Shown: piece by piece, positions 1 to 58,805 of the stretch
How the letters are laid out: each line of letters begins with the position of its first letter
Numbering within the stretch: position 1 is the first letter of the stretch
Assembly: GCA_025964895.1 (NCBI GenBank)
Contig: JAOPXY010000100.1
Span: 1 to 58,805, forward strand
DNA from: Aeromicrobium sp.
Lineage (GTDB): Bacteria; Actinomycetota; Actinomycetes; Propionibacteriales; Nocardioidaceae
Direction of reading: 5' to 3'
DNA: 58,805 bases
Notes under the pieces: model-generated
What the model saw: only the letters and a program-made list of their open reading frames with translations
Databases searched by the model: none
Told to the model about the DNA's origin: nothing
Made by a program: the position numbers and the translations under genes

Positions 1-208
1 TCTTGTTCCACGTCGTCACGAACACGTCCTGGGTGGCATCCTCGGCCTCCCGGTCGTCACGCAGCACGCTGTAGGCCTGCCAGTAGACGGGCCGGACGTA
101 CCGGTCGTAGAGCAGCCCGAACGCCAGCCGGTCGCCGGCGGCGGCGCGCGCGAGCAGCTCCCCGTCCCCGGTGACGGGGCCGTCGTGGCCCAGCGTCGGT
201 GATCGCAC
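1..208 (-). CDS. ECF-type RNA polymerase sigma factor, N-terminal part (cut by window edge)
   Basis: Sixty-nine codons are visible, running off the left edge. The reading begins at GTG 208, which has a GGAG Shine-Dalgarno 6 nt upstream. The segment LLARAAAGDRLAFGLLYDRY followed by VYWQAYSVLRDDREAEDATQ and DVFVTTW is sigma-70 region 2, the part that binds core polymerase and the -10 element. The ED-ATQDVF block is typical of ECF sigma factors. Region 4 and any anti-sigma partner lie outside the window. It is divergent from the Flp pilin gene. The regulon cannot be inferred from this fragment. Confidence 0.8.
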   Translation of the reverse strand, partial: MRSPTLGHDGPVTGDGELLARAAAGDRLAFGLLYDRYVRPVYWQAYSVLRDDREAEDATQDVFVTTWNK

Positions 209-363
209 CGGCGGCTCCGATCTGTGCAGCGGCAGCGGGGTGTGCCTTTCACCCACTCATGTCCGGACCGCGCCTACCGTCTCACGGACCGTGCCGCCTA
301 GTCAGCCGTGCGGGGGTGACGTAGTCCTTTGGAGTCATCTTTTCGAACATTGGTTTAATCCCA

Positions 364-394
364 TTGACACGGGACCTAAGTCCCGGTCTATGGT
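364..394 (+). promoter_or_regulatory. Flp pilin promoter with palindromic operator in a 19-bp spacer
   Basis: A perfect -35 hexamer TTGACA (364-369) and a TATGGT -10 (389-394) are separated by 19 bp. The spacer holds the palindrome GGGACCTAAGTCCC (371-384). The palindrome matches the core of the mycobacterial DosR/DevR box (GGGACTWWAGTCCC) at all but one position. A palindrome within a 19-bp spacer is also the layout of MerR-type promoters. The pilin start codon lies 55 nt downstream of the -10. Confidence 0.6.
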
Positions 395-449
395 CCTCTC
401 AGGGAGCAGTCACCGATCCGGTGGCTCGAATCACCAAGGGGAGAAAAAG

Positions 450-641
450 ATGTCGAAGTTCACTTTTGCGCTCGCGTTCATGACCGCCACGCTGGTCCAG
501 GGCAAGGACCGCCGCGAGGAGAAGGGCGCCAGCGCCGTGGAGTACGCGATCCTCGTCGCCGCCATCATCGCGGTCGTCGCCGCGGCTGTCGCCGCCATCG
601 GCACTGACCTGACGGACAAGTTCAGCCGCCTGTTCGACTAG
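450..641 (+). CDS. flp: Flp/Fap-type pilin precursor
   Basis: A 63-residue prepilin and the likely major subunit of the Tad/Flp pilus. An AAGGGGAG Shine-Dalgarno precedes ATG 450. The short N-terminal leader of about 26 residues ends in KG. It is followed by ASAVEYAILVAAIIAVVAAA, the hydrophobic Flp signature with the conserved Glu five residues after the expected prepilin-peptidase cleavage site (after the Gly). A strong hairpin terminator follows, so this gene is probably transcribed more highly than the assembly genes downstream. No prepilin peptidase gene (tadV) is present in the window, so processing must depend on a peptidase encoded elsewhere. Confidence 0.93.
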   Translation: MSKFTFALAFMTATLVQGKDRREEKGASAVEYAILVAAIIAVVAAAVAAIGTDLTDKFSRLFD

Positions 642-662
642 GCCTGAGCGAGCGCAGACCCA

Positions 663-700
663 CCCCTCCGGACCGGCCTCGGGCCGGGCCGGAGGGGTTT
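663..700 (+). terminator. Rho-independent-like terminator after flp
   Basis: Inverted arms CCCCTCCGG (663-671) and CCGGAGGGG (689-697) form a GC-rich hairpin with an inner GGCC pairing, followed by TTT. It lies between the pilin stop and the tadE start. It may attenuate rather than end transcription into the pilus assembly genes. Confidence 0.75.
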
Positions 701-732
701 CGTCCATCACGTGTCGGGGAGGGAGACCCACG

Positions 733-1083
733 GTGAAGCAGGAACGAGGAGCGGCGGCCGTCGAGTTCGCCCTGGTGGTCCCGGTGCTGATGGCCGTCGT
801 GTTCGGCATCGTCGAGGTGGGCACGTTCCACCAGCGTCAGATCCAGCTGAGCAACGGCGCCATGATCGGCGCCCGGTCGATCGCGCACGGGTCGACGGTC
901 GCCACGGCCACGACGATCGCGGCCGATGCGGCCGACGTGGCCTCGTCCGAGGTGACGGTCGGTTCCTGCACCTCGTCCGGTGCGAGCGTCACCGTCACGA
1001 TCACCTCGTCGAAGGCAGCGGTGACGGGCCTGTTCGGAAGCTCCTTCTCGATCTCCGGCAAGGGCGTGGCCAGGTGCGAGTGA
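733..1083 (+). CDS. tadE: TadE-family pseudopilin / pilus assembly protein
   Basis: A 116-residue protein starting at GTG 733, with GGGAG upstream. The N-terminus ERGAAAVEFALVVPVLMAVV is the TadE signature: a Gly, a short spacer, Glu at the equivalent of position 5, and one transmembrane segment (about residues 12-32). The rest is a small extracytoplasmic domain with two cysteines (in GSCTSS and near the C-terminus, ARCE) that could form a disulfide. TadE proteins are minor pseudopilins processed by the prepilin peptidase. Its stop overlaps the next start by four bases (GTGA), implying translational coupling. Confidence 0.85.
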   Translation: MKQERGAAAVEFALVVPVLMAVVFGIVEVGTFHQRQIQLSNGAMIGARSIAHGSTVATATTIAADAADVASSEVTVGSCTSSGASVTVTITSSKAAVTGLFGSSFSISGKGVARCE

Positions 1084-2171
1084 CCGACCCACGTCGCGAC
1101 GAGCAGGGCGCCATCGCCGTCATGGTCGCGCTGCTCATGGTGGTGCTGCTCGGCGTGGCGGCCCTGACGGTCGACTACGGCGCGTACTCGGTGCAGCAGC
1201 GGCGGGTGCAGAACGCCGCCGACGCCCGCGCCCTGGCCATTGCGCAGGAGTGCGCCAAGGCGCCGACCTCGGCGGCGTGCACGACCGGGTCGGCGGGCTC
1301 GACGTACGTCGCCAGCAACGTGGACGCCAAGGCGACCGCCTCCGCGCCGGTCTTCTCGGGCCAGACCGTCACGGTCTCGGTGGATCGTCCGGTCGACATG
1401 GCCTTCGCCCGGCTCGGCAAGCTGATGTCGGACAGTGACGGTGACACGGTGGCAAAGGGCCGGGCCAAGGCCTCGTGGAACAACGTCCCGTCCGTCGTGG
1501 GCGGGGAGTCGTTCCTCCCGATCGGCATCAACGTCTGCACGTTCTCGGCCGCCACGAGCGCCGGGACGTCCTATCCCTCGTCGTCCGTGACGATCCAAGG
1601 CGGTCTGATCTCGGGGCTGCTCAGCACCGTGACGGCGAAGTCATGCGCTCAGCCGGGAGGCGGCACGGCGACCGGCCAGGTCGACCGGTACATCTGGCTG
1701 ACCGGCCTCCTCGGCTTCCTGGACGTGATGGACTTCGGCGCCTGCAACTACCGGACGGGTCCGCTGACGACGAACTTCGCGGTGAGCACCGTCAACAGCC
1801 TGCTGGGCGTGCCGTTGGGGTGCACCGGCAAGGTCTCCAAGCTGAAGGTCGGCGACGTGCTGGCGATGCCGATCTACAAGGCGACGGGCGTCCAGGTGAG
1901 CGCGCTCAACACCGTGAACCTGAGCCTGGACTTCGACGCGCAGGTCATCGGCTACGCCGCGTTCCAGGTCGAGGGGTGGAAGTTCGGGCTCTTCGGGTCC
2001 GCCCAGTCCAGTCCCGCTCCGTGCAGCGGCATCCTGAACCTCGACTACTGCCTCAAGGGCAAGTTCATCCGGTCCACCGACAACAAGGCAGCACTGGCGT
2101 ACGCCAAGAAGGGCGGGATCAACCTCGATCTCGGCCTGGCCACGATCAAGATCGAGGACCTCCCCCAATGA
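1080..2171 (+). CDS. tadG: TadG-like pilus assembly protein
   Basis: A 363-residue protein starting at GTG 1080 inside the tadE stop. The N-terminus DEQGAIAVMVALLMVVLLGV is the TadE/G-like segment, and RRVQNAADARALAIAQ follows as in the TadG N-terminal region. The remaining roughly 300 residues form a Thr/Ser-rich extracellular region with scattered cysteines (VCTFS, KSCAQ, GACNY, LGCTG, APCSG, DYCLKG). No von Willebrand domain is evident, unlike some long TadG proteins. The role, anchoring or stabilising the pilus at the envelope, is inferred from family and operon position. Confidence 0.8.
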   Translation: MTDPRRDEQGAIAVMVALLMVVLLGVAALTVDYGAYSVQQRRVQNAADARALAIAQECAKAPTSAACTTGSAGSTYVASNVDAKATASAPVFSGQTVTVSVDRPVDMAFARLGKLMSDSDGDTVAKGRAKASWNNVPSVVGGESFLPIGINVCTFSAATSAGTSYPSSSVTIQGGLISGLLSTVTAKSCAQPGGGTATGQVDRYIWLTGLLGFLDVMDFGACNYRTGPLTTNFAVSTVNSLLGVPLGCTGKVSKLKVGDVLAMPIYKATGVQVSALNTVNLSLDFDAQVIGYAAFQVEGWKFGLFGSAQSSPAPCSGILNLDYCLKGKFIRSTDNKAALAYAKKGGINLDLGLATIKIEDLPQ

Positions 2172-2202
2172 ACAAGAGGATCGCGTGAACAAGAGGATCG
2201 CG
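2169..2202 (+). repeat. 17-bp tandem duplication across the cpaB start
   Basis: The 17-mer TGAACAAGAGGATCGCG occurs twice in tandem (2169-2185 and 2186-2202). The first copy gives ATG 2168, which runs only six codons before a stop. The second gives GTG 2185, the start of the long frame. The duplication places AAGAGG 5 nt before GTG 2185, so one copy supplies the ribosome binding site of the other. Confidence 0.9.
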
Positions 2203-2868
2203 GCGGTCGTCGCCACCATCGTGCTGGCCATCGCCGGCGTCACCGCCCTGCTGCTGCACGCCAGCAAGGCGGAGGAACGGGCCTTCGACGGCGCCGAGAT
2301 GGTCGAGGTGCTCCGCGTCGACAAGGACGTCGCTGCCGGGGCCTCGGCGGCGGACGTCGAGGGTGCGGTGGAGCGGGTGGAGCTCCCGGCCGCGGCGGTC
2401 CCTGACGGGGCGCTCGCCAGCCTCGACGGTGTCGCCGACCAGGTGACGGTGGTCGTCCTCGTGCCGGGCGACCTGCTGGTGCCGGCGAAGTTCGGCGAGC
2501 CTAGCGGCGCCAAGAAGGGTGAGCTGCCGGAGGGACTGCAGAGGATCTCGGTGCAGGTCCTGCCGGCCCCCGGTGCCGCGGGGAAGCTGGCCCAGGGAGA
2601 CCTGGCCGGCATCCTCGCGAGCTACGGGAGCGCGCCGGAGGGCAGGACGGGATTCATCGCCGATCAGGTGCTGGTGCTCGACGTCGACAAGGGCGTGCTC
2701 GAGGGCGGCGGCGGTGACGGCCTGCTCGTGACCCTGGCCGTCGACGGCGCCACCGCGGCGAAGATCAGCAATGCGGCGACCTTCGGCACGCTGTGGCTGA
2801 CCGAGCAGGACGAACGGACGAAGGCGGCCTCCAAGGGCACCGTCGAGTCCAAGAACGTCTTCGGATGA
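2185..2868 (+). CDS. cpaB: CpaB/RcpC-like Flp pilus assembly protein (SAF domain)
   Basis: A 227-residue protein with an N-terminal membrane anchor (about residues 5-25, AAVVATIVLAIAGVTALLL). A SAF-like region follows, with VLRVDKDVAAGASAADVEGA and the later PGDLLVPAKF. CpaB/RcpC proteins act in the periplasm or cell wall during Flp pilus assembly. The start chosen is GTG 2185, because the upstream ATG is frame-shifted by the tandem duplication. The stop overlaps the tadZ start (ATGA). Sequence similarity is modest; position between tadG and tadZ supports the call. Confidence 0.75.
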   Translation: MNKRIAAVVATIVLAIAGVTALLLHASKAEERAFDGAEMVEVLRVDKDVAAGASAADVEGAVERVELPAAAVPDGALASLDGVADQVTVVVLVPGDLLVPAKFGEPSGAKKGELPEGLQRISVQVLPAPGAAGKLAQGDLAGILASYGSAPEGRTGFIADQVLVLDVDKGVLEGGGGDGLLVTLAVDGATAAKISNAATFGTLWLTEQDERTKAASKGTVESKNVFG

Positions 2869-4037
2869 GCCGGCTGACGCTCGTGTGCGTCGAGGAGTCC
2901 CTGGCGGCCGGCATCGAGGCCCTGCCAGGACACGTGGTGGTCCGCCTGGGCAGCGATGACCTCGGCGGGCTCGCCGGGATCCTCTCGTCCGCGGACTCGC
3001 CGGACGTGCTGGTGCTGGGCGAGGAGCTGCCCCTGGAGAGCTCCCTGCACTTCTCTGCGTCCGTGTCCGAGCACCACCCGGAGGTGGAGGTCGTCCTGGT
3101 GCGCGACGTCACCGGTGACCTGCCGCTGCGAGCCCTGCGTGCCGGGGTGCGCGACATCGTGCCGCCCGCCGCCGACGCCGAGATGCTCGGCGAGGCCTTC
3201 AGCCGGCCCAACCGCCTCCCGCGGCGCACCACGGGCGAGAGCGCCCTCCCGCAGACGGCGCCGGGACCCGTCCACGACGGCCGCGTCGTCGTCGTGACGT
3301 CGCCGAAGGGTGGCGTGGGCAAGACGACCGTCGCCACGAACCTCGCCCTGGCCTTCGGCAAGGACAACCCCGGAGACGTCGTGCTGGTGGACCTTGACCT
3401 GCAGTTCGGGGACGTCGACACGATGCTCGACATCCGGCCGCACCACACGATCGCGGACGTCTTCGACGGGTCCGGTGCCTTCGACGCACTCGTGATGCGC
3501 ACCTACCTGACGGTCCACGACTCGGGCATCAGCGTCCTGTGCGGTGCTCCCTCGCCCGACGTGGCCGACCGGATCAGCGGTCCGGACGTCGGCAAGCTCA
3601 TCGACGAGCTCTCGCGCCAGTTCCGCCACGTCGTCGTCGACACGTCGGCCGGGATCACCGAGTGGACGCTAGCCGCGCTGGAGCAGGCCTCGAACCTGGT
3701 CCTGCTGTCGAGCATGGACGTCGCGTGCATTCGGGGCATGCGCAAGGAGATCGACGTGCTGGCCGAGCTGGGGCTCATGCCGCAGGCACGGACCGTGGTG
3801 CTGAACATGGCGGACCGGCAATCCGGCATGAAGGTCAAGGACGTGGAGAACGTCATCGGCGTCCCGGTCGACAACGTCCTGCCGAGGGCCCGTGAGGTGC
3901 ACCTCGCGGGCAACCACGGGGCACCCATGGTCCTCAGTCGCCGGAAGTCCTCGTTCAGCAAGGGCATCCGGCACCTCGCCGAGGCGATCCAGGCGCAGGA
4001 GCACGTGCGCCATCATCGCCGCGTGGAGCTCGCATGA
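2865..4037 (+). CDS. tadZ: TadZ/CpaE-like pilus-localising ATPase
   Basis: A 390-residue cytoplasmic protein. Residues 1-120 resemble an atypical receiver domain (VLVLGEELPLE, ALRAGVRDIVPP). Residues 138-390 form a ParA/MinD-type ATPase with deviant Walker A SPKGGVGKTT (146-155), VVLVDLDLQFGDVDTML (switch/Walker B region) and VVVDTSAGI. TadZ proteins mark the pole or site where the Tad machine assembles. ATG 2865 overlaps the cpaB stop, and its own stop overlaps tadA (ATGA), giving a tightly coupled set. Confidence 0.9.
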   Translation: MSRLTLVCVEESLAAGIEALPGHVVVRLGSDDLGGLAGILSSADSPDVLVLGEELPLESSLHFSASVSEHHPEVEVVLVRDVTGDLPLRALRAGVRDIVPPAADAEMLGEAFSRPNRLPRRTTGESALPQTAPGPVHDGRVVVVTSPKGGVGKTTVATNLALAFGKDNPGDVVLVDLDLQFGDVDTMLDIRPHHTIADVFDGSGAFDALVMRTYLTVHDSGISVLCGAPSPDVADRISGPDVGKLIDELSRQFRHVVVDTSAGITEWTLAALEQASNLVLLSSMDVACIRGMRKEIDVLAELGLMPQARTVVLNMADRQSGMKVKDVENVIGVPVDNVLPRAREVHLAGNHGAPMVLSRRKSSFSKGIRHLAEAIQAQEHVRHHRRVELA

Positions 4038-5419
4038 GCAGCCTCAGCGACCGCCTCGCGGCGCTGCGCGAGCAGGTGGACGTGGCCGACGTCGTGACGG
4101 CCACGCAGCCGCAGGCACCGGAGGACGACGTCACGCTGCGGCGCCAGAACGATGCTTTGTCGGGCCTGAAACGACGGGTGACCGACGAGCTGTTCGCACG
4201 GCTCGGCGCCCGCGTCTCCGACTCGTCACTGACCGACGACCAGCTGAGCTCGTTCGTCCGGACCGAGCTCGGCGTGATCCTCGAGCAGGAGCAGACCGTC
4301 CTCAGCGCCGATGAGAAGAAGCGCGTCATCCGCTCGATCGAGGACGACGCCCTTGGACTCGGCCCCATTCAGCAGCTCCTCGACGACGAGTCGATCAGCG
4401 AGATCATGGTCAACGCGTACGACCAGATCTACGTCGAGCGGGGCGGTCGCCTGGTCCCCAGTCCCCGGGTCTTCACGAGCGAGGAGCACCTGCGCATGGT
4501 GATCGAACGCATCGTGGCCCGCGTCGGCCGCCGGATCGACGAGTCGTCGCCGCTGGTCGACGCCCGGCTCGTGGACGGGTCCCGCGTCAACGCCGTCATC
4601 CCGCCGCTGGCGGTCAACGGTTCGTCGCTGACGATCCGCAAGTTCTCCACCAAGCCGCTCACCGTGAAGGACCTGGTCGGGCTGGGGACGATGTCCGCGG
4701 ACGTGGCCGACGTGCTGCGGGCCTGCGTCGAGGGCCGACTCAACATCCTCGTGTCGGGAGGCACGGGCACGGGCAAGACGACGCTGCTGAACGTCCTGTC
4801 GTCCTTCATCCCCGCGACCGAACGGATCGTGACGATCGAGGACGCCGTCGAGCTGCAGCTGCAGCAGCGCCACGTCGTCCGGCTGGAGAGCCGCCCGCCC
4901 AATGTGGAGGGCCGCGGCGAGGTCACGATCCGCGATCTCGTGCGCAACTCGTTGCGCATGCGGCCGGACCGTATTGTGGTCGGTGAGTGCCGCGGCGGCG
5001 AGGCGCTCGACATGCTGCAGGCGATGAACACCGGCCACGACGGATCCATCTCGACGCTGCACGCCAACTCTCCGCGCGACGCCCTGGCCCGTCTCGAGAC
5101 GCTCGTGCTGATGGCCGGGATGGACCTGCCGCTGCGTGCCATCCGCGAGCAGGCCGCGTCCGCGGTCGACCTGCTGGTGCAGATCTCCCGCCTCCGCGAC
5201 GGCACGCGCCGGATCACCAGCGTCACCGAGGTCCAGGGGCTGGAGGGCGACACCATCGTGCTGCAGGACGTCTTCGCCTTCGATCACGCGGCGGGCGTGG
5301 ATGCTCACGGCGCCGTGCTCGGCTCGCTGCGATCGACGGGGCTCCGGCCGCGATTCACCGAGCGGCTCGACGACTTCGGAGTTGCCTACTCGCGCGACGC
5401 GTTCAGCGGGCGGCGGTGA
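4034..5419 (+). CDS. tadA: TadA/CpaF type II/IV secretion-family ATPase
   Basis: A 461-residue hexameric ATPase that powers Flp pilus extension, and in some systems retraction. An N-terminal helical region (1-100) is followed by GLGPIQQLLDDESISEIMVN, typical of CpaF. Walker A is GGTGTGKTT (242-250), the Asp box includes VTIEDAVELQL, and Walker B/His-box region is RIVVGECRGGEALDMLQAMN followed by TGHDGSISTLHANS. All nucleotide-binding motifs look intact. ATG 4034 overlaps the tadZ stop. Confidence 0.95.
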   Translation: MSSLSDRLAALREQVDVADVVTATQPQAPEDDVTLRRQNDALSGLKRRVTDELFARLGARVSDSSLTDDQLSSFVRTELGVILEQEQTVLSADEKKRVIRSIEDDALGLGPIQQLLDDESISEIMVNAYDQIYVERGGRLVPSPRVFTSEEHLRMVIERIVARVGRRIDESSPLVDARLVDGSRVNAVIPPLAVNGSSLTIRKFSTKPLTVKDLVGLGTMSADVADVLRACVEGRLNILVSGGTGTGKTTLLNVLSSFIPATERIVTIEDAVELQLQQRHVVRLESRPPNVEGRGEVTIRDLVRNSLRMRPDRIVVGECRGGEALDMLQAMNTGHDGSISTLHANSPRDALARLETLVLMAGMDLPLRAIREQAASAVDLLVQISRLRDGTRRITSVTEVQGLEGDTIVLQDVFAFDHAAGVDAHGAVLGSLRSTGLRPRFTERLDDFGVAYSRDAFSGRR

Positions 5420-5423
5420 CCTG

Positions 5424-6350
5424 ATGCTGGCGCTCGGTCTGCTCCTGGTCGTCCTGTCGGTCGGCTCCCTCGCCTACCTGCTGCTCGTGGAGCCGCGGGT
5501 CGCCGTCGAACGACGCTCGATCGGGCCGGTGACGCGGCGGGGATCGATGGAAGCGGTGTCGGACCGTCTGGTCTCGGCGGTCGACGTGGTGCTGAGGAGG
5601 CGCGGGTGGGTGCCGTTCACGGCTGCCGAGCTCGAGCTGTCCGGTGTGGCGGCGTCCGTCGCGGCGGTCGTGACCGCCGTCCTGGTGCTCGGCGCCAGCC
5701 TGTGCGCGGCCACGACCCTGCTGACCGGGAACGTCCTGCTGGGCCTGTTCGCCGCTGCCGCCGTGCCGGCCGCCGCAAAGCTCGCGCTGGTCGTGAAGGG
5801 GTCGCGCAGGCGCGCGGACTTCGCCGGTCAGCTCCAGGACAGTCTCCAGCTCATCGCCGCCGCTCTGCGGGCAGGCCAGAGCCTCGCGCGTGCCCTGGAC
5901 TCGGTGTCGCGCGAGGCGCCCACCCCCATGTCGTCGGAGATGGCGCGGGTTGTCAACGAGAACCGCTTGGGCCGCGACATCGTCGTGGCGATGCACGGGA
6001 CCGCCGACCGGATGCAGAACGAGGACTTCCGCTGGATCGCCGACGCCGTGTCCATCCAGCGGCAGAGCGGCGGCAACCTCAACGAGGTGCTCGACCGGGT
6101 CAGCGAGACCCTTCGTGAGCGGGCGGCCATCCGCGAGAAGGTCAAGTCGCTGGCGGCCGAGGGTGTCTACTCGGCCCTCATCATCATGGCCCTCCCGATC
6201 TTCGTGATGCTCGTCTACGTGGCCACGAACCGGACGTATGCGGCGATCCTGTTCACGACCAGGACCGGCCTCATCGCGTTGGGCCTCGGCCTCGTGATGT
6301 ACGTGATCGGCGGGCTGTGGATGCGGTCCATCGTGAAGGTGAAGGTCTGA
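5424..6350 (+). CDS. tadB: TadB-like type II secretion F-family inner-membrane protein
   Basis: A 308-residue membrane platform protein. It has an N-terminal transmembrane segment (about 1-20), a pair around residues 75-120, and two C-terminal segments (about 255-300). Between them lies the T2SSF domain QLQDSLQLIAAALRAGQSLA, with SIQRQSGGNLNEVLDRVSET, the family signature. It should interact with TadA and TadC at the inner membrane. ATG 5424 is the only start in this frame near the tadA stop, 4 nt away. The Shine-Dalgarno is weak, so translation is probably coupled. Confidence 0.9.
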   Translation: MLALGLLLVVLSVGSLAYLLLVEPRVAVERRSIGPVTRRGSMEAVSDRLVSAVDVVLRRRGWVPFTAAELELSGVAASVAAVVTAVLVLGASLCAATTLLTGNVLLGLFAAAAVPAAAKLALVVKGSRRRADFAGQLQDSLQLIAAALRAGQSLARALDSVSREAPTPMSSEMARVVNENRLGRDIVVAMHGTADRMQNEDFRWIADAVSIQRQSGGNLNEVLDRVSETLRERAAIREKVKSLAAEGVYSALIIMALPIFVMLVYVATNRTYAAILFTTRTGLIALGLGLVMYVIGGLWMRSIVKVKV

Positions 6351-6352
6351 TC

Positions 6353-7237
6353 ATGGATGGCTTCCTCGTGCTCGGCATCCTGCTTCTCGTCGCGGCCGCG
6401 GTCGCGGCCCTGTTCGCGAGCGGTGTTGTCGGCATCTCCGACGCCGGTGTCCGTCAGCGCCTGGGTGGCCGGCCCGCCGTCGAGGACGAGCCGGCCCAGC
6501 TGCGGACCGTCGCCGAGTCGGACGCGGCGGGGTGGGTGCGCCGCATCGTCTCGCCCTCGGCGCTCGCGACGGTCGAGCGGGACGTCCAGCTCGCCGGGCG
6601 ACCCGAGGGCTTCACCGTCGCCAGGATCCTCGTCCTCAAGACCGTGGTGCCCGTCGTCGTCATCCTTCTCGGCGTCCTGACGGCCGCGAGCAAGGGCATC
6701 ACCCCCTTCGGACTCATCCTGTGGTTCATCCTCGTGGCCGGCGCGTACGTGCTGCCGGGCGTGCTGATCGGCATGCGGGCGACCGCGCGGCAGGACGCGA
6801 TCGACCTGTCGCTGCCGGACGTGCTCGACCAGCTGACGATCTCGATCGACGCTGGACTGTCGCTCGAGACCGCGATCTCGAGGACGAGCGAGCGACTGAC
6901 GGGACCGCTGGCCGACGAGCTGCGGCGCACCATGCAGGACGTCCAGCTCGGCATGACCCGGCACGACGCGTACGTCGCCCTGGGACGCCGCAACGACTCG
7001 GAGAACCTACGCCGGTTCGTGCGCAGCATGACCCAGGCGCAGGAGTTCGGCGTCCCGGTGTCGCAGGTCGTCCGGCAGCAGTCCGCCGAGCTGCGTCAGC
7101 GCAGGCAGCTGGTGGCGGAGGCCCGCGCGAGCAAGGTGCCCGTCAAGCTCCTGTTCCCGATGATGGTGTGCATCTTCCCGGTGCTGTTCATCGTCGCCCT
7201 GACCCCGCCGATCGTGAACGCCGCCGCGAACTGGTAG
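6353..7237 (+). CDS. tadC: TadC-like type II secretion F-family inner-membrane protein
   Basis: A 294-residue partner of TadB. It has an N-terminal transmembrane segment (about 3-24), two hydrophobic segments near residues 95-140 and one at the C-terminus (VKLLFPMMVCIFPVLFIVAL). The T2SSF core reads DVLDQLTISIDAGLSLETAI, with RNDSENLRRFVRSMTQAQEF further on. ATG 6353 lies 3 nt after the tadB stop. It is the last gene of the pilus operon and is convergent with the DUF2149-like gene, with only 13 bases between the stops and no clear terminator. Confidence 0.9.
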   Translation: MDGFLVLGILLLVAAAVAALFASGVVGISDAGVRQRLGGRPAVEDEPAQLRTVAESDAAGWVRRIVSPSALATVERDVQLAGRPEGFTVARILVLKTVVPVVVILLGVLTAASKGITPFGLILWFILVAGAYVLPGVLIGMRATARQDAIDLSLPDVLDQLTISIDAGLSLETAISRTSERLTGPLADELRRTMQDVQLGMTRHDAYVALGRRNDSENLRRFVRSMTQAQEFGVPVSQVVRQQSAELRQRRQLVAEARASKVPVKLLFPMMVCIFPVLFIVALTPPIVNAAANW

Positions 7238-7250
7238 GCGGCGTCTGGGC

Positions 7251-7694
7251 TCAGCCTCCGAAGGGGTCCTGCTCCAGGCCGGTGTCGGACCCCGGGTCCA
7301 GTGACTCCGGATCCAGCGACTCGGGGTCGGTCGTGCCCGGGTCGGTGCTCGCGTCCGGGTCGACCGGCGCCGTGGTGCCGTTGTCGGTGACGTAGACGAG
7401 GCGGCCGTCGGCGAGGCGGTAGACCGTGCCGACAGGGGTCCCGCGGCCGGCGGTCTTGACGCCCTCGCTCGGTACGGGCTGGGGGGTCTGACCCGGCTGC
7501 AGGGGGATCTCCGAGAGTGTCGGCTTCACGAGGCCGCCGTCGTTGACGGCGTCGGTCAGCCCGAGCGACGACAGGGCCGCGATGAGGAATCCGACCGCGA
7601 GCACGATGCCGATGTCGAACATGTTCACCAGGCCGTCGAGCGGATCGCCGGCCCGGTCCTGGTGGACGCGTGCGCGCGGGGTGACCTTGATCAT
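7251..7694 (-). CDS. DUF2149-like small membrane protein (ExbD-like partner)
   Basis: A 147-residue protein. Residues 17-41 contain DPLDGLVNMFDIGIVLAVGF and LIAALSSLGL, one transmembrane segment just after a DPLDG-x-N-x-FD motif, as I recall for DUF2149 proteins next to MotA/TolQ/ExbB channels. The extracytoplasmic part includes GTVYRLADGRLVYVTDN and a tail of DPES/DPG repeats rich in Asp, Pro, Ser and Thr. ATG 7694 overlaps the stop of the TolQ-like gene (ATGA). By analogy with ExbD or TolR it may form the proton-channel rod, but this is inference. Confidence 0.7.
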   Translation of the reverse strand: MIKVTPRARVHQDRAGDPLDGLVNMFDIGIVLAVGFLIAALSSLGLTDAVNDGGLVKPTLSEIPLQPGQTPQPVPSEGVKTAGRGTPVGTVYRLADGRLVYVTDNGTTAPVDPDASTDPGTTDPESLDPESLDPGSDTGLEQDPFGG

Positions 7695-8461
7695 GAGCCG
7701 GCGCCCGGGAGCGGCGGGCCGGGCACGAGCGGCGGCAGCGTCGTCGTCGGCGCAGTCTCCGCCGTCGTCGACGTCGAGGTCGCCGGGGCCGTCGACGGCG
7801 TGGCCGGGGGCTCGGACGGTGCGATCGAGTCGGCCGCGGAGCCGTCGTCGGTCAGGATCGCCGCGACGTACTCGAGATCGGAGAAGTCCTGGCCGTAGAG
7901 GCGCTCGCGCGACAGCGACAGGGCCAGGGCCAGGACGCCGATCAGGATGCCCAGCACCGTGATGCTGAACGCGAGCCGGAGGTTCTCGGTCAGCGCGTCG
8001 ACGTCGCCGCGGGCCAGACCGTCCAGAGCGGGAGCGAGCGGGATGAGCGTGCCCATCAGGCCGAGGGCGGGACCGAGGCGGACCAGCAGCCGGGTGCGTC
8101 CGAGGCGCGACTGGCGGCCGAAGTCGAAGTCGGCGAGCTCCTTGGCGATGCGGGTGTCGGCTCCGGGCTTGGCGACGGCGCTGATGAGGACGCGGAACGC
8201 CTTGCCGACGGGCGAGCTCCACGCGACGGTCTGCAGCAGGGCCGAGGCCTCGTCCATGCGGTTCTCATCGACCGCGCGGCGGGCGGACGCGCCGGCCTTC
8301 GCGAGCGCCGAGAACGTCCGGCCGCGGCGCTTGACCAGCTCGGCGATGAAGGCGCCGACCTCGACGAGCACGGCGGCCAGCGCGAGCAGGGTCAGGATCA
8401 CCACCGGCAGCTCGAGCACCTCCGCGACGCGGAAGATGATGTCGTAGATCTTGTCGCTCAT
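7691..8461 (-). CDS. MotA/TolQ/ExbB-family proton channel protein
   Basis: A 256-residue inner-membrane protein. The start is ATG 8461, with CAGGAGA upstream. A first transmembrane segment (about 16-38) is followed by a cytoplasmic domain and two more segments. The block LLVRLGPALGLMGTLIPLAP followed by ENLRLAFSITVLGILIGVLA is the family signature of TM2-TM3. The C-terminal 50 residues are Thr/Pro/Ser-rich and low complexity. Such proteins pair with ExbD/TolR/MotB-like partners and use proton motive force to move an envelope component. Here it is sandwiched, with overlapping codons, between a PKD membrane protein and a DUF2149-like protein. Confidence 0.85.
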   Translation of the reverse strand: MSDKIYDIIFRVAEVLELPVVILTLLALAAVLVEVGAFIAELVKRRGRTFSALAKAGASARRAVDENRMDEASALLQTVAWSSPVGKAFRVLISAVAKPGADTRIAKELADFDFGRQSRLGRTRLLVRLGPALGLMGTLIPLAPALDGLARGDVDALTENLRLAFSITVLGILIGVLALALSLSRERLYGQDFSDLEYVAAILTDDGSAADSIAPSEPPATPSTAPATSTSTTAETAPTTTLPPLVPGPPLPGAGS

Positions 8462-9816
8462 GCACGTCTCCTGAGGTGGCGCAGTCGGTGTCGGAACCAT
8501 CGTGTCTCGCTCGCGGCCCCGATGCCGATCAGCAGCGCGGCGGCCAGGATCGCGGTGATCCAGGTCGCGACGCGCGTGCGCATGGCCTGCTGCGTGGCGG
8601 GGGCGGGTGTCGCGGTGTTCTCGGTGCCCGGAATGGTCTCGGGGGTGCCTCCGGGGACGATCTCGGCACCGGCCAGCACGAAGCCCTCGACCGGCACGAG
8701 CCCGTCGTCGACGGGCGGCTGCTCGACCTCCTCCTCGACGGGGGGCTCCTCGATCTCGTTCTCGCTGGGCGGGGAGAGGTCGCTCGGGAACGGGTCGTAC
8801 GGCGGCAGGGTGCCGCCACCGCCGATCACACCGCCGCCGCTACCACTCCCACCACCGCCGGTGCCGCCGCCCGTGCCGCTGGTCGGCGCCTTCGGCGGGT
8901 TGGCGACCTTGATCTCGACCGCGGAGGAGCGCCCGTACGATCCGTCGTTCGTCCGGACCATGGCAGCCACGGGGTACGTGCCCTTCTTGGCGTACGACTT
9001 GGTGGGCGACTCGCGGGTGGTGCTCTTGACCGATCCGTCGCCGAAGTCCCAGACGACCGACCTGATCCCGGTCTTCTCGGCATACGACACCTCGAAGGTC
9101 GTCTTGGCGCCCCGCTCCAGGCTTGTGCCGGCGCTCGACGTCACCGTCGGCGTCAGCAGTTTGCCGGTCGTGTGCACCGTGATGTCGAGCCGGTCGGCCA
9201 CCTGGAAGTAGTCCGACGCATTGGTGTCCTCGTCCAGGTCACGCAGGGGTCGCACGTAGCCGAGCTTGCCGCTGCCCGTGATGAACACCGCGGGCTGCAG
9301 CTGGTCGTAGAAGGGGTAGTCCGTCACATCGGGCTTGCCGTCGCCGTTGAGGTCCGCGTCGGGGTCGACCAGGTCTCCTGCCGACAGCACAGCAGGGACC
9401 CCGGCGAGGTTGGGTGTCTCGACGTAGGTCTCCTTGCCCAGGGACGGCGAGCCGGCCTCCGCCAGCAGGGCGCTGATGCCGACCCGATCCCCCTTGGCGA
9501 TGCCCTTCTGGGCCCTGCCGCCCTTCGAGGCGGGGTTCTTCCGCAACGTGTAGGGGGCGTTCCCGAGACCATCGGTCGCTGCGAGATCGCGCAGTTCCGC
9601 AGCAGTGACGATCTTCTCGCTGAGCGTCTTGTCCTTGCCGAACTTCGTCTCGACGTAGGTGATGACGACGCAGGGCAGCTCGGGGCACGCGACCTCGTCG
9701 GTCACCGCGGCCGTGCTGGCGGGTGTCGGGACGAGGCCCAGGCCGGCCGTCGCGAGCACGATCGCGAACAGCGCCGACGCACGACGGCGTGGGTGCGATG
9801 CCGCTGACGATCTCAC
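8458..9816 (-). CDS. Secreted PKD-domain protein with C-terminal membrane anchor
   Basis: A 452-residue protein starting at GTG 9816, with a strong GGAGGGGAG 7 nt upstream. It has an N-terminal signal peptide (RRRASALFAIVLATAGLG to about residue 36), a calcium-loop-like segment DADLNGDGKPDVTD resembling a dockerin repeat, then a PKD fold (VVWDFGDGS, later SYAKKGTYPVAAMVRTNDG). A Gly-rich linker and a Pro/Glu-rich stretch (EEPPVEEEVEQPPVDDG) lead to a transmembrane helix (ATWITAILAAALLIGIGAA) and a basic tail RWFRHRLRHLRRRA. It is first in an overlapping operon with TolQ-like and DUF2149-like genes. It could be the extracytoplasmic effector moved by the channel; the function is unknown. Confidence 0.8.
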   Translation of the reverse strand: MRSSAASHPRRRASALFAIVLATAGLGLVPTPASTAAVTDEVACPELPCVVITYVETKFGKDKTLSEKIVTAAELRDLAATDGLGNAPYTLRKNPASKGGRAQKGIAKGDRVGISALLAEAGSPSLGKETYVETPNLAGVPAVLSAGDLVDPDADLNGDGKPDVTDYPFYDQLQPAVFITGSGKLGYVRPLRDLDEDTNASDYFQVADRLDITVHTTGKLLTPTVTSSAGTSLERGAKTTFEVSYAEKTGIRSVVWDFGDGSVKSTTRESPTKSYAKKGTYPVAAMVRTNDGSYGRSSAVEIKVANPPKAPTSGTGGGTGGGGSGSGGGVIGGGGTLPPYDPFPSDLSPPSENEIEEPPVEEEVEQPPVDDGLVPVEGFVLAGAEIVPGGTPETIPGTENTATPAPATQQAMRTRVATWITAILAAALLIGIGAASETRWFRHRLRHLRRRA

Positions 9817-9970
9817 TGGCGATCTCCCCTCCGTCGCTGGCGATGGGCATGTCCGTCCATTATCACCGTCGGTGGCTCGCCGTGCCGGGGAGCCCTCGGG
9901 AACCCTACGTTGTGACCGGGACGTGTGCGAGTCACGCACCGAATGGGCCATTCGCGACTCCCTGAAACAC

Positions 9971-9976
9971 TAGGAT
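9971..9976 (+). promoter_or_regulatory. -10-like box upstream of the GGDEF-EAL gene
   Basis: TAGGAT (9971-9976) fits the actinobacterial TANNNT -10 and lies 43 nt before GTG 10020. No convincing -35 hexamer is seen at 16-18 bp spacing. Confidence 0.4.
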
Positions 9977-10019
9977 TCAGGTGGCCCGGGGGTCAGCACA
10001 CATCTGAGGGAAGAGGATC

Positions 10020-12320
10020 GTGACGACGCGCAGCTTCGCCGAGCGCAAGTACGAGGTCGCCGTCATGGCTCTCGCACTCCTGTCGTTCCTCTTCCGGTCC
10101 TCCCAGTGGCGTCTCGGACCGCCCGACATCACGATCGTGGCCGTCGTCGCACTGGCCCTCGTGCCGCTCGCGGTGCGGACGCAGGTCACGATCTCCCGCG
10201 GCGAGACCGACCTGACGCTCGGCGCGTCCGCCGCGGCACTGTTCGCGTCCGACGTCACCCGCACGGCGTCGGTGCTGCCGATCTGGGCGCTCCTGGTGAG
10301 CATCAGCTACGCGGTCTTCTACCGCGACGAGACCTGGGGCCAGTTCAGGGCGGCGATCCAGGTCCTGGGCGGCGCGGCGCTGATCCGCGCGGCCGAGATC
10401 ACCCAGGTCGGGGTGCAGCCGTATGCCCGCGTGTTCACAGGGCTCGCCGCCTACTTCGCCGTGATCACGCTGCTCGAGCTGGGCCGGCGTTTCGTCGCCC
10501 CGTCGCCCGACGAGGGTCGGACACTGCACCTGCGCTGGACGTGGACCCTCGTGGTCGGGCTGACGGTCTTCTACATCGGCTGCGCCCTCGCGGCCCTGCG
10601 CCGGCTCGAGACCGGCATCCACCTGCCGGTCGTCTGGAGCCTCGTGGTGCTCGTGGTGGGGCTGTCGGGCGTCGTCGTCGGCCAGAAGATGCGCGTGCGC
10701 GAGCTGAGCCGCAGCGTCCACGCGATCTCGGGCGCCTCCGTCGCGATGCCGTGGCGCAAGGACGAGATCGACGAGACGCTGGCGGCGTGGGGCGCCAAGG
10801 GACTCCGGGCGAACAAGGTCGTCGTGCGCGGCGAGCCGGGGACACGGTACGACTTCAGCGTCCCCCTCAGGGACGGCCGCCACGTCGTGGCGGAGCGGTC
10901 GGCGGGCGACCTGCCGTTCACCCACGTCGAGCGCAACGTGCTCCAGGCGCTGGCCAACATGTGCGACGCGTCCCGCCGCGAGTCCGACCAGCTGGAGGAG
11001 CTGCGCGACCGCGCCAACACCGACGGGCTCACGGGGCTGCCGAACTACACGTACTTCCGCGACCTCCTGGCCGACGTCAGCCGCACCCGTCGTCAGGGGG
11101 AGTCGATCGCGATCGTCTTCATCGATCTCGACGGGTTCAAGGAGGTCAACGACCGGTACGGGCACCTGACCGGCGACGGGGCGATCCAGGTGCTCGCGTC
11201 GCGGCTGGTGCAGCACCTGGGCGACAGCCAGACGGTCACGCGGTTCGGGGGTGACGAGTTCGCGGTGCTGATGCGCGACGTCCCCGACTACACCTCCCTC
11301 CTGCAGGAGTGCGAGCGTCTCGCAGCCGTCGTGACCGAGCCCATCGTGATCGGTCGCGACACGATCCACATCCGTGCGAGCTTCGGCTCGGCCATGTCGA
11401 CCAGCCCCGACGACAACCTCGAGGAGCTCGTCCGCGCGGCCGACCAGCAGATGTACCAGCGCAAGCGGGCCGTCCACGCGGGTGACGGCGAGGTCACGTC
11501 GCGCGTCGACGAGGCGGTGCGGCTCGCGATCGTGAGCGGCACGATCGTCGCGGCGTTCCAGCCGATCGTCGACGTCGAGCGCGACGAGATCCGGGGCGTC
11601 GAGGCCCTCGTGCGGTGCGCCGATCCCCAGCTGGGGTCCATCCCGCCGCAGGTCATCGTCGAGTCGGCGATCCGGCTGAACATGCTCGACGACATGTCCA
11701 TGCACGTCCTTGAGCAGTCGATCGCGACGCTGACGGCGGCGCGGGCCTTCGTGCCGGACCTGCGGACGTTCACGATCAACCTCGAGCTCGAGCAGATGAT
11801 GACGTGGACGCCGCTGCTGGAGCGAATCGCGGCGTGCAAGGACGAGCACGACCTCGTTGTGGTCGTGGAGATCTCCGAGCGCTCAATCGGCTTCTGGTCC
11901 GACGCCAACGCACACATCAGCCTGCGCCTGCAGGAGGGCGGTGCCCAGATCGCGATCGACGACTTCGGCGCGGGGTACGCAGGACTGGGCTCGCTCTACC
12001 TGCCGCGCGTTGACATCGTCAAGCTCGACCGGAGCCTGCTGACGAGGCTGGAGGACCCCAGGCAGAGGCTCGTGGTCAGCCGGACGATGGACATGCTCAA
12101 CGACCTGGGCTTCTTCGTCATCGCCGAGGGGGTCACGACCGAGACCGAGGCCACGATGCTCCGCGAGGCCGGCGCCACGCACCTGCAGGGATATCTGTTC
12201 GGCATGCCCGAGGACGGCGACACGACGGTGCGCCGGTTCCGCGAGCACGGCCTCGCGCCGCTGCCGGGCGGCCTCGACGGGTCGCCGCGACCCGCTGGCG
12301 TGCCGCCGCAGCACCGATGA
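10020..12320 (+). CDS. Membrane-bound GGDEF-EAL protein (cyclic di-GMP turnover)
   Basis: A 766-residue protein starting at GTG 10020, with AAGAGG upstream. Residues 1-230 are hydrophobic with about seven transmembrane segments. A GAF-like or linker region follows to about 330. Next is a GGDEF domain (DGLTGLPNYTYFRDLL, IDLDGFKEVNDRYGH, RFGGDEFAVLMRD) with an intact active-site motif. The EAL domain has GVEALVRCA, TINLELEQM, VVEISERS, AIDDFGAGYAGLGSL, VIAEGV and HLQGYLFG, so metal- and substrate-binding residues look intact. No RxxD inhibitory site is seen at the usual spacing before GGDEF. It could both make and degrade cyclic di-GMP. The signal sensed is unknown. Confidence 0.93.
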   Translation: MTTRSFAERKYEVAVMALALLSFLFRSSQWRLGPPDITIVAVVALALVPLAVRTQVTISRGETDLTLGASAAALFASDVTRTASVLPIWALLVSISYAVFYRDETWGQFRAAIQVLGGAALIRAAEITQVGVQPYARVFTGLAAYFAVITLLELGRRFVAPSPDEGRTLHLRWTWTLVVGLTVFYIGCALAALRRLETGIHLPVVWSLVVLVVGLSGVVVGQKMRVRELSRSVHAISGASVAMPWRKDEIDETLAAWGAKGLRANKVVVRGEPGTRYDFSVPLRDGRHVVAERSAGDLPFTHVERNVLQALANMCDASRRESDQLEELRDRANTDGLTGLPNYTYFRDLLADVSRTRRQGESIAIVFIDLDGFKEVNDRYGHLTGDGAIQVLASRLVQHLGDSQTVTRFGGDEFAVLMRDVPDYTSLLQECERLAAVVTEPIVIGRDTIHIRASFGSAMSTSPDDNLEELVRAADQQMYQRKRAVHAGDGEVTSRVDEAVRLAIVSGTIVAAFQPIVDVERDEIRGVEALVRCADPQLGSIPPQVIVESAIRLNMLDDMSMHVLEQSIATLTAARAFVPDLRTFTINLELEQMMTWTPLLERIAACKDEHDLVVVVEISERSIGFWSDANAHISLRLQEGGAQIAIDDFGAGYAGLGSLYLPRVDIVKLDRSLLTRLEDPRQRLVVSRTMDMLNDLGFFVIAEGVTTETEATMLREAGATHLQGYLFGMPEDGDTTVRRFREHGLAPLPGGLDGSPRPAGVPPQHR

Positions 12321-12351
12321 TCGTGCGGGTGGCCTCGGTCGTCGTGGGACG

Positions 12352-13062
12352 TCATTCGTCGTGCGCGGAACGCAGGGCGAAGTCGAGCCGCTGCTCGATG
12401 ACGGCGAGCGCGACCTCGAGCAGCGTCTGCGATCTGGAGTACGCGTGGGCGCGCAGGAGGGCGGCGGCGTCGTCGGCGCAGACGTTGAGCTGGGCGGCGA
12501 CCATGCCGGTCGCCTGGTAGATCCGCGAGCGCTCGGCCCACGAGCCCGTGACGGCCTGGTCGGGTGTCAGGAGGGACGGATGGCGCAGCAGCGCCGTCCC
12601 GACCGCGTCCGCGACGCGCTGGACGGTCGCGAGCTCCTCGGTCAGCCATCCCTCGGCGCGATGCAGCAGCAGCACACCGATCACGACCCGCGCCGGCTGC
12701 ATCGGCACCGCCCAGAAGGTACCGGACAGCTTGTACTGCAGGGCCAGGTCGGCCAGGTGTGGCCACTGGTCGATGCTGTGGGCGCCGACGGTCGCGACAT
12801 ACGTCTCGCCGGTCCGGGAGGCGGCCCGCCCGGGGCCCTCGCAGACGATGTCCTCGAGGTGCCCGAGCCGGGCCGTGGACCGGTCGACGGCGGCGACCAG
12901 CACGCGGCTGCCGAGCGACAGCTCCATCGTCAGGGACGCGCCATCGGCGCCCGTGACGTCGCGTGCCAGCTCGCACAGGTGGTCGGCGTAGGAGTCGTCC
13001 GGCACGATCGACGCCAGGCGAGCAGCGAGATCCACGAGCGCGCTACGGTCTTCTTCTGCCAT
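12352..13062 (-). CDS. GAF and ANTAR domain antitermination-type regulator
   Basis: A 236-residue cytoplasmic protein. The GAF domain spans about residues 20-165 (DGASLTMELSLGSRVLVAAV, GTFWAVPMQPARVVIGVLLL). The C-terminal ANTAR domain is recognisable from SWAERSRIYQATGMVAAQLN followed by AAALLRAHAYSRSQTLLEVA, the usual three-helix RNA-binding bundle. ANTAR proteins bind two-hairpin RNA motifs and prevent termination. The start is ATG 13062, with GGAGG four bases upstream. A 16-bp palindrome lies 17 bp further upstream. It is convergent with the GGDEF-EAL gene and downstream, on the same strand, of the mannosyltransferase gene. Target transcripts are not evident here. Confidence 0.88.
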   Translation of the reverse strand: MAEEDRSALVDLAARLASIVPDDSYADHLCELARDVTGADGASLTMELSLGSRVLVAAVDRSTARLGHLEDIVCEGPGRAASRTGETYVATVGAHSIDQWPHLADLALQYKLSGTFWAVPMQPARVVIGVLLLHRAEGWLTEELATVQRVADAVGTALLRHPSLLTPDQAVTGSWAERSRIYQATGMVAAQLNVCADDAAALLRAHAYSRSQTLLEVALAVIEQRLDFALRSAHDE

Positions 13063-13078
13063 CACGCCTCCAGAAATC

Positions 13079-13094
13079 TGAGACGATTGTCTCA
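13079..13094 (-). promoter_or_regulatory. Perfect palindrome upstream of the ANTAR gene
   Basis: TGAGAC-GATT-GTCTCA (13079-13094) is a perfect 6-4-6 inverted repeat. It is placed where an operator of the ANTAR gene would be, or a hairpin in its leader. No bound factor can be named. Confidence 0.5.
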
Positions 13095-13131
13095 TTTCGG
13101 GGGGTCACGGGTCCAGCACTCGACGCCGCGC

Positions 13132-14658
13132 TCAGATCCAGCGGTTCCACCACATGCGGTCGCGCCACGACGCGTACGGAATCAGGTCGTCGGTGTAGAC
13201 GGGGTGGAAGAACCAGAACGCCACGACGGAGGCGACGAGGAACAGGCCGACCGTCAGTCCAATGACGTAGCGGTGCCGCGGCGACGTCCCCGACCGGATC
13301 AGGGCGTCGATCACGAGGCAGAGGGCGATGATCGTGAACGGCACGAACACGACGGCGTAGAAGGAGAAGATGGGCCGGTCGGCGAAGCGGAACCACGGCA
13401 GCCAGCACACGAGGACCCCGACGACGGGGACGGCCCAGGTCGACGACCGGGTGCGGATCCAGGCCGCGGCGGCGGCGACCAGGGCCAGGATGCCGGTCCA
13501 CCAGATGATCGGGTTGCCGAGGATCAGGATCTCCCGGACGCACGTGTCGCCCTCCGCCTGCCCGCACCGGGTCGAGGCGGGGAGGTCGAACTGGGCGTCC
13601 GCGCCGACGGGACGCCACTGGAGCAGCCACGTGCCGGGATCGGACTGGTAGGGGTGCGTGGCGGAGTTGAGGTCGGAGGCGTGGAAGTCGTACGTCATGA
13701 CGTGGAAGTGCCACAGCGACCGGAACGCGTCCCGGGTCTCGCCCAGGAAGCCCGTCGTGGGCCGGTCGACGTAGCTGCCCCAGGGCGCCGAGTAGTCGCC
13801 GTACCCGTGGCCGAAGCGCGCCTCGTACACCTCGTGGTGGAGCAGGAAGCCGGTCCACGTGACGAGGTAGACGAGCACCGCGACGCCGACGATCGAGACG
13901 AAGGCGGGCGGTCCCACGACGAGCATGCGCCGCAGCCAGCCGTGGCCCCGGCCGGTGTCGCGGCGCGCCCGCACCTCCCACAGCACGGCGAGCACCCCGA
14001 ACGCGGCCAGGACGTACACGCCGCTCCACTTGGTCGCGCACGCCATGCCGAAGCTGACGCCGGCGAGCAGCTGCCACGGGCGGACGAACCGGTAGCGGTC
14101 GAGCCGGTCGCGGATCCAGTCGCGGTCGGCCACGAGGCATGCGACGCCGCAGACGACCCAGAACGCCAGGAAGATGTCGAGCAGTGCCAGCCGCGACATC
14201 ACGAAGTGCATGCCGTCGACGGTCAGCAGCAGCGCCGCGATGCAGGCGACCGTGACCGACCCGGTGAGGCGCAGCACGAGGCGCGCCAGCACCAGCACCG
14301 TCAGGGCGCCCACGGCGACGCCGGACACGCGCCAGCCGAACGAGTCGAACCCGAACACCCACTCGCCGAGCGCGATGACCCACTTCCCGCCGTCGGGGTG
14401 CACGATCCACGACGGTTCGCCGGTGAGGATGCCCGTCAGGTCGCCCTTGACGATCTGGGCGTTGGCCTGGTCGGTGAAGTCCTGCACGTAGCCGTGCTGC
14501 AGCAGCGACCACGCGTCCTTGGCGTAGTACGTCTCGTCGAACACGAACGTGTTGGGGTACCCGAGGTTCCACGCCCGCAGCACGAAGGCCAGCACCGCGA
14601 TGCCGATCGGGCCGATCCACCCCCACGCGCGATGCGGGATGCGCGCCAGGACCGTCAC
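13132..14658 (-). CDS. pmt: Protein O-mannosyltransferase (PMT/GT39 family)
   Basis: A 508-residue polytopic membrane enzyme that transfers mannose from polyprenyl-phosphate-mannose to Ser/Thr of exported proteins. The first loop carries the catalytic FVFDETYYAKDAWSLLQHGY (Asp-Glu). Later landmarks include KWVIALGEWVFG, VDGMHFVMSRLALLDIFLAF and GYGDYSAPWGSYVDRPTTGF, with about eleven transmembrane segments. GTG 14658 has GAGG three bases upstream, so a short N-terminal difference is possible. In Actinobacteria this gene typically sits next to and divergent from rsmI. Here the pair is split by a palindrome-bracketed AbiEi/DUF559-like gene. Confidence 0.9.
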   Translation of the reverse strand: MTVLARIPHRAWGWIGPIGIAVLAFVLRAWNLGYPNTFVFDETYYAKDAWSLLQHGYVQDFTDQANAQIVKGDLTGILTGEPSWIVHPDGGKWVIALGEWVFGFDSFGWRVSGVAVGALTVLVLARLVLRLTGSVTVACIAALLLTVDGMHFVMSRLALLDIFLAFWVVCGVACLVADRDWIRDRLDRYRFVRPWQLLAGVSFGMACATKWSGVYVLAAFGVLAVLWEVRARRDTGRGHGWLRRMLVVGPPAFVSIVGVAVLVYLVTWTGFLLHHEVYEARFGHGYGDYSAPWGSYVDRPTTGFLGETRDAFRSLWHFHVMTYDFHASDLNSATHPYQSDPGTWLLQWRPVGADAQFDLPASTRCGQAEGDTCVREILILGNPIIWWTGILALVAAAAAWIRTRSSTWAVPVVGVLVCWLPWFRFADRPIFSFYAVVFVPFTIIALCLVIDALIRSGTSPRHRYVIGLTVGLFLVASVVAFWFFHPVYTDDLIPYASWRDRMWWNRWI

Positions 14659-14691
14659 ACGCCTCAGCCTAGATGAGCCCCGGGCGCGGTC

Positions 14692-14774
14692 GATTCTCCA
14701 CCGTCTCAGGGGGGTGCGGTGCTTCCTCCACCGTATGAGGCCCATTTCCGGCCCGTACGGTGGAGAATCCACCG
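14692..14774. repeat. Palindromic repeat cluster, left bracket of AbiEi/DUF559 gene 1
   Basis: Three related units are present. GATTCTCCACCGT (14692-14704) is repeated imperfectly as TTCCTCCACCGTATGAGG (14723-14740). Its exact reverse complement ACGGTGGAGAATC occurs at 14757-14769. The right unit also folds by itself (CGGTGGA-GAA-TCCACCG, 14758-14774). The same words recur on the other side of the gene at 15817-15872. Confidence 0.88.
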
Positions 14775-14871
14775 CCCCGGCGGTGTCCACAGGGTTGAGG
14801 GGTCGAACGGGATGTCCACCGCCGTCCGACGACGTCTGTCGCCTGGACGCTCCGGCGAGGTCGTCTGGGGG

Positions 14872-15834
14872 ATGCGCACTCCACGACCCGTGCCCGAGCA
14901 CCTCCGTCACCGGACCTTCAGCCGCGACGAGGCACTCGCGGCGGGGATCAGCGCCCGGATGCTGGAGCACCGCCGGTTCCGGGAGGTCTATCCCCGCGTC
15001 TACTGCCTCCGTGACCTCATGATCCCACCCGCCGAGCAGATCGCGGCGGCGCGGCGCAACCTCCCGCCGGACGCCAGAACCACCCACGTGACCCGTCTGC
15101 GCGAGCTCGGGTACGAGCAGGGACCCGTCGAGCCGCTGCACTTCGTCGTGCCCCGGGACCTACATCTCGATGTCGAGGGCATCACCCTGCACCGGACGGT
15201 GCTCATGCCACCGAACGACGGCATCGGAGTGTGCGGGGAGGCGGTGTTCGTGTCGCTCGCGCACACCGAGCGGATGATCGACCTGATCGTGATCGGCGAC
15301 TGGATGTTGCGCGAGGGCCACCTGACCCTCGATGCGTTGCGCGCCTTCGTAAACGCGACGCCGTGGCGGCCGGGTGCCTCGGAAGCCCTTGCCGTCGTCC
15401 CTCACCTCGACGCTCGCGCGAGATCGCCCAAGGAGTCCGAGATGCGGGCCGTCGTGATGTTCAGCGGTCTCCCGACCCCGGAGATCAATGCGGAGGTGCG
15501 CGACGCGGCGGGCGAGCTGGTCGGCATCGGTGACCTCGTCTACCGGAGGTGGCGGCTGCTGGTCGAGTACGAGGGACGGCAGCACGCGCTGGACACCGGT
15601 CAGTTCAACCGCGACATCGACCGGTACGGCAGCTTCCGCACCCTCGGCTGGGGCTACCACCAGGTCACCAACGAACGCCTGGCCCGGCCCCGGGTCATGG
15701 TGCTCCGGATCCACGACGAGCTCGTGCGTCGCGGCTACGACGGTCCGCCGCCGGAATTCGGTCGACTCTGGAACTCCCTGTTCCGGCCCGTGGCGCTCCT
15801 GAAGCGGCGTCGCGGTGAATTCTCCACCGTCTGA
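14872..15834 (+). CDS. AbiEi-like N-terminal / DUF559 Vsr-like nuclease-fold protein, copy 1
   Basis: A 320-residue protein. The N-terminus (about 10-50: RTFSRDEALAAGISARMLEH, then VYPRVYCL) looks like the winged-helix AbiEi-type antitoxin domain. The C-terminal part (about 185-290) resembles the DUF559/Vsr endonuclease fold: SPKESEMR, GDLVYRRWRLLVEYEGRQHA, then a basic DRYGSFRTLGWGYHQVTNER. No partner toxin gene is adjacent. ATG 14872 was chosen because family members begin just before this helix; ATG 14812 would add 20 residues. The last codons (EFSTV and stop) are encoded by the right-hand palindromic repeat. Function is unknown. It interrupts the usual pmt/rsmI neighbourhood, suggesting insertion. 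Confidence 0.75.
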   Translation: MRTPRPVPEHLRHRTFSRDEALAAGISARMLEHRRFREVYPRVYCLRDLMIPPAEQIAAARRNLPPDARTTHVTRLRELGYEQGPVEPLHFVVPRDLHLDVEGITLHRTVLMPPNDGIGVCGEAVFVSLAHTERMIDLIVIGDWMLREGHLTLDALRAFVNATPWRPGASEALAVVPHLDARARSPKESEMRAVVMFSGLPTPEINAEVRDAAGELVGIGDLVYRRWRLLVEYEGRQHALDTGQFNRDIDRYGSFRTLGWGYHQVTNERLARPRVMVLRIHDELVRRGYDGPPPEFGRLWNSLFRPVALLKRRRGEFSTV

Positions 15835-15872
15835 GCCGCAATCTGCCCCCAGAAGGTGGAGAATCCACCGCG
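15817..15872. repeat. Palindromic repeat, right bracket of AbiEi/DUF559 gene 1
   Basis: AATTCTCCACCGTCTGAG (15818-15835) matches the left bracket unit ATTCTCCACCGTCTCAG at all but one or two positions. The inverted unit AGGTGGAGAATCCACCG (15854-15870) matches the unit at 14757-14774. The first unit contains the stop codon of the enclosed gene. Confidence 0.88.
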
Positions 15873-15909
15873 TCCGGGGGAGGAGGGGGGCGGCTGCGAG
15901 ACTGGGGCC

Positions 15910-16737
15910 ATGCTGATCCTCGCCGCGACCCCCATCGGGCAGGTCGCCGACGCCAGCGGCCGCCTGGCCGAGGCGCTCGCGACCGCAGACGTGGTCGCCG
16001 CGGAGGACACGCGCCGGCTCAAGCGGCTCGCGTCCGAGCTGGGCGTCGAGATCGGCGGCCGGATCGTGTCGTACTTCGAGGGCAACGAGGAGCGCCGCAC
16101 GCCCGAGCTGGCCGCGTTCCTCGCCGACGGCCTGACGATCGTCCTGGTGACCGACGCCGGCATGCCGAGCGTGTCCGACCCGGGCTACCGGCTCGTCGTC
16201 GCGGCGATCGAGGCCGACATCAAGGTGACCTCGATCCCGGGGCCGTCCGCCGTGCTCACCGCCCTGGCCGTCTCGGGCCTCCCGGTCGACCGGTTCTGCT
16301 TCGAGGGCTTCCTGCCCCGCAAGGCCGGCGAGCGGACGACGATCCTGACCGAGCTGGCGGCCGAGCGCCGCACCATGGTGTTCTTCGAGTCGCCCCACCG
16401 CACCGAGGCCTCGCTGCGCGCGATGGCCGACGTCTGGGGCGCCGACCGTCCCGCCGCGGTGTGCCGCGAGCTGACCAAGACGTACGAGGAGGTCGCCCGC
16501 GGCGGGCTGGGCGAGCTCGTCGAGTGGGCGGCGAACCAGGAGCAGGGCGTGCGCGGCGAGGTCACGATCGTCGTCGCCGGCGCCACGGCCGAGCGTCGCA
16601 CGTACGCGCCGAACGACCTCAGGGCGCTCGTCGCGGCGCGCCAGGGCGACGGCCTGAGCCGAAAGGACGCGATCGAGCAGGTGGCGGGGGAGACCGGCGT
16701 CCGCAAGAAGGACGTCTACGACGCCGCGCACTCGTGA
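15910..16737 (+). CDS. rsmI: 16S rRNA (cytidine(1402)-2'-O)-methyltransferase
   Basis: A 275-residue SAM-dependent enzyme of the tetrapyrrole-methylase fold that methylates C1402 in the ribosomal P site. Landmarks: LILAATPIGQVADASGRLAE, DVVAAEDTRRLKRL, VLVTDAGMPSVSDPGYRLV, ITSIPGPSAVLTAL-type (here VTSIPGPSAVLTALAVSG), FEGFLPRK, TMVFFESPHR and CRELTKTYEE. ATG 15910 aligns with the family N-terminus; the frame extends upstream into the palindromic repeat and should not be used. metG follows 33 nt downstream from its own promoter. Confidence 0.95.
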   Translation: MLILAATPIGQVADASGRLAEALATADVVAAEDTRRLKRLASELGVEIGGRIVSYFEGNEERRTPELAAFLADGLTIVLVTDAGMPSVSDPGYRLVVAAIEADIKVTSIPGPSAVLTALAVSGLPVDRFCFEGFLPRKAGERTTILTELAAERRTMVFFESPHRTEASLRAMADVWGADRPAAVCRELTKTYEEVARGGLGELVEWAANQEQGVRGEVTIVVAGATAERRTYAPNDLRALVAARQGDGLSRKDAIEQVAGETGVRKKDVYDAAHS

Positions 16738-16757
16738 GACGCCCCATGCACGCCCAC

Positions 16758-16763
16758 TAGGAT
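16758..16763 (+). promoter_or_regulatory. -10 box giving leaderless metG transcript
   Basis: TAGGAT lies 7 nt before GTG 16771, and no Shine-Dalgarno is present. This is the spacing expected if transcription starts at or next to the first base of the start codon. Confidence 0.6.
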
Positions 16764-16770
16764 TGGGCGC

Positions 16771-18369
16771 GTGTCCGCCGAAACGTTCTACGTCACCACG
16801 CCCATCTACTACGTCAACGATGCGCCCCACATCGGGCACGGCTACACGACCGTCATGGGCGACATCATCACCAGGTGGCACCGGCAGCGCGGCGAGAAGG
16901 TCTGGTACACGACCGGCACCGACGAGCACGGCGAGAAGGTCCTCCGCAAGGCGCAGGCCAACGGCGTCACGCCGCAGGAGTGGGTCGACAAGCTCGTCGA
17001 GGAGGAGTGGCGCCCGCTGCTGAGGACGATCGACGCGGCCAACGACGACTTCACCCGCACGACGGACCTGCGCCACCTCGAGGGCGCGCAGGCGTTCTGG
17101 ACCGCCCTCAACGAGCGCGGCGCGGTCTACCAGGGCTCGTTCACGGGCTGGTACAGCGTCGGCAGCGAGGAGTTCGTCGGTGACGACGACGTCGTCGACG
17201 GCGAGGGCGACGACGAGGGCATCAAGGTCTCCAAGCTCGACGGCAGTCGGGTCGAGCTGATCTCCGAGGACAACTACTTCTTCCGGCTCAGCGACTACCA
17301 GCAGAAGCTGCTCGACTTCTACGAGGCCAACCCGACGTTCATCCAGCCCGAGTCGGCCCGCAACGAGGTCATCTCGTTCGTGAGCCGCGGCCTGCGCGAC
17401 CTGTCGATCTCGCGGTCGACGTTCGACTGGGGCATCCCGGTCCCGTGGGACGCCGACCACATCTTCTACGTCTGGATCGAGGCGCTGCTGAGCTACGCGA
17501 CGTCGGTCGGCTACGGCAGCGACCGCGAGCGGTTCGACGAGGTGTGGCCGGCCAGCATCCACCTGGTCGGCAAGGACATCGCGCGCTTCCACGCCGTCAT
17601 CTGGCCCGCGATGCTGATGGCCGCGGGGGAGCACGTCCCGCACCGCGTCTTCGCCCACGGCTGGCTGCTGGTCGGCGGGCAGAAGATGAGCAAGTCCAAG
17701 GCCAACGGCATCCGGCCCGACGAGCTCGTCGACACGTTCGGCTCGGACGCCTACCGCTACTACTTCGCCCGCGCCCTGACGTTCGGCAGCGACGGCTCGA
17801 TCTCGTGGGAGGACATCAACGCGCGCTACCACGCCGAGCTCGCCAACGGCTTCGGCAACCTGGCATCGCGGGTCGCCGCGATGATCGGCAAGTACTTCGG
17901 CGGGACGCTGCCGGCATCCGGCGAGCACACCGACGCCGAGCTGACGGTCGTCGACACGGTCGTCGACGCGGTCCGCGACGCCGACGCCGCGATCGAGGCG
18001 GTCGCCCCGCAGGACGCGCTCGCGGCCATCTGGCGCATCGTGGACGAGCTCAACGGCTACATCACGAGCCAGGAGCCCTGGAAGGTCGCGAAAACGGCGG
18101 CATCGGGGGAGGGCAACGCCGGTGACCGCCTCGCCACGATCCTCAACACGACGGCCGAGGGCCTGCGCGTCCTGGCCGTCGTGCTGAACCCGGTCATGCC
18201 CAAGGCGTCCGCGGTGCTGTGGGAGTCGCTCGGGGCCGAGGCCGCCTTGGGCGCGCTCGCCGACCAGCGCATCGACGCCGTCGCGGCGTGGGGCCAGCTG
18301 CCGGCCGGCACCACGGTCACCAAGCCCGCGTCGCTGTTCCCCCGCATCGAGACCGCTCCCACCGCATGA
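16771..18369 (+). CDS. metG: Methionyl-tRNA synthetase
   Basis: A 532-residue class I aminoacyl-tRNA synthetase. It has the HIGH signature at residues 20-23 (PIYYVNDAPHIGHGYTT) and KMSKS at 305-309. The anticodon-binding helical domain follows (SQEPWKVAKT, RVLAVVLNPVMPKASAVLWE). There is no C-terminal tRNA-binding dimer domain, matching the short actinobacterial form of about 520 residues. GTG 16771 is the family-conserved start and appears leaderless. The stop overlaps the TatD start (ATGA). Confidence 0.97.
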   Translation: MSAETFYVTTPIYYVNDAPHIGHGYTTVMGDIITRWHRQRGEKVWYTTGTDEHGEKVLRKAQANGVTPQEWVDKLVEEEWRPLLRTIDAANDDFTRTTDLRHLEGAQAFWTALNERGAVYQGSFTGWYSVGSEEFVGDDDVVDGEGDDEGIKVSKLDGSRVELISEDNYFFRLSDYQQKLLDFYEANPTFIQPESARNEVISFVSRGLRDLSISRSTFDWGIPVPWDADHIFYVWIEALLSYATSVGYGSDRERFDEVWPASIHLVGKDIARFHAVIWPAMLMAAGEHVPHRVFAHGWLLVGGQKMSKSKANGIRPDELVDTFGSDAYRYYFARALTFGSDGSISWEDINARYHAELANGFGNLASRVAAMIGKYFGGTLPASGEHTDAELTVVDTVVDAVRDADAAIEAVAPQDALAAIWRIVDELNGYITSQEPWKVAKTAASGEGNAGDRLATILNTTAEGLRVLAVVLNPVMPKASAVLWESLGAEAALGALADQRIDAVAAWGQLPAGTTVTKPASLFPRIETAPTA

Positions 18370-19253
18370 CGTGGACCGACGGGTGGCCGGCGACGCCTGA
18401 CGCGCTGCCGTCGCCGGTCGTCGACAACCACTGCCACCTCGACCACCGGGCGTACAGCAAGGCCAGCTCCGACGGGCAGAGCGAGGGCGGCCTGTTGATC
18501 CCCGTCGACGAGGCGCTCGACCGGGCGGCCGCCGTCAACGTGACGCGTATCGTGCAGGTCGGGTGCGATCTCGAGGGCTCTCGGTGGGCGGTCGAGACCG
18601 CGGCGGCGTACGACTCGGTGGTGGCGGCGGTCGCCCTGCACCCCAACGAGGCGCCGCTGCTCGCGGCGGCCGGCGAGCTCGACGCGGCGCTCGCCGAGAT
18701 CGACCGGCTTGCCGGCAGCGGCGACCACGTCCGTGCGGTGGGCGAGACCGGGCTCGACTACTTCCGCACCGGCGAGGACGGCCGCGAGGCTCAGCACGCG
18801 TCCTTCCGCGAGCACGTCCGGATCGCGAAGCGGCACGACAAGACGCTCGTGATCCACGACCGTGACGCGCACGACGACGTCCTCGCGGTGATCGACGACG
18901 AGGGTGCCCCCGACCGGTGGGTCATGCACTGCTTCTCCGGCAATGCGGACTTCGCGCGGGCCTGCGTCGAGCGCGGCGCCCACCTGTCGTTCGCCGGCAC
19001 CGTGACGTTCAAGAACGCCGAGAACCTGCGCGAAGCGCTCCGGGTGACACCGACCGACCGTATTCTGGTCGAGACCGATGCGCCGTTCCTCACACCGGTG
19101 CCGCATCGCGGGCAGCCGAACGCGTCGTTCCTGATCCCGCTCACCGTGCGGTTCATGGCTGAAATGGCAGGGTTGTCGGTCGAGGACCTGTGTCGGGCGA
19201 TCGACGAGAACACGGACCGGGCGTTCGGTGGCGCCTGGGCGCAACGGATTTGA
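18366..19253 (+). CDS. TatD-family metal-dependent hydrolase
   Basis: A 295-residue TIM-barrel hydrolase. Metal ligands are visible in VVDNHCHLD (HxH), AVGETGLDYFR (Glu), LVIHDRDAHDD (His), MHCFSG (His) and VETDAPFLTP (Asp). TatD proteins have 3'-5' exonuclease or D-aminoacyl-tRNA-related activities. The substrate in this organism is not deducible. It is coupled to metG by a 4-nt overlap and followed by the resuscitation-factor gene, the usual actinobacterial order. Confidence 0.93.
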   Translation: MTWTDGWPATPDALPSPVVDNHCHLDHRAYSKASSDGQSEGGLLIPVDEALDRAAAVNVTRIVQVGCDLEGSRWAVETAAAYDSVVAAVALHPNEAPLLAAAGELDAALAEIDRLAGSGDHVRAVGETGLDYFRTGEDGREAQHASFREHVRIAKRHDKTLVIHDRDAHDDVLAVIDDEGAPDRWVMHCFSGNADFARACVERGAHLSFAGTVTFKNAENLREALRVTPTDRILVETDAPFLTPVPHRGQPNASFLIPLTVRFMAEMAGLSVEDLCRAIDENTDRAFGGAWAQRI

Positions 19254-19277
19254 CGGAAGGAGCGGCGTCGCTATGGT
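19250..19277 (+). promoter_or_regulatory. Promoter of the resuscitation-promoting factor gene
   Basis: TTGACG (19250-19255) and TATGGT (19272-19277) are separated by 16 bp, overlapping the end of the TatD gene. A start site around 19284 would leave a 30-nt leader ending in GAGGA before GTG 19315. This argues against the upstream ATG 19273 as the translation start. Confidence 0.6.
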
Positions 19278-19314
19278 GGAAAGTCGGCCCAGTCATCGAC
19301 TTCCGAGGAATGCA

Positions 19315-20439
19315 GTGCCCCCACAGAAGAACAGCAGGACCGCGGGACATCGCGCCAAGCGGCGTCAGCGTAAGTCCTTCCCGATCCTCGCGCTGAATCT
19401 CGCCATCGTCATGGTGCTCGCGGGAGGCACCGCCGCCTACGGCGCGTTGAGCCAGACCGTGACCCTCACCGTCGACGGTCGCAGCGACACCGTCCGCACG
19501 TTCGGCGGCACCGTGGGCGACGTCCTCGCCGATCACGGTGTCGAGGTCCGCTCGATCGACCGGCTCAACCACGCCGCGACCAGCGCCGTCTCCGAGGTGG
19601 AGACGATCGACGTCGCGTACGGCAAGCCCGTCACCCTCACGGTCGACGGAGCGGTCTCCGAGCACGTGGTGTTCGAGCGCACGGTCGGCAGCGCCCTGAC
19701 CGAGCTCGGCATCGCACCCGTCGACGGCTCGTTCGTGTCGGCGAAGTCGTCGGCCGCGGTCCCGCGCGGCGGCATGACCCTGGTCGTCAGCACGCCCAAG
19801 ACCGTCACGGTCGTCGCGGACGGTCAGAAGAAGACGCTCACGACGACCGAGCCCACGGTCGCCGAGGTACTCGACGAGGCAGGCGTCGCGGTCGACGCCG
19901 ACGACGAGGTCAAGCCCGCGGCGGACGCGTTCGTCACCGCCGCCGACAAGCTCCGCGTCGTCCGCATCGAGAAGGTCGACAAGACCGAGACGGTCAAGGT
20001 CGATCACGAGACCGAGGTCAAGGAGGATCCCGAGGCGCTCGTCGGCGAGACCGAGGTCGTCAAGGACGGCAAGAACGGCACGAACCGGGAGCACGTCACG
20101 CTGGTCTACGCCGACGGCAAGCTGCGCGAGCGGGTCGTCCGTGCGTCCGAGCCGGTCAGCAGGCCGGTCACCGAGGTCGTGACCCGTGGCACGAGCCGCA
20201 CGCCCCCCGACAGCGTCTGGGACAAGATCGCCCGGTGCGAGTCCGGTGGCAACTGGTCGATCAACACCGGCAACGGCTACTACGGCGGGCTGCAGTTCAG
20301 CGCCGCGACGTGGAAGAGCGTCGGTGGGCCGGGGCTCCCGCACGAGAACAGCCGCGAGGTCCAGATCAAGTACGCCAAGATCCTGCAGGCCCGCTCGGGC
20401 TGGGGTCAGTGGGGCTGCGCCGGGGCGAGGTTCGACTGA
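19315..20439 (+). CDS. RpfB-like resuscitation-promoting factor (DUF348, G5, transglycosylase domains)
   Basis: A 374-residue exported muralytic protein. After a basic N-terminus and a membrane/signal segment ([17 protein letters not shown]) come three DUF348 repeats (starting [48 protein letters not shown]). A G5-like region follows ([20 protein letters not shown]), then the C-terminal Rpf catalytic domain [20 protein letters not shown] with GYYGGLQFS and the last cysteine in WGCAGARFD. The catalytic Glu is in ARCESGG. RpfB proteins cleave peptidoglycan and aid regrowth from dormancy. GTG 19315, with GAGGA 5 nt upstream, is preferred. The position before rsmA is typical. Confidence 0.93.
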
Positions 20440-21299
20440 CGCCCGGCCTCCCCCCGACACCTGCCAGGCTGCTCGGGGCCGCTGACGTCCGACGCCTGGC
20501 CGAGTCGTGCGGGATCCGTCCCACGAAGCAGCGCGGGCAGAACTTCGTCCACGACGCCAACACCGTCCGACGCATCGTCAAGGCGTCCGGCATCACGCCG
20601 GACGACGTCGTGGTCGAGATCGGGCCCGGCCTGGGCTCGCTGACCCTGGGGCTGCTCGAGGTCGCGGCGCACGTCACGGCGGTCGAGATCGACGAGGTGC
20701 TGGCGGGCCAGCTGCCGCAGACGATCGCCGAGTACGCGCCGGACCACGCCGGATCGTTCGAGCTCGTCGTCGCCGACGCCATGAAGGTCACCGAGCTGCC
20801 CGGCCCCGAGCCGACGGCGCTGGTGGCCAATCTGCCCTACAACGTGTCGGTGCCGGTGCTGCTGACGTTCTTCGAGCGGTTCGCGTCGATTCGCACGGGC
20901 CTGGTCATGGTGCAGGCCGAGGTCGCACACCGGCTCGCCGCCGGCCCCGGGTCGAAGACCTACGGCATCCCCAGCGTCAAGGCCGCCTGGTACGCCGACA
21001 TGAGGCTCGCCGGCTCGGTCGGGCGCAACGTCTTCTGGCCCATGCCCAACGTCGAGTCGTCGCTCGTGGCGTGGACGCGGCGCGAGCCGCCCGGCGACGA
21101 GGCCCTGCGGCAGCGGACGTTCGCGGTCGCCGACGCGGCCTTCGCGCAGCGCCGCAAGACGATGCGGGCGGCGCTGGCGACGCTGGCCGGCTCCGGTGCC
21201 CTGGCCGAGGAGGCGCTGACTGCCGCGGGCATCTCACCGCAGGCGCGCGGCGAGCAGCTCACGGTCGAGGAGTTCGCCCGCCTCGCCACGCAGCTCTGA
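20409..21299 (+). CDS. rsmA: 16S rRNA (adenine(1518)-N6/adenine(1519)-N6)-dimethyltransferase
   Basis: A Rossmann-fold dimethyltransferase (KsgA). Landmarks: [36 protein letters not shown] (SAM motif I), [33 protein letters not shown] (catalytic NLPY) and [16 protein letters not shown]. The C-terminal helical domain ends with [18 protein letters not shown]. The start is uncertain. GTG 20409 is the nearest conventional codon and overlaps the Rpf gene by 31 nt. CTG 20436, with GGCGAGG 5 nt upstream and a CTGA overlap with the Rpf stop, is better placed and may be the real start (287 residues). Confidence 0.93.
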
Positions 21300-21313
21300 C
21301 CAGGGGCGACGGC

Positions 21314-22021
21314 TCAGGCCGCGGCGGGTTCCGGTTCTGCCGCGTGCTTCGCGTGGACGGCGCCGAGCACCGTGACGACGAGGGTGATGCCGCCGCTCAG
21401 CACGAGCCCCGCGCCGAGCTCCCACCGAAGAAGCGCGGCACCCGCGGCCGCGCCGGCCAGGATCAGCAGCACCGCCGAGAAGCGCCGCAGGCTGTGGCCC
21501 GTGCCCTTGCCGCTGCCCAGCACCGAGTCGGCAGCTAGTCCCGTGATGGTCGACGTGACGACGACGGTCGTGACGTCCTTGACCGCGATGAACCGTGCGG
21601 TCGCGGCCTGGACGCCCATCGCCGCTCCGAGCACGGTCGTGATGCTCAGGGCGACCGGCTCGGTGAAGTCGTCCAGGGCGAACAGGACGCCGGCGACGAC
21701 CAGCATCGTGAGGGCGACGAGCCCGAACAGCACCGTCGTGCGGCGCGTCCAGCCCGGTCCGGCGACCCGCAGCACGCGTCCGCCGAGGGCGGCGCCGGCC
21801 ATGAAGCCGGCGAGTGCCAGCACGGGGCCGAGGACCGGGAGGTCGTCGGCGCCGGTGAGCGCCATGCCCAGGATCACGACGTTGCCGGTCATGTTGCCCG
21901 TGAAGACCCGGTCGAGGCCGAGGTAGCCGACCGCGTCGATGACACCGGTCGAGAACGTGAGGGCGAGCATCAGCGAAAGGTGGAATCCGTCGCGGGGGAC
22001 GGCAGCAAGTCGGCGGATCAC
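21314..22021 (-). CDS. YoaK/DUF1275-family membrane protein
   Basis: A 235-residue protein with about six transmembrane segments. The N-terminal ALTFSTGVIDAVGYLGLDRV, then FTGNMTGNVVILGMAL, is the DUF1275 signature. AVALSITTVLGAAMGVQAAT, then ARFIAVKDVTTVVVTSTITG, is the second conserved half. GTG 22021 fits the usual family N-terminus (IRRLAAVPRDGF); no clear Shine-Dalgarno is visible. It is convergent with rsmA and divergent from the amidase gene. The function of the family is not established. Confidence 0.85.
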   Translation of the reverse strand: MIRRLAAVPRDGFHLSLMLALTFSTGVIDAVGYLGLDRVFTGNMTGNVVILGMALTGADDLPVLGPVLALAGFMAGAALGGRVLRVAGPGWTRRTTVLFGLVALTMLVVAGVLFALDDFTEPVALSITTVLGAAMGVQAATARFIAVKDVTTVVVTSTITGLAADSVLGSGKGTGHSLRRFSAVLLILAGAAAGAALLRWELGAGLVLSGGITLVVTVLGAVHAKHAAEPEPAAA

Positions 22022-22080
22022 CCCATGATTGTGGATGGAACGCCGAGGCGGTGTGCCACCGGGGCGACCTGGGTGCCGTC

Positions 22081-22086
22081 TACGCT
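22081..22086 (+). promoter_or_regulatory. -10 box of the amidase leader transcript
   Basis: TACGCT lies 6 nt before ATG 22093. A leaderless transcript would begin at the 8-codon ORF that overlaps the amidase start. Confidence 0.45.
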
Positions 22087-22092
22087 GGCCGC

Positions 22093-22119
22093 ATGCCCCA
22101 GCCAGCGGACGCGGGATGA
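22093..22119 (+). CDS. Possible 8-residue leader peptide coupled to the amidase gene
   Basis: ATG 22093 opens MPQPADAG and ends at a TGA (22117-22119) that overlaps the amidase ATG 22116 (ATGA). The -10-like TACGCT sits 6 nt upstream, and the amidase itself lacks a good Shine-Dalgarno. A leaderless mini-ORF that delivers ribosomes to the amidase start is a plausible reading. It has no homology support, and so short an ORF could occur by chance. Confidence 0.4.
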   Translation: MPQPADAG

Positions 22120-23270
22120 TCATCCCCGTCGTCGACCGCCGCACGTGGCGAGTCGTCGGCAACCCGCTCGTCGTCGCGACGGGGCGCGGTGTCCTCGACG
22201 GTGAGACCGTCGCGGTCAAGGATCTGTTCGCCGTCGCGGGCCACCGGATCGGCGCCGGCAATCCGACCTGGCTGCAGCACTCGGCGACCGAGTCGCGGCA
22301 CGCCGAGGCCGTCGGGAGGCTGCTCGATGCGGGCGCGGGCGTCGTGGGCATCGCGCGCACCGACGAGTTCGCGTACAGCCTCGCGGGCACCAACGCGCAC
22401 CACGGCGCGCCACCCAACCTGCGCGCCCCGGGGCGCATCCCGGGCGGCTCCAGCTCGGGATCGGCGACCGCCGTCGCGACGGGCCAAGTCACGATCGGGC
22501 TCGGCACCGACACCGGCGGCTCGATCCGGGTGCCGGCGGCCTACCAGGGCCTGTGGGGGATCCGGACGACGCACGGGGCGGTGTCGGTTGACGGGCTGCT
22601 GCCGCTCGCGCCGTCCTTCGACACGGTCGGCTGGCTCACGAAGGCCCCAGGGCTGCTGGCCGCAGTCGGCGACGTGCTGCTGCCGCCCGACACCTTCTTG
22701 CCCGGTGATCTCGTGACGGCTCCGGCCCTCACCGCCCTCGCGGATGCGGACGTCGCGGAGGCCGTGGCGCGGGCCGCCGCCAGGTCGGGAGCCACGCAGA
22801 TCGACTGGCCGCTGGCCGCCCTGCCCGACTGGCTCGGTGCCCTGCAGGCCCTGCAGGCGTTCGAGGCGTGGCGAGTGCACGGCGCGTGGCTCGCGGCGCG
22901 GATGGACAGCCTCGGGCCCGACGTGCGGTCCAGGTTCGAGCGCGCCGCGTCGCAGCCGCCCGAGGTCGGCGCCGCGGCCGCCGAGGAGACGCAGCGAGCG
23001 CGGGCCGCGATCCGTGGGCTGCTGGGAGATCGTGTGCTCCTACTGCCGTCGGCGTCGTCGGTGCCTCCACCGATCGGAGATCCCGCGGCGCTCGACGCGG
23101 TGCGCCAGGCCACGATGCAGCTGACCTGCCTCGCGGGCCTGGGCGGGCTCCCCGCCGTCAGCATCCCGGTGCAGACGACCGACGGCCTCCCTGCGGGCGC
23201 GTGCCTCGTCGGCCCAGCCGGCTCGGACCGTGCGCTGATCGAGCTCGCGGGGAGCCTGCCCCAGATTTAA
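22116..23270 (+). CDS. Amidase-signature family hydrolase
   Basis: A 384-residue serine amidase. The catalytic triad is visible: Lys in VAVKDLFAVAG, cis-Ser in the PGGSSSGSATAVATG loop, and the nucleophile Ser in GTDTGGSIRVPAAYQGLWGI. The family includes Glu-tRNA amidotransferase A subunits, allophanate hydrolases and many amide hydrolases; the substrate is not evident from motifs. It begins the purine/allantoin island, 57 nt upstream of uraD. It may therefore act on a late ureide intermediate such as oxalurate or ureidoglycolate, but that is inference only. ATG 22116 is the only good start in frame and overlaps the leader ORF stop. Confidence 0.88.
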   Translation: MIIPVVDRRTWRVVGNPLVVATGRGVLDGETVAVKDLFAVAGHRIGAGNPTWLQHSATESRHAEAVGRLLDAGAGVVGIARTDEFAYSLAGTNAHHGAPPNLRAPGRIPGGSSSGSATAVATGQVTIGLGTDTGGSIRVPAAYQGLWGIRTTHGAVSVDGLLPLAPSFDTVGWLTKAPGLLAAVGDVLLPPDTFLPGDLVTAPALTALADADVAEAVARAAARSGATQIDWPLAALPDWLGALQALQAFEAWRVHGAWLAARMDSLGPDVRSRFERAASQPPEVGAAAAEETQRARAAIRGLLGDRVLLLPSASSVPPPIGDPAALDAVRQATMQLTCLAGLGGLPAVSIPVQTTDGLPAGACLVGPAGSDRALIELAGSLPQI

Positions 23271-23277
23271 CCCCCGT

Positions 23278-23320
23278 GAAACTCGCGTGCCGTTTCGCGT
23301 GTCATCTGCGGCCGTACGTT
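23278..23320 (+). promoter_or_regulatory. uraD promoter with GAAAC-N9-GTTTC inverted repeat
   Basis: GAAAC (23278-23282) and GTTTC (23292-23296) are inverted with a 9-bp gap. A second GTTTC (23318-23322) overlaps TACGTT (23315-23320), a -10 box exactly 7 nt before GTG 23328. The gene would be transcribed leaderless, and the repeat is a candidate operator for the catabolic operon. Confidence 0.5.
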
Positions 23321-23327
23321 TCGTGAC

Positions 23328-23819
23328 GTGGACCTTGACTCGTTCAACCTGCTCCCGCCGGACGCGGCTGCCGAGCTCGTGCGTCCGTGCGCCGATGTGC
23401 CGACCTGGATCGCCGACGTGGTCGCCGGCCGGCCGTACGACGACGTCGACAGCCTCCTGACGTTCGCCGAGGCCGCGGCCGCGGCGTGGGGCGATGCCGA
23501 GATCGACGCGGCTCTCGCGCACCACCCACGGATAGGGGAGCGTCCCGCCGGCGACGCTGCCGAGGCGCGGCTGTCACGGGCCGAGCAGTCCGGGCTCGAC
23601 GGCCACGGGCACGAGCAGGCGCTCGCCCACGGCAACCGCGCCTACGAGGAGACGTTCGGCCGGATCTTCCTCATCCGGGCGGCCGGACGCTCCGCGACCG
23701 AGGTGCTCGATCAGCTCACGCGGCGACTCGACAACGACCCGGTCACCGAGACCGCCGTCGTCGCCGGCCAGCTCCGCGAGATCGCGCTGCTGCGACTCGA
23801 AGGGATCCTCACCGCATGA
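23328..23819 (+). CDS. uraD: 2-oxo-4-hydroxy-4-carboxy-5-ureidoimidazoline (OHCU) decarboxylase
   Basis: A 163-residue helical enzyme of urate breakdown that decarboxylates OHCU to S-allantoin. The conserved HPRIGERP (catalytic His), SRAEQSGLD and the run NRAYEETFGRIFLIRAAGRS are clear. It stands first in a run of overlapping genes: HIU hydrolase follows with an ATGA overlap and urate oxidase next. All three post-xanthine steps to S-allantoin are therefore encoded together. GTG 23328 has no Shine-Dalgarno, but a -10 box 7 nt upstream indicates leaderless expression. Confidence 0.93.
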   Translation: MDLDSFNLLPPDAAAELVRPCADVPTWIADVVAGRPYDDVDSLLTFAEAAAAAWGDAEIDAALAHHPRIGERPAGDAAEARLSRAEQSGLDGHGHEQALAHGNRAYEETFGRIFLIRAAGRSATEVLDQLTRRLDNDPVTETAVVAGQLREIALLRLEGILTA

Positions 23820-24130
23820 CCACCGTCTCCACCCATGTGCTCGACTCCGCGCTCGGGCTGCCCGCCGCCGGCCTGGACGTCGTCCTGGCCGGCGCGGACG
23901 GCATCTTCCTGGCCGCCGCGACGACCGACGACGACGGCCGCATCGTCTGGGGGCACGACCTGGATCCCGGGCCGGCCGTCCTGACGTTCGCGACGGGGGA
24001 GTGGTTCGGCGCCGGTGAGCGGGCGACGTTCTTCCCGTCCGTCACGCTGACGGTCGAGCTGTCCGGGGAGCACGCGCACGTCGCGCTGCTGCTCGGCCCG
24101 TACTCCTACACGACGTACAAGGGGTCGTGA
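23816..24130 (+). CDS. uraH: 5-hydroxyisourate hydrolase (transthyretin-like)
   Basis: A 104-residue transthyretin-related protein that opens the ring of 5-hydroxyisourate. The N-terminal STHVLDSALGLPAAGL carries the active-site His. DDDGRIVWG has the conserved Arg, HAHVALLLGPYSYTTYKGS has the second His. The C-terminus has YKGS where most members have YRGS, a conservative change. It overlaps uraD (ATGA) and almost abuts urate oxidase. Confidence 0.93.
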   Translation: MTTVSTHVLDSALGLPAAGLDVVLAGADGIFLAAATTDDDGRIVWGHDLDPGPAVLTFATGEWFGAGERATFFPSVTLTVELSGEHAHVALLLGPYSYTTYKGS

Positions 24131-25053
24131 TGGCGACCGGCGACATCGTGCTGGGCGAGAACCAGTACGGCAAGGCGGAGGTGCGGCTGGTTCGGGTCTC
24201 GCGGGACGGGGCCGTCCACTCGCTCGAGGACCTCAACGTCACGTCCCAGCTGCGCGGCGACTTCGCCGCGTGCCACACCGACGGCGACAACGCACAGGTC
24301 GTGGCGACCGACACGCAGAAGAACACGGTCTACGCGTACGCCCGTGAGCACGGGATCGGGTCGCCGGAGGAGTTCCTGATCCGCCTCGGCCGGCACTTCG
24401 TCGACGACTTCCCGTGGGTCACGGGCGGACGGTGGGCGGCCGAGCAGTACGCGTGGCAGCGCATCACGGTGGACGGGCAGCCGCACGACCACTCCTTCGT
24501 GCGCACGGGGCAGGAGACGCGCACCGCGGTCGTGCAGATCGCAGGCGACGAGACGCACGTCGTCGCCGGCCTGACCGACTGCACGGTCCTGAAGTCGACC
24601 GGCTCGGAGTTCCACGGCTTCCCCCGCGACCGCTACACGACGCTGCCGGAGACCGACGACCGCATCCTGGCGACGTCGGTGACGGCGTGGTGGCGGTACG
24701 CGGACCTGCCGCCCGACCCCACCTCCGCCTCCTTCGACTTCGACGGGGCCTACGCATCGGTGCGCGACACGATGCTCGCGACGTTCGCGACGTTCCACTC
24801 GCTCGCGCTGCAGCAGACGCTGTTCGCGATGGGCAAGGCGGTGCTGGAGACGCACCCGGGCATCGCCGAGATCAAGTTCTCGATGCCCAACAAGCACCAC
24901 TTCCTGGTCGACCTGGCGCCGTTCGGCCTCGACAACCCCAACGAGGTGTTCTTCGCCGCCGACCGTCCCTACGGGCTGATCCAGGCCACGGTGCTGCGCG
25001 AGGGCGCGCCGTCCGCCCCGGCGGCCTGGGCCACGATCCCCGGATTCGCGTGA
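24130..25053 (+). CDS. pucL: Urate oxidase (uricase)
   Basis: A 307-residue cofactor-free oxidase converting urate to 5-hydroxyisourate. Two T-fold domains are visible. The first has NQYGKAEVRLVRV (catalytic Lys) and VVATDTQKNTVYAYA (catalytic Thr), with GRHFVDDFPWVTGGRWAAEQ. The second has GLTDCTVLKSTGSEFHGFPR, TLPETDDRILATSV and FSMPNKHHFLVDLAPFGL. ATG 24130, with AAGGGG 5 nt upstream, is preferred over the adjacent GTG 24127. It is not fused to a decarboxylase, unlike the Bacillus bifunctional enzyme. Confidence 0.95.
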   Translation: MATGDIVLGENQYGKAEVRLVRVSRDGAVHSLEDLNVTSQLRGDFAACHTDGDNAQVVATDTQKNTVYAYAREHGIGSPEEFLIRLGRHFVDDFPWVTGGRWAAEQYAWQRITVDGQPHDHSFVRTGQETRTAVVQIAGDETHVVAGLTDCTVLKSTGSEFHGFPRDRYTTLPETDDRILATSVTAWWRYADLPPDPTSASFDFDGAYASVRDTMLATFATFHSLALQQTLFAMGKAVLETHPGIAEIKFSMPNKHHFLVDLAPFGLDNPNEVFFAADRPYGLIQATVLREGAPSAPAAWATIPGFA

Positions 25054-25066
25054 GCGGGGCCAGGGG

Positions 25067-26395
25067 ATGAGGATCGACGCGATCCAGGCCCGGCGCGTGC
25101 TGGTCGACGGCGAGTTCGTGCCCGCGACCGTCACGCTCGAGCACGGCAAGATCACGTCGATCGGCGCCCACGACGACAGCCCGGAGGGCATGATCCTGCG
25201 CCCCGCGGACTCGGCCTACGTCGTGCCCGGCATCGTCGACACCCACGTGCACATTAACGAGCCGGGACGCGCGACGTGGGAGGGCTTCTTCACCGCGACC
25301 GAGGCCGCGGCCCTCGGCGGCGCGACGACGCTGATCGACATGCCCCTCAACAGCATCCCGCCGACGACGACCGTCGCGCACCTGGAGCTCAAGCGGCAGG
25401 CGGCGACCGACCAGCTGATGGTCGACGTGGGCTTCTGGGGAGGAGCGGTGCCCGGCAACCTCGCCGATCTCGAGCCCCTGTGGGACGCCGGCGTGTTCGG
25501 CTTCAAGTGCTTTCTGGCCGACTCCGGCGTCGCGGAGTTCCCGCCGCTGGACCCGGCGCAGTTCCGGGCCGCGCTGGGCGAGATCGCCCGCTTCGGGGGA
25601 CTCATGATCGTCCACGCGGAGGACGCCCGGGTGCTGGCCGCGGCCCCGTCGCCGCCGACCCGGTCGTACCGCGACTTCGTCCTGTCGCGGCCGGACGAGG
25701 CCGAGACCGCCGCGATCCGCCAGGTGCTCGACGGCGCCCGCGAGACCGGCGCCCGCGTGCACGTCCTGCACCTGTCGAGCGCACGGGCGCTCGATCTCAT
25801 CGCCGACGCGCGGGCCGAGGGGCTGCCCGTCACGGTCGAGACCTGCCCGCACTACCTGAGCTTCAGCGCCGAGACGATCCCGGACGCCGCCCCGCAGTTC
25901 AAGTGCTGCCCGCCGATCCGCGACGGCGGCAACCGGGAGGCGCTGTGGCAGGCGCTGCGCGAGGGCATCATCGACTGCATCGTCAGCGACCACTCGCCCG
26001 CCACGGCCGAGGAGAAGGGGCGCGGCGACGGCGACCTGCAGCAGGCCTGGGGCGGCGTGTCCGGCCTGCAGGTGGGCTTCAGCGTCCTCGCGCAGGAGGC
26101 CCGGCGGCGCGCGATCCCGCTGGCCGACCTCAGCGGCTGGATGTCGCGCAACACCGCCGATCTCGTCGGCCTGGCGAACAAGGGCCGCATCGAGGTCGGC
26201 GCGGACGCCGACTTCGCGGTCTACGACACGAATGCCGAGTTCCGCATCGAGGCGACCCGCCTGGCGCACCGCAACCCGATCTCGGCCTACGACGGCCTCC
26301 GCTACGGCGGGCGCATCACGCGCTCGGTCGTCCGCGGCAACGCGATCGACGTCGAGCGCGTCGACCACACCTTCGGAAGGCAGCTGAGCCGGTGA
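25067..26395 (+). CDS. allB: Allantoinase
   Basis: A 442-residue amidohydrolase converting allantoin to allantoate. Binuclear metal centre motifs: DTHVHINEPGR, the carboxylated Lys in GVFGFKCFLADSG (near residue 147), IVHAEDARV, VHVLHLSSARAL, ETCPHYLSF and CIVSDHSPAT. KCCPPIRDGGNREALWQAL is typical of allantoinase rather than dihydropyrimidinase. The start is ATG 25067 with AGGGG immediately before. The stop overlaps the aminotransferase start (GTGA). Confidence 0.94.
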   Translation: MRIDAIQARRVLVDGEFVPATVTLEHGKITSIGAHDDSPEGMILRPADSAYVVPGIVDTHVHINEPGRATWEGFFTATEAAALGGATTLIDMPLNSIPPTTTVAHLELKRQAATDQLMVDVGFWGGAVPGNLADLEPLWDAGVFGFKCFLADSGVAEFPPLDPAQFRAALGEIARFGGLMIVHAEDARVLAAAPSPPTRSYRDFVLSRPDEAETAAIRQVLDGARETGARVHVLHLSSARALDLIADARAEGLPVTVETCPHYLSFSAETIPDAAPQFKCCPPIRDGGNREALWQALREGIIDCIVSDHSPATAEEKGRGDGDLQQAWGGVSGLQVGFSVLAQEARRRAIPLADLSGWMSRNTADLVGLANKGRIEVGADADFAVYDTNAEFRIEATRLAHRNPISAYDGLRYGGRITRSVVRGNAIDVERVDHTFGRQLSR

Positions 26396-27615
26396 CGACC
26401 TTCGAGCAGTTCAATCCGCCGACCCGGCTGCTGATGGGCCCCGGGCCGGTGAACGCCGACCCCCGCGTGCTGCGGGCGATGTCGGCCCAGCTGGTCGGCC
26501 AGTACGACCCGGCGATGACGACGGCCATGAACGAGACGATGGAGCTCTACCGGTCGGTGTTCCGCACCGGCAACGAGCAGACGTTCCTCGTCGACGGCAC
26601 GTCGCGGGCCGGCATCGAGGCCGCGCTCGTGAGCCTCGTGGAGCCCGGCGACCGCGTGCTGGTGCCGGTGTTCGGCCGCTTCGGCCTGCTGCTGGCCGAG
26701 ATCGCGGCTCGCTGCGGCGCAGAGGTCCACACGATCGAGGTGCCGTGGGGGCAGGTCTTCGCGCCGGAGCAGATCGAGGCGGCGATCGTCGGGGTGCGCC
26801 CGAAGGTGCTGGCGATCGTGCAGGGCGACACCGCCACGACGATGTGCCAGCCGCTGGCCGATCTCGGCGAGATCTGCCGCCGTCACGACGTCCTGTTCTA
26901 CTGCGACGCCACCGCGTCCCTCGGCGGCAACGACTTCGAGCTCGACGCGTGGGGGCTCGACGTCGTCACGGCAGGGCTGCAGAAGTGCCTCGGCGGACCG
27001 TCCGGCAGCGCCCCGATCAGCATCTCGCCGCGGGCGGTCGACGTCATCGACGGCCGCCGCCACGTCGAGGCGGGACTTGTCACACCGGGCGCCGACGACC
27101 CCGAGGTCGGCGTCCGCATCGGGTCGAACTACTTCGACCTCGCGATGATCATGGACTACTGGGGCCCGAAGCGGCTCAATCACCACACCGAGGCCACGTC
27201 GATGCTCTACGGCGCCCGCGAGTGCGCCCGGCTGCTGGTCGCCGAGGGGATGGACGCCGCGATCGAGCGGCACCGGCTGCACGGTGCGGCGATGCTCGCG
27301 GGGGTGCGGGGGCTGGGCCTCGAGGTCTTCGGCGACGAGTCCCACCGGATGAACAACGTCGTCGCGGTGCTCATCCCGGACGGGCTGGACGGCGACGGCG
27401 CTCGGGCGGCGATGCTCGACGACTTCGGCATCGAGATCGGCACATCCTTCGGACCCCTGCACGGGCTGGTCTGGCGCATCGGCACGATGGGCCACAACGC
27501 GCGCAAGGACGCCGTCCTGGTCACCCTCGCCGCGCTCGAACAGGTGCTGCGCGCCGGGGGCGTCGCGGTGACCGGTGGTGGCGGCGTCGCAGCGGCTCGC
27601 GAGGTGTACCGATGA
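26392..27615 (+). CDS. pucG: (S)-ureidoglycine-glyoxylate-type aminotransferase (PucG-like)
   Basis: A 407-residue class V PLP aminotransferase. The PLP lysine lies in VVTAGLQKCLGGPSGSAP (Lys198). LLMGPGPVNADPRVLRAMSA and FLVDGTSRAGIEAALVSLVE are the alanine-glyoxylate aminotransferase N-terminus. FYCDATASLGGNDFELDAWG holds the PLP-ring Asp. Its place between allantoinase and allantoate amidohydrolase points to the PucG role, transamination of ureidoglycine with glyoxylate to oxalurate and glycine. An alanine- or serine-glyoxylate specificity cannot be excluded from sequence alone. Confidence 0.85.
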   Translation: MTTFEQFNPPTRLLMGPGPVNADPRVLRAMSAQLVGQYDPAMTTAMNETMELYRSVFRTGNEQTFLVDGTSRAGIEAALVSLVEPGDRVLVPVFGRFGLLLAEIAARCGAEVHTIEVPWGQVFAPEQIEAAIVGVRPKVLAIVQGDTATTMCQPLADLGEICRRHDVLFYCDATASLGGNDFELDAWGLDVVTAGLQKCLGGPSGSAPISISPRAVDVIDGRRHVEAGLVTPGADDPEVGVRIGSNYFDLAMIMDYWGPKRLNHHTEATSMLYGARECARLLVAEGMDAAIERHRLHGAAMLAGVRGLGLEVFGDESHRMNNVVAVLIPDGLDGDGARAAMLDDFGIEIGTSFGPLHGLVWRIGTMGHNARKDAVLVTLAALEQVLRAGGVAVTGGGGVAAAREVYR

Positions 27616-28841
27616 CCTCGGCGCAAATGGTGCTCGACCGGTGCACCGAGCTCGACCGATACTCCGCGCACGTGTCGCGGCTCGAGCGCGTCTACCTCTC
27701 GCCGCAGCACGCGGCCGCGAACGCCGCGACGGCCGACTGGATGACCCAGGCCGGCCTGCGGACGTGGCAGGACGCGGCCGGCAACCAGTACGGCCGCCGC
27801 GAGGGGCGCGAGCCCGGTCTGCCGGCCCTGCTGCTCGGCTCCCACCTCGACACGGTGCCGGACGCGGGGTCGTACGACGGCATGCTCGGCGTCGTCATGG
27901 CGATCGCGGTCGTCGAACGACTCGGCGCCCGCATGGACGACTTCCCGTTCGCCGTGGAGGTCGTGGGATTCAGCGACGAGGAGGGCACCCGCTTCGGCAA
28001 GGCGCTGCTGGGCAGCTGCGCGGCCGCCGGCACGTGGGACCCGGACTGGTGGGAGCTGCGCGACAAGAACGGCACGACCCTGCACGCCGCGTTCCGCGAG
28101 TTCGGCCTCGACCCGCGACGCGTCGGGGAGGCAGCCCGGCGGCCCGATGAGCTCGTGGGCTACCTCGAGGCCCACATCGAGCAGGGCCCCTACCTCGAGG
28201 CTGCGGACGCCTCGCTGGGCTTCGTCACGACAATCGCGGGCGCGCGCCGGTTCCGGCTCAGCATCGTGGGGGAAGCCCGGCACGCCGGGGGCACGCCCTA
28301 CCCGCGCCGGCGCGACGCCCTCGTCGGGGCGGCGGAGGCGATCACCGCGATCGAGCGGCTCGCGCGGGCGTCGGACTGTATCGCGACGGTTGGCCGGATC
28401 GAGGTCACGCCCGGCGCGGTCAACGTCATCCCCGGCCGGGCCGACCTGAGCCTCGACCTGCGGGCGGAGAGCGACGCGGCCCGTGACGCCATGTGGACGA
28501 CGATGCTGGCCGAGATCGAGCGGCTGTGCGCCGCACGATCGCTCGGCGTCCGCTGGGTCGAGACGCACACCGCGCCGTCCATGCCGTGCGCCGCGCGACT
28601 GACCGACGCCGTCGTCGACGGCATCCGGTCGACCGGTGACCCCGACCCCATGGGGATGTGGAGCCGCGCGGGGCACGACGGCATGGCGATCGGTGCCGTG
28701 ACCGACATCGGGATGCTGTTCGTGCGCTGCTTCGACGGCATCAGCCACCACCCCGGCGAACGCGTCCGCGACGTGGACGTCGCCCGCGGGCTCGACGCCT
28801 TCGAGCGGGCCGTCCTCAACCTGGCGGGAGCCGCATCGTGA
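27612..28841 (+). CDS. allC: Allantoate amidohydrolase (M20 family)
   Basis: A 409-residue di-metal hydrolase acting on allantoate to release ammonia and carbon dioxide and give ureidoglycine. Metal ligands: GSHLDTVPDAG (His, Asp), GSYDGMLGV, FSDEEGTRF (Glu), LEAHIEQGPYLEA (His) and DGISHHPGE (His). The lid domain has RRFRLSIVGEARHAGGTPYP. The family also contains beta-ureidopropionase and N-carbamoyl amino acid hydrolases. Neighbouring allantoinase fixes the likely substrate. ATG 27612 overlaps the aminotransferase stop, and its stop overlaps the regulator. Confidence 0.92.
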   Translation: MTSAQMVLDRCTELDRYSAHVSRLERVYLSPQHAAANAATADWMTQAGLRTWQDAAGNQYGRREGREPGLPALLLGSHLDTVPDAGSYDGMLGVVMAIAVVERLGARMDDFPFAVEVVGFSDEEGTRFGKALLGSCAAAGTWDPDWWELRDKNGTTLHAAFREFGLDPRRVGEAARRPDELVGYLEAHIEQGPYLEAADASLGFVTTIAGARRFRLSIVGEARHAGGTPYPRRRDALVGAAEAITAIERLARASDCIATVGRIEVTPGAVNVIPGRADLSLDLRAESDAARDAMWTTMLAEIERLCAARSLGVRWVETHTAPSMPCAARLTDAVVDGIRSTGDPDPMGMWSRAGHDGMAIGAVTDIGMLFVRCFDGISHHPGERVRDVDVARGLDAFERAVLNLAGAAS

Positions 28842-29668
28842 ACGAGCTGCGCATCGACGAGCGGATCGCCGAGCGGTACACGGGCCTGTCGCCCCAGGAG
28901 CGGCGGGCGGCCGACGTGCTGCTGGACCACCTCGACGACCTCGCGATCTACCGGGCTGCCGAGCTCGCCGATCTCGCGGGGGTCTCGAAGGCGACGATGA
29001 GCCGGCTGTTCCGACACCTGGGCTTCGACGACTTCGGCGAGGTGCGAGAGCACCTGCGCGGGCTGCGCAGCCAGGGGGTCCCGGTCACGATCGAGGGCGC
29101 GCCCAGCCTCGTGGCCCACCTGGAGCACGAGATTGCGAACCTGCGGTCGGCGATGTCGCGGCTCGACGAGGACCGGCTCGACGTCGCCGCGACGCTCGTC
29201 GCGGGGGCGCAGCGCGTCGTCGTGCTGGGCCTGCGCAACAGCTACGCGGTCGCGCTGCACCTGCGCCAGCAGCTGAGCCAGGCACGCGCCGGGGTGACCC
29301 TGGCGCCGCAGCCGGGACAGTCGCTGTCGGAAGAGCTGCTCGGGATCGAGGCGATCGACGCCGTCGTCGTCGTGGGCTTCCGCCGGCGGCCCGACAACCT
29401 CGAGGAGCTGCTGGAGATCGTGCACGCGGCGGGCACGCCGATCGTCCTGCTGGCCGATCCGTCCGCGCGGGCGCTCGCCGCCCACGCGACGGTGTGGCTC
29501 GAGTGCCCGCTGACGACGGCCTCGGCGTTCGACAGCTACGCCGCCGCGATGAGCGTCGTCGCGGTGCTGGCCGACCGGGTCCTCGACCGCGTGGGCGACG
29601 CCGGCGAGGAGCGGGTCACGGCGATCGACGCGTCGTACCGGTCGCTCCGCGAGATCGAGACCGCGTGA
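28838..29668 (+). CDS. MurR/RpiR-family transcriptional regulator
   Basis: A 276-residue regulator. The N-terminal helix-turn-helix includes YRAAELADLAGVSKATMSRL followed by FRHLGFDDFGEVREHLR. The C-terminal SIS domain (about 115-255) begins VAGAQRVVVLGLRNSYAVAL and has VVVVGFRRRPDNLEELLEI and GTPIVLLADPSARALAAHA. SIS domains of this family usually sense phosphosugars, so its use inside a purine operon is noteworthy. The cognate ligand may be a ureide. Translation from GTG 28838 is coupled to allC (GTGA). It probably autoregulates the operon. Confidence 0.9.
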   Translation: MNELRIDERIAERYTGLSPQERRAADVLLDHLDDLAIYRAAELADLAGVSKATMSRLFRHLGFDDFGEVREHLRGLRSQGVPVTIEGAPSLVAHLEHEIANLRSAMSRLDEDRLDVAATLVAGAQRVVVLGLRNSYAVALHLRQQLSQARAGVTLAPQPGQSLSEELLGIEAIDAVVVVGFRRRPDNLEELLEIVHAAGTPIVLLADPSARALAAHATVWLECPLTTASAFDSYAAAMSVVAVLADRVLDRVGDAGEERVTAIDASYRSLREIETA

Positions 29669-29681
29669 CGGGGGGCAGCGC

Positions 29682-30479
29682 ATGGACCTGAACCGCGTCA
29701 CGTCGCTGCGGGCCGCCCGCGCGCGCGACGACCTGCGCCTGGCGCCCGGGGAGACGGTGCTGGCCGGCGGGTCGTGGCTGTTCTCCGAGCCGCAGGAGAT
29801 CAGCGGCCTCGTGGACCTGACGACGATGGGCTGGGAGCCGTGGACGGTCCACGACCGCGGGCTCAGCGTCGCCGCGACGTGCACGATCGCCGAGCTCATG
29901 GACGTCCCCGCGGTGTGGACGGCGTCGCCGCTGTTCCGCCAGTGCGCCGAGGCCCTGCTGATGTCGTTCAAGATCTGGGGCACCGCGACGGTGGGCGGCA
30001 ACCTGTGCTTGGCCCTGCCCGCCGGGGCCATGATCTCGCTGGCCACGGCGCTGGACGCCGTCGTCGTGATCTGGCGTCCCGACGGCACCGAGCGACGCGA
30101 GCTCGTCGCCGAGCTGGTGCTGGGGGTGCGGCACACGACCCTGCAGTCGGGCGAGGTGGTCAGGTCGCTCGAGATCCCGATCGGATCGCTCCGGGCGCGC
30201 ACCGCGTTCCGTCGGTTCTCCCTCGCCCCGCTGGGACGGTCGTCCGCGATCGTCATCGGCCGCCTGGACGACGACGGGCGGCTGACCCTCACCGTGACGG
30301 CGGCGACCCCGCGGCCGTACGTCTTCCGCTTCGGCAGCCCGCCGACGGACGACGAGCTGCAGAACCTGTTCGCGTCCGTGCACGGCTGGTACGACGACGC
30401 GCACGGTGCGCCCGACTGGCGCAAGGCCGTGACATTGGAGCTCGCGTACGACGTGTGCGAGGAGCTGAGGGCGTCATGA
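29682..30479 (+). CDS. FAD-binding subunit of xanthine-dehydrogenase-type oxidoreductase
   Basis: A 265-residue protein of the molybdopterin-dehydrogenase FAD-binding family. ETVLAGGSWLFSEPQEISGL resembles the flavin pyrophosphate loop, and FRQCAEALLMSFKIWGTATV followed by GGNLCLALPAGAMISLATAL is the second FAD motif. A short CO-dehydrogenase flavoprotein C-terminal domain follows. ATG 29682 lies 13 nt after the regulator stop. Its own stop overlaps the fused iron-sulfur/molybdenum subunit gene (ATGA), so the two should form one enzyme passing electrons from molybdenum through the clusters to FAD. Confidence 0.9.
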   Translation: MDLNRVTSLRAARARDDLRLAPGETVLAGGSWLFSEPQEISGLVDLTTMGWEPWTVHDRGLSVAATCTIAELMDVPAVWTASPLFRQCAEALLMSFKIWGTATVGGNLCLALPAGAMISLATALDAVVVIWRPDGTERRELVAELVLGVRHTTLQSGEVVRSLEIPIGSLRARTAFRRFSLAPLGRSSAIVIGRLDDDGRLTLTVTAATPRPYVFRFGSPPTDDELQNLFASVHGWYDDAHGAPDWRKAVTLELAYDVCEELRAS

Positions 30480-33172
30480 TCAGCGTCAATGGCACCCCGC
30501 ACGACGCGGAGCCGCGCCCCGGGCAGTGCCTGCGCACGTACCTGCGCGAGCAGGGCGCGGTCGAGGTCAAGAAGGGCTGCGACGCGGGCGACTGCGGCGC
30601 CTGCTCGGTGCTGGTCGACGGCACGGCCACCCACTCGTGCATCTATCCGGCCGCACGCGCCGTCGGCCGGGACGTCACGACGGTCGCCGGCCTCGGCTCG
30701 CCGGACCGGCTGCATCCGGTGCAGCAGCAGTTCGTCGACGCGGCGGGCTTCCAGTGCGGCTTCTGCACCGCGGGCATGATCGTCACTGCCTCGACGCTGC
30801 GCGACGTCACCGCCGATGAGCTGCCGCGCGTCATGAAGGGCAACCTGTGCCGGTGCACGGGCTACCGCTCGATCCGCGATGCCATCGCCGGCACCGTCAA
30901 CACGTCCCGCCCCGCGGCCGGGGAGGCCTACGGGACGTCGGTCGCGGCGCCGGCCGCCGTGGGTGTCGTGACCGGCGTGGAGCGGTTCGCCCTCGACGAG
31001 CCCACGACCGGCCTGCGCACCCCGCTGCTGCACGTCGCGGTGCTCGGCAGCCCGCACGCGCACGCCCGCATCACGGCAATCGACACGACCCGGGCGCAGG
31101 CGCTCGCCGGCGTCGAGCTGGTGCTGACGCACGAGGACGTCCCGGACGTGCTGTTCTCGACCGGCCGGCACGAGAACCGGCTCGACGACCCCGACGACAC
31201 GCGCATCCTCGACCCGGTCGTCCGCTTCCGCGGGCAGCGCGTCGCGATCGTGGTGGCCGAGACCGTCGCGCTCGCCGAGGAGGCCTGCCGGCTCCTCGAC
31301 GTCGCGTACGAGCTGCTGCCGGCGGTGTTCGACCCGCACGAGGCACGCCGTGCCGGGGCGCCGCTGGTGCACGGCGACAAGGAGCCGCTGACGTCCAGGA
31401 TCAGCGACCCGGGGCGCAACGTCGTCGCCCAGCTGCACGCCGAGATCGGCGACGTCGACGCCGCGCTGGAGCACGCGCACGCCCGGACGTCCGGCACGTG
31501 GCAGACCGCGCGGGTCACGCACGCCTCGCTGGAGACCCACGGCGCGCGGGCCTGGCTCGCCGACGACGGTTCGCTCGTGGTGCGCACGAGCTCCCAGGTG
31601 CCGTTCCTCGTGCGCACCGAGCTGGCGCGCATCCTGGACCTGCCGGTCGAGCGGGTCCGCGTCGTCGTGGGACGCGTCGGCGGCGGCTTCGGCGGCAAGC
31701 AGGAGCTCATCGTCGAGGACGTCGTAGGGCTGGCCGCGCTGCGCACGGGACGTCCGGTGCAGTACGAGCTGACCCGCGAGGACCAGTTCACGATCGTGCC
31801 GTGCCGTCACCCCATGACGGTGTCGGTCGACCTCGGCGCCGACGCCGACGGCACCCTGACCGCGATGCGGGTCGACGTCGTCACCGACACCGGCGCGTAC
31901 GGCAACCACGGCCCCGGCGTCATGTTCCACGGCTGCCATGAGTCGGTCGCGGTGTACCGCTGCGCCAACAAGCGGGTCGACGCCGAGGCGGTCTACACCA
32001 ACAACCTGCCGTCCGGCGCGTTCCGCGGCTACGGCCTCGGACAGGTGATCTTCGCGATCGAGTCGGCGATGGACGAGCTGGCGCGCGAGCTGGGGCTCGA
32101 CCCGATCGAGCTGCGCCGCCGCAACGTCATCGTGCCGGGCGATCCGATGATCGTCGCGGCGGTCGAGGAGACCGACCTGACCTACGGGTCGTACGGCCTC
32201 GACCAGTGCCTCGACCTCGTCGACGACGCGCTCGCGTCCGGCCGCGGGGAGCCGGCCCCCGACGGCTGGCTCGTCGGCTCGGGCTCGGCGCTCGCGATGA
32301 TCGCGACGATCCCGCCCCGCGGACACCACTCGAACGTCCGGGTCTCGGTCGATCCCACCGGGACCTACACGGTCGACGTCGGGACGGCGGAGTTCGGCAA
32401 CGGCACCACCACGGTGCACGTGCAGCTCGTCGCGCAGGAGCTCGGGACGACGCCGGACCGCGTGCGGGTGCGCCAGTCGGACACCGCGACGTCGGGCTAC
32501 GACACGGGTGCCTACGGCTCGACCGGCTCGGTCGTCGCGGGCAGGGCGGTGCAGGTCGCGGCCGAGCGGCTGCGCGCCGAGCTGCTGACCCTCGCCGCGC
32601 GGCGCCTCGGTGTCGCGACGGGCGCGTGCACGCTCGGGCCGGACGGCGTGGCGGGGCCCGGCACGTCCCTCGCGTTCGACGAGCTGGTCGTCGAGTCGCT
32701 GTCGGCCGAGGGGTCCCACGACGGGACGCCGCGGTCGATCGCGTTCAACGTCCACGGCTTCCGCGTCGCGGTCGACCCCGCGACGGGCGAGGTGCGGATC
32801 CTCTCGTCGGTGCAGGCGGCTGACGCGGGCGTCGTCATCAACCCCGAGCAGCTCCGGGGCCAGATCGAGGGCGGGGTGGGGCAGGGCATCGGCTCGGCGC
32901 TGTACGAGGAGATGGTGCTGCGTGACGGCGAGGTGCTGACGCGGACGTTCCGCGACTACCGCGTCCCGCAGATGGCCGACCTGCCCGTGACCGAGGTGCT
33001 GTTCGCCGACACCGTCGACGAGCTGGGCCCGCGGGGCGCCAAGTCGATGAGCGAGGCGCCCTACAACCCCGTGGCCCCCGCGCTCGCCAACGCGATCCGT
33101 GACGCGACGGGCGTCCGTCCGCACGAGCTGCCCATGAGCCGCGATCGGCTCTGGCGGCTGCTGAACACCTGA
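30476..33172 (+). CDS. Fused [2Fe-2S] and molybdopterin subunit of xanthine-dehydrogenase-type enzyme
   Basis: An 898-residue protein combining two usually separate subunits. Residues 1-150 bind two [2Fe-2S] clusters: plant-type cysteines 35, 40, 43 and 55, then the helical pair 94, 97, 125 and 127. Residues 165-898 form the molybdenum subunit: GRVGGGFGGKQELIVEDV, NNLPSGAFRGYGLGQVIFAI, TGAYGSTGSVVAGRAVQ and the catalytic Glu in GAKSMSEAPYNPVAPALANA. The start is ATG 30476, with GAGG 5 nt upstream. In this operon hypoxanthine/xanthine oxidation to urate is the likely reaction, although substrate specificity within this family is hard to read. The maturation factor XdhC is not present in the window. 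Confidence 0.9.
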   Translation: MISVNGTPHDAEPRPGQCLRTYLREQGAVEVKKGCDAGDCGACSVLVDGTATHSCIYPAARAVGRDVTTVAGLGSPDRLHPVQQQFVDAAGFQCGFCTAGMIVTASTLRDVTADELPRVMKGNLCRCTGYRSIRDAIAGTVNTSRPAAGEAYGTSVAAPAAVGVVTGVERFALDEPTTGLRTPLLHVAVLGSPHAHARITAIDTTRAQALAGVELVLTHEDVPDVLFSTGRHENRLDDPDDTRILDPVVRFRGQRVAIVVAETVALAEEACRLLDVAYELLPAVFDPHEARRAGAPLVHGDKEPLTSRISDPGRNVVAQLHAEIGDVDAALEHAHARTSGTWQTARVTHASLETHGARAWLADDGSLVVRTSSQVPFLVRTELARILDLPVERVRVVVGRVGGGFGGKQELIVEDVVGLAALRTGRPVQYELTREDQFTIVPCRHPMTVSVDLGADADGTLTAMRVDVVTDTGAYGNHGPGVMFHGCHESVAVYRCANKRVDAEAVYTNNLPSGAFRGYGLGQVIFAIESAMDELARELGLDPIELRRRNVIVPGDPMIVAAVEETDLTYGSYGLDQCLDLVDDALASGRGEPAPDGWLVGSGSALAMIATIPPRGHHSNVRVSVDPTGTYTVDVGTAEFGNGTTTVHVQLVAQELGTTPDRVRVRQSDTATSGYDTGAYGSTGSVVAGRAVQVAAERLRAELLTLAARRLGVATGACTLGPDGVAGPGTSLAFDELVVESLSAEGSHDGTPRSIAFNVHGFRVAVDPATGEVRILSSVQAADAGVVINPEQLRGQIEGGVGQGIGSALYEEMVLRDGEVLTRTFRDYRVPQMADLPVTEVLFADTVDELGPRGAKSMSEAPYNPVAPALANAIRDATGVRPHELPMSRDRLWRLLNT

Positions 33173-33209
33173 CCCGACCGCCCGACCCGACCACCGAGAG
33201 GGACGACCC

Positions 33210-33686
33210 ATGACCCACGACACCGACCACGGCTGGCTGGCCCAGGCGATCGACCTGGCCGTCGCCAACGTGGCGGCTGGCGGCGGCCCGTTCGGCGCCG
33301 TCATCGTCCGCGACAACCTGCTCGTCGCCACCGGTCAGAACCGGGTGACGCGCGATCTCGACCCCACCGCCCACGCCGAGGTCGAGGCGATCCGCGCTGC
33401 GTGCGCCACGGTCGGCGCCTTCTCCCTCGCCGGCATGACGCTCTACACGTCCTGCGAGCCGTGCCCCCTGTGTGTCTCGGCATCGCTATGGGCGCGCCTC
33501 GACCGCGTCGTGTACGCCGCCGACCGCGAGGACGCCGCCCGCGGTGGCTTCGACGACCGGGAGTTCTACGAGCTGTTCGCCCGCGACCGCGCCACCTGGC
33601 CCACCCGCATCGACGAGCTGCGCCCCACCCACGCCGGCGCCCCCTTCGACGCCTGGATGGACCACACCGCACGAGTCGACTACTGA
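33210..33686 (+). CDS. guaD: Guanine-deaminase-like CDA-fold nucleobase deaminase
   Basis: A 158-residue zinc deaminase. The motif TAHAEVEAIRAA (zinc His plus catalytic Glu) and SCEPCPLCVSASLWARLDRV (two zinc Cys) are intact. GGGPFGAVIVRDNLLVATGQ and the Asn of QNRVTRDLDPTAHAE fit the guanine deaminase/tRNA adenosine deaminase group. The C-terminal FYELFARDRATWPTRIDELR, without a tRNA-binding extension, favours GuaD, which would feed xanthine to the neighbouring oxidase. ATG 33210 has GAGAGGG upstream. Confidence 0.85.
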   Translation: MTHDTDHGWLAQAIDLAVANVAAGGGPFGAVIVRDNLLVATGQNRVTRDLDPTAHAEVEAIRAACATVGAFSLAGMTLYTSCEPCPLCVSASLWARLDRVVYAADREDAARGGFDDREFYELFARDRATWPTRIDELRPTHAGAPFDAWMDHTARVDY

Positions 33687-33692
33687 CCCCCG

Positions 33693-33722
33693 GCCGCCTC
33701 CGCCGCCTCCGCCGCCTCCGCC
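33693..33722 (+). repeat. 9-bp tandem repeat (GCCGCCTCC, 3.3 copies)
   Basis: Three exact copies of GCCGCCTCC (33693-33701, 33702-33710, 33711-33719) plus GCC follow shortly after the guaD stop. The run directly abuts the palindromic element to its right. Confidence 0.9.
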
Positions 33723-33783
33723 AAGATCTGGGCACGTCCGGGGGTCGACAGGGGTGTTTGGGCTCGGGACGTGCCCACATTTT
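33723..33783. repeat. Intergenic palindromic element (no enclosed gene)
   Basis: Exact 11-bp inverted arms TGGGCACGTCC (33729-33739) and GGACGTGCCCA (33767-33777) enclose a 27-nt loop. Partial pairing extends outward (AAGATC against CATTTT). It lies between the guaD stop and the ABC-importer promoter and resembles in layout the palindromes at 14692, 41486 and 51764, with unrelated sequence. Confidence 0.8.
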
Positions 33784-33837
33784 GGGGGGCCCGCTCGGCG
33801 AAGTTTAACCGCGACGTAATCAGCGGGGGCCGATCGT

Positions 33838-33859
33838 GAAACCCGGCGCTCCTAACGTC
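33838..33859 (+). promoter_or_regulatory. Shared 22-bp element upstream of the ABC importer
   Basis: A 22-bp block starting GAAAC, containing GCGCTCCTA and ending CGTC, is 19/22 identical to a block at 38223-38244 before the NCS1 permease. It contains TAACGT (33853-33858), a plausible -10. GAAACCC also pairs with GGGTTTC at 33875-33881. No -35 consensus is visible, suggesting an activator-dependent promoter or a dedicated sigma factor. Confidence 0.6.
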
Positions 33860-33934
33860 AGCGACACGTAACGGGGGTTTCGTCTCACGCGCGCCGGTCC
33901 TGGGCCGGCGCGCACCATCAGAACTGGAGTGCAC

Positions 33935-35002
33935 ATGACCATTTCCTTCCGCCGGGGCACGCGCCTCGCGGCCGTCGCGACCGTCGCCGGTCTGACGCTG
34001 GCCGCCTGTGGATCCTCCGACTCCGAGGGCGGCGACGAGGGTGGATCGACCGCGGCCGACGGCTTCGGCGAGCTGTCCGTCCAGCTGTCGTGGATCAAGA
34101 ATGCCGAGTTCGCCGGCGAGTTCATGGCCGACTCGAAGGGCTACTTCAAGGAGGCCGGGTTCAGCTCGGTCAACCTGCTGACGGGTCCCGTCGCGCAGGA
34201 GGAGATCGTCGCGACGGGCAAGGCCGACTTCGGCCTCAGCAACGCCGTCTCGACGGCCTCGGCCGTCGCCAACTCCGACTTCCCGCTCAAGATCGTCGGC
34301 ACGACGTACCAGAAGAACCCCTTCACGATCCTGTCGCTGGCTGACGGCGGCAACATCAAGACGCCGCAGGACCTGATCGGCAAGAAGATCGGCGTCCAGG
34401 ACCCCAACCTGAGCCTGTTCAAGGCGCTGCTCGCGGCGAACGGCATCGACGAGGACGAGGTCGAGATCGTCCCGAACGGCTTCGACGTCGCCCCGCTGGA
34501 GGACAAGCAGATCGACGGCCTCGTCGCGTACGTGACGAACGAGTCGCTGCTGGTCAAGGGACACGGCTTCGACACCGTCGACCTGCCGTTCGCCGACAAC
34601 GGGCTGCCGTTCGTCGCGGAGAGCGTCATGACGACCGACGAGACGATCGAGAAGTCGCCCGAGAAGGTCAAGGCGTTCCTGGAGGCCGAGATCAAGGGCT
34701 GGAAGGACGCCTGCTCCGACATCGAGGGCGGCGCCAAGCTGGCCGTCGACACGTACGGCAAGGACATCGACCCGCCGCTCGAGCTGGAGAAGGAGATCGA
34801 GCAGGCCCAGGCCCAGTGCGACGACCTCGTCGTCAACGACGAGACCGCGGCCAACGGACTGTTCACGATCAGCGATGCGGCGATCGCCGACAACATCAAG
34901 TCCCTCAAGACCGCCGGCATCGACATCGAGGCCGACGACCTGTTCGACATGTCGCTGCTGACCGAGCTGCTCAAGGAGAAGCCCGAGCTGGCGCAGGGCT
35001 GA
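33935..35002 (+). CDS. NMT1/THI5-like substrate-binding lipoprotein of an ABC importer
   Basis: A 355-residue exported solute-binding protein. The lipoprotein signal peptide is RRGTRLAAVATVAGLTLAAC with the lipobox LAAC (Cys about 26), followed by an acidic GSSDSEGGDEGG linker. The domain opens VQLSWIKNAEFAGEFMADSK, with GYFKEAGF, as in NMT1/THI5 and SsuA-like proteins that bind pyrimidines, sulfonates or related small molecules. ATG 33935 has CTGGAG 5 nt upstream. With the flanking ATPase and two permeases it should import a nucleobase or ureide; the ligand is inferred only from context. Confidence 0.88.
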   Translation: MTISFRRGTRLAAVATVAGLTLAACGSSDSEGGDEGGSTAADGFGELSVQLSWIKNAEFAGEFMADSKGYFKEAGFSSVNLLTGPVAQEEIVATGKADFGLSNAVSTASAVANSDFPLKIVGTTYQKNPFTILSLADGGNIKTPQDLIGKKIGVQDPNLSLFKALLAANGIDEDEVEIVPNGFDVAPLEDKQIDGLVAYVTNESLLVKGHGFDTVDLPFADNGLPFVAESVMTTDETIEKSPEKVKAFLEAEIKGWKDACSDIEGGAKLAVDTYGKDIDPPLELEKEIEQAQAQCDDLVVNDETAANGLFTISDAAIADNIKSLKTAGIDIEADDLFDMSLLTELLKEKPELAQG

Positions 35003-35042
35003 GTGAGCGGACAGACGGGAACGAGAACGGACGACTGAGGCA

Positions 35043-35870
35043 GTGACGATCGAGACCACCATGCCGGCCGGCGGAGCGGGCGAACCCAGCTCCGCCGGCA
35101 CCGGCCTGCACATCCAGGACCTGTCGAAGACCTTCACGGTCGGACGCAAGGAGGTCATCGCGCTCGAGGGCGCGACCCTGCACACCGACAAGGGCAGCTT
35201 CCTGTCGCTGCTGGGACCGTCCGGCTGCGGCAAGTCGACGATCCTGAGGATCCTCGCGGGGCTGGAGACCCCCACGAGTGGCCGCGCGGTCGTCGACGGC
35301 AAGTCACCCGCGGAGCTGCGCCGGGCGCACGAGCTCGGCATCGCGTTCCAGGACGCGGCGCTGCTGCCGTGGCGATCGGTCGAGTCGAACATCCGCCTGC
35401 CGTTCCAGGTGTCGGGGGAGAAGCCCGACGAGTCGCTGGTCCGCGAGCTCATCAAGCTCGTGGGGCTCGAGGGGTTCGAGAAGGCGCGGCCCGCGCAGCT
35501 GTCCGGCGGCATGCGGCAGCGCGTGTCGATCGCCCGGTCGCTCGTCGTCAAGCCGTCCGTGCTGCTGCTCGACGAGCCGTTCGGCGCGCTCGACGACATG
35601 ACGCGTCAGCGGCTCAACCTGGAGCTGCTGCGCATCTGGACCGAGAAGCCCGCGACGACGCTCATGGTCACGCACGGCATCGCGGAGGCGATCTTCCTGT
35701 CAGACAAGGTCGCGGTCATGAGCCCACGGCCCGGGCGCATCCAGGAGGTCATCGACGTGGACCTGCCACGTCCGCGTCTGCCGGAGATGATGCGCACGCC
35801 GGAGTTCCACCAGCTGCACGACCACGCGTCGGAGCTCCTGTTCGGCGCCGGCGGCGCCGCGGTCGACTGA
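35043..35870 (+). CDS. ABC importer ATPase (nitrate/sulfonate/thiamine-precursor type)
   Basis: A 275-residue nucleotide-binding subunit. Walker A is [21 protein letters not shown]-loop [20 protein letters not shown], signature [20 protein letters not shown], Walker [21 protein letters not shown] and the switch His in [16 protein letters not shown] 35043 begins 40 nt after the binding-protein stop. The stop overlaps the first permease start by one base (TGATG). Confidence 0.95.
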
Positions 35871-36658
35871 TGGGCGAGAACGAGCGCCTGCGCACGGCGA
35901 CGATCGGCGCGATCGGCGTCGTCACCACGATCGCCGTGTGGTGGGTCGTGGCGGCGACGGTCCTGAGCGACTTCCAGATCCCGACCCCGCCGGAGATCGT
36001 GGACGTCTTCCGCGAGCGCGGGCTCGGCTACTACCAGCGGGTCTTCTCGATCACGCTGAAGGAGGCGGGCTGGGGCTACCTGGTCGGCGTGGGGCTCGCG
36101 CTCACCACGGCCGTCGTGGTGCTGCTGGTCCCGGTCATCGAGCCGCTCGTCATGCAGTTCGCCGTCATCACGTACTGCCTGCCGATCGTGGTGCTCGCGC
36201 CGATCCTGATCACGGTGCACGAGATTCCCGAGAAGGGCGGGCTGTCGGCGACCGCGATCGACCTGGCCGCGGTCTCGGTGTTCTTCACGACCGTCGTGGG
36301 CGCGGTGCTCGGCTTCCGCACCGTCGACCGGTCGACGCTCGACGTCGTCTCGGTGTACGGCGGCAGCCGGTTCCAGCAGCTGCGCCGGGTGCGGCTCGTC
36401 TCGGCGCTGCCGGCCCTGTTCAGCACCTTGCAGATCGCTGCGCCCGCCGCCTTCCTCGGCGCGCTGCTGGGCGAGTACTTCGACCGGCACCTCGAGATCG
36501 GCGTCGGGCCGTCGCTGATCCTCAGCCAGAACAATCGCGAAACGGCGCTCGCGTGGTCCCTCGGCCTCGGCTGCGCCGTGGTGTCCGGCCTGGCGTACCT
36601 CGTCCTGGGCCTCATCGGTCGCATCGTCGCGCCGTGGTCGCGGGGGGTGTCGGCATGA
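35870..36658 (+). CDS. ABC importer permease 1
   Basis: A 262-residue BPD-type permease with about six transmembrane segments. The coupling EAA loop is DVVSVYGGSRFQQLRRVRLV, then SALPALFSTLQIAAPAAFLG. It has the SsuC/ThiX-like ending VGPSLILSQNNRETALAWSL. A second permease follows immediately, overlapping by ATGA, so the channel is probably a heterodimer. Confidence 0.92.
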   Translation: MGENERLRTATIGAIGVVTTIAVWWVVAATVLSDFQIPTPPEIVDVFRERGLGYYQRVFSITLKEAGWGYLVGVGLALTTAVVVLLVPVIEPLVMQFAVITYCLPIVVLAPILITVHEIPEKGGLSATAIDLAAVSVFFTTVVGAVLGFRTVDRSTLDVVSVYGGSRFQQLRRVRLVSALPALFSTLQIAAPAAFLGALLGEYFDRHLEIGVGPSLILSQNNRETALAWSLGLGCAVVSGLAYLVLGLIGRIVAPWSRGVSA

Positions 36659-37449
36659 GTCGGGCGGCGATCATCGGACGTCCGCTGCTCAACCTGGCCT
36701 TCGTCCTCGCCGCTGCCGTGGCGGCCTGGTACGCCCTGGTCAGCCTGACCGGCGTCAGTGAGCTCACGACGCGCCTGCCGCAGGACGTCGTCGGCTACCT
36801 GTTCACCGAGGAGGACGCCGGCGAGAACCGCTCCGAGGTGCTGGGCGCCCTCGGCCAGACGCTTATCGACGCCGGCATCGGCTTCGCCGCGGGCCTCACC
36901 GTGGCGACGCTCCTCGCGACGGCCATGGTGCTGTGGAAGGGCATCGAGGCGGCAACGATGCCGATGGTCATGGTCGTCCGCACCATTCCGCTCGTCGCCC
37001 TCGCGCCCGTCATCACGCTGCTGTTCGGCAACGGCTTCTGGTGCGTCGCGGTCATGAGCGGCATCGTCGTGCTGTTCCCGGCGCTCGTGAACATCGCGTT
37101 CGGGCTGCGATCCGTGACACCGCAGATGCGCGACGTCGTGACGGTGTACGGCGGCACGTCGTGGGACGTCCTGCGCCGGGTCGCGTACCCCACCGCGCTC
37201 CCATCGATCTTCGCGGCGATCCGCATCTCGGTGCCCGGCGCCATCACGGGCGCGCTGATCGCGGAGTACTTCACGACGACCGACAGCGTCGGCAAGGCCG
37301 TCAACACCTCGCTCGCGCTGTATCAGTACGACCAGCTCTGGTCGCTCATCGTCGTCGTGACGCTCGTGTCGGTCGTGGGCTACATGCTCGCGCAGCTCGC
37401 GGAGTCGTTCGTCCTGGCGCGATACGGCCAGGGCACGGAGCGGGGCTGA
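36655..37449 (+). CDS. ABC importer permease 2
   Basis: A 264-residue paralogue of the preceding permease. Conserved loop DVVTVYGGTSWDVLRRVAYP precedes TALPSIFAAIRISVPGAITG; GALIAEYFTTTDSVGKAVNT marks the C-terminal half. Two distinct permeases beside one ATPase gene imply a heterodimeric channel with an ATPase homodimer. Coupled to permease 1 by ATGA. The GntR regulator starts 7 nt after its stop. Confidence 0.92.
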   Translation: MSRAAIIGRPLLNLAFVLAAAVAAWYALVSLTGVSELTTRLPQDVVGYLFTEEDAGENRSEVLGALGQTLIDAGIGFAAGLTVATLLATAMVLWKGIEAATMPMVMVVRTIPLVALAPVITLLFGNGFWCVAVMSGIVVLFPALVNIAFGLRSVTPQMRDVVTVYGGTSWDVLRRVAYPTALPSIFAAIRISVPGAITGALIAEYFTTTDSVGKAVNTSLALYQYDQLWSLIVVVTLVSVVGYMLAQLAESFVLARYGQGTERG

Positions 37450-37456
37450 GCGGGGC

Positions 37457-38170
37457 ATGGCCGCGAGCCCGCGACGTCGCTCGATCTTCGCATCGAGGCT
37501 CGTCAACACGACGCCGGACGGCGAGCAGCCGCGCGTGCTGCCCGACCTCCGTCGCGCGATCCTCGACGGCGACGAGCCGCCGGGGACCGTCATCCCGATC
37601 GATGCGGTCGCGCGGTTCTTCGGGGTCAGCCAGATCCCGGTGCGCGAGTCGCTCAAGATCCTGACCGGGGAGGGGCTCGTCGAGCACCGTCCGCACATCG
37701 GGTACCGCGTCACGAAGCTGCGCTTCGAGGAGTTCCGCGAGATGTACGACGTCCGGCAGGCCCTCGAGACCTCCGCCCTGCGAGCCGCCGTCCAGCACGC
37801 GGCGATCGAGGATGACCGGCTCGTCGGCTCGATCCACGAGGCGCTGGCCGAGGCCACGCGCCGCGGTGACGAGAAGAGTTACCACGCCCAGTCGCGGCGG
37901 TTCCACATGGCGCTGATCACGCCGTCGGGCATGCAGCGGCTGCTGCGCATGTACGAGTCGGCGTGGAACATCACCGAGCCGGCCCGGCCCATGGCGCGCG
38001 TGTCGGAGGCGGGGCGCGCCCAGTTCCACGGCGACCACGACCGCATGGTCGATGCGTTCGTCGCCCGCGACGCGGACCGGCTCATCGCGGAGTCGATGCA
38101 CCACTACGGGCACCTGCGCGACGCGATCGCCATGTTCGCCGACGACCCGGACGTGTTCCTCGGGCCCTGA
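37457..38170 (+). CDS. GntR-family regulator, FCD (FadR-like) subgroup
   Basis: A 237-residue regulator. The N-terminal winged helix contains VLPDLRRAILDGDEPPGTVI and AVARFFGVSQIPVRESLKIL followed by TGEGLVEHRPHIGYRV, the GntR signature. The C-terminal FCD domain has FREMYDVRQALETSALRAAV and metal-binding His candidates in FHMALITPSG, FHGDHDRMV and MHHYGHL. FCD domains often bind carboxylates. Located at the end of the importer operon and just before the NCS1 permease promoter, it is a good candidate to control either. Confidence 0.93.
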   Translation: MAASPRRRSIFASRLVNTTPDGEQPRVLPDLRRAILDGDEPPGTVIPIDAVARFFGVSQIPVRESLKILTGEGLVEHRPHIGYRVTKLRFEEFREMYDVRQALETSALRAAVQHAAIEDDRLVGSIHEALAEATRRGDEKSYHAQSRRFHMALITPSGMQRLLRMYESAWNITEPARPMARVSEAGRAQFHGDHDRMVDAFVARDADRLIAESMHHYGHLRDAIAMFADDPDVFLGP

Positions 38171-38222
38171 ACTTCCTATATCTCTCCCGTAACCGCCGCT
38201 TGACGCGTGGACGGGGGCAGGC

Positions 38223-38244
38223 GAAACACCGCGCTCCTAGCGTC
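38223..38244 (+). promoter_or_regulatory. Shared 22-bp element upstream of the NCS1 permease
   Basis: 19/22 identity with 33838-33859 (same GAAAC start, GCGCTCCTA core and CGTC end). The embedded TAGCGT (38238-38243) would serve as -10, 35 nt before ATG 38279. The spacing from GAAAC to the -10 is the same 15 nt in both copies. Confidence 0.6.
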
Positions 38245-38278
38245 GTGCCCACGCGATCGACCACACCGAGGAGCACAC

Positions 38279-39811
38279 ATGACGGACATCAGGAGCGACG
38301 GCGACGTCGTCGAGGCGGCCGGCTACCCGCCGGGCCAGGGCTGGGTCAAGAAGGGCTACGACCCGCGGCTGGCCAACGAGGACCTCGCCCCGCTGGAGAA
38401 CCAGAGCTGGAGCACGTACAACATCTTCGCGTTCTGGATGTCCGACGTGCACAGCGTCGGCGGCTACGTCACCGCCGGCAGCCTGTTCGCCCTGGGCCTG
38501 ACGAGCTGGCAGGTGTTCGTGAGCCTCATCGTCGGCATCTGCATCGTGCAGTTCTTCTGCAACCTGATCGCGAAGCCCAGCCAGGTCGCGGGCGTCCCGT
38601 ACCCCGTCATCAGCCGCGCCTCGTTCGGCGTGCGCGGCGCCAACATCCCGGCGATCATCCGCGGACTCATCGCGGTGGCCTGGTACGGCGTGCAGACGTT
38701 CCTCGCCGCGACGTCGCTCAACATCGTGTTCATCAAGCTGTGGCCTGGCCTCGGCAGGTACGCCGACGTCGACCAGCACGGCTTCCTGGGCCTCTCGGCG
38801 CTGGGCTACGTCAGCTTCGCGATCCTGTGGGTGGTGCAGGCGGCGGTCTTCTGGCGCGGCATGGAGTCGATTCGCAGGTTCATCGACTTCTGCGGCCCGG
38901 CCGTCTACGCCGTCATGTTCGTGCTGTGCGGCTACATGCTGTGGAAGGCGGACTTCGACATCAGCCTCAACCTGTCGGACGTCGAGCTGAGCGGCTGGGA
39001 GACCGTCACCACGATGCTGGGCGCGATCGCGCTGGTCGTGTCGTACTTCTCCGGCCCGATGCTCAACTTCGGCGACTTCGCCCGCTACGGCAACAGCTTC
39101 GACTCGGTCAAGAAGGGCAACTTCTGGGGCCTGCCGGTCAACTTCGTCATCTTCTCGCTGCTCGTCGTGCTGACGGCGTCGGCGACCGTCCCGGTGTTCG
39201 GTGAGCTGCTGACCGATCCGGTGCACACGGTCGAGGCGATCGACACCCACGTGGCGATCCTGCTCGGCGGTCTGACGTTTGTCATCGCGACGGTGGGCAT
39301 CAACATCGTGGCCAACTTCATCTCGCCGGCGTTCGACTTCTCCAACGTCTCGCCGCAGAAGATCAGCTGGCGCATGGGCGGCATGATCGCGGCCGTCGGC
39401 TCGATCCTGCTGACGCCGTGGAACTGGTACTCCGACCCGGACGCGATCTTCTGGACCCTCGGCCTGCTGGGTGCCCTCATCGGCCCGCTGTTCGGCATCC
39501 TGATCGCGGACTACTACATCATCCGCAGGCAGCACGTCATCGTCGACGACCTGTTCACGCTCGACGAGAGCGGCGAGTACTTCTACACCAAGGGCTACAA
39601 CCCGGCCGCCGTCTACGCCGTCATCTTCGCAGGTTCCATCGCGATCCTCAGCGTCGTGATCCCGAAGCTCGCCGACGTCGTGACGTGGCTGCCCGACTAC
39701 AGCTGGTTCCTCGGCTGCGGACTTGGCTTCGTCAGCTACTGGCTGCTCGCGCTGCGGCTGAACGTGGCGGGTTTCGCCGACCGCCGGGCCGTCGGCGCGA
39801 CGGCCGCCTGA
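38279..39811 (+). CDS. NCS1-family nucleobase/allantoin/hydantoin permease
   Basis: A 510-residue transporter with about twelve transmembrane segments. NCS1 landmarks: QSWSTYNIFAFWMSDVHSVG in TM1, YPVISRASFGVRGANIPAII, GLIAVAWYGVQTFLAATSLN, SYFSGPMLNFGDFARYG, and NIVANFISPAFDFSNVSPQK followed by ISWRMGG. Relatives carry uracil, purine-cytosine, allantoin or hydantoins with sodium or protons. The neighbouring racemase and catabolic genes favour allantoin. ATG 38279 has GAGGAG about 6 nt upstream. Confidence 0.92.
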   Translation: MTDIRSDGDVVEAAGYPPGQGWVKKGYDPRLANEDLAPLENQSWSTYNIFAFWMSDVHSVGGYVTAGSLFALGLTSWQVFVSLIVGICIVQFFCNLIAKPSQVAGVPYPVISRASFGVRGANIPAIIRGLIAVAWYGVQTFLAATSLNIVFIKLWPGLGRYADVDQHGFLGLSALGYVSFAILWVVQAAVFWRGMESIRRFIDFCGPAVYAVMFVLCGYMLWKADFDISLNLSDVELSGWETVTTMLGAIALVVSYFSGPMLNFGDFARYGNSFDSVKKGNFWGLPVNFVIFSLLVVLTASATVPVFGELLTDPVHTVEAIDTHVAILLGGLTFVIATVGINIVANFISPAFDFSNVSPQKISWRMGGMIAAVGSILLTPWNWYSDPDAIFWTLGLLGALIGPLFGILIADYYIIRRQHVIVDDLFTLDESGEYFYTKGYNPAAVYAVIFAGSIAILSVVIPKLADVVTWLPDYSWFLGCGLGFVSYWLLALRLNVAGFADRRAVGATAA

Positions 39812-39816
39812 CGCCG

Positions 39817-40542
39817 ATGCGGATCCTCGTCGTCAACCCGAACACCACGGCGTCGATGACCGCCACGATCGGCGCGTGCGCCCGGGCCGTCGCCGGCCCG
39901 GGCGTCACCGTCGAGGCGGTCAACCCGGCGACCGGCCCGGTCTCGATCGAGAGCCACCACGACGACGCGATGAGCGTCCCAGGGGTCCTGGTCGAGCTCG
40001 CCGCCGGGGAGGCCGCGGGCGCGGACGCGTACGTCATCGCGTGCTTCGGCGACCCGGGACTGCTCGCGGCGCGCGAGCTCGTGCGCGGACCCGTCGTCGG
40101 GATCGCCGAGGCCGCGATGCGGACCGCGGCGTACCTGGGCCGCGGCTTCAGCGTCGTCACGACGATGGAGCGGACCGTCGGGCACACGTGGGACCTGGCC
40201 CGCGCCTACGGGCTGGAGCGGCAGTGCAGGGGCGTGCACGCGACGGGCATCCCGGTCGTCGAGCTGGAGACCGACCCCGAGGCGTACGCGACCGTGCTGG
40301 GTGCGTCGCGGGCAGCGCTCGACACGGACGGGTCCGAGGTCATCGTGCTCGGGTGCGCCGGGATGGCCGACCTGTGCGCCCGCCTGCAACGTGACCTGGG
40401 CGTGCCGGTCGTCGACGGCGTCGCAGCCGCGACGCTGACCGCCCGGTCGCTGGTCGAGCTGGGGCTGGCGACCAGCCCACGGGGCGAGTTCGCGCCGCTG
40501 CCGCACCAGGCACCGATGATGGGACCAGCGGTGAGCCACTAG
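39817..40542 (+). CDS. Asp/Glu/hydantoin racemase family protein (possible allantoin racemase)
   Basis: A 241-residue cofactor-independent racemase. The N-terminus MRILVVNPNTTASMTATIGA is typical of hydantoin racemases. The two catalytic cysteines lie in AYVIACFGDPGL and VIVLGCAGMADL. Placed directly after the NCS1 permease (5 nt gap), it could interconvert allantoin enantiomers, as proposed for HpxA-like enzymes, so that imported R-allantoin can enter the S-specific pathway. The alternative is a general hydantoin or aspartate racemase. Confidence 0.88.
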   Translation: MRILVVNPNTTASMTATIGACARAVAGPGVTVEAVNPATGPVSIESHHDDAMSVPGVLVELAAGEAAGADAYVIACFGDPGLLAARELVRGPVVGIAEAAMRTAAYLGRGFSVVTTMERTVGHTWDLARAYGLERQCRGVHATGIPVVELETDPEAYATVLGASRAALDTDGSEVIVLGCAGMADLCARLQRDLGVPVVDGVAAATLTARSLVELGLATSPRGEFAPLPHQAPMMGPAVSH

Positions 40543-40545
40543 GTT
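40540..40545 (+). promoter_or_regulatory. -10 box giving leaderless ispE transcript
   Basis: TAGGTT, overlapping the racemase stop codon, lies 6 nt before GTG 40552. There is no Shine-Dalgarno. Confidence 0.55.
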
Positions 40546-40551
40546 GAACGG

Positions 40552-41475
40552 GTGAGCCAAGCGAACGTCCGTGTCCCCGCGAAGATCAACCTGTGCCTGG
40601 GCGTCGGACCGGTCCGCGACGACGGCTACCACCCCCTCGCGACGGTGTACCAGGCCGTGGACCTGCACGACGAGGTGCGCGCGACCGCCCGCGAGGACGG
40701 CGAGATCACGGTTGCGGTGCACAGCGAGCTCGACGTCCGCGTCGCGGGCGAGATCGCGTTCGTCCCCGAGGACGACGACAACCTCGCGATCAAGGCCGCC
40801 CGGCTGCTGCGCGAGCGCACCGGGGTTACGGCCGGCGTCGACCTGGCGATCCGCAAGGTCATCCCGGTCGCGGGCGGCATGGCTGGGGGATCGGCCGACG
40901 CCGCCGCGGCGCTCGTCGCATGCAACGAGGCGTGGGGGACGGGCCTGTCGCGCGCGGCACTGGAGACCCTCGCGGCCAGGCTGGGCAGCGACGTCCCGTT
41001 CCTGCTGCACGGCGGCAACGCGATCGGCGGTGGGCGCGGCGAGACTGTCAGCCCCGTTCTCGCCCGCGGCTCGTACCACTGGGTCTTCGCGATGGCCCAC
41101 GAGGGACTCTCGACCAAGGCCGTGTTCGCCGAGTTCGACCGGCTCAACGCCCACCGGACGGTGCGCTCCCCGGAGGTGCCCGACGCGCTGCTCGCGGCGC
41201 TCCGGGCCGGCGACGCGGAGGCATTGGGCGATGCGCTGTCGAACGACCTGACGGAGGCGGCGCTGTCGCTGCGCCCCGAGCTCGGCGACACGCTCGGCAT
41301 CGGCCTGCAGGCCGGTGCCCTCGGCGCGATCCTGTCCGGCTCCGGCCCGACCGCGCTGTTCCTGGCCGCGAGCGAGCAGCACAGCCTCGACATCGCCTTC
41401 GCGCTGAGCAGCACCGCCGGCTGCGCCGACGTCGTCCAGTCCCGCGGCCCCGTCACGGGCGCCCGCCTGACCTGA
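40552..41475 (+). CDS. ispE: 4-diphosphocytidyl-2-C-methyl-D-erythritol kinase
   Basis: A 307-residue GHMP kinase of the non-mevalonate isoprenoid pathway. Landmarks: VRVPAKINLCLGVGPVRDDG, YHPLATVYQAVDLHDEV, the ATP loop KVIPVAGGMAGGSADAAAAL, LGSDVPFLLHGGNAIGGGRG (catalytic Asp) and ILSGSGPTALFLA. The PVAGGMAGGSADAA glycine-rich loop is intact. In many Actinobacteria ispE follows rsmA, but here the purine island lies between them. Confidence 0.95.
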   Translation: MSQANVRVPAKINLCLGVGPVRDDGYHPLATVYQAVDLHDEVRATAREDGEITVAVHSELDVRVAGEIAFVPEDDDNLAIKAARLLRERTGVTAGVDLAIRKVIPVAGGMAGGSADAAAALVACNEAWGTGLSRAALETLAARLGSDVPFLLHGGNAIGGGRGETVSPVLARGSYHWVFAMAHEGLSTKAVFAEFDRLNAHRTVRSPEVPDALLAALRAGDAEALGDALSNDLTEAALSLRPELGDTLGIGLQAGALGAILSGSGPTALFLAASEQHSLDIAFALSSTAGCADVVQSRGPVTGARLT

Positions 41476-41485
41476 CCCTCCGGGC

Positions 41486-41543
41486 GGACGGACGATGAGG
41501 GGTTGTGGCCGCTGGCGCTGCCCGAGTCGCTCATCGTCCGTCC
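41486..41543. repeat. Palindromic repeat, 3' bracket of AbiEi/DUF559 gene 2
   Basis: Perfect 14-bp inverted arms GGACGGACGATGAG (41486-41499) and CTCATCGTCCGTCC (41530-41543) with a 30-nt loop. The element lies between the convergent stops of ispE and the AbiEi-like gene and may also work as a bidirectional terminator. Arms and the adjacent GGGG-TGTGGC words recur at 42524-42651. Confidence 0.9.
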
Positions 41544-41560
41544 GAAGGGGTCGAGGGTTG

Positions 41561-42433
41561 TCAGGCGGCACGCCAGCCGAGCGACCAGAACATGCGCTGC
41601 AGCTGGCTGGTGACGATCTCGCGGTCGTGGCGAATCGCGTGGGACGTGAAGAGCAGGAGTCGGCGACCGTCGATCACGACCTCGTTGCCGCGCAGCAGGT
41701 CCTTGTCCCACTGGGCGATGCGCTGGTGCTGAATGCCGTGCACCTCGACGGCCAGCCGCAGGTCGTCCCACGAGGCGTCGAGGTAGTAGTGGCCGTCCGG
41801 CCCCTTGACCCGTCGCTGACGGGTGGGCGCCGGGAGATCGGCGGCGATCCGGATCTCGTCGAAGTCCCGCTCCGGCAGTGAGTGGATGCCTCCGGCCGCG
41901 TCGAGGATCGACTCGCGGATCAGCGCGCGGCGACGGCACGTCCCACGGCGGTCCAGGGCCTGGTGCATGAGCCGTTCGTCGACGAGCCCCTGCTGCATCC
42001 CGGCGATCACGATCGTGCGGGCGAATCGGTCGTTCGCGCACCAGCTCGCCGCGTCGATCAGGCTGCGCGCCGGTCGCGTTCGACGAGGTTCGCGGAGGGG
42101 ATGGACGTCGTCGGCTCCGAGGTCGACGCTCCAGTGAGTGACGAACGTGGTCCCCGAAGGCCGGTCCGCCCCTTCGGGCAGGACGACGAACGGCTGCTCG
42201 GGAGGGAAGCCGTCGAGGTTGTCGTGCCGGAGCGCGCTCAGACCACCGAGTGCCGAGCCTCGCGCGCAGGCATGCAGCGCGACAAGCTCGATCTCGTCGA
42301 CCGACAGGGGGCCGGAGTGGGTGACGACGATCCCGCGTCGCGGCGATTGGAACTTGCCCACGGCGACGGCGTGGCGGACGGCACCACGGCCGTGGATGGC
42401 GACGAGCTCAGCGGTGCGGAAGACGGTCTTCAT
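41561..42433 (-). CDS. AbiEi-like / DUF559 Vsr-like nuclease-fold protein, copy 2
   Basis: A 290-residue protein of the same broad architecture as the one at 14872-15834. The N-terminal half has FRTAELVAIHGRGAVRHAVA, with FQSPRRGIVVTHSGPL and a conserved LSALRHDNLDGFPPEQ block. The C-terminal nuclease-fold part has SLPERDFDEIRIAADLPAPT, then YYLDASWDDLRLAVEVHGIQ (Asp and Glu of the presumed active site), ending LFTSHAIRHDREIVTSQLQR. The two copies are strongly diverged. No adjacent toxin or antitoxin gene is visible. ATG 42433 lacks a Shine-Dalgarno. It is bracketed by palindromic repeats on both sides. Confidence 0.72.
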   Translation of the reverse strand: MKTVFRTAELVAIHGRGAVRHAVAVGKFQSPRRGIVVTHSGPLSVDEIELVALHACARGSALGGLSALRHDNLDGFPPEQPFVVLPEGADRPSGTTFVTHWSVDLGADDVHPLREPRRTRPARSLIDAASWCANDRFARTIVIAGMQQGLVDERLMHQALDRRGTCRRRALIRESILDAAGGIHSLPERDFDEIRIAADLPAPTRQRRVKGPDGHYYLDASWDDLRLAVEVHGIQHQRIAQWDKDLLRGNEVVIDGRRLLLFTSHAIRHDREIVTSQLQRMFWSLGWRAA

Positions 42434-42523
42434 GAGTCGACCGTCGCGCGGGACGTCATCGAGGCACCAACGCCTCGAGCGTTCCTGTGGACGGTGCCTC
42501 CGTCCCGGATCACCTGTGGACGG

Positions 42524-42651
42524 ACGGAGGATGAGGGCATGTGGCAGTGCCGGCTACCCGTACCCCTCATCGTCCGTTCAGCCCCGGGTCCGTCGTGACG
42601 GAGGATGAGGGCATGTGGCAGTGCTGGCTACCCGTACCCCTCATCGTCCGT
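42524..42651. repeat. Tandem palindromic repeats, 5' bracket of AbiEi/DUF559 gene 2
   Basis: Two copies with a 74-bp period. Arms ACGGAGGATGAGGG (42524-42537 and 42598-42611) pair with CCCTCATCGTCCGT (42564-42577 and 42638-42651) with one mismatch. The loops are nearly identical (CATGTGGCAGTGC, one C/T change, then GGCTACCCGTA). They match the element on the other side of the gene. Confidence 0.9.
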
Positions 42652-42702
42652 CCAGCCAGCCCCCGCGACCCCACCCACCAGCGGGTGGGAAAGGGCGCCG
42701 GG

Positions 42703-44511
42703 TCAGGACTCCAGGAGGGTCGTGAGCTCCAGCCAGCGCTCCTCGAGGCCGGCGACCTTGGCCTCGAGCTCGGCGACTTCCTTCGACATCGCCAGCAGGC
42801 CCGGGACGTCCGAGGGATCGTGCTCGGCCATCGCCTTGTGCAGGTCGTCGATGCGACCGGACGCCTTCTCCATCTTGCGGTCGATCGAGCCGACCTCCTT
42901 GCGGGTCGTGCGCTCCTCGGCGCTCGAGAGCTTCGACACCTTGACGTGGCCCGCGCTCGACGGATTCGTCGCGGCCGGGGTGCCCGACGACTCCTTGCGC
43001 AGGCGCAGGTACTGGTCGACGCCGCCGGGCAGATGGCGGAAGTGCCCGTCGAGGATCGCGTACTGCTGGTCGGTGATGCGCTCCAGCAGGTACCGGTCGT
43101 GCGAGACGACAAGCAGCGTGCCGGGCCACGAGTCGAGAAGATCCTCCATCGCGGCCAGCATGTCGGTGTCGAGGTCGTTGGTCGGCTCGTCGAGCACCAG
43201 GACGTTGGGCTCGTCGAGCAGGATCAGCAGCAGCTGCAAACGGCGCTTCTGGCCACCCGACAGGTCTCGCACCGGCGTCGACATCTGTGCGCTGGAGAAA
43301 CCGAGCCGCTCCAGCAGCTGCGACGGCGTCATCTCCTTGCCGCCCGAGACGTACGCGGTCCGCTGGCGGCCGACGACATCGCTGACCCGGTCGTCACCGA
43401 CGTCCTTGAGCTCGTCGAGCTCCTGCGTGAGCGTGACGACCTTGACAGTCTTGCCCTTCTTGACCCGCCCGGTCGTCGGCTCGACCTTGCCGGTCACGAG
43501 GCCCAGCAGCGTCGACTTGCCCGCGCCGTTGGCGCCGAGGATGCCGGTCCGCTCGCCGGGACCGACGCGCCACTCGATGCCCTTCAGCACCTCCTTGTCG
43601 GGCTCGCCGGGGATCGACGACGGGTACGACACCGAGACGTCGAGGATGTCGACGACGTCCTTGCCCAGTCGCGACGTCGCCATCTGCTTGAGCTGGATGG
43701 GGTCGCGGGCCGGCGGCTCGTCGGCGATCAGCTCGTTGGCGGCGTCGATGCGGAACTTGGGCTTCGACGTGCGGGCGGGCGCGCCGCGGCGCAGCCACGC
43801 GAGCTCCTTGCGCATGAGGTTCTGCCGCTTCGACTCGGTCGCCGATGCGTGGCGGTCGCGCTCGACGCGCTGCAGGATGTACGCCGCGTAGCCGCCCTCG
43901 AATGGCTCGACGATGCCGTCGTGCACCTCCCACGTCGCGGTGCAGACCTCGTCGAGGAACCACCGGTCGTGCGTCACGACGAGCAGGCCGCCGGCGTTGG
44001 TCGACCACCGCTTCTTGAGGTGCCCCGCGAGCCACGTGATGCCCTCGACGTCCAGGTGGTTGGTCGGCTCGTCGAGGAACAGGACGTCGTCGTCGCCGAC
44101 CAGCAGCCTGGCCAGCGCGACCCGGCGCCGCTGGCCGCCCGAGAGCGTCCCGACGGTCGCGTCCCACGGGATGTCGGACGCGAGCCCGGCGATGACGTCG
44201 CGGATCTTGGCGTCGCCGGCCCACTCGTAGTCCTGCTTGTCGCCGACGATCGCGCGCCCCACGGTGCCGGTCTGGTCGAGGGTGTCGGTCTGGTCGAGCA
44301 TGCCGATCGTGACGCCGCCGCGGGTTGTCACGCGTCCGGAGTCGGGCTGCAGGGTGCCGGCGAAGATGCGCAGCAGCGTCGACTTGCCGTCGCCGTTGCG
44401 GCCGACGATGCCGATCCGGTCACCTTCGTCGATGCCGATCGTCACGGACTCGAACACGGTCTTGGTCGGGAAGTCGAGCGCGATCTGTTCCACGCCGAGG
44501 AGATGAGCCAC
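42703..44511 (-). CDS. ABC-F family ATPase (Uup-like, ribosome-associated)
   Basis: A 602-residue soluble protein with two ABC domains and no membrane segments. Walker A motifs are VGRNGDGKSTLLRIFAGTL and LGANGAGKSTLLGLVTGKVE. Signatures are GTLSGGQRRRVALARLL and DLSGGQKRRLQLLLILL; Walker B are VLFLDEPTNHLDVEGITWLA and VLVLDEPTNDLDTDMLAAME. The P-site tRNA-interaction linker lies between. The C-terminal coiled coil (ERTTRKEVGSIDRKMEKASG, EVAELEAKVAGLEERWLELT) is the Uup-type domain. ABC-F proteins act on ribosomes or nucleic acid, not transport. GTG 44511 appears leaderless. Confidence 0.92.
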   Translation of the reverse strand: MAHLLGVEQIALDFPTKTVFESVTIGIDEGDRIGIVGRNGDGKSTLLRIFAGTLQPDSGRVTTRGGVTIGMLDQTDTLDQTGTVGRAIVGDKQDYEWAGDAKIRDVIAGLASDIPWDATVGTLSGGQRRRVALARLLVGDDDVLFLDEPTNHLDVEGITWLAGHLKKRWSTNAGGLLVVTHDRWFLDEVCTATWEVHDGIVEPFEGGYAAYILQRVERDRHASATESKRQNLMRKELAWLRRGAPARTSKPKFRIDAANELIADEPPARDPIQLKQMATSRLGKDVVDILDVSVSYPSSIPGEPDKEVLKGIEWRVGPGERTGILGANGAGKSTLLGLVTGKVEPTTGRVKKGKTVKVVTLTQELDELKDVGDDRVSDVVGRQRTAYVSGGKEMTPSQLLERLGFSSAQMSTPVRDLSGGQKRRLQLLLILLDEPNVLVLDEPTNDLDTDMLAAMEDLLDSWPGTLLVVSHDRYLLERITDQQYAILDGHFRHLPGGVDQYLRLRKESSGTPAATNPSSAGHVKVSKLSSAEERTTRKEVGSIDRKMEKASGRIDDLHKAMAEHDPSDVPGLLAMSKEVAELEAKVAGLEERWLELTTLLES

Positions 44512-44517
44512 CGCAGG

Positions 44518-44523
44518 AGTCTA
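44518..44523 (-). promoter_or_regulatory. -10 box giving leaderless ABC-F transcript
   Basis: On the minus strand TAGACT lies 6 nt before GTG 44511, with no Shine-Dalgarno between. Confidence 0.55.
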
Positions 44524-44553
44524 TGGCCCCGGCCCCGAGGCGAACGCCGCGCG

Positions 44554-45042
44554 TCAGCGGTCGAAGGGCTGCGACAGCTTGCGCAACGACGACGCGATCC
44601 CGTCGGCCTCGTCGGCGCCCACTCCCGCCAGCAGGTCGTGCTCGCGGGCGATCAATGCGTCGAGCGCGCCGTCGACCGCGGCCATGCCGGCCGCGGACAG
44701 CCGCACCTGGACGCCGCGACGGTCGGCCGGGTCGGGCAGGCGGACGACGAGGCCCTTGTGCACGAGGCGGTCGACCCGGTTCGTCATGGTGCCGCTCGTG
44801 ACGAGCGTCTCCTGCACGAGCCGGCCAGGGGAGAGCTGATAGGGCCGCCCGGCCCGGCGCAGCGCCGAGAGGACGTCGAATTCGGACGGCTCGAGACCGT
44901 GGGCCGCGAAGGCCTCCTTGCGGGCCCGGTCCAGGTGGAGGGCGAGCCGGGTCACGCGACTCAGGACGTGCATCGGGGCCACGTCGAGGTCGGGGCGCTC
45001 GCGCTTCCACGCGGCGATGAGCCGGTCGACATCGTCCTCCAT
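44554..45042 (-). CDS. MarR-family transcriptional regulator
   Basis: A 162-residue winged-helix regulator. The DNA-binding region reads LEPSEFDVLSALRRAGRPYQ, SPGRLVQETLVTSGTMTNRV, then DRLVHKGLVVRLPDPADRRG, with the Asp-x-Arg wing typical of MarR. The N-terminal DRLIAAWKRERPDLDVAPMH and C-terminal helices form the dimer interface. It is divergent from the methyltransferase gene across a 75-bp interval that holds an inverted repeat, suggesting control of both. Confidence 0.93.
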   Translation of the reverse strand: MEDDVDRLIAAWKRERPDLDVAPMHVLSRVTRLALHLDRARKEAFAAHGLEPSEFDVLSALRRAGRPYQLSPGRLVQETLVTSGTMTNRVDRLVHKGLVVRLPDPADRRGVQVRLSAAGMAAVDGALDALIAREHDLLAGVGADEADGIASSLRKLSQPFDR

Positions 45043-45064
45043 GCCAGCAGGGTACCAACTGTCG

Positions 45065-45085
45065 TCAAGATTCTTGATGTCGAGA
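45065..45085. promoter_or_regulatory. Candidate MarR operator between divergent genes
   Basis: Two overlapping inverted repeats: TCAAG-ATT-CTTGA (45065-45077, perfect) and TCTTGA-TG-TCGAGA (45072-45085, one mismatch). The latter resembles common TCTTGA-N2-TCAAGA MarR boxes. It lies 20 nt upstream of the methyltransferase -10 box. Confidence 0.6.
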
Positions 45086-45104
45086 TTGTTCCCGACGGGA
45101 GGCG

Positions 45105-45110
45105 TAGCGT
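45105..45110 (+). promoter_or_regulatory. -10 box giving leaderless methyltransferase transcript
   Basis: TAGCGT lies 7 nt before ATG 45118. No Shine-Dalgarno is seen. Confidence 0.55.
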
Positions 45111-45117
45111 GCTGCCT

Positions 45118-45888
45118 ATGGCCACCTGGGATCCCACCCGCTATCTCCGGTACGCCGACGAGCGCTCGCGCCCGTTCGCCGAGCTCGTCGTCAGGGTCGA
45201 CGGCGATCCCCGGACGATCGTCGACCTCGGCTGCGGCCCGGGCCACCTCACGGCCGTTCTGCGGGCCCGGTGGCCCGAGGCGACGGTGCTCGGTGTCGAC
45301 TCGTCGCCGGAGATGATCGACCGCGCCCGTGCCGGCAACCACGACGCCGACGCGTCGTACGAGCTGGCGGACGTCAGCACGTGGGAGCCCGACGGTCCGG
45401 TCGACCTGATTGTCTCCAACGCGCTGTTCCAGTGGGTGCCCGACCGGCTCGCCGTGATCGACCGGCTCCGGGGCCACGTCGCCCCCGGCGGGACGTTCGC
45501 CCTGCAGACGCCGAACAACTACGCCGCCCCCAGCCACCGCCTGCTCGACGAGATCGCCTCCCGTACCCCGTACGGCGAGTTGACGGGGGGTCTGCACGAG
45601 GACCGCGGCACGCCGGCCGCGACGTACCTGGACCTGTTCAGCCGTGCCGGCTGGGCGACGGACGCCTGGGAGACCACCTACCTGCACGTCCTGCCGGGGG
45701 AGGATCCCGTCCTCGACTGGATCTCCGGCACCGGCGCGCGCCCCGTCCTCGAGGCGCTGCCGGACGATCTCCGAGTCCAGTTCGTGGCCGAGTACGGCGC
45801 CGCCCTGCGCGAGGCGTATCCGCGGCAGCCGTGGGGGACGGTCCTGCCCTTCGCGCGGGTCTTAGCCGTCGCCCGAAGAACGGCCTGA
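45118..45888 (+). CDS. tam: Trans-aconitate-2-methyltransferase-like SAM methyltransferase
   Basis: A 256-residue class I methyltransferase. Motif I is TIVDLGCGPGHLTAVLRARW, the acidic loop VLGVDSSPEMIDRAR, motif II DVSTWEPDGPVDLIVSNALF followed by QWVPDRLAVIDRL, and VAPGGTFALQTPNNYAAPSH is typical of the Tam group. The C-terminal VQFVAEYGAALREAYPRQPW with FARVLAVARR also fits. Trans-aconitate esterification is the family assignment; the actual acid substrate is unproven. Confidence 0.85.
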   Translation: MATWDPTRYLRYADERSRPFAELVVRVDGDPRTIVDLGCGPGHLTAVLRARWPEATVLGVDSSPEMIDRARAGNHDADASYELADVSTWEPDGPVDLIVSNALFQWVPDRLAVIDRLRGHVAPGGTFALQTPNNYAAPSHRLLDEIASRTPYGELTGGLHEDRGTPAATYLDLFSRAGWATDAWETTYLHVLPGEDPVLDWISGTGARPVLEALPDDLRVQFVAEYGAALREAYPRQPWGTVLPFARVLAVARRTA

Positions 45889-45939
45889 CTCCGGTACGCT
45901 GGCGGCGTTGTCTCAGCCCCACGTGGGTTCGGACAGCGT

Positions 45940-46021
45940 TCCCCGGTTGGTCTGCCGGCAGGGCCCGCCGCACTTTGAATGCGGACAAGCGACGTAGGTT
46001 CGACTCCTACCCGGGGAGCCA
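45940..46021 (+). tRNA. tRNA-Gln-like gene, anticodon TTG, atypical fold
   Basis: Acceptor arms TCCCCGG (45940-45946) and CCGGGGA (46011-46017) are followed by discriminator G and encoded CCA. The T arm is GTAGG-TTCGACT-CCTAC. The anticodon arm is CCGCA-CTTTGAA-TGCGG, giving anticodon TTG (glutamine; G73 fits). The D arm (GGTC/GGCC) and linkers are irregular, with T at position 14 and two bases between D and anticodon stems. The variable region is 9 nt. Total length is 82 nt. It sits directly before glmU, where Actinobacteria often have a tRNA-Gln. Confidence 0.65.
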
Positions 46022-46069
46022 AGGCCTCCAGTGAGGCAACCCGCACGACGTCGTCGACGAAGGAGTCCG

Positions 46070-47533
46070 GTGAGCACGCACTCGCATCCCGAACAGGTCA
46101 CGGCCATCGTGCTGGCGGCGGGCTCTGGGAGACGGATGAAGTCCGCCCGCGCCAAGGTGCTGCACGAGATCGCCGGCCGCAGCATGATCGAGCACGCGCT
46201 GGTGGCGGTCGCCGAGGCCGGCGTCCGCACGACGGTCGCCGTCGTCGGCCACGACCGCGATCAGGTCTCCGCGGCGATCGCGGCCCACGACCCGTCCGTC
46301 GTGCTCGCGGTGCAAGAGCAGCAGAACGGCACGGGGCACGCGGTCCACGTCGCGCTCGAGTCGCTCGACACCCCGCCGGAGGGCACCGTCGTCGTGACGT
46401 ATGGCGACGTGCCGCTGCTGTCGTCGCAGACCCTGTCCGAGCTGCTGGTCGACCACCGCGCCGCCGCGCGAATCGTCACGATCCTCACCGCCGAGGTCGG
46501 CGACCCCACGGGCTACGGCCGCATCGTGCGCGACCGTGACGGCGCCGTCACGGCGATCCGCGAGCACCGGGACGCCGACGACGTCGAGCGTTCGATCCGC
46601 GAGATCAACAGCGGCATCCTCGTGGTCGATGCGGAATTCCTCCGTCACGCCGTCGCGAGCCTCGAGACGGACAACGCCCAGGGCGAGCTGTACCTGACCG
46701 ACATCGTGGGCAGGGCCGTCGCGGAGGGACGCCCCGTGGGCGCCCACGTGCTGGAGGACGTCTGGCAGACCGAGGGCGTCAACGACCGCGTGCAGCTCGC
46801 CCGGATCGGCCGCGAGCTGAACCGGCGCATCACGACGCACTGGATGACCGAGGGCGTCACGATCGTCGATCCGGACACTACCTGGATCGACTCGGCCGTC
46901 ACGCTCGCCGCCGACGTCACGATCCTTCCTGGCACGCAGCTGCTCGGCGCGACGGTCGTCGCCGCGGGCGCCACGATCGGACCCGACACGACGCTGTGCA
47001 ACGTCGAGGTCGGCGAGCGCGCGACGATCGTCCGCACGCACGGCTCCGACGCCGTCGTCGGGGCGGACGCCACGGTCGGTCCGTTCGCGTACCTGCGCCC
47101 GGGTGCCGAGCTGGGCGAGGGCGGCAAGATCGGCACGTTCGTCGAGGTCAAGAACTCGCAGATCGCCGCCGGCGCCAAGGTGCCGCACCTGTCGTACGTC
47201 GGGGACGCGACGATCGGCGAGGGCACCAACATCGGTGCCGGCACGATCTTCGCCAACTACGACGGCGTCAACAAGAACCGCACGACCGTCGGACGCCATG
47301 CGCGCACCGCCTCGAACAACACATTCGTGGCCCCCGTGGACATCGGCGACGGCGCCCACACGGGTGCGGGAACGACAGTCCGTCACGACGTCCCGCCGGG
47401 GGCGCTGGCCGTCGGCACGAGCGGACAGAGGAACATTGAGGGGTGGGTCGCCGACAGGCGTCCCGGTTCGACGTCCGACCGAGCCGCGCGCGAGGCCCAG
47501 AGCGCACCGACCGCCGAGCGCACGGAACATTGA
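46070..47533 (+). CDS. glmU: Bifunctional N-acetylglucosamine-1-phosphate uridyltransferase / glucosamine-1-phosphate acetyltransferase
   Basis: A 487-residue cytoplasmic enzyme making UDP-GlcNAc for peptidoglycan. The N-terminal uridyltransferase has TAIVLAAGSGRRMKSARAKV, QEQQNGTGHAV, VTYGDVPLLSSQTL and EINSGILVVDAEFLRHAVAS. The C-terminal left-handed beta-helix of hexapeptide repeats begins around residue 255 (GVTIVDPDTTWIDSAVTLAA) and ends with FANYDGVNKNRTTVGRHART and the acetyl-CoA site region. GTG 46070 has AAGGAG just upstream. The C-terminal 35 residues are low complexity, as in actinobacterial GlmU. Confidence 0.96.
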   Translation: MSTHSHPEQVTAIVLAAGSGRRMKSARAKVLHEIAGRSMIEHALVAVAEAGVRTTVAVVGHDRDQVSAAIAAHDPSVVLAVQEQQNGTGHAVHVALESLDTPPEGTVVVTYGDVPLLSSQTLSELLVDHRAAARIVTILTAEVGDPTGYGRIVRDRDGAVTAIREHRDADDVERSIREINSGILVVDAEFLRHAVASLETDNAQGELYLTDIVGRAVAEGRPVGAHVLEDVWQTEGVNDRVQLARIGRELNRRITTHWMTEGVTIVDPDTTWIDSAVTLAADVTILPGTQLLGATVVAAGATIGPDTTLCNVEVGERATIVRTHGSDAVVGADATVGPFAYLRPGAELGEGGKIGTFVEVKNSQIAAGAKVPHLSYVGDATIGEGTNIGAGTIFANYDGVNKNRTTVGRHARTASNNTFVAPVDIGDGAHTGAGTTVRHDVPPGALAVGTSGQRNIEGWVADRRPGSTSDRAAREAQSAPTAERTEH

Positions 47534-47558
47534 GCTCAAACCGAAGCTGGAGTCAACG

Positions 47559-48536
47559 ATGAGTAGCCTGTCCCGTCGCACACCGACCCGGAACATGCTG
47601 CTGTTCTCCGGCCGCGCGCATCCCACCCTGGCGAGGGAGGTTGCCGACCTCTTGGAGATCGAGGTCGTCCCCACCACGGCGTACGACTTCGCGAACGGCG
47701 AGATCTACGTGCGCTTCGACGAGTCGGTCCGCGGCTGCGACGCCTTCGTGCTCCAGAGCCACGCGGCGCCGATCAACGAGGCGATCATGGAGCAGCTCAT
47801 CATGATCGACGCGCTCAAGCGCGCGTCCGCCAAGCGCATCACCGTGATCCTGCCGTTCTACGGCTACGCCCGCCAGGACAAGAAGCACCTCGGGCGCGAG
47901 CCCATCTCGGCGCGGCTCATGGCCGATCTGTTCCTCACCGCGGGCGCCGATCGGCTCATGACGGTCGACCTGCACACGGCGCAGATCCAGGGCTTCTTCG
48001 ACGGGCCCGTCGACCACCTGCTCGCGATGCCGATCCTGACCCGTCACGTGAAGAAGCGCTACGGCAAGAAGGATCTCGCGGTCGTCTCGCCGGACGCCGG
48101 GCGCATCAAGGTGGCCGAGCAGTGGGCCGCGGCGCTCGGCGGGGCGCCGCTGGCGTTCATCCACAAGACCCGCGATCCCCGCCGGCCGAACGAGTCGAAG
48201 GCCAACCGTGTTGTCGGCGACGTCACCGGCCGGGTCTGCATCCTGGTCGACGACCTCATCGACACCGGCGGCACGATCGTGCAGGCCGCCGAGGCGCTGA
48301 TGGCCGACGGCGCCGAGGACGTCGTGATCGCCGCGACGCACGCGGTGTTCTCCGGTCCCGCGGTCGACCGGCTCAAGAACTCCACGGCGTGCGAGGTCAT
48401 CGTGACCAACACGCTGCCGATCGAGGACGACAAGCGGTTCGACAAGCTGACGGTGCTGTCGATCGCGCCCCTGCTGGCACAGGCCACGGCGGCGGTCTTC
48501 GAAGAAGGCTCCGTCACCTCCCTGTTCAAGACCTGA
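47559..48536 (+). CDS. prs: Ribose-phosphate pyrophosphokinase
   Basis: A 325-residue PRPP synthetase. Landmarks: LLFSGRAHPTLAREVADLL, DFANGEIYVRFDESVRG, LPFYGYARQDKKHLGREPIS, ADRLMTVDLHTAQIQGFFDG, and the PRPP-binding loop VCILVDDLIDTGGTIVQAAE. The catalytic flexible loop FIHKTRDPRRPNESK is present. ATG 47559 has GGAG 6 nt upstream. It is 25 nt after glmU, a conserved actinobacterial pair; both draw on or feed nucleotide-sugar metabolism. Confidence 0.96.
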   Translation: MSSLSRRTPTRNMLLFSGRAHPTLAREVADLLEIEVVPTTAYDFANGEIYVRFDESVRGCDAFVLQSHAAPINEAIMEQLIMIDALKRASAKRITVILPFYGYARQDKKHLGREPISARLMADLFLTAGADRLMTVDLHTAQIQGFFDGPVDHLLAMPILTRHVKKRYGKKDLAVVSPDAGRIKVAEQWAAALGGAPLAFIHKTRDPRRPNESKANRVVGDVTGRVCILVDDLIDTGGTIVQAAEALMADGAEDVVIAATHAVFSGPAVDRLKNSTACEVIVTNTLPIEDDKRFDKLTVLSIAPLLAQATAAVFEEGSVTSLFKT

Positions 48537-48542
48537 GACCGA

Positions 48543-48557
48543 GGGCGCGAAGCGCCC
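48543..48557. terminator. Hairpin between convergent prs and secreted-protein genes
   Basis: GGGCGC-GAA-GCGCCC is a perfect hairpin in the 24-bp gap between two convergent stops. No T-run is present, so termination efficiency is uncertain. Confidence 0.5.
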
Positions 48558-48560
48558 GGC

Positions 48561-49469
48561 TCAGCCCTGACGCAGGCTGATGGTCACGTCGCGGGTGCGT
48601 CCGGGGCGGAGCTTGCCGATGGTGAAGCGATCGGCGAGGTACCCGTTCCCGGCGGCGACCTCCAGCCGGTAGGAGCCCGCCGTCAGTCCGCGCATCGACA
48701 GGTTGCCGGCGGAGACCTTCTGGACCCAGTACTCGCCCGTGCTCTTGTTGACGGCCGTGACGTAGACGACGCCGCGGGCCTTGGCGCCACCGGCGCGGAC
48801 GAAGCCTCGAATCGCGCTGGGCTTCTTGGCCAGCACGAACGACACCTTGTGCCACGAGCGCAGCTTGACCTTGCGCACCAGCTTGCTCTTGCCGACGCGA
48901 CGCTTCGCCGAGTCGTAGGCGAAGACGCGGTACGAGTCGTTGCCCAGGCCGGCGAGCGCGTACTCGCCGTTCTTGTTCGCGTTGACCGTGATGACCTGGC
49001 CGCTGCTGCTGCCGATGGCCCGGATGAGCGCGTTCTTGGCGCCGCGGGTCTTGCCCTTGATCTTGACCTTCACGGTGCCGCCGATCGCGCCGCCGCGATG
49101 CAGCCGGACGTTCTTCTGCACCGCGCTGGAGCCGACCCGGACGGGCACGTCGAGCCGGGCCGCGTACGCCTTCGTGTCGTACGCCGGACGAGCGTCGACG
49201 AACTGCAGGCGGTACCGGCCCGCGCCGGGCGACGTCATCTCGTAGACGCCGTTGGCGCGCACCTTGGTCTGCCGGATGTAGGTGAAGTCGTCGGTGAACA
49301 GCAGCACCTTGACGGTCTTGATCGGCTTGCCCGTCGACGCGTCGGTGACCCGTCCGTACAGCTCGGGACGATCGACGGCCTGCACCGGAGACGAGACGCC
49401 GACCATGACGCCGAGCGCGACGAGGAACGAGACGAGGGCGACCGCGATCGGGCGGTGACGAGCGAGCAT
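48561..49469 (-). CDS. Secreted protein with carboxypeptidase-regulatory-like beta-sandwich repeats
   Basis: A 302-residue exported protein. The signal peptide is RHRPIAVALVSFLVALGVMV and a cleavage site falls near SPVQAVDRP. Three CNA-B/carboxypeptidase-regulatory-like modules follow: LYGRVTDASTGKPIKTVKVL, GGTVKVKIKGKTRGAKNALI and IRGFVRAGGAKARGVVYVTA, each ending in a GxYxL-type strand (GAGRYRLQFVDA, GNDSYRVFAYDS, TAGSYRLEVAAG). There is no membrane anchor or sortase motif. The role is probably structural or adhesive and otherwise unknown. ATG 49469 has GGAG 7 nt upstream. Confidence 0.8.
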   Translation of the reverse strand: MLARHRPIAVALVSFLVALGVMVGVSSPVQAVDRPELYGRVTDASTGKPIKTVKVLLFTDDFTYIRQTKVRANGVYEMTSPGAGRYRLQFVDARPAYDTKAYAARLDVPVRVGSSAVQKNVRLHRGGAIGGTVKVKIKGKTRGAKNALIRAIGSSSGQVITVNANKNGEYALAGLGNDSYRVFAYDSAKRRVGKSKLVRKVKLRSWHKVSFVLAKKPSAIRGFVRAGGAKARGVVYVTAVNKSTGEYWVQKVSAGNLSMRGLTAGSYRLEVAAGNGYLADRFTIGKLRPGRTRDVTISLRQG

Positions 49470-49614
49470 GGGGGTATCTCCATCCGGCGGATACCGGGCG
49501 GCACCTGCACGGGCTCATTTTAGACCGATGCCGCGGGCTCCGTCCTGACGAATCGCGCGCTCGCCCGTGTCATCGCTCACCCGTTTCCGGTGAGCTCGCG
49601 GTGTCCACGGCCGA

Positions 49615-49620
49615 TAGACT
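49615..49620 (+). promoter_or_regulatory. -10-like box upstream of the GH6 gene
   Basis: TAGACT fits TANNNT and lies 51 nt before ATG 49672. No clear -35 is visible. Confidence 0.35.
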
Positions 49621-49671
49621 GGGGCGTCTTGTCCAGAAACGGCGTCGAAGCCGGCATTGCGAAGTAGGTGG

Positions 49672-50667
49672 ATGGTGTCGACTGCTCTGGACGAGCCCCG
49701 TCGGGGTCGCCGACGCCGGGGGCTGGTGCTGATCCCGGTCGTCTTGTTCGTCGTGGTCTTCGTGCTGGCGCGGATGGGGGTCGGGATGTTCGGTGGCTCG
49801 TCGCAGGACGACAACCTCTTCCTCGGTGCCCCGCCGCTGACCTCACCCGACACGGCCGCCGCGGGTGCGGCGGTCACCGCCACGGGCGGCGACCAGCAGA
49901 TCCTGCAGCGACTCGCGGACGTCCCGCAGGCGACGTGGCTGACGCCGGAGGCGTTCCCCCTCGACCAGGTGGGCGGCGTCGTGGCGAAAGTCGCGGCCGC
50001 GGGGGAGCGGACGGGACGGACGGCGGTATTCGTCGTGTACGGCATCACCGACCGCGACTGCAGCGGCGGCTACTCCAGCGGCGGTCTGCCGGCTGACCAG
50101 TACGGCCAGTGGGTCCATCGCATCGGCGAGGCAGCCGGGCGCGGCACCGTCATGATCGTCGAGCCCGATGCGCTCGCGACCGCGTCCGAGTGCGGCCAGG
50201 GCGAGCAGCGCACGAGCCTCCTGCGCGCGGCCGTCGAGGAGCTCGCGAGCCAGGGCCCCACGGTGTACCTCGACGCGGGACACGCCAGCTGGACCCCGCC
50301 CCAGGAGATGGCCGATCTGCTGCGGGCCGCGGGTGTCGACGAGGCGCGCGGCTTCTCGACCAACGTCGCGGGGTACGAGTCCGAGGCCGACGAGCAGACG
50401 TACGACGAGGCGCTCAGCGCGGCGCTCGGCGGCAGCCACTGGGTGACCGACACCGGGCGAAACGGCTTGGGCTCCAACGGCGAGTGGTGCAACCCTGACG
50501 GCCGCGCGTTGGGGCGTGAGCCGGAGGCTGTCGACGGTGGTGGACTGGACGCCTACCTGTGGATCAAGCCCCCCGGCGAGAGCGATGGGACGTGCGGTGG
50601 AGGCCCCGAGGCGGGCGTGTTCTGGACCGAGCGGGCGCTGTCCCTCGCGCGCTCTGCTGGCTGGTGA
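49672..50667 (+). CDS. Glycoside hydrolase family 6 (endoglucanase/cellobiohydrolase-like)
   Basis: A 331-residue membrane-anchored hydrolase. A basic N-terminus and a transmembrane segment (LVLIPVVLFVVVFVLARMGV) lead into the GH6 barrel. Markers are VYGITDRDCSGGYSSGGLPA (conserved Asp and Cys), VMIVEPDALATASECG, PTVYLDAGHASWTPPQEMAD, GFSTNVAGYE, GLGSNGEWCNPDGRALG and DAYLWIKPPGESDGTC. The catalytic Asp residues appear present. GH6 enzymes cut beta-1,4-glucans by inversion. The GT2 synthase nearby suggests a role in trimming a self-made glucan rather than in nutrition. The start could be ATG 49672 or GTG 49675. Confidence 0.9.
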   Translation: MVSTALDEPRRGRRRRGLVLIPVVLFVVVFVLARMGVGMFGGSSQDDNLFLGAPPLTSPDTAAAGAAVTATGGDQQILQRLADVPQATWLTPEAFPLDQVGGVVAKVAAAGERTGRTAVFVVYGITDRDCSGGYSSGGLPADQYGQWVHRIGEAAGRGTVMIVEPDALATASECGQGEQRTSLLRAAVEELASQGPTVYLDAGHASWTPPQEMADLLRAAGVDEARGFSTNVAGYESEADEQTYDEALSAALGGSHWVTDTGRNGLGSNGEWCNPDGRALGREPEAVDGGGLDAYLWIKPPGESDGTCGGGPEAGVFWTERALSLARSAGW

Positions 50668-50737
50668 CGTGTCCCTGTGAGACGGGGATCTCGGAACGAT
50701 AAAGCAATTCGGGCAGCAGCCGACCCTGACCCGCCCG

Positions 50738-50743
50738 TAGGAT
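50738..50743 (+). promoter_or_regulatory. -10 box giving leaderless response-regulator transcript
   Basis: TAGGAT is followed by AAAAAAT and ATG 50751, exactly 7 nt downstream. There is no Shine-Dalgarno. Confidence 0.6.
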
Positions 50744-50750
50744 AAAAAAT

Positions 50751-51758
50751 ATGGAAGACGTACAGGACCCGAAGCTGGCCGTCATCATCGAAGATGATGC
50801 GGACGTCCGGCATCTCCTGAAGACCGTTCTGACGCAGTCCGGCTTCCAGACGATTCTGACCACGAACGGTGCCGACGGCATCGAGGCGGTCCGCACCCAC
50901 AACCCCGTCCTGACGACGCTCGACGTGTCGATGCCGGGCATGGACGGCTTCGCCGCCGCCAAGCGCATCCGGGAGTTCAGCGCTACCTACATCGTGATGC
51001 TGACGGCCCTCGACGACGAGATCGACGTCGTGCAGGGACTCGACTCCGGCGCGGACGACTACCTCATCAAGCCGTTCCGTCCCCGTGAGCTGCGAGCGCG
51101 CATCGAGACCATCATGCGCCGTCCGCGCGATCGCTCGGGCGTCGCCGCCGGTGCGGGGGAGGTCGCGGCGGTGTCCGCCCCGGTCCACCAGGTGCCCGTC
51201 TACCAGACGGTGCCGGTCTACCAGGTGCCGGTCCAGCACGTCCCGCACCCGCCGGCCGCTCCCGTCCCGGCACCGGCGTTCGAGCCGCAGCCGGCGTACC
51301 AGCCCGCGCAGCCGGCGTACCAGCCCGCTCCGGTCGCCTACGAGAGCCAGCCCCCGCCGGTCGGCACCCGGCCCGTCCGACAGCCCGTGCGTGAGCCCGA
51401 GCCGGCCCCGGCACCTGACGGGGGCGGCTGGCTCGGGCACCGCGGCCTGCAGCTCAACACCCAGACCCGCCTCACGCAGGTCGACGGGCGCGGTGTCGAG
51501 CTGACCCGCAGCGAGTTCGATCTGCTGGCCACCCTGATGGGCTCGGGCCGCCGGGTCCGCAGCAAGGCCGACCTCGTGCTGGCGCTGCGCGGTGAGAGCT
51601 ACGTGACGACGTACTACGTCAACGACGCCGACAAGCGCGCCGTCGAAGTGCACATGGCCAACCTGCGCCGCAAGATCGGCGACTCCTCGGCCACGCCGCG
51701 GTTCATCGAGACGGTCCGCGGCGTCGGCTACCGCCTCGCCTCCGACCGCGACGCCTGA
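50751..51758 (+). CDS. OmpR/PhoB-type response regulator with long Pro/Tyr/Gln-rich linker
   Basis: A 335-residue regulator. The receiver domain (1-125) has acidic pair EDD (14-16), phosphoacceptor Asp58 in TTLDVSMPGMDG, the Thr of MLTALDDE and Lys in YLIKPFRP. The C-terminal winged helix (about 237-332) reads ELTRSEFDLLATLMGSGRRV, VEVHMANLRRKIGDSSATPR and FIETVRGVGYRLA. Between them is an unusual linker of about 100 residues with repeats such as VPVYQTVPVYQVPV and QPAYQPAQPAYQPA. The usual linker is 5-20 residues. A likely partner is the histidine kinase at 55363-57120, though the genes are not adjacent. Confidence 0.93.
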   Translation: MEDVQDPKLAVIIEDDADVRHLLKTVLTQSGFQTILTTNGADGIEAVRTHNPVLTTLDVSMPGMDGFAAAKRIREFSATYIVMLTALDDEIDVVQGLDSGADDYLIKPFRPRELRARIETIMRRPRDRSGVAAGAGEVAAVSAPVHQVPVYQTVPVYQVPVQHVPHPPAAPVPAPAFEPQPAYQPAQPAYQPAPVAYESQPPPVGTRPVRQPVREPEPAPAPDGGGWLGHRGLQLNTQTRLTQVDGRGVELTRSEFDLLATLMGSGRRVRSKADLVLALRGESYVTTYYVNDADKRAVEVHMANLRRKIGDSSATPRFIETVRGVGYRLASDRDA

Positions 51759-51763
51759 CCCCG

Positions 51764-51865
51764 AACGCTGACGGGGTACTTGTCGCCCCTCGAGGGGAGA
51801 CTTGTCGCCCCATGCGAGGGGCAGCAAGTACCCCGTCGAGGGGCAACAAGTACCCCCTCGGCGTT
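51764..51865. repeat. 102-bp palindromic element made of four 22-bp repeats
   Basis: Two direct copies with a 22-bp period carry TACTTGTCGCCCC and GACTTGTCGCCCC (L1 51773-51792, L2 51794-51811). Two opposed copies (R1 51815-51834, R2 51837-51856, period 22) read CGAGGGGC, then AG or AA, then CAAGTACCCC. The outer edges also pair (AACGCTGA with TCGGCGTT). It lies between the convergent response-regulator and lipoprotein genes. Confidence 0.9.
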
Positions 51866-51879
51866 GGGGGCGGGGCGGG

Positions 51880-52596
51880 TCAGCCAGCGTTGACGGGGAT
51901 CTCGGCGGCCACGGTGGGGGTGTCGGAGGCGAAGATTGCGATCGGCACCTCATGGCGGATCGTCTCGGTCGAGTAGCTCTTCGAGCCGGCCGAGCGCTGG
52001 ATGCGCACCGTGGCGCGGAACGTCAGGGTGAGTCCCCTGGTGTCCGCCGCGAGATCACCGATGGCCTGGTTGCGCAGCTCGAAGGCGCCCTTCGGCGAGG
52101 TGATGAGCATGCCGTACTTCGATGTCACGGGCTCGGGGTCGAACGTGATGCTCTTGGCCTTCTCGTCCAGTGCGTAAGGCGTCTGCACCGTGCCGGACGT
52201 CGCGGTCGTGGCCGACTCGACCTCGATGCGGTCGAGGTAGACCTTGCGTTTGGTCTTGAACGGATCACGCAGGTCCCGGTCGAGGTCGTAGGCGCCGAAC
52301 GTGAACGAGAAGTACTTGTTGCCCAGCGGGAACCACTCGTTGGTGCGGGGCGTCGCCTTCGTCGGGTACATGTTGTAGACGAAGTCGACACCGTCGATGT
52401 CGACGTGAGACTGGAACGTCCCGTCGCGCGTGAACTGCGAGTCGAACGTCGGGGTGGGCGACGGCGTGGGGCTCGCCGTCGCCGAGGCCTGGGGCCGGCT
52501 GCCGAAGCCGTCGAGGCTGCTGCACCCGCTCAGCGCTGCCAGAGCGGCGATGGCGACGACGGCAGCCGTCGCACGGCGGTGGAGGGGTGAGATCAC
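51880..52596 (-). CDS. Putative lipoprotein of unknown function
   Basis: A 238-residue exported protein. The lipoprotein signal RRATAAVVAIAALAALSGC has a lipobox LSGC with Cys near residue 24. A Ser/Thr/Pro spacer (ATASPTPSPTPTF) precedes a compact domain with VDIDGVDFVYNMYPTKATPR, WFPLGNKYFSFTFGAYDLDR and YGMLITSPKGAFELRNQAIG. I do not recognise the family. GTG 52596 has CAGGAG 7 nt upstream; the frame remains open upstream but no signal peptide would result. It is 62 bp downstream of the GT2 gene on the same strand, so a role in polysaccharide export or attachment is possible. Confidence 0.7.
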   Translation of the reverse strand: MISPLHRRATAAVVAIAALAALSGCSSLDGFGSRPQASATASPTPSPTPTFDSQFTRDGTFQSHVDIDGVDFVYNMYPTKATPRTNEWFPLGNKYFSFTFGAYDLDRDLRDPFKTKRKVYLDRIEVESATTATSGTVQTPYALDEKAKSITFDPEPVTSKYGMLITSPKGAFELRNQAIGDLAADTRGLTLTFRATVRIQRSAGSKSYSTETIRHEVPIAIFASDTPTVAAEIPVNAG

Positions 52597-52658
52597 GGCG
52601 TTGCTCCTGAGACGTGGGGTGGGAGTGGGAGTGCGAACCAAGGAGGCGCGATGATCCA

Positions 52659-54110
52659 TCATGCCTTGAAACCCTTGTGGCGCTTCAGCAGCTTGAGCGC
52701 CATCCACGCGGTCTGCAGGATCGTGATGATGCCGAGCACGGTCCAGCCGACGAACAGGACGTCGGACTGCAGCACGGTGGGCAGCTGTGCCCAGATCGCG
52801 ACGGCGCCGGAGAGGACGATCGCCACGACCGCGATCGGGGCGAAGTGGGCGTAGCCGCCGCCGCCGCTCTCGGCCTTGGCCTGAAGGGCCCAGTTGTCGG
52901 TCTGCGAGCTGCTGGCGAACTTGGTCCACGAGCGGGCGAAGTGCCCCAGCCGGATCCACATGTAGATCTCGGCCGGGAAGAACAACACGGCGAACAGGTA
53001 GTCCCGCTTGTTCGCGTTGTGCATCGCGTGGGCGGTGCGCAGGTTCAGCAGCATCGCCATGATCGTCGGCACGATCCACAAGATGACGAAGACGAAGGCG
53101 TTGAGCATCAGCGACGTGATGACGAGGAAGAAGAAGCCCAGGCGGGTGAAGCCGTTCGTGACCATCGAGATGTTCTCGAACCAGCGCAGCCGCAGGTTGG
53201 GGTGCAGCGGCTGGCCCTTCGTGTCGCCGCGCTGACCGGGCCACATGAGGTCGATCGCGCCGGTGTTCCACTTGACCTGCTGCGCGTCGAGCGACTGCAG
53301 GGTCGTCATGCCGCCGACGTTGGCGCGCGCGTGGGCGCTGATCTTGGTGAGGTAGCCGGCGCTCTTGATCTCCAGCGACAGGAGGGAGTCCTCGATCTCG
53401 CTGTCGCGCACCCACGGGTAGCGCTGGTGGGTCTGCTTGACGACGGCGCGCAGGGCCGTGGTCGAGAAGATCGAGTACTGCCCGCCGAGCACGGCCATGT
53501 TGCGTCCGCGCAGCAGGTTCTGCATGTTGAACGCGGCGAACTGGGCGCGCTGGCCGGCGATGAGGAACTTGCTCATCAGGGTGTCGAGGCCACTGTCGTC
53601 GATGCTGTAGATCGCGGAGATGCCGCCGATGCGCTCGTCGTCCTCGATCTCGCGGACGAGGTACTCGATCGCGTGCGGGTCGGCGGTGGTGTCGCCGTCG
53701 ACGCCGAGGAAGAAGTCCATGCCCTCGACGAGGGTGTAGCCATAGTTGAGGGCGCCGACCTTCTTGTCGGGGTTCTCGCCGATGTCGTGGACGAAGATCT
53801 CGGTCATCTGCTCCTCCGCGCCCTCGCCGCGGATGTGCAGGCCGGCGAAGTGGCTGGCGATCTCGACGGTCGCATCGGTCGTGTTGTTGACGATGACGTG
53901 GATTGCGTCGGGGAGGCGGGTCTGCGCCAGGAGCGAGTCGAGGACGTCGGCGATCGCGTCCTCCTCGTTGTACGCGGGGATGACACAGCCGACCGTCGAC
54001 CGGTACGTCGGGAGCGCCTCGATGTTCGCGAGGAACTCGTCGGCGTACTCGCCCATGGCCGGGTCGATGGAGGAGGCGCGGTCGGCGTAGCCGATGCCGT
54101 CGTCGGTCAT
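52659..54110 (-). CDS. Family 2 processive-type glycosyltransferase
   Basis: A 483-residue membrane synthase. The GT-A domain starts VGCVIPAYNEEDAIADVLDS. The nucleotide-sugar DxD is in FFLGVDGDTTADPHAI, the catalytic Asp in VRDSEIEDSLLSLEIKSAGY, and the acceptor-site motif appears as QQVKW, a QxxRW variant with Lys. Four or more C-terminal transmembrane segments follow (GFFFLVITSLMLNAFVFVIL, AIVVLSGAVAIWAQLP region). The layout fits beta-glycan synthases such as cellulose, poly-N-acetylglucosamine or hyaluronan enzymes; there is no PilZ domain. ATG 54110 has AAGGAG 6 nt upstream. Confidence 0.9.
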   Translation of the reverse strand: MTDDGIGYADRASSIDPAMGEYADEFLANIEALPTYRSTVGCVIPAYNEEDAIADVLDSLLAQTRLPDAIHVIVNNTTDATVEIASHFAGLHIRGEGAEEQMTEIFVHDIGENPDKKVGALNYGYTLVEGMDFFLGVDGDTTADPHAIEYLVREIEDDERIGGISAIYSIDDSGLDTLMSKFLIAGQRAQFAAFNMQNLLRGRNMAVLGGQYSIFSTTALRAVVKQTHQRYPWVRDSEIEDSLLSLEIKSAGYLTKISAHARANVGGMTTLQSLDAQQVKWNTGAIDLMWPGQRGDTKGQPLHPNLRLRWFENISMVTNGFTRLGFFFLVITSLMLNAFVFVILWIVPTIMAMLLNLRTAHAMHNANKRDYLFAVLFFPAEIYMWIRLGHFARSWTKFASSSQTDNWALQAKAESGGGGYAHFAPIAVVAIVLSGAVAIWAQLPTVLQSDVLFVGWTVLGIITILQTAWMALKLLKRHKGFKA

Positions 54111-54234
54111 GTGCTGCTCCTTGTGCGGGGGACGTGTGCCGTCCCGTGCCCCCCAGCCTGAGCCATCAATGTCAGGTTTGGCTCAGGTCCGCCTCAAGAT
54201 TGGGTCAGTTCTCGTCTCCGGGGCGAGGTGTGCG

Positions 54235-55356
54235 TCACGCCCGGGCGCGTTCCAGGCCCGCATCGGCCTTCGCCAGCAGCGACTCGAGGGTCGTCGAGGT
54301 GTCGGCGGAGTGGCTGGTGCCGAAGCTCGCGTCGACCCGCAGCATCATGTCGTCACCGACCGTCGCCTCCGTGAGACCGGTCTCCACCGCCTCGACGATC
54401 GTCAGCGGCACGGCCGGCACGGGCGCGACGACGAGGACGACGAACCGGCCGGCGCCGAGGTAGCCGACGAGGGCGTCGGCCGGCACCCGCCTGCGCAGGA
54501 TGCCGGAGAAGTGGACGAGCGCGTGATCGCCGGCCTCGCGTCCGAACGCCGAGTTCAGCTCGTCGAGGTGATCGATCTCGGCCAGGACGAGCCCGACGTG
54601 GTGCCCGGCGAATGTCGCCCGCTCGATGCGGTCGCGGGCGTCGTCGCGGAACGCGTCGGCCGTGAGGACGTCGAGATTCGTGCGCCGGCGGGCCTCGGTG
54701 CTCATCGACCACCAGTTGCCCGCGCGCTCGACGCGCAGGGCCGACAGGCAGATCGCCGCGACGACGAAGGCGGCGACGAACGGCAGCACCGTGGTCTCGG
54801 TCGGCGGGCGGCTGATCCGGCCGTCGCCCGTCGCCGCGGCACTGATGGCGGCGCCGATGATGTACCAGCCGCCGAACAGGAAGAACGTGAGCTGCAGGAT
54901 GCGGCAGTTCAGGTTCCGCCGCATCCCAGCCCGCACGAGCTCGGCGGCCGTCAGCCACGCGAAGACGCCGATCGTGCCGAGGCGGATCGCGGCGCTGAGG
55001 TCGAGATCGGGCGTCGACGACCGGGTCAGCGTGGGGACCATGACGACGAGCGCCACGACGCACGGGACCCACGTCAGCGAGCGGGGCTTCCCGTCGAGCA
55101 GCCGGCAACCGGCCCACATCGCACCGACGGCGAAGACCGAGGACGCGTCGACGACCGCCACCACGACGGCAGGCATCGTCCCGTCGCCGTAGATCGCCTC
55201 CAGTCCGGTGACGCAGAGCGCGGCGGCGAACGACGCCGTCCAGGCACGGTTGGCCTCGTCGTTGTGCCGCAGCGCGGCGGTCGTGGCGAACACGGCCGTG
55301 ACGAGCACCGTGGCCAGCGCCGAGGCGATCAGCAGGGTCTCGAGATCGAGGTTCAT
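54235..55356 (-). CDS. Membrane protein with degenerate GGDEF domain
   Basis: A 373-residue protein. Residues 1-210 hold about six transmembrane segments. The C-terminal region has the size and order of a GGDEF domain (HVGLVLAEIDHLDELNSAFG, REAGDHALVHFSGILRRRV), but the active-site motif reads YLGAGRFVVLV where GGDEF is expected. The metal Asp of the first strand is AEIDHLDE. Cyclase activity is therefore unlikely, and it may instead bind a nucleotide or a partner. It lies 6 nt downstream of the histidine kinase, probably in one transcript, ahead of the GT2 gene. Confidence 0.85.
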   Translation of the reverse strand: MNLDLETLLIASALATVLVTAVFATTAALRHNDEANRAWTASFAAALCVTGLEAIYGDGTMPAVVVAVVDASSVFAVGAMWAGCRLLDGKPRSLTWVPCVVALVVMVPTLTRSSTPDLDLSAAIRLGTIGVFAWLTAAELVRAGMRRNLNCRILQLTFFLFGGWYIIGAAISAAATGDGRISRPPTETTVLPFVAAFVVAAICLSALRVERAGNWWSMSTEARRRTNLDVLTADAFRDDARDRIERATFAGHHVGLVLAEIDHLDELNSAFGREAGDHALVHFSGILRRRVPADALVGYLGAGRFVVLVVAPVPAVPLTIVEAVETGLTEATVGDDMMLRVDASFGTSHSADTSTTLESLLAKADAGLERARA

Positions 55357-55362
55357 GGGACG

Positions 55363-57120
55363 TCAGCTCTCCTCGGTGGGGCGGTCGGGGCCGATGGCGA
55401 CATCGGCAGGGCGCGGGTCGTCCGGAGCTGGCGCCGGCTCGGGGAGGTCGCCACGCGGGATGCGGACGCAGACCTCGGTGCCGCGGCCCGGCTCGCTGTC
55501 GACCTCGATCGTGCCCTCGTGCAGGACGACGATCTCGCGCGAGATGCTCAGGCCGAGCCCCGTGCCGTGGACCGTCGAGCCGCGCACCGACTCGGCGCGG
55601 TAGAACCGCTCGAACAGGCCCTTCTGCTCCTCCAGCGACATGCCACGACCCGTGTCGGCGATGTGGATCTCGACCGCGGGACCGTCGAGGGCGTCCGGCG
55701 AGGCGGCCACCGTCACGATGATCCGTCCACCCGCCCGGTTGTACTTGACGGCGTTCGACAGGACGTTGTCGATCACCTGACGCAGCCGGAAGGCGTCGGC
55801 GACCGCCTCGACGCCGCTGTCGATGTCGAGCGACATCGACAGGAGCCGCTCGTTGGCGAGCGGACGGATCGCGTCGACGGAGTCCTGCACGAGAGCCGAC
55901 ACGTCGCACGGTTCGCGGCGCAGGGAGATTTGGTTGGCGGGGCTCGTCGACCGTGCCGCGAGCAGATCGCTGACCAGGGAGTTCAGGCGTTGCGTATTGG
56001 CCAGCGCGATGTCGAGCATCCCGCGCGTGTCGTCTGGCAGCCCGTCGGTCTCGAGGGCGAGGTCGACGTAGCCCAGGATCGAGCTGAGCGGCGTGCGGAG
56101 CTCGTGCGACATCGAGGTGACCAGGTCGTCGCGGTCGGCGATGGCCCGCACCTCCGCCGACACGTCGCGGAGCACGACCACGGCACGGCTGACCTCGCCC
56201 ACCTCGTCGTGCAGCAGGCGGGCGCTCACGTCGATCGTGAAGCGGGTACCGGTCCGGTGCCCGATCCAGTACGTCTCGGAGTCGATCGCCTCGCCCGACA
56301 GCACGCGCAGGTGCGGGAACTCTGCGGGCAGCAACGGCGTGACCTTGTCGGACCGGTACAGCGGGAACCGGTGGAACGGCGTGTTGCCGGGCAGGTCCAG
56401 CTGCGACAGCAACGCCCGCGCGGCCCGGTTGGACGTCAGGGTCTCGCCGTGGCGGTCGACGCCCAGCACCGCGAACTGGACGGCGTCGAGCGCCTCGCGG
56501 ACCGTCGCCTCCTGGATGCGTGCCCGTCCCAGGGCGTCCTCCAGCATGCGGGTCTGCCGGCGCAGCAGGATGCGCTGGGACTCGACGCGGCGGCTCGTCG
56601 TGTACATCACGCCGGCCACGAAGGCCAGGGTGACCGACAGGCTGGCCGCGGAGATGGGGGTCGTCGTGACGCTCGGCTGGAGGACGTCGAGCTCGGTGAG
56701 CGTCGCCTGCGCGACCAGCATCCCGCTGGCGAGGGCGGGCCCGGCGACGCAGCCGAGCCGGCCGAACGACGTCGCGAGCCAGATGACCGGGAAGATCAGC
56801 AGGATCCCGAACCCGCTCTGCGGCTCGGCGATGCGGAGCAGGCCGATCGCGGCGATGTCGCACAGTGGCACGACCATCTGCAGGCGCATCGGAAACGCGA
56901 GCCACGGCACCGTGGCGGAGGCGATCGTGACCCACAGGACGGCCGTGAGGCCCAGGAAGAACGCCGGGCTGTCGTCGATGCCGTCGGGGGACAGGGCGAC
57001 CGTGATGCAGACGACGAGCGCGACAGCACCGGCCAGCATGACCTGCGACCTGAAGACGCTGTCGCCGAATCGCGAGGTCAGGGACCCGGGAACCCGGTCG
57101 CGATCGGGGGTGACCTCCAT
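55363..57120 (-). CDS. Membrane-bound PAS histidine kinase
   Basis: A 585-residue sensor kinase. Five or six N-terminal transmembrane segments span residues 28-175. A short coiled coil leads into a PAS domain (about 205-325: ALDAVQFAVLGVDRHGETLT). HisKA follows with the phospho-His339 in SMSHELRTPLSSILGYVDLA. The HATPase domain has an N box DNVLSNAVKYNRAGGRI, G1 HIADTGRGMSLEEQ and G2 VHGTGLGLSISREIVVLHEG. The C-terminus is Pro/Asp-rich. ATG 57120 appears leaderless. A response regulator without a kinase neighbour lies about 3.6 kb away and is a plausible partner. Confidence 0.95.
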   Translation of the reverse strand: MEVTPDRDRVPGSLTSRFGDSVFRSQVMLAGAVALVVCITVALSPDGIDDSPAFFLGLTAVLWVTIASATVPWLAFPMRLQMVVPLCDIAAIGLLRIAEPQSGFGILLIFPVIWLATSFGRLGCVAGPALASGMLVAQATLTELDVLQPSVTTTPISAASLSVTLAFVAGVMYTTSRRVESQRILLRRQTRMLEDALGRARIQEATVREALDAVQFAVLGVDRHGETLTSNRAARALLSQLDLPGNTPFHRFPLYRSDKVTPLLPAEFPHLRVLSGEAIDSETYWIGHRTGTRFTIDVSARLLHDEVGEVSRAVVVLRDVSAEVRAIADRDDLVTSMSHELRTPLSSILGYVDLALETDGLPDDTRGMLDIALANTQRLNSLVSDLLAARSTSPANQISLRREPCDVSALVQDSVDAIRPLANERLLSMSLDIDSGVEAVADAFRLRQVIDNVLSNAVKYNRAGGRIIVTVAASPDALDGPAVEIHIADTGRGMSLEEQKGLFERFYRAESVRGSTVHGTGLGLSISREIVVLHEGTIEVDSEPGRGTEVCVRIPRGDLPEPAPAPDDPRPADVAIGPDRPTEES

Positions 57121-57126
57121 GGCGGC

Positions 57127-57132
57127 AGCGTA
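57127..57132 (-). promoter_or_regulatory. -10 box giving leaderless kinase transcript
   Basis: On the minus strand TACGCT lies 6 nt before ATG 57120; no Shine-Dalgarno precedes the start. Confidence 0.5.
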
Positions 57133-57178
57133 CCGGTCCTGGCTCCTGGCGTGATTTCCCGACCGAGCGGGCCTGCGA

Positions 57179-57334
57179 TAGACTCAACCGGTTGCCTCGG
57201 CGAGGGTCCGTCTTCGGACCGTGATCGACAAGGCGCTCCACAGGAGTGCTGTGTCGAGCTTGCCGGTGACGATGCCTTCGTTCGTATCATCCGTCTTCAG
57301 CATCACCCACCGCCGACACTTCAGGAGTTCCCCC
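57179..57334 (+). promoter_or_regulatory. rplY promoter and about 140-nt structured leader
   Basis: TAGACT (57179-57184) is a -10-like box. The RNA that follows runs about 140 nt to GTG 57335 and contains a perfect hairpin GGTCCG-TCTT-CGGACC (57205-57220) near its 5' end. Such a long leader is unusual beside the many leaderless genes of this window and may carry regulation. The final AGGAG lies 7 nt before the start. Confidence 0.45.
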
Positions 57335-58009
57335 GTGGCCGAGATCAAGATCGCCGCAGAAGCACGTACCGAGTTCGGCAAGGGTGCCGCGCGCCGCATC
57401 CGCCGCGAGAACAAGGTCCCCGCGGTCCTCTACGGACACGGCGGAGATCCGATCCACCTGACCCTGCCGGGCCACCAGCTCATGCTGGCGCTCAAGGGCT
57501 CCGCGAACGCGCTGCTGACGATCGACGTCGGCTCCGACACGCACCTCGCGATCCCCAAGCAGGTTCAGCGTGACCCGCTGAAGGGCTTCATCGAGCACGC
57601 CGACCTTCTGATCGTCCGCAAGGGCGAGAAGGTCACCGTCGACGTCCGCATCAGCACCGTCGGCGACGCGGTCAGCGGCAACCTGGTGGTCCTGGAGAAC
57701 TCGTCGATCTCGATCGAGGCCGAGGCGACCCACATCCCGGAGGCCTTCGAGGTCTCGGTCGAGGGCCTCACCGCCGGCGACCAGATCCTCGCCAAGGACA
57801 TCGAGCTGCCCAGGGGCTCGAGCCTGGCCGTCGACGAGGAGACGCTCATCGTCAACGTCACCGCCGCGCCCACCGAGGCCCAGCTCGACGCCGAGCTCGC
57901 CGAGGCGGAGGCCGAGGCCGGCATCGAGCACGACGCCTCCGACGCCGACGCGGCCCAGGCGGGCGAATCCACCGAGGGCGAGGCTGCGGAGAGCACCGAG
58001 TCCGAGTGA
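57335..58009 (+). CDS. rplY: 50S ribosomal protein L25/general stress protein Ctc
   Basis: A 224-residue long-form L25. The 5S rRNA-binding N-terminal domain (1-92) reads EARTEFGKGAARRIRRENKV, PAVLYGHGGDPIHLTLPGHQ and PKQVQRDPLKGFIEHADLLI. The TL5/Ctc C-terminal beta domain (93-190) contains HIPEAFEVSVEGLTAGDQIL. An acidic Ala/Glu/Asp tail ends the protein. GTG 57335 with AGGAG 7 nt upstream fits the family start. Its stop overlaps the pth start (GTGA), the usual actinobacterial pairing. Confidence 0.95.
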   Translation: MAEIKIAAEARTEFGKGAARRIRRENKVPAVLYGHGGDPIHLTLPGHQLMLALKGSANALLTIDVGSDTHLAIPKQVQRDPLKGFIEHADLLIVRKGEKVTVDVRISTVGDAVSGNLVVLENSSISIEAEATHIPEAFEVSVEGLTAGDQILAKDIELPRGSSLAVDEETLIVNVTAAPTEAQLDAELAEAEAEAGIEHDASDADAAQAGESTEGEAAESTESE

Positions 58010-58599
58010 CCTGGTTGGTCGTCGGGCTCGGCAATCCGGGCCCGACGTACTCCAGCACGCGTCACAACGTCGGTTACATGGTGGCCGACGTGCTGGCAGC
58101 GCGCATGGGTGGGACGCCGCTCGGCGGCTCGAAGAATCTCGGCTGGAAGAAGCACAAGTCCGGCCGGGCCGACGTGGTGGAGGGACGGCTCGCCGGCGAA
58201 CGGGTCGTGCTGGGCCGCCCGCGCTCGTACATGAACGAGAGCGGCGGCCCTGTCTCGACCCTTGCGAAGTTCTTCGACGTCGAGGCCGATCACCTGATCG
58301 TGATCCACGACGAGCTGGACCTCGACTTCGGCCGCCTGCGCGTCAAGCTGGGCGGCGGCGACAACGGTCACAACGGGCTGCGCTCCATCCGCCAGTCCAT
58401 CGCCACCGGTGACTTCTACCGGGTGCGCTGCGGCATCGGCCGCCCGCCCGGCCGTCAGACCGTCGAGGACTACGTGCTCAAGTCGTACTCCACGGCCGAG
58501 CGCAAGGAGCTCCCGCTGACGGTGGAGCTCGCGGCGGACGCCGTGGAGAGCCTGCTCTCGACCGACCTCGCCACGACCCAGAGCGCCTTCAACTCCTGA
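58006..58599 (+). CDS. pth: Peptidyl-tRNA hydrolase
   Basis: A 197-residue enzyme that releases peptides from prematurely dissociated peptidyl-tRNA. Active-site features: LVVGLGNPGPTYSSTRHNVG (Asn and catalytic His), GRPRSYMNESGGPV, VIHDELDLDFGRLRVKLGGG (catalytic Asp) and DNGHNGLRSIRQSIATGDFY. GTG 58006 is coupled to rplY by a 4-nt overlap. Confidence 0.96.
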   Translation: MTWLVVGLGNPGPTYSSTRHNVGYMVADVLAARMGGTPLGGSKNLGWKKHKSGRADVVEGRLAGERVVLGRPRSYMNESGGPVSTLAKFFDVEADHLIVIHDELDLDFGRLRVKLGGGDNGHNGLRSIRQSIATGDFYRVRCGIGRPPGRQTVEDYVLKSYSTAERKELPLTVELAADAVESLLSTDLATTQSAFNS

Positions 58600-58603
58600 G
58601 GGT

Positions 58604-58638
58604 GGACGACCGGACGGCTCGGCCTGCGAGGGTCGTCC
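58604..58638 (+). terminator. Hairpin downstream of pth
   Basis: GGACGACC (58604-58611) and GGTCGTCC (58631-58638) are perfect inverted arms with a 19-nt loop, beginning 5 nt after the pth stop. No T-run follows, so it is only a possible terminator. Confidence 0.5.
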
Positions 58639-58641
58639 GTA

Positions 58642-58647
58642 TACGAT
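58642..58647 (+). promoter_or_regulatory. -10-like box before the last partial gene
   Basis: TACGAT, within TATACGAT, lies just after the pth hairpin and 49 nt before ATG 58697. Confidence 0.4.
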
Positions 58648-58696
58648 CGGGGCGGTGACGTAGCGCGCGCGCCGGACCCGAGATCGGACTGACCAG

Positions 58697-58805
58697 ATGA
58701 AGAAGAACCTCGTGTGGTGGGTCGTGGGCCTCGTCCTGCTGGCGGTCGTGGTCGTGGTGGGGTTCGCCACGACGGGTGACGACGACGAGGACGATCCGGT
58801 CGACG
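58697..58805 (+). CDS. Membrane or exported protein, N-terminal fragment (cut by window edge)
   Basis: Thirty-six codons are visible. MKKNLVWWVVGLVLLAVVVV forms a transmembrane or signal-anchor helix, and an acidic TTGDDDEDDPVD follows. Too little is present to name a family. A single N-terminal anchor with an acidic juxtamembrane stretch is all that can be stated. Confidence 0.6.
   Translation, partial: MKKNLVWWVVGLVLLAVVVVVGFATTGDDDEDDPVD

Follow-up and report, generated by a model that had tools for sequence, protein, structure and literature searches.

A gene of the actinobacterium Aeromicrobium sp., whose predicted product joins an AbiEi-like half to a Vsr-type nuclease, stands between two matching palindromic doublets, and doublets of the same type are dispersed over the rest of the genome. 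We consider it probable, at roughly 60%, that gene and repeats form a REPtron-like system built on an enzyme unrelated to the one known from REP sequences, in which the nuclease binds, cuts and propagates its cognate palindromes. The window, by which we mean the whole stretch of DNA analysed, comprises 58,805 nt of JAOPXY010000100.1 (GCA_025964895.1), and the own genome is the 3.44-Mb draft to which it belongs.

The only enzyme with which REP sequences have been described is RAYT/TnpA-REP, an HUH protein, the mechanism of their spread being still unresolved, and a REPtron is a single, housekeeping-like RAYT gene beside its cognate palindromes (both from PMC8266576). Inverted doublets of REPs are termed REPINs (PMC3116915, in part), and the REPs themselves carry a GTAG or CGTC tetranucleotide tag (PMC3733652, in part).

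The gene and its flanking palindromes

The features of the locus are collected in Table 1. The left and right doublets are 75% identical across 60 nt, and each can fold on itself through 23-nt arms that are 83% (left) and 91% (right) complementary. The word TTCTCCACCG occurs three times in 58.8 kb, every time at this locus, where shuffled versions of the window hold a mean of 0.14 and at most 1, and the flanks of the gene align with a score of 46, compared with a median of 25 and a maximum of 35 for 178 tiled blocks of the window. These figures confirm the description in the first-pass annotation of a gene bracketed by related inverted repeats, and its statement that the right-hand repeat codes for the last residues is borne out by the open reading frame, to which the overlapping right doublet supplies the final codons and stop (...EFSTV*). 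A longer GTG-started frame from 14719 is likewise open. Intrinsic terminators and Rfam families were considered as identities for the palindromes and gave no matches between positions 14500 and 16100; phage carriage was considered as well, and a viral scan confirmed none of 85 pattern-matching stretches.

Table 1. Coordinates of the nuclease gene, its repeats and its neighbours in the window
Feature	Position	Strand	Remarks
pmt, left neighbour	13132..14658	-	name as in the first-pass annotation; end from ORF list, start from comparison with relatives
Left outer single palindrome arm	14685..14709	+	repeat family D3; 88% identical to right-hand arm
Left palindrome doublet, 60-nt hairpin	14716..14775	.	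model R1 69.3 bits (R1 training sequence)
GTCCACAGG motif, DnaA-box-like, family-wide	14785..14793	+	TCCACAG in upstream flanks
Companion motif GTCCACCG	14814..14821	+	29 nt from first motif; spacings of 28 and 29 nt are most frequent in the family
AbiEi-fold + Vsr-type nuclease gene (predicted)	14872..15834	+	320 aa; ORF list
Right palindrome doublet, 60-nt hairpin	15812..15871	.	model R1 74.7 bits (R1 training sequence)
rsmI, right neighbour	15910..16737	+	name as in the first-pass annotation; ORF list

A second element is found on the upstream side of the gene across the family. TCCACAG, usually in the form GTCCACAG(G), is located some 50-110 nt before the aligned protein start, and we take it to resemble a DnaA box. 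Of the 87 loci in a first set from the genus, 72 have it in the upstream flank and 1 in the downstream flank (1.7 in shuffles); of the 52 in a second set, 39 have it upstream and none downstream, which makes 111 of 139 upstream flanks in all. Its density is 3.28 per kb on the gene strand and 0.13 on the other, where the background is 0.04-0.08, and it is often paired in tandem at a spacing of 28-29 nt. Outside the genus it was found at 12 of 23 loci (23 of 31 loci having been checked).

The encoded protein

The AlphaFold2 model of the window protein, with a mean pLDDT of 93.3, predicts an AbiEi-fold half (about residues 3-180) fused to a Vsr-type nuclease (about residues 185-289). Residues 185-289 match the homing endonuclease I-Bth0305I (3r3p; Z 10.4, 2.2 Å, 95 residues) and Vsr (1cw0; Z 8.0, 2.2 Å, 99 residues), and residues 3-180 match AbiEi (6y8q; Z 9.3, 5.5 Å, 171 residues); the match to Rv2827c (1zel) is weaker (Z 6.8) and spans a wider residue range. 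Of the VIA-align matches, the AbiEi, Vsr and I-Bth0305I entries were the ones used; TnsA is among the others, at Z 4.8, and Foldseek by itself gave no match to the model with E up to 0.001. E188, D221, E232 and H238 are invariant across 48 sequences, the acidic residues presumably being catalytic as in other members of the Vsr-like PD-(D/E)XK fold. The PADLOC AbiEi model recognizes the window protein at E 1.4e-5 and 38 of the 48 sequences. In Pfam the protein stays under the cut-offs of DUF559 (13.0 vs 20.6 bits) and MTES_1575 (12.8 vs 38.2 bits), families with matches (E ≤ 0.01) in 26 and 24 of the 48 sequences, so that its DUF559-type assignment derives from the fold and from its relatives, not from the Pfam score. 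The earlier call of a Vsr/DUF559 nuclease thus stands for the Vsr/I-Bth0305I fold, to which the AbiEi half is added, and falls short for DUF559 by Pfam score.

In an Actinomycetota-wide sample the family is present in 84 of 296 genomes and 69 of 198 genera. It is under purifying selection, with dN/dS between 0.115 and 0.527 over 11 pairs of homologues. The two highest values (0.44-0.53) belong to L018 compared with L023 and with L025, pairs whose palindrome tails differ, and the other nine lie at 0.115-0.271, a hint of co-evolution between protein and palindrome.

Paralogues and their palindromes

Seven matches to the window protein are found in the own genome, the window gene included, and the other six are 27-44% identical to it. 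L002 to L005 each have a different palindrome on both sides; L006 and L007, which are weaker partial matches, were left out before flanks were counted. For the counts, the left flank of a gene was aligned with its right flank in either orientation, and a score of 33, the 95th percentile of mismatched pairs, was taken as the limit. In a first set of 87 loci from the genus (L005 and 86 places from a search of 49 genomes) the median for own pairs is 59, against 23 for mismatched pairs, and 82 exceed the limit. The remaining places of the same search gave 62 loci, of which 10 fragments were dropped; the 52 full-length loci have a median of 62 against 23, and 50 pass. Left and right flanks therefore match at 132 of 139 full-length homologue loci in the genus, and ordinary controls rise above 33 in 0 of 29 cases for rsmI flanks and 1 of 178 for tiled window blocks.

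Loci from other genera pass the same test in 27 of 31 cases, including loci of Mumia, Modestobacter, Klenkia and Cryobacterium, and a phylum-wide sample yields 15 of 26 testable loci (2 of 28 having been dropped), leaving 11 of 26 without matching flanks. A gene between matching palindromes is thus a common arrangement and not a universal one. The earlier proposal that each paralogue is flanked by its own palindrome family holds at L001-L005 and at most loci of the genus and of the other genera sampled, and is less general in the phylum-wide sample, with 15 of 26 testable loci. The nine loci L276-L279, L283, L285, L289, L294 and L295, from records of Geodermatophilaceae, Modestobacter, Blastococcus or Klenkia, have a common GTTGATCATCG-type palindrome around the gene.

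When the palindromes are sorted by the protein tree, the head is common within a clade and the tail varies, and protein identity correlates with palindrome similarity (Mantel rho 0.45, p 0.001). Paralogues within one genome have palindromes with a median similarity of 15.5 (76 pairs), compared with 14-17 for pairs of proteins less than 50% identical, and proteins more than 70% identical in different genomes reach a median of 28.5 (40 pairs). Palindrome type thus tracks the protein clade and not the genome.

Dispersed doublets

The flanking repeats have many relatives elsewhere in the own genome. The word GGTGGANNNTCCACC has 12 occurrences, of which 2 adjoin the gene, where the reversed control has 0, and at the seven other loci examined it forms part of a 60-nt inverted doublet of the same type. 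Nine such 60-nt doublets, each of two palindromic arms in inverted arrangement and able to form a hairpin, were recognized in the own genome. The paralogues have dispersed repeats too: the L002-type arm has 74 matches (1 in the control), 5 on the contig of its gene and 69 on 20 other contigs, the L004-type arm has 15 (0 in the control), 2 of them at its gene, and an L003-type model gives 22 strand matches at 11 places, of which 2 adjoin its gene.

The position of these copies bears on the reading of the protein as an AbiEi-like autorepressor, in which the palindromes beside the gene would serve as operators and the scattered copies would define a regulon. Binding to inverted repeats within the promoters of their own genes is known for AbiEi and Rv2827c (PMC7319586, in part), and the predicted fold of the N-terminal half agrees with such a role. 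The palindromes at the window gene also lie downstream, however, overlapping the end of the gene, and 74 arms of the L002 type, 69 of them on contigs other than that of the L002 gene, would have to serve a single paralogue. Among 66 dispersed copies from 19 genomes, picked with the own-genome model R1 under stricter filters and placed by crude ORF calls, 27 have tandem neighbouring genes, 21 have convergent and 2 divergent ones, 14 overlap ORFs and 2 are undecided. The excess of convergent over divergent positions is the opposite of what operators would give and is the habit of REP sequences, and we regard the autorepressor as unlikely.

Single junctions can be followed between genomes. At glnA-glnE the own genome has a dispersed doublet where 13 relatives are bare, with junctions of 6-55 bp. 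Thirty loci were retrieved, and the junction could be read in 22: palindromes occur in 4, among them the own genome, a segment of some 0.8 kb in another 4 and one related arm in a single case. Neither the glnA-glnE junctions nor the compared parts of G007 and G039 showed a target-site duplication or a cleanly bounded 60-nt insertion. When dispersed copies are ranked against gene flanks, the flank from the genome that holds the copy comes first for 22 of 61 copies (3.4 expected, 18 genomes; mean rank 4.0 vs 9.5; 5 copies from gene-less genomes left unranked), a result that is only suggestive because the copies were chosen with model R1. Compensation between arms was considered as proof of selection on the hairpin and is unsupported in the 60-nt class, where shuffling arms within genomes gives p 0.41 for the whole stem and 0.88 for the variable part (n=34); in the 50-nt class (n=31) compensation is weak, with p 0.010 and 0.027, respectively.

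In G039 and G007 (L372-L391, L392-L411) hairpins also lie within dispersed composite repeats of several hundred bases, in which palindromes of other types are nested. One composite repeat in G007 (L398:15624-16652) contains a transposase-like ORF of 342 aa, which we take to be IS30-like. A palindrome pair of the CGGTAGGT type, resembling the one around the G007 paralogue L070, is also present in G007 (L395 5139-5162), and the corresponding place in G039 (L396 14002-14120) lacks it.

Co-occurrence of gene clade and palindrome

The 18 proteins of the clade of the window gene are monophyletic (support 0.935), with no other member among 149 sequences. Model R1 was made from the nine doublets of the own genome, and its matches were counted per strand in the 49 genomes of the genus. 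All 18 genomes with the clade have between 11 and 97 matches; of the 31 without it, 23 have none, 7 have 1-5 and one, G048, has 34. At least 11 matches are thus found in 18 of 18 clade-bearing and 1 of 31 clade-less genomes, for which Fisher's test gives p 1.6e-12, a value that does not count independent events because the genomes are related. On a pmt-rsmI-glnE tree, clade-less genomes have few or no matches even where they stand beside clade-bearing ones. The genomes in which palindromes are left at the site and no intact gene of the clade exists elsewhere have 5 (G035), 5 (G037) and 34 (G048) matches.

A second model, R2, was built from the L003 subclade. It has 22, 20, 14 and 4 matches in the four genomes of that subclade, 14 in G023, 12 in G011 and 0-4 elsewhere, including 0 in R1-rich genomes such as G002, G006, G007 and G039. 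Full-length genes of the wider L003 group, though not of the subclade, occur in G023. In G011 the group is represented only by an incomplete L090-like gene, next to genes of other clades, and G006, for all its lack of R2 matches, contains a fragment similar to L003. Palindromes of the L003 type mark a largely different set of genomes from those of R1.

These distributions can be set against the idea that the palindromes are bidirectional terminators or mRNA-stabilising hairpins and the gene a bystander. The preference of dispersed copies for the 3' ends of genes is what terminators would show, but no T-run terminator was found between positions 14500 and 16100 of the window, and the type of palindrome follows the protein clade, so that genomes without the clade, apart from G048, have few copies or none. 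We hold this explanation to be highly improbable.

The pmt-rsmI junction

rsmI occurs once each in 46 of the 49 genomes of the genus, and the gene adjoins it in 17 genomes, four of which (G007, G019, G027, G039) have the gene in the reverse direction. The neighbours at these 17 junctions are pmt and rsmI in 15, rsmI alone being readable in 2. Among the 29 genomes without the gene at rsmI, one junction is ended by a contig end and 28 are readable without an intact gene. Twenty-two of these measure only 37-124 bp, so that in most relatives pmt is the immediate neighbour of rsmI, as had been supposed, and empty sites do exist; G046 and G034 have other sequence at the junction. G048, G035 and G022 have palindromes at the locus without the gene, which G022 has elsewhere, and G037 has palindromes around a truncated remnant of the gene. 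Such gene-less palindromes, named in the first-pass annotation as a point against its idea if unchanged and terminator-like, differ from those of the window, and the window itself shows no terminator-like site between positions 14500 and 16100.

Taken together, the occupied, bare and inverted junctions and those with palindromes alone suggest vertical inheritance of the gene, accompanied by its loss or gain, its inversion and a single relocation. What had been called an insertion splitting pmt from rsmI therefore stands as far as the gene lies between them and relatives are bare, and the change may have been a gain or a loss. An ordinary mobile element, whose terminal inverted repeats would be moved by the encoded nuclease and leave miniature derivatives, could account for the inverted orientation in four genomes, the copy elsewhere in G022 and the existence of palindrome-only copies. 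A jumping element would not, however, be expected at the same junction in 17 of 18 clade-bearing genomes, and with 27-44% identity the six other matches in the own genome give no sign of recent copies; we judge this explanation very unlikely.

The same junction weighs on a role in defence, in which the dispersed palindromes would be self marks or decoys and invading DNA would be cut. The many matches to the PADLOC AbiEi model and the nuclease fold of Vsr and I-Bth0305I are in keeping with such a protein, but in every genome with both neighbours readable (15 of 17) the gene is solitary, with pmt on one side and rsmI on the other. To our knowledge there is no defence system with a palindrome family for each paralogue, which also counts against this role, and we find it improbable.

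Comparison with known systems

The REPtron-like reading is the one preferred here. As with the RAYT REPtron, one housekeeping-like gene copy lies beside its cognate palindromes (PMC8266576, in part), intergenic inverted doublets follow the gene in abundance, with the exception of G048, and protein and repeat vary together. In contrast to that system, the enzyme is a predicted AbiEi and Vsr-type nuclease in place of an HUH tyrosine enzyme, several unrelated palindrome families occur in the own genome, and the host belongs to Actinomycetota. PF01797 (Y1 transposase) has 0 matches in the own genome, with control matches in 5 of 14 genomes, and RAYT is rejected as the source of the repeats in the own genome. 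The system is therefore a REPtron by layout and departs from that class in its enzyme, because the own genome has no Y1 transposase and the fold is unrelated. The repeats resemble REPINs in having two inverted, hairpin-forming palindromic arms (arm pairing counted in 34 doublets of the 60-nt class and 31 of the 50-nt class); the GTAG/CGTC tag was not seen in them by eye, their heads being of the GCGGTG, GAGATTTG and AGATGTSGG types. The earlier suggestion of a REP/RAYT-like layout around a nuclease gene is supported by the matching flanks, the dispersed doublets, the pairing of clade with palindrome and the fold.

The fold of residues 3-180 is that of AbiEi antitoxins (6y8q; Rv2827c, 1zel), which are known to bind inverted repeats (PMC7319586, in part). 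Unlike the AbiE type IV toxin-antitoxin arrangement, the gene has no adjoining toxin gene, judged by its neighbours, which are pmt and rsmI wherever both could be read (15 of 17 genomes), and unlike the antitoxins it has an added nuclease domain and repeats both on its two sides and genome-wide. The catalytic domain shares its fold with Vsr and I-Bth0305I (Z 8.0 and 10.4); the DNA-binding half is different from theirs, and the gene has a housekeeping gene on either side and is not intron-borne. A homing endonuclease would cleave the empty site and copy its gene into it; at the pmt-rsmI junction the sites seen are empty, occupied or inverted, and any such transfer is hypothetical.

What appears new is the partnership of enzyme and repeat; judged by its layout only, the system might be classed as a variant of the REP type. 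Titles and abstract openings, with subscription papers and preprints thinly covered, gave no link of DUF559 or AbiEi to REP-like palindromes, and such a link may be published beyond the literature searched.

Proposed mechanism and implications

In the REPtron-like reading, a mostly vertically inherited gene, one for each palindrome family in the own genome, would maintain its own repeats. The AbiEi part would recognize one arm of the cognate palindrome, with its conserved head and variable tail, and the nuclease would nick or cut the palindrome, probably in its extruded or single-stranded state. Repair or replication would then copy the doublet to other intergenic sites and so maintain a REPIN-like population, different paralogues serving different palindrome families, and the host may benefit. 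A wider proposal, to which we would give even odds, is that the REP system was invented at least twice and that AbiEi-Vsr nucleases of Actinomycetota, several clades of which share a genome, recognize and propagate their own palindromes as doublets of the REPIN type, perhaps in step with replication by way of the DnaA-box-like pair upstream of the gene.

If the reading is right, this is a second, unrelated nuclease with the REP arrangement, and nucleases that keep palindromes would have evolved convergently. Several independent pairs of gene and palindrome in one genome could be used for tests of specificity, and G048, G035 and G037, where palindromes persist at the site without an intact gene, make the decay of palindromes measurable. 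The reading would also suggest a function for a large actinobacterial protein family and account for the intergenic palindromes in these genomes.
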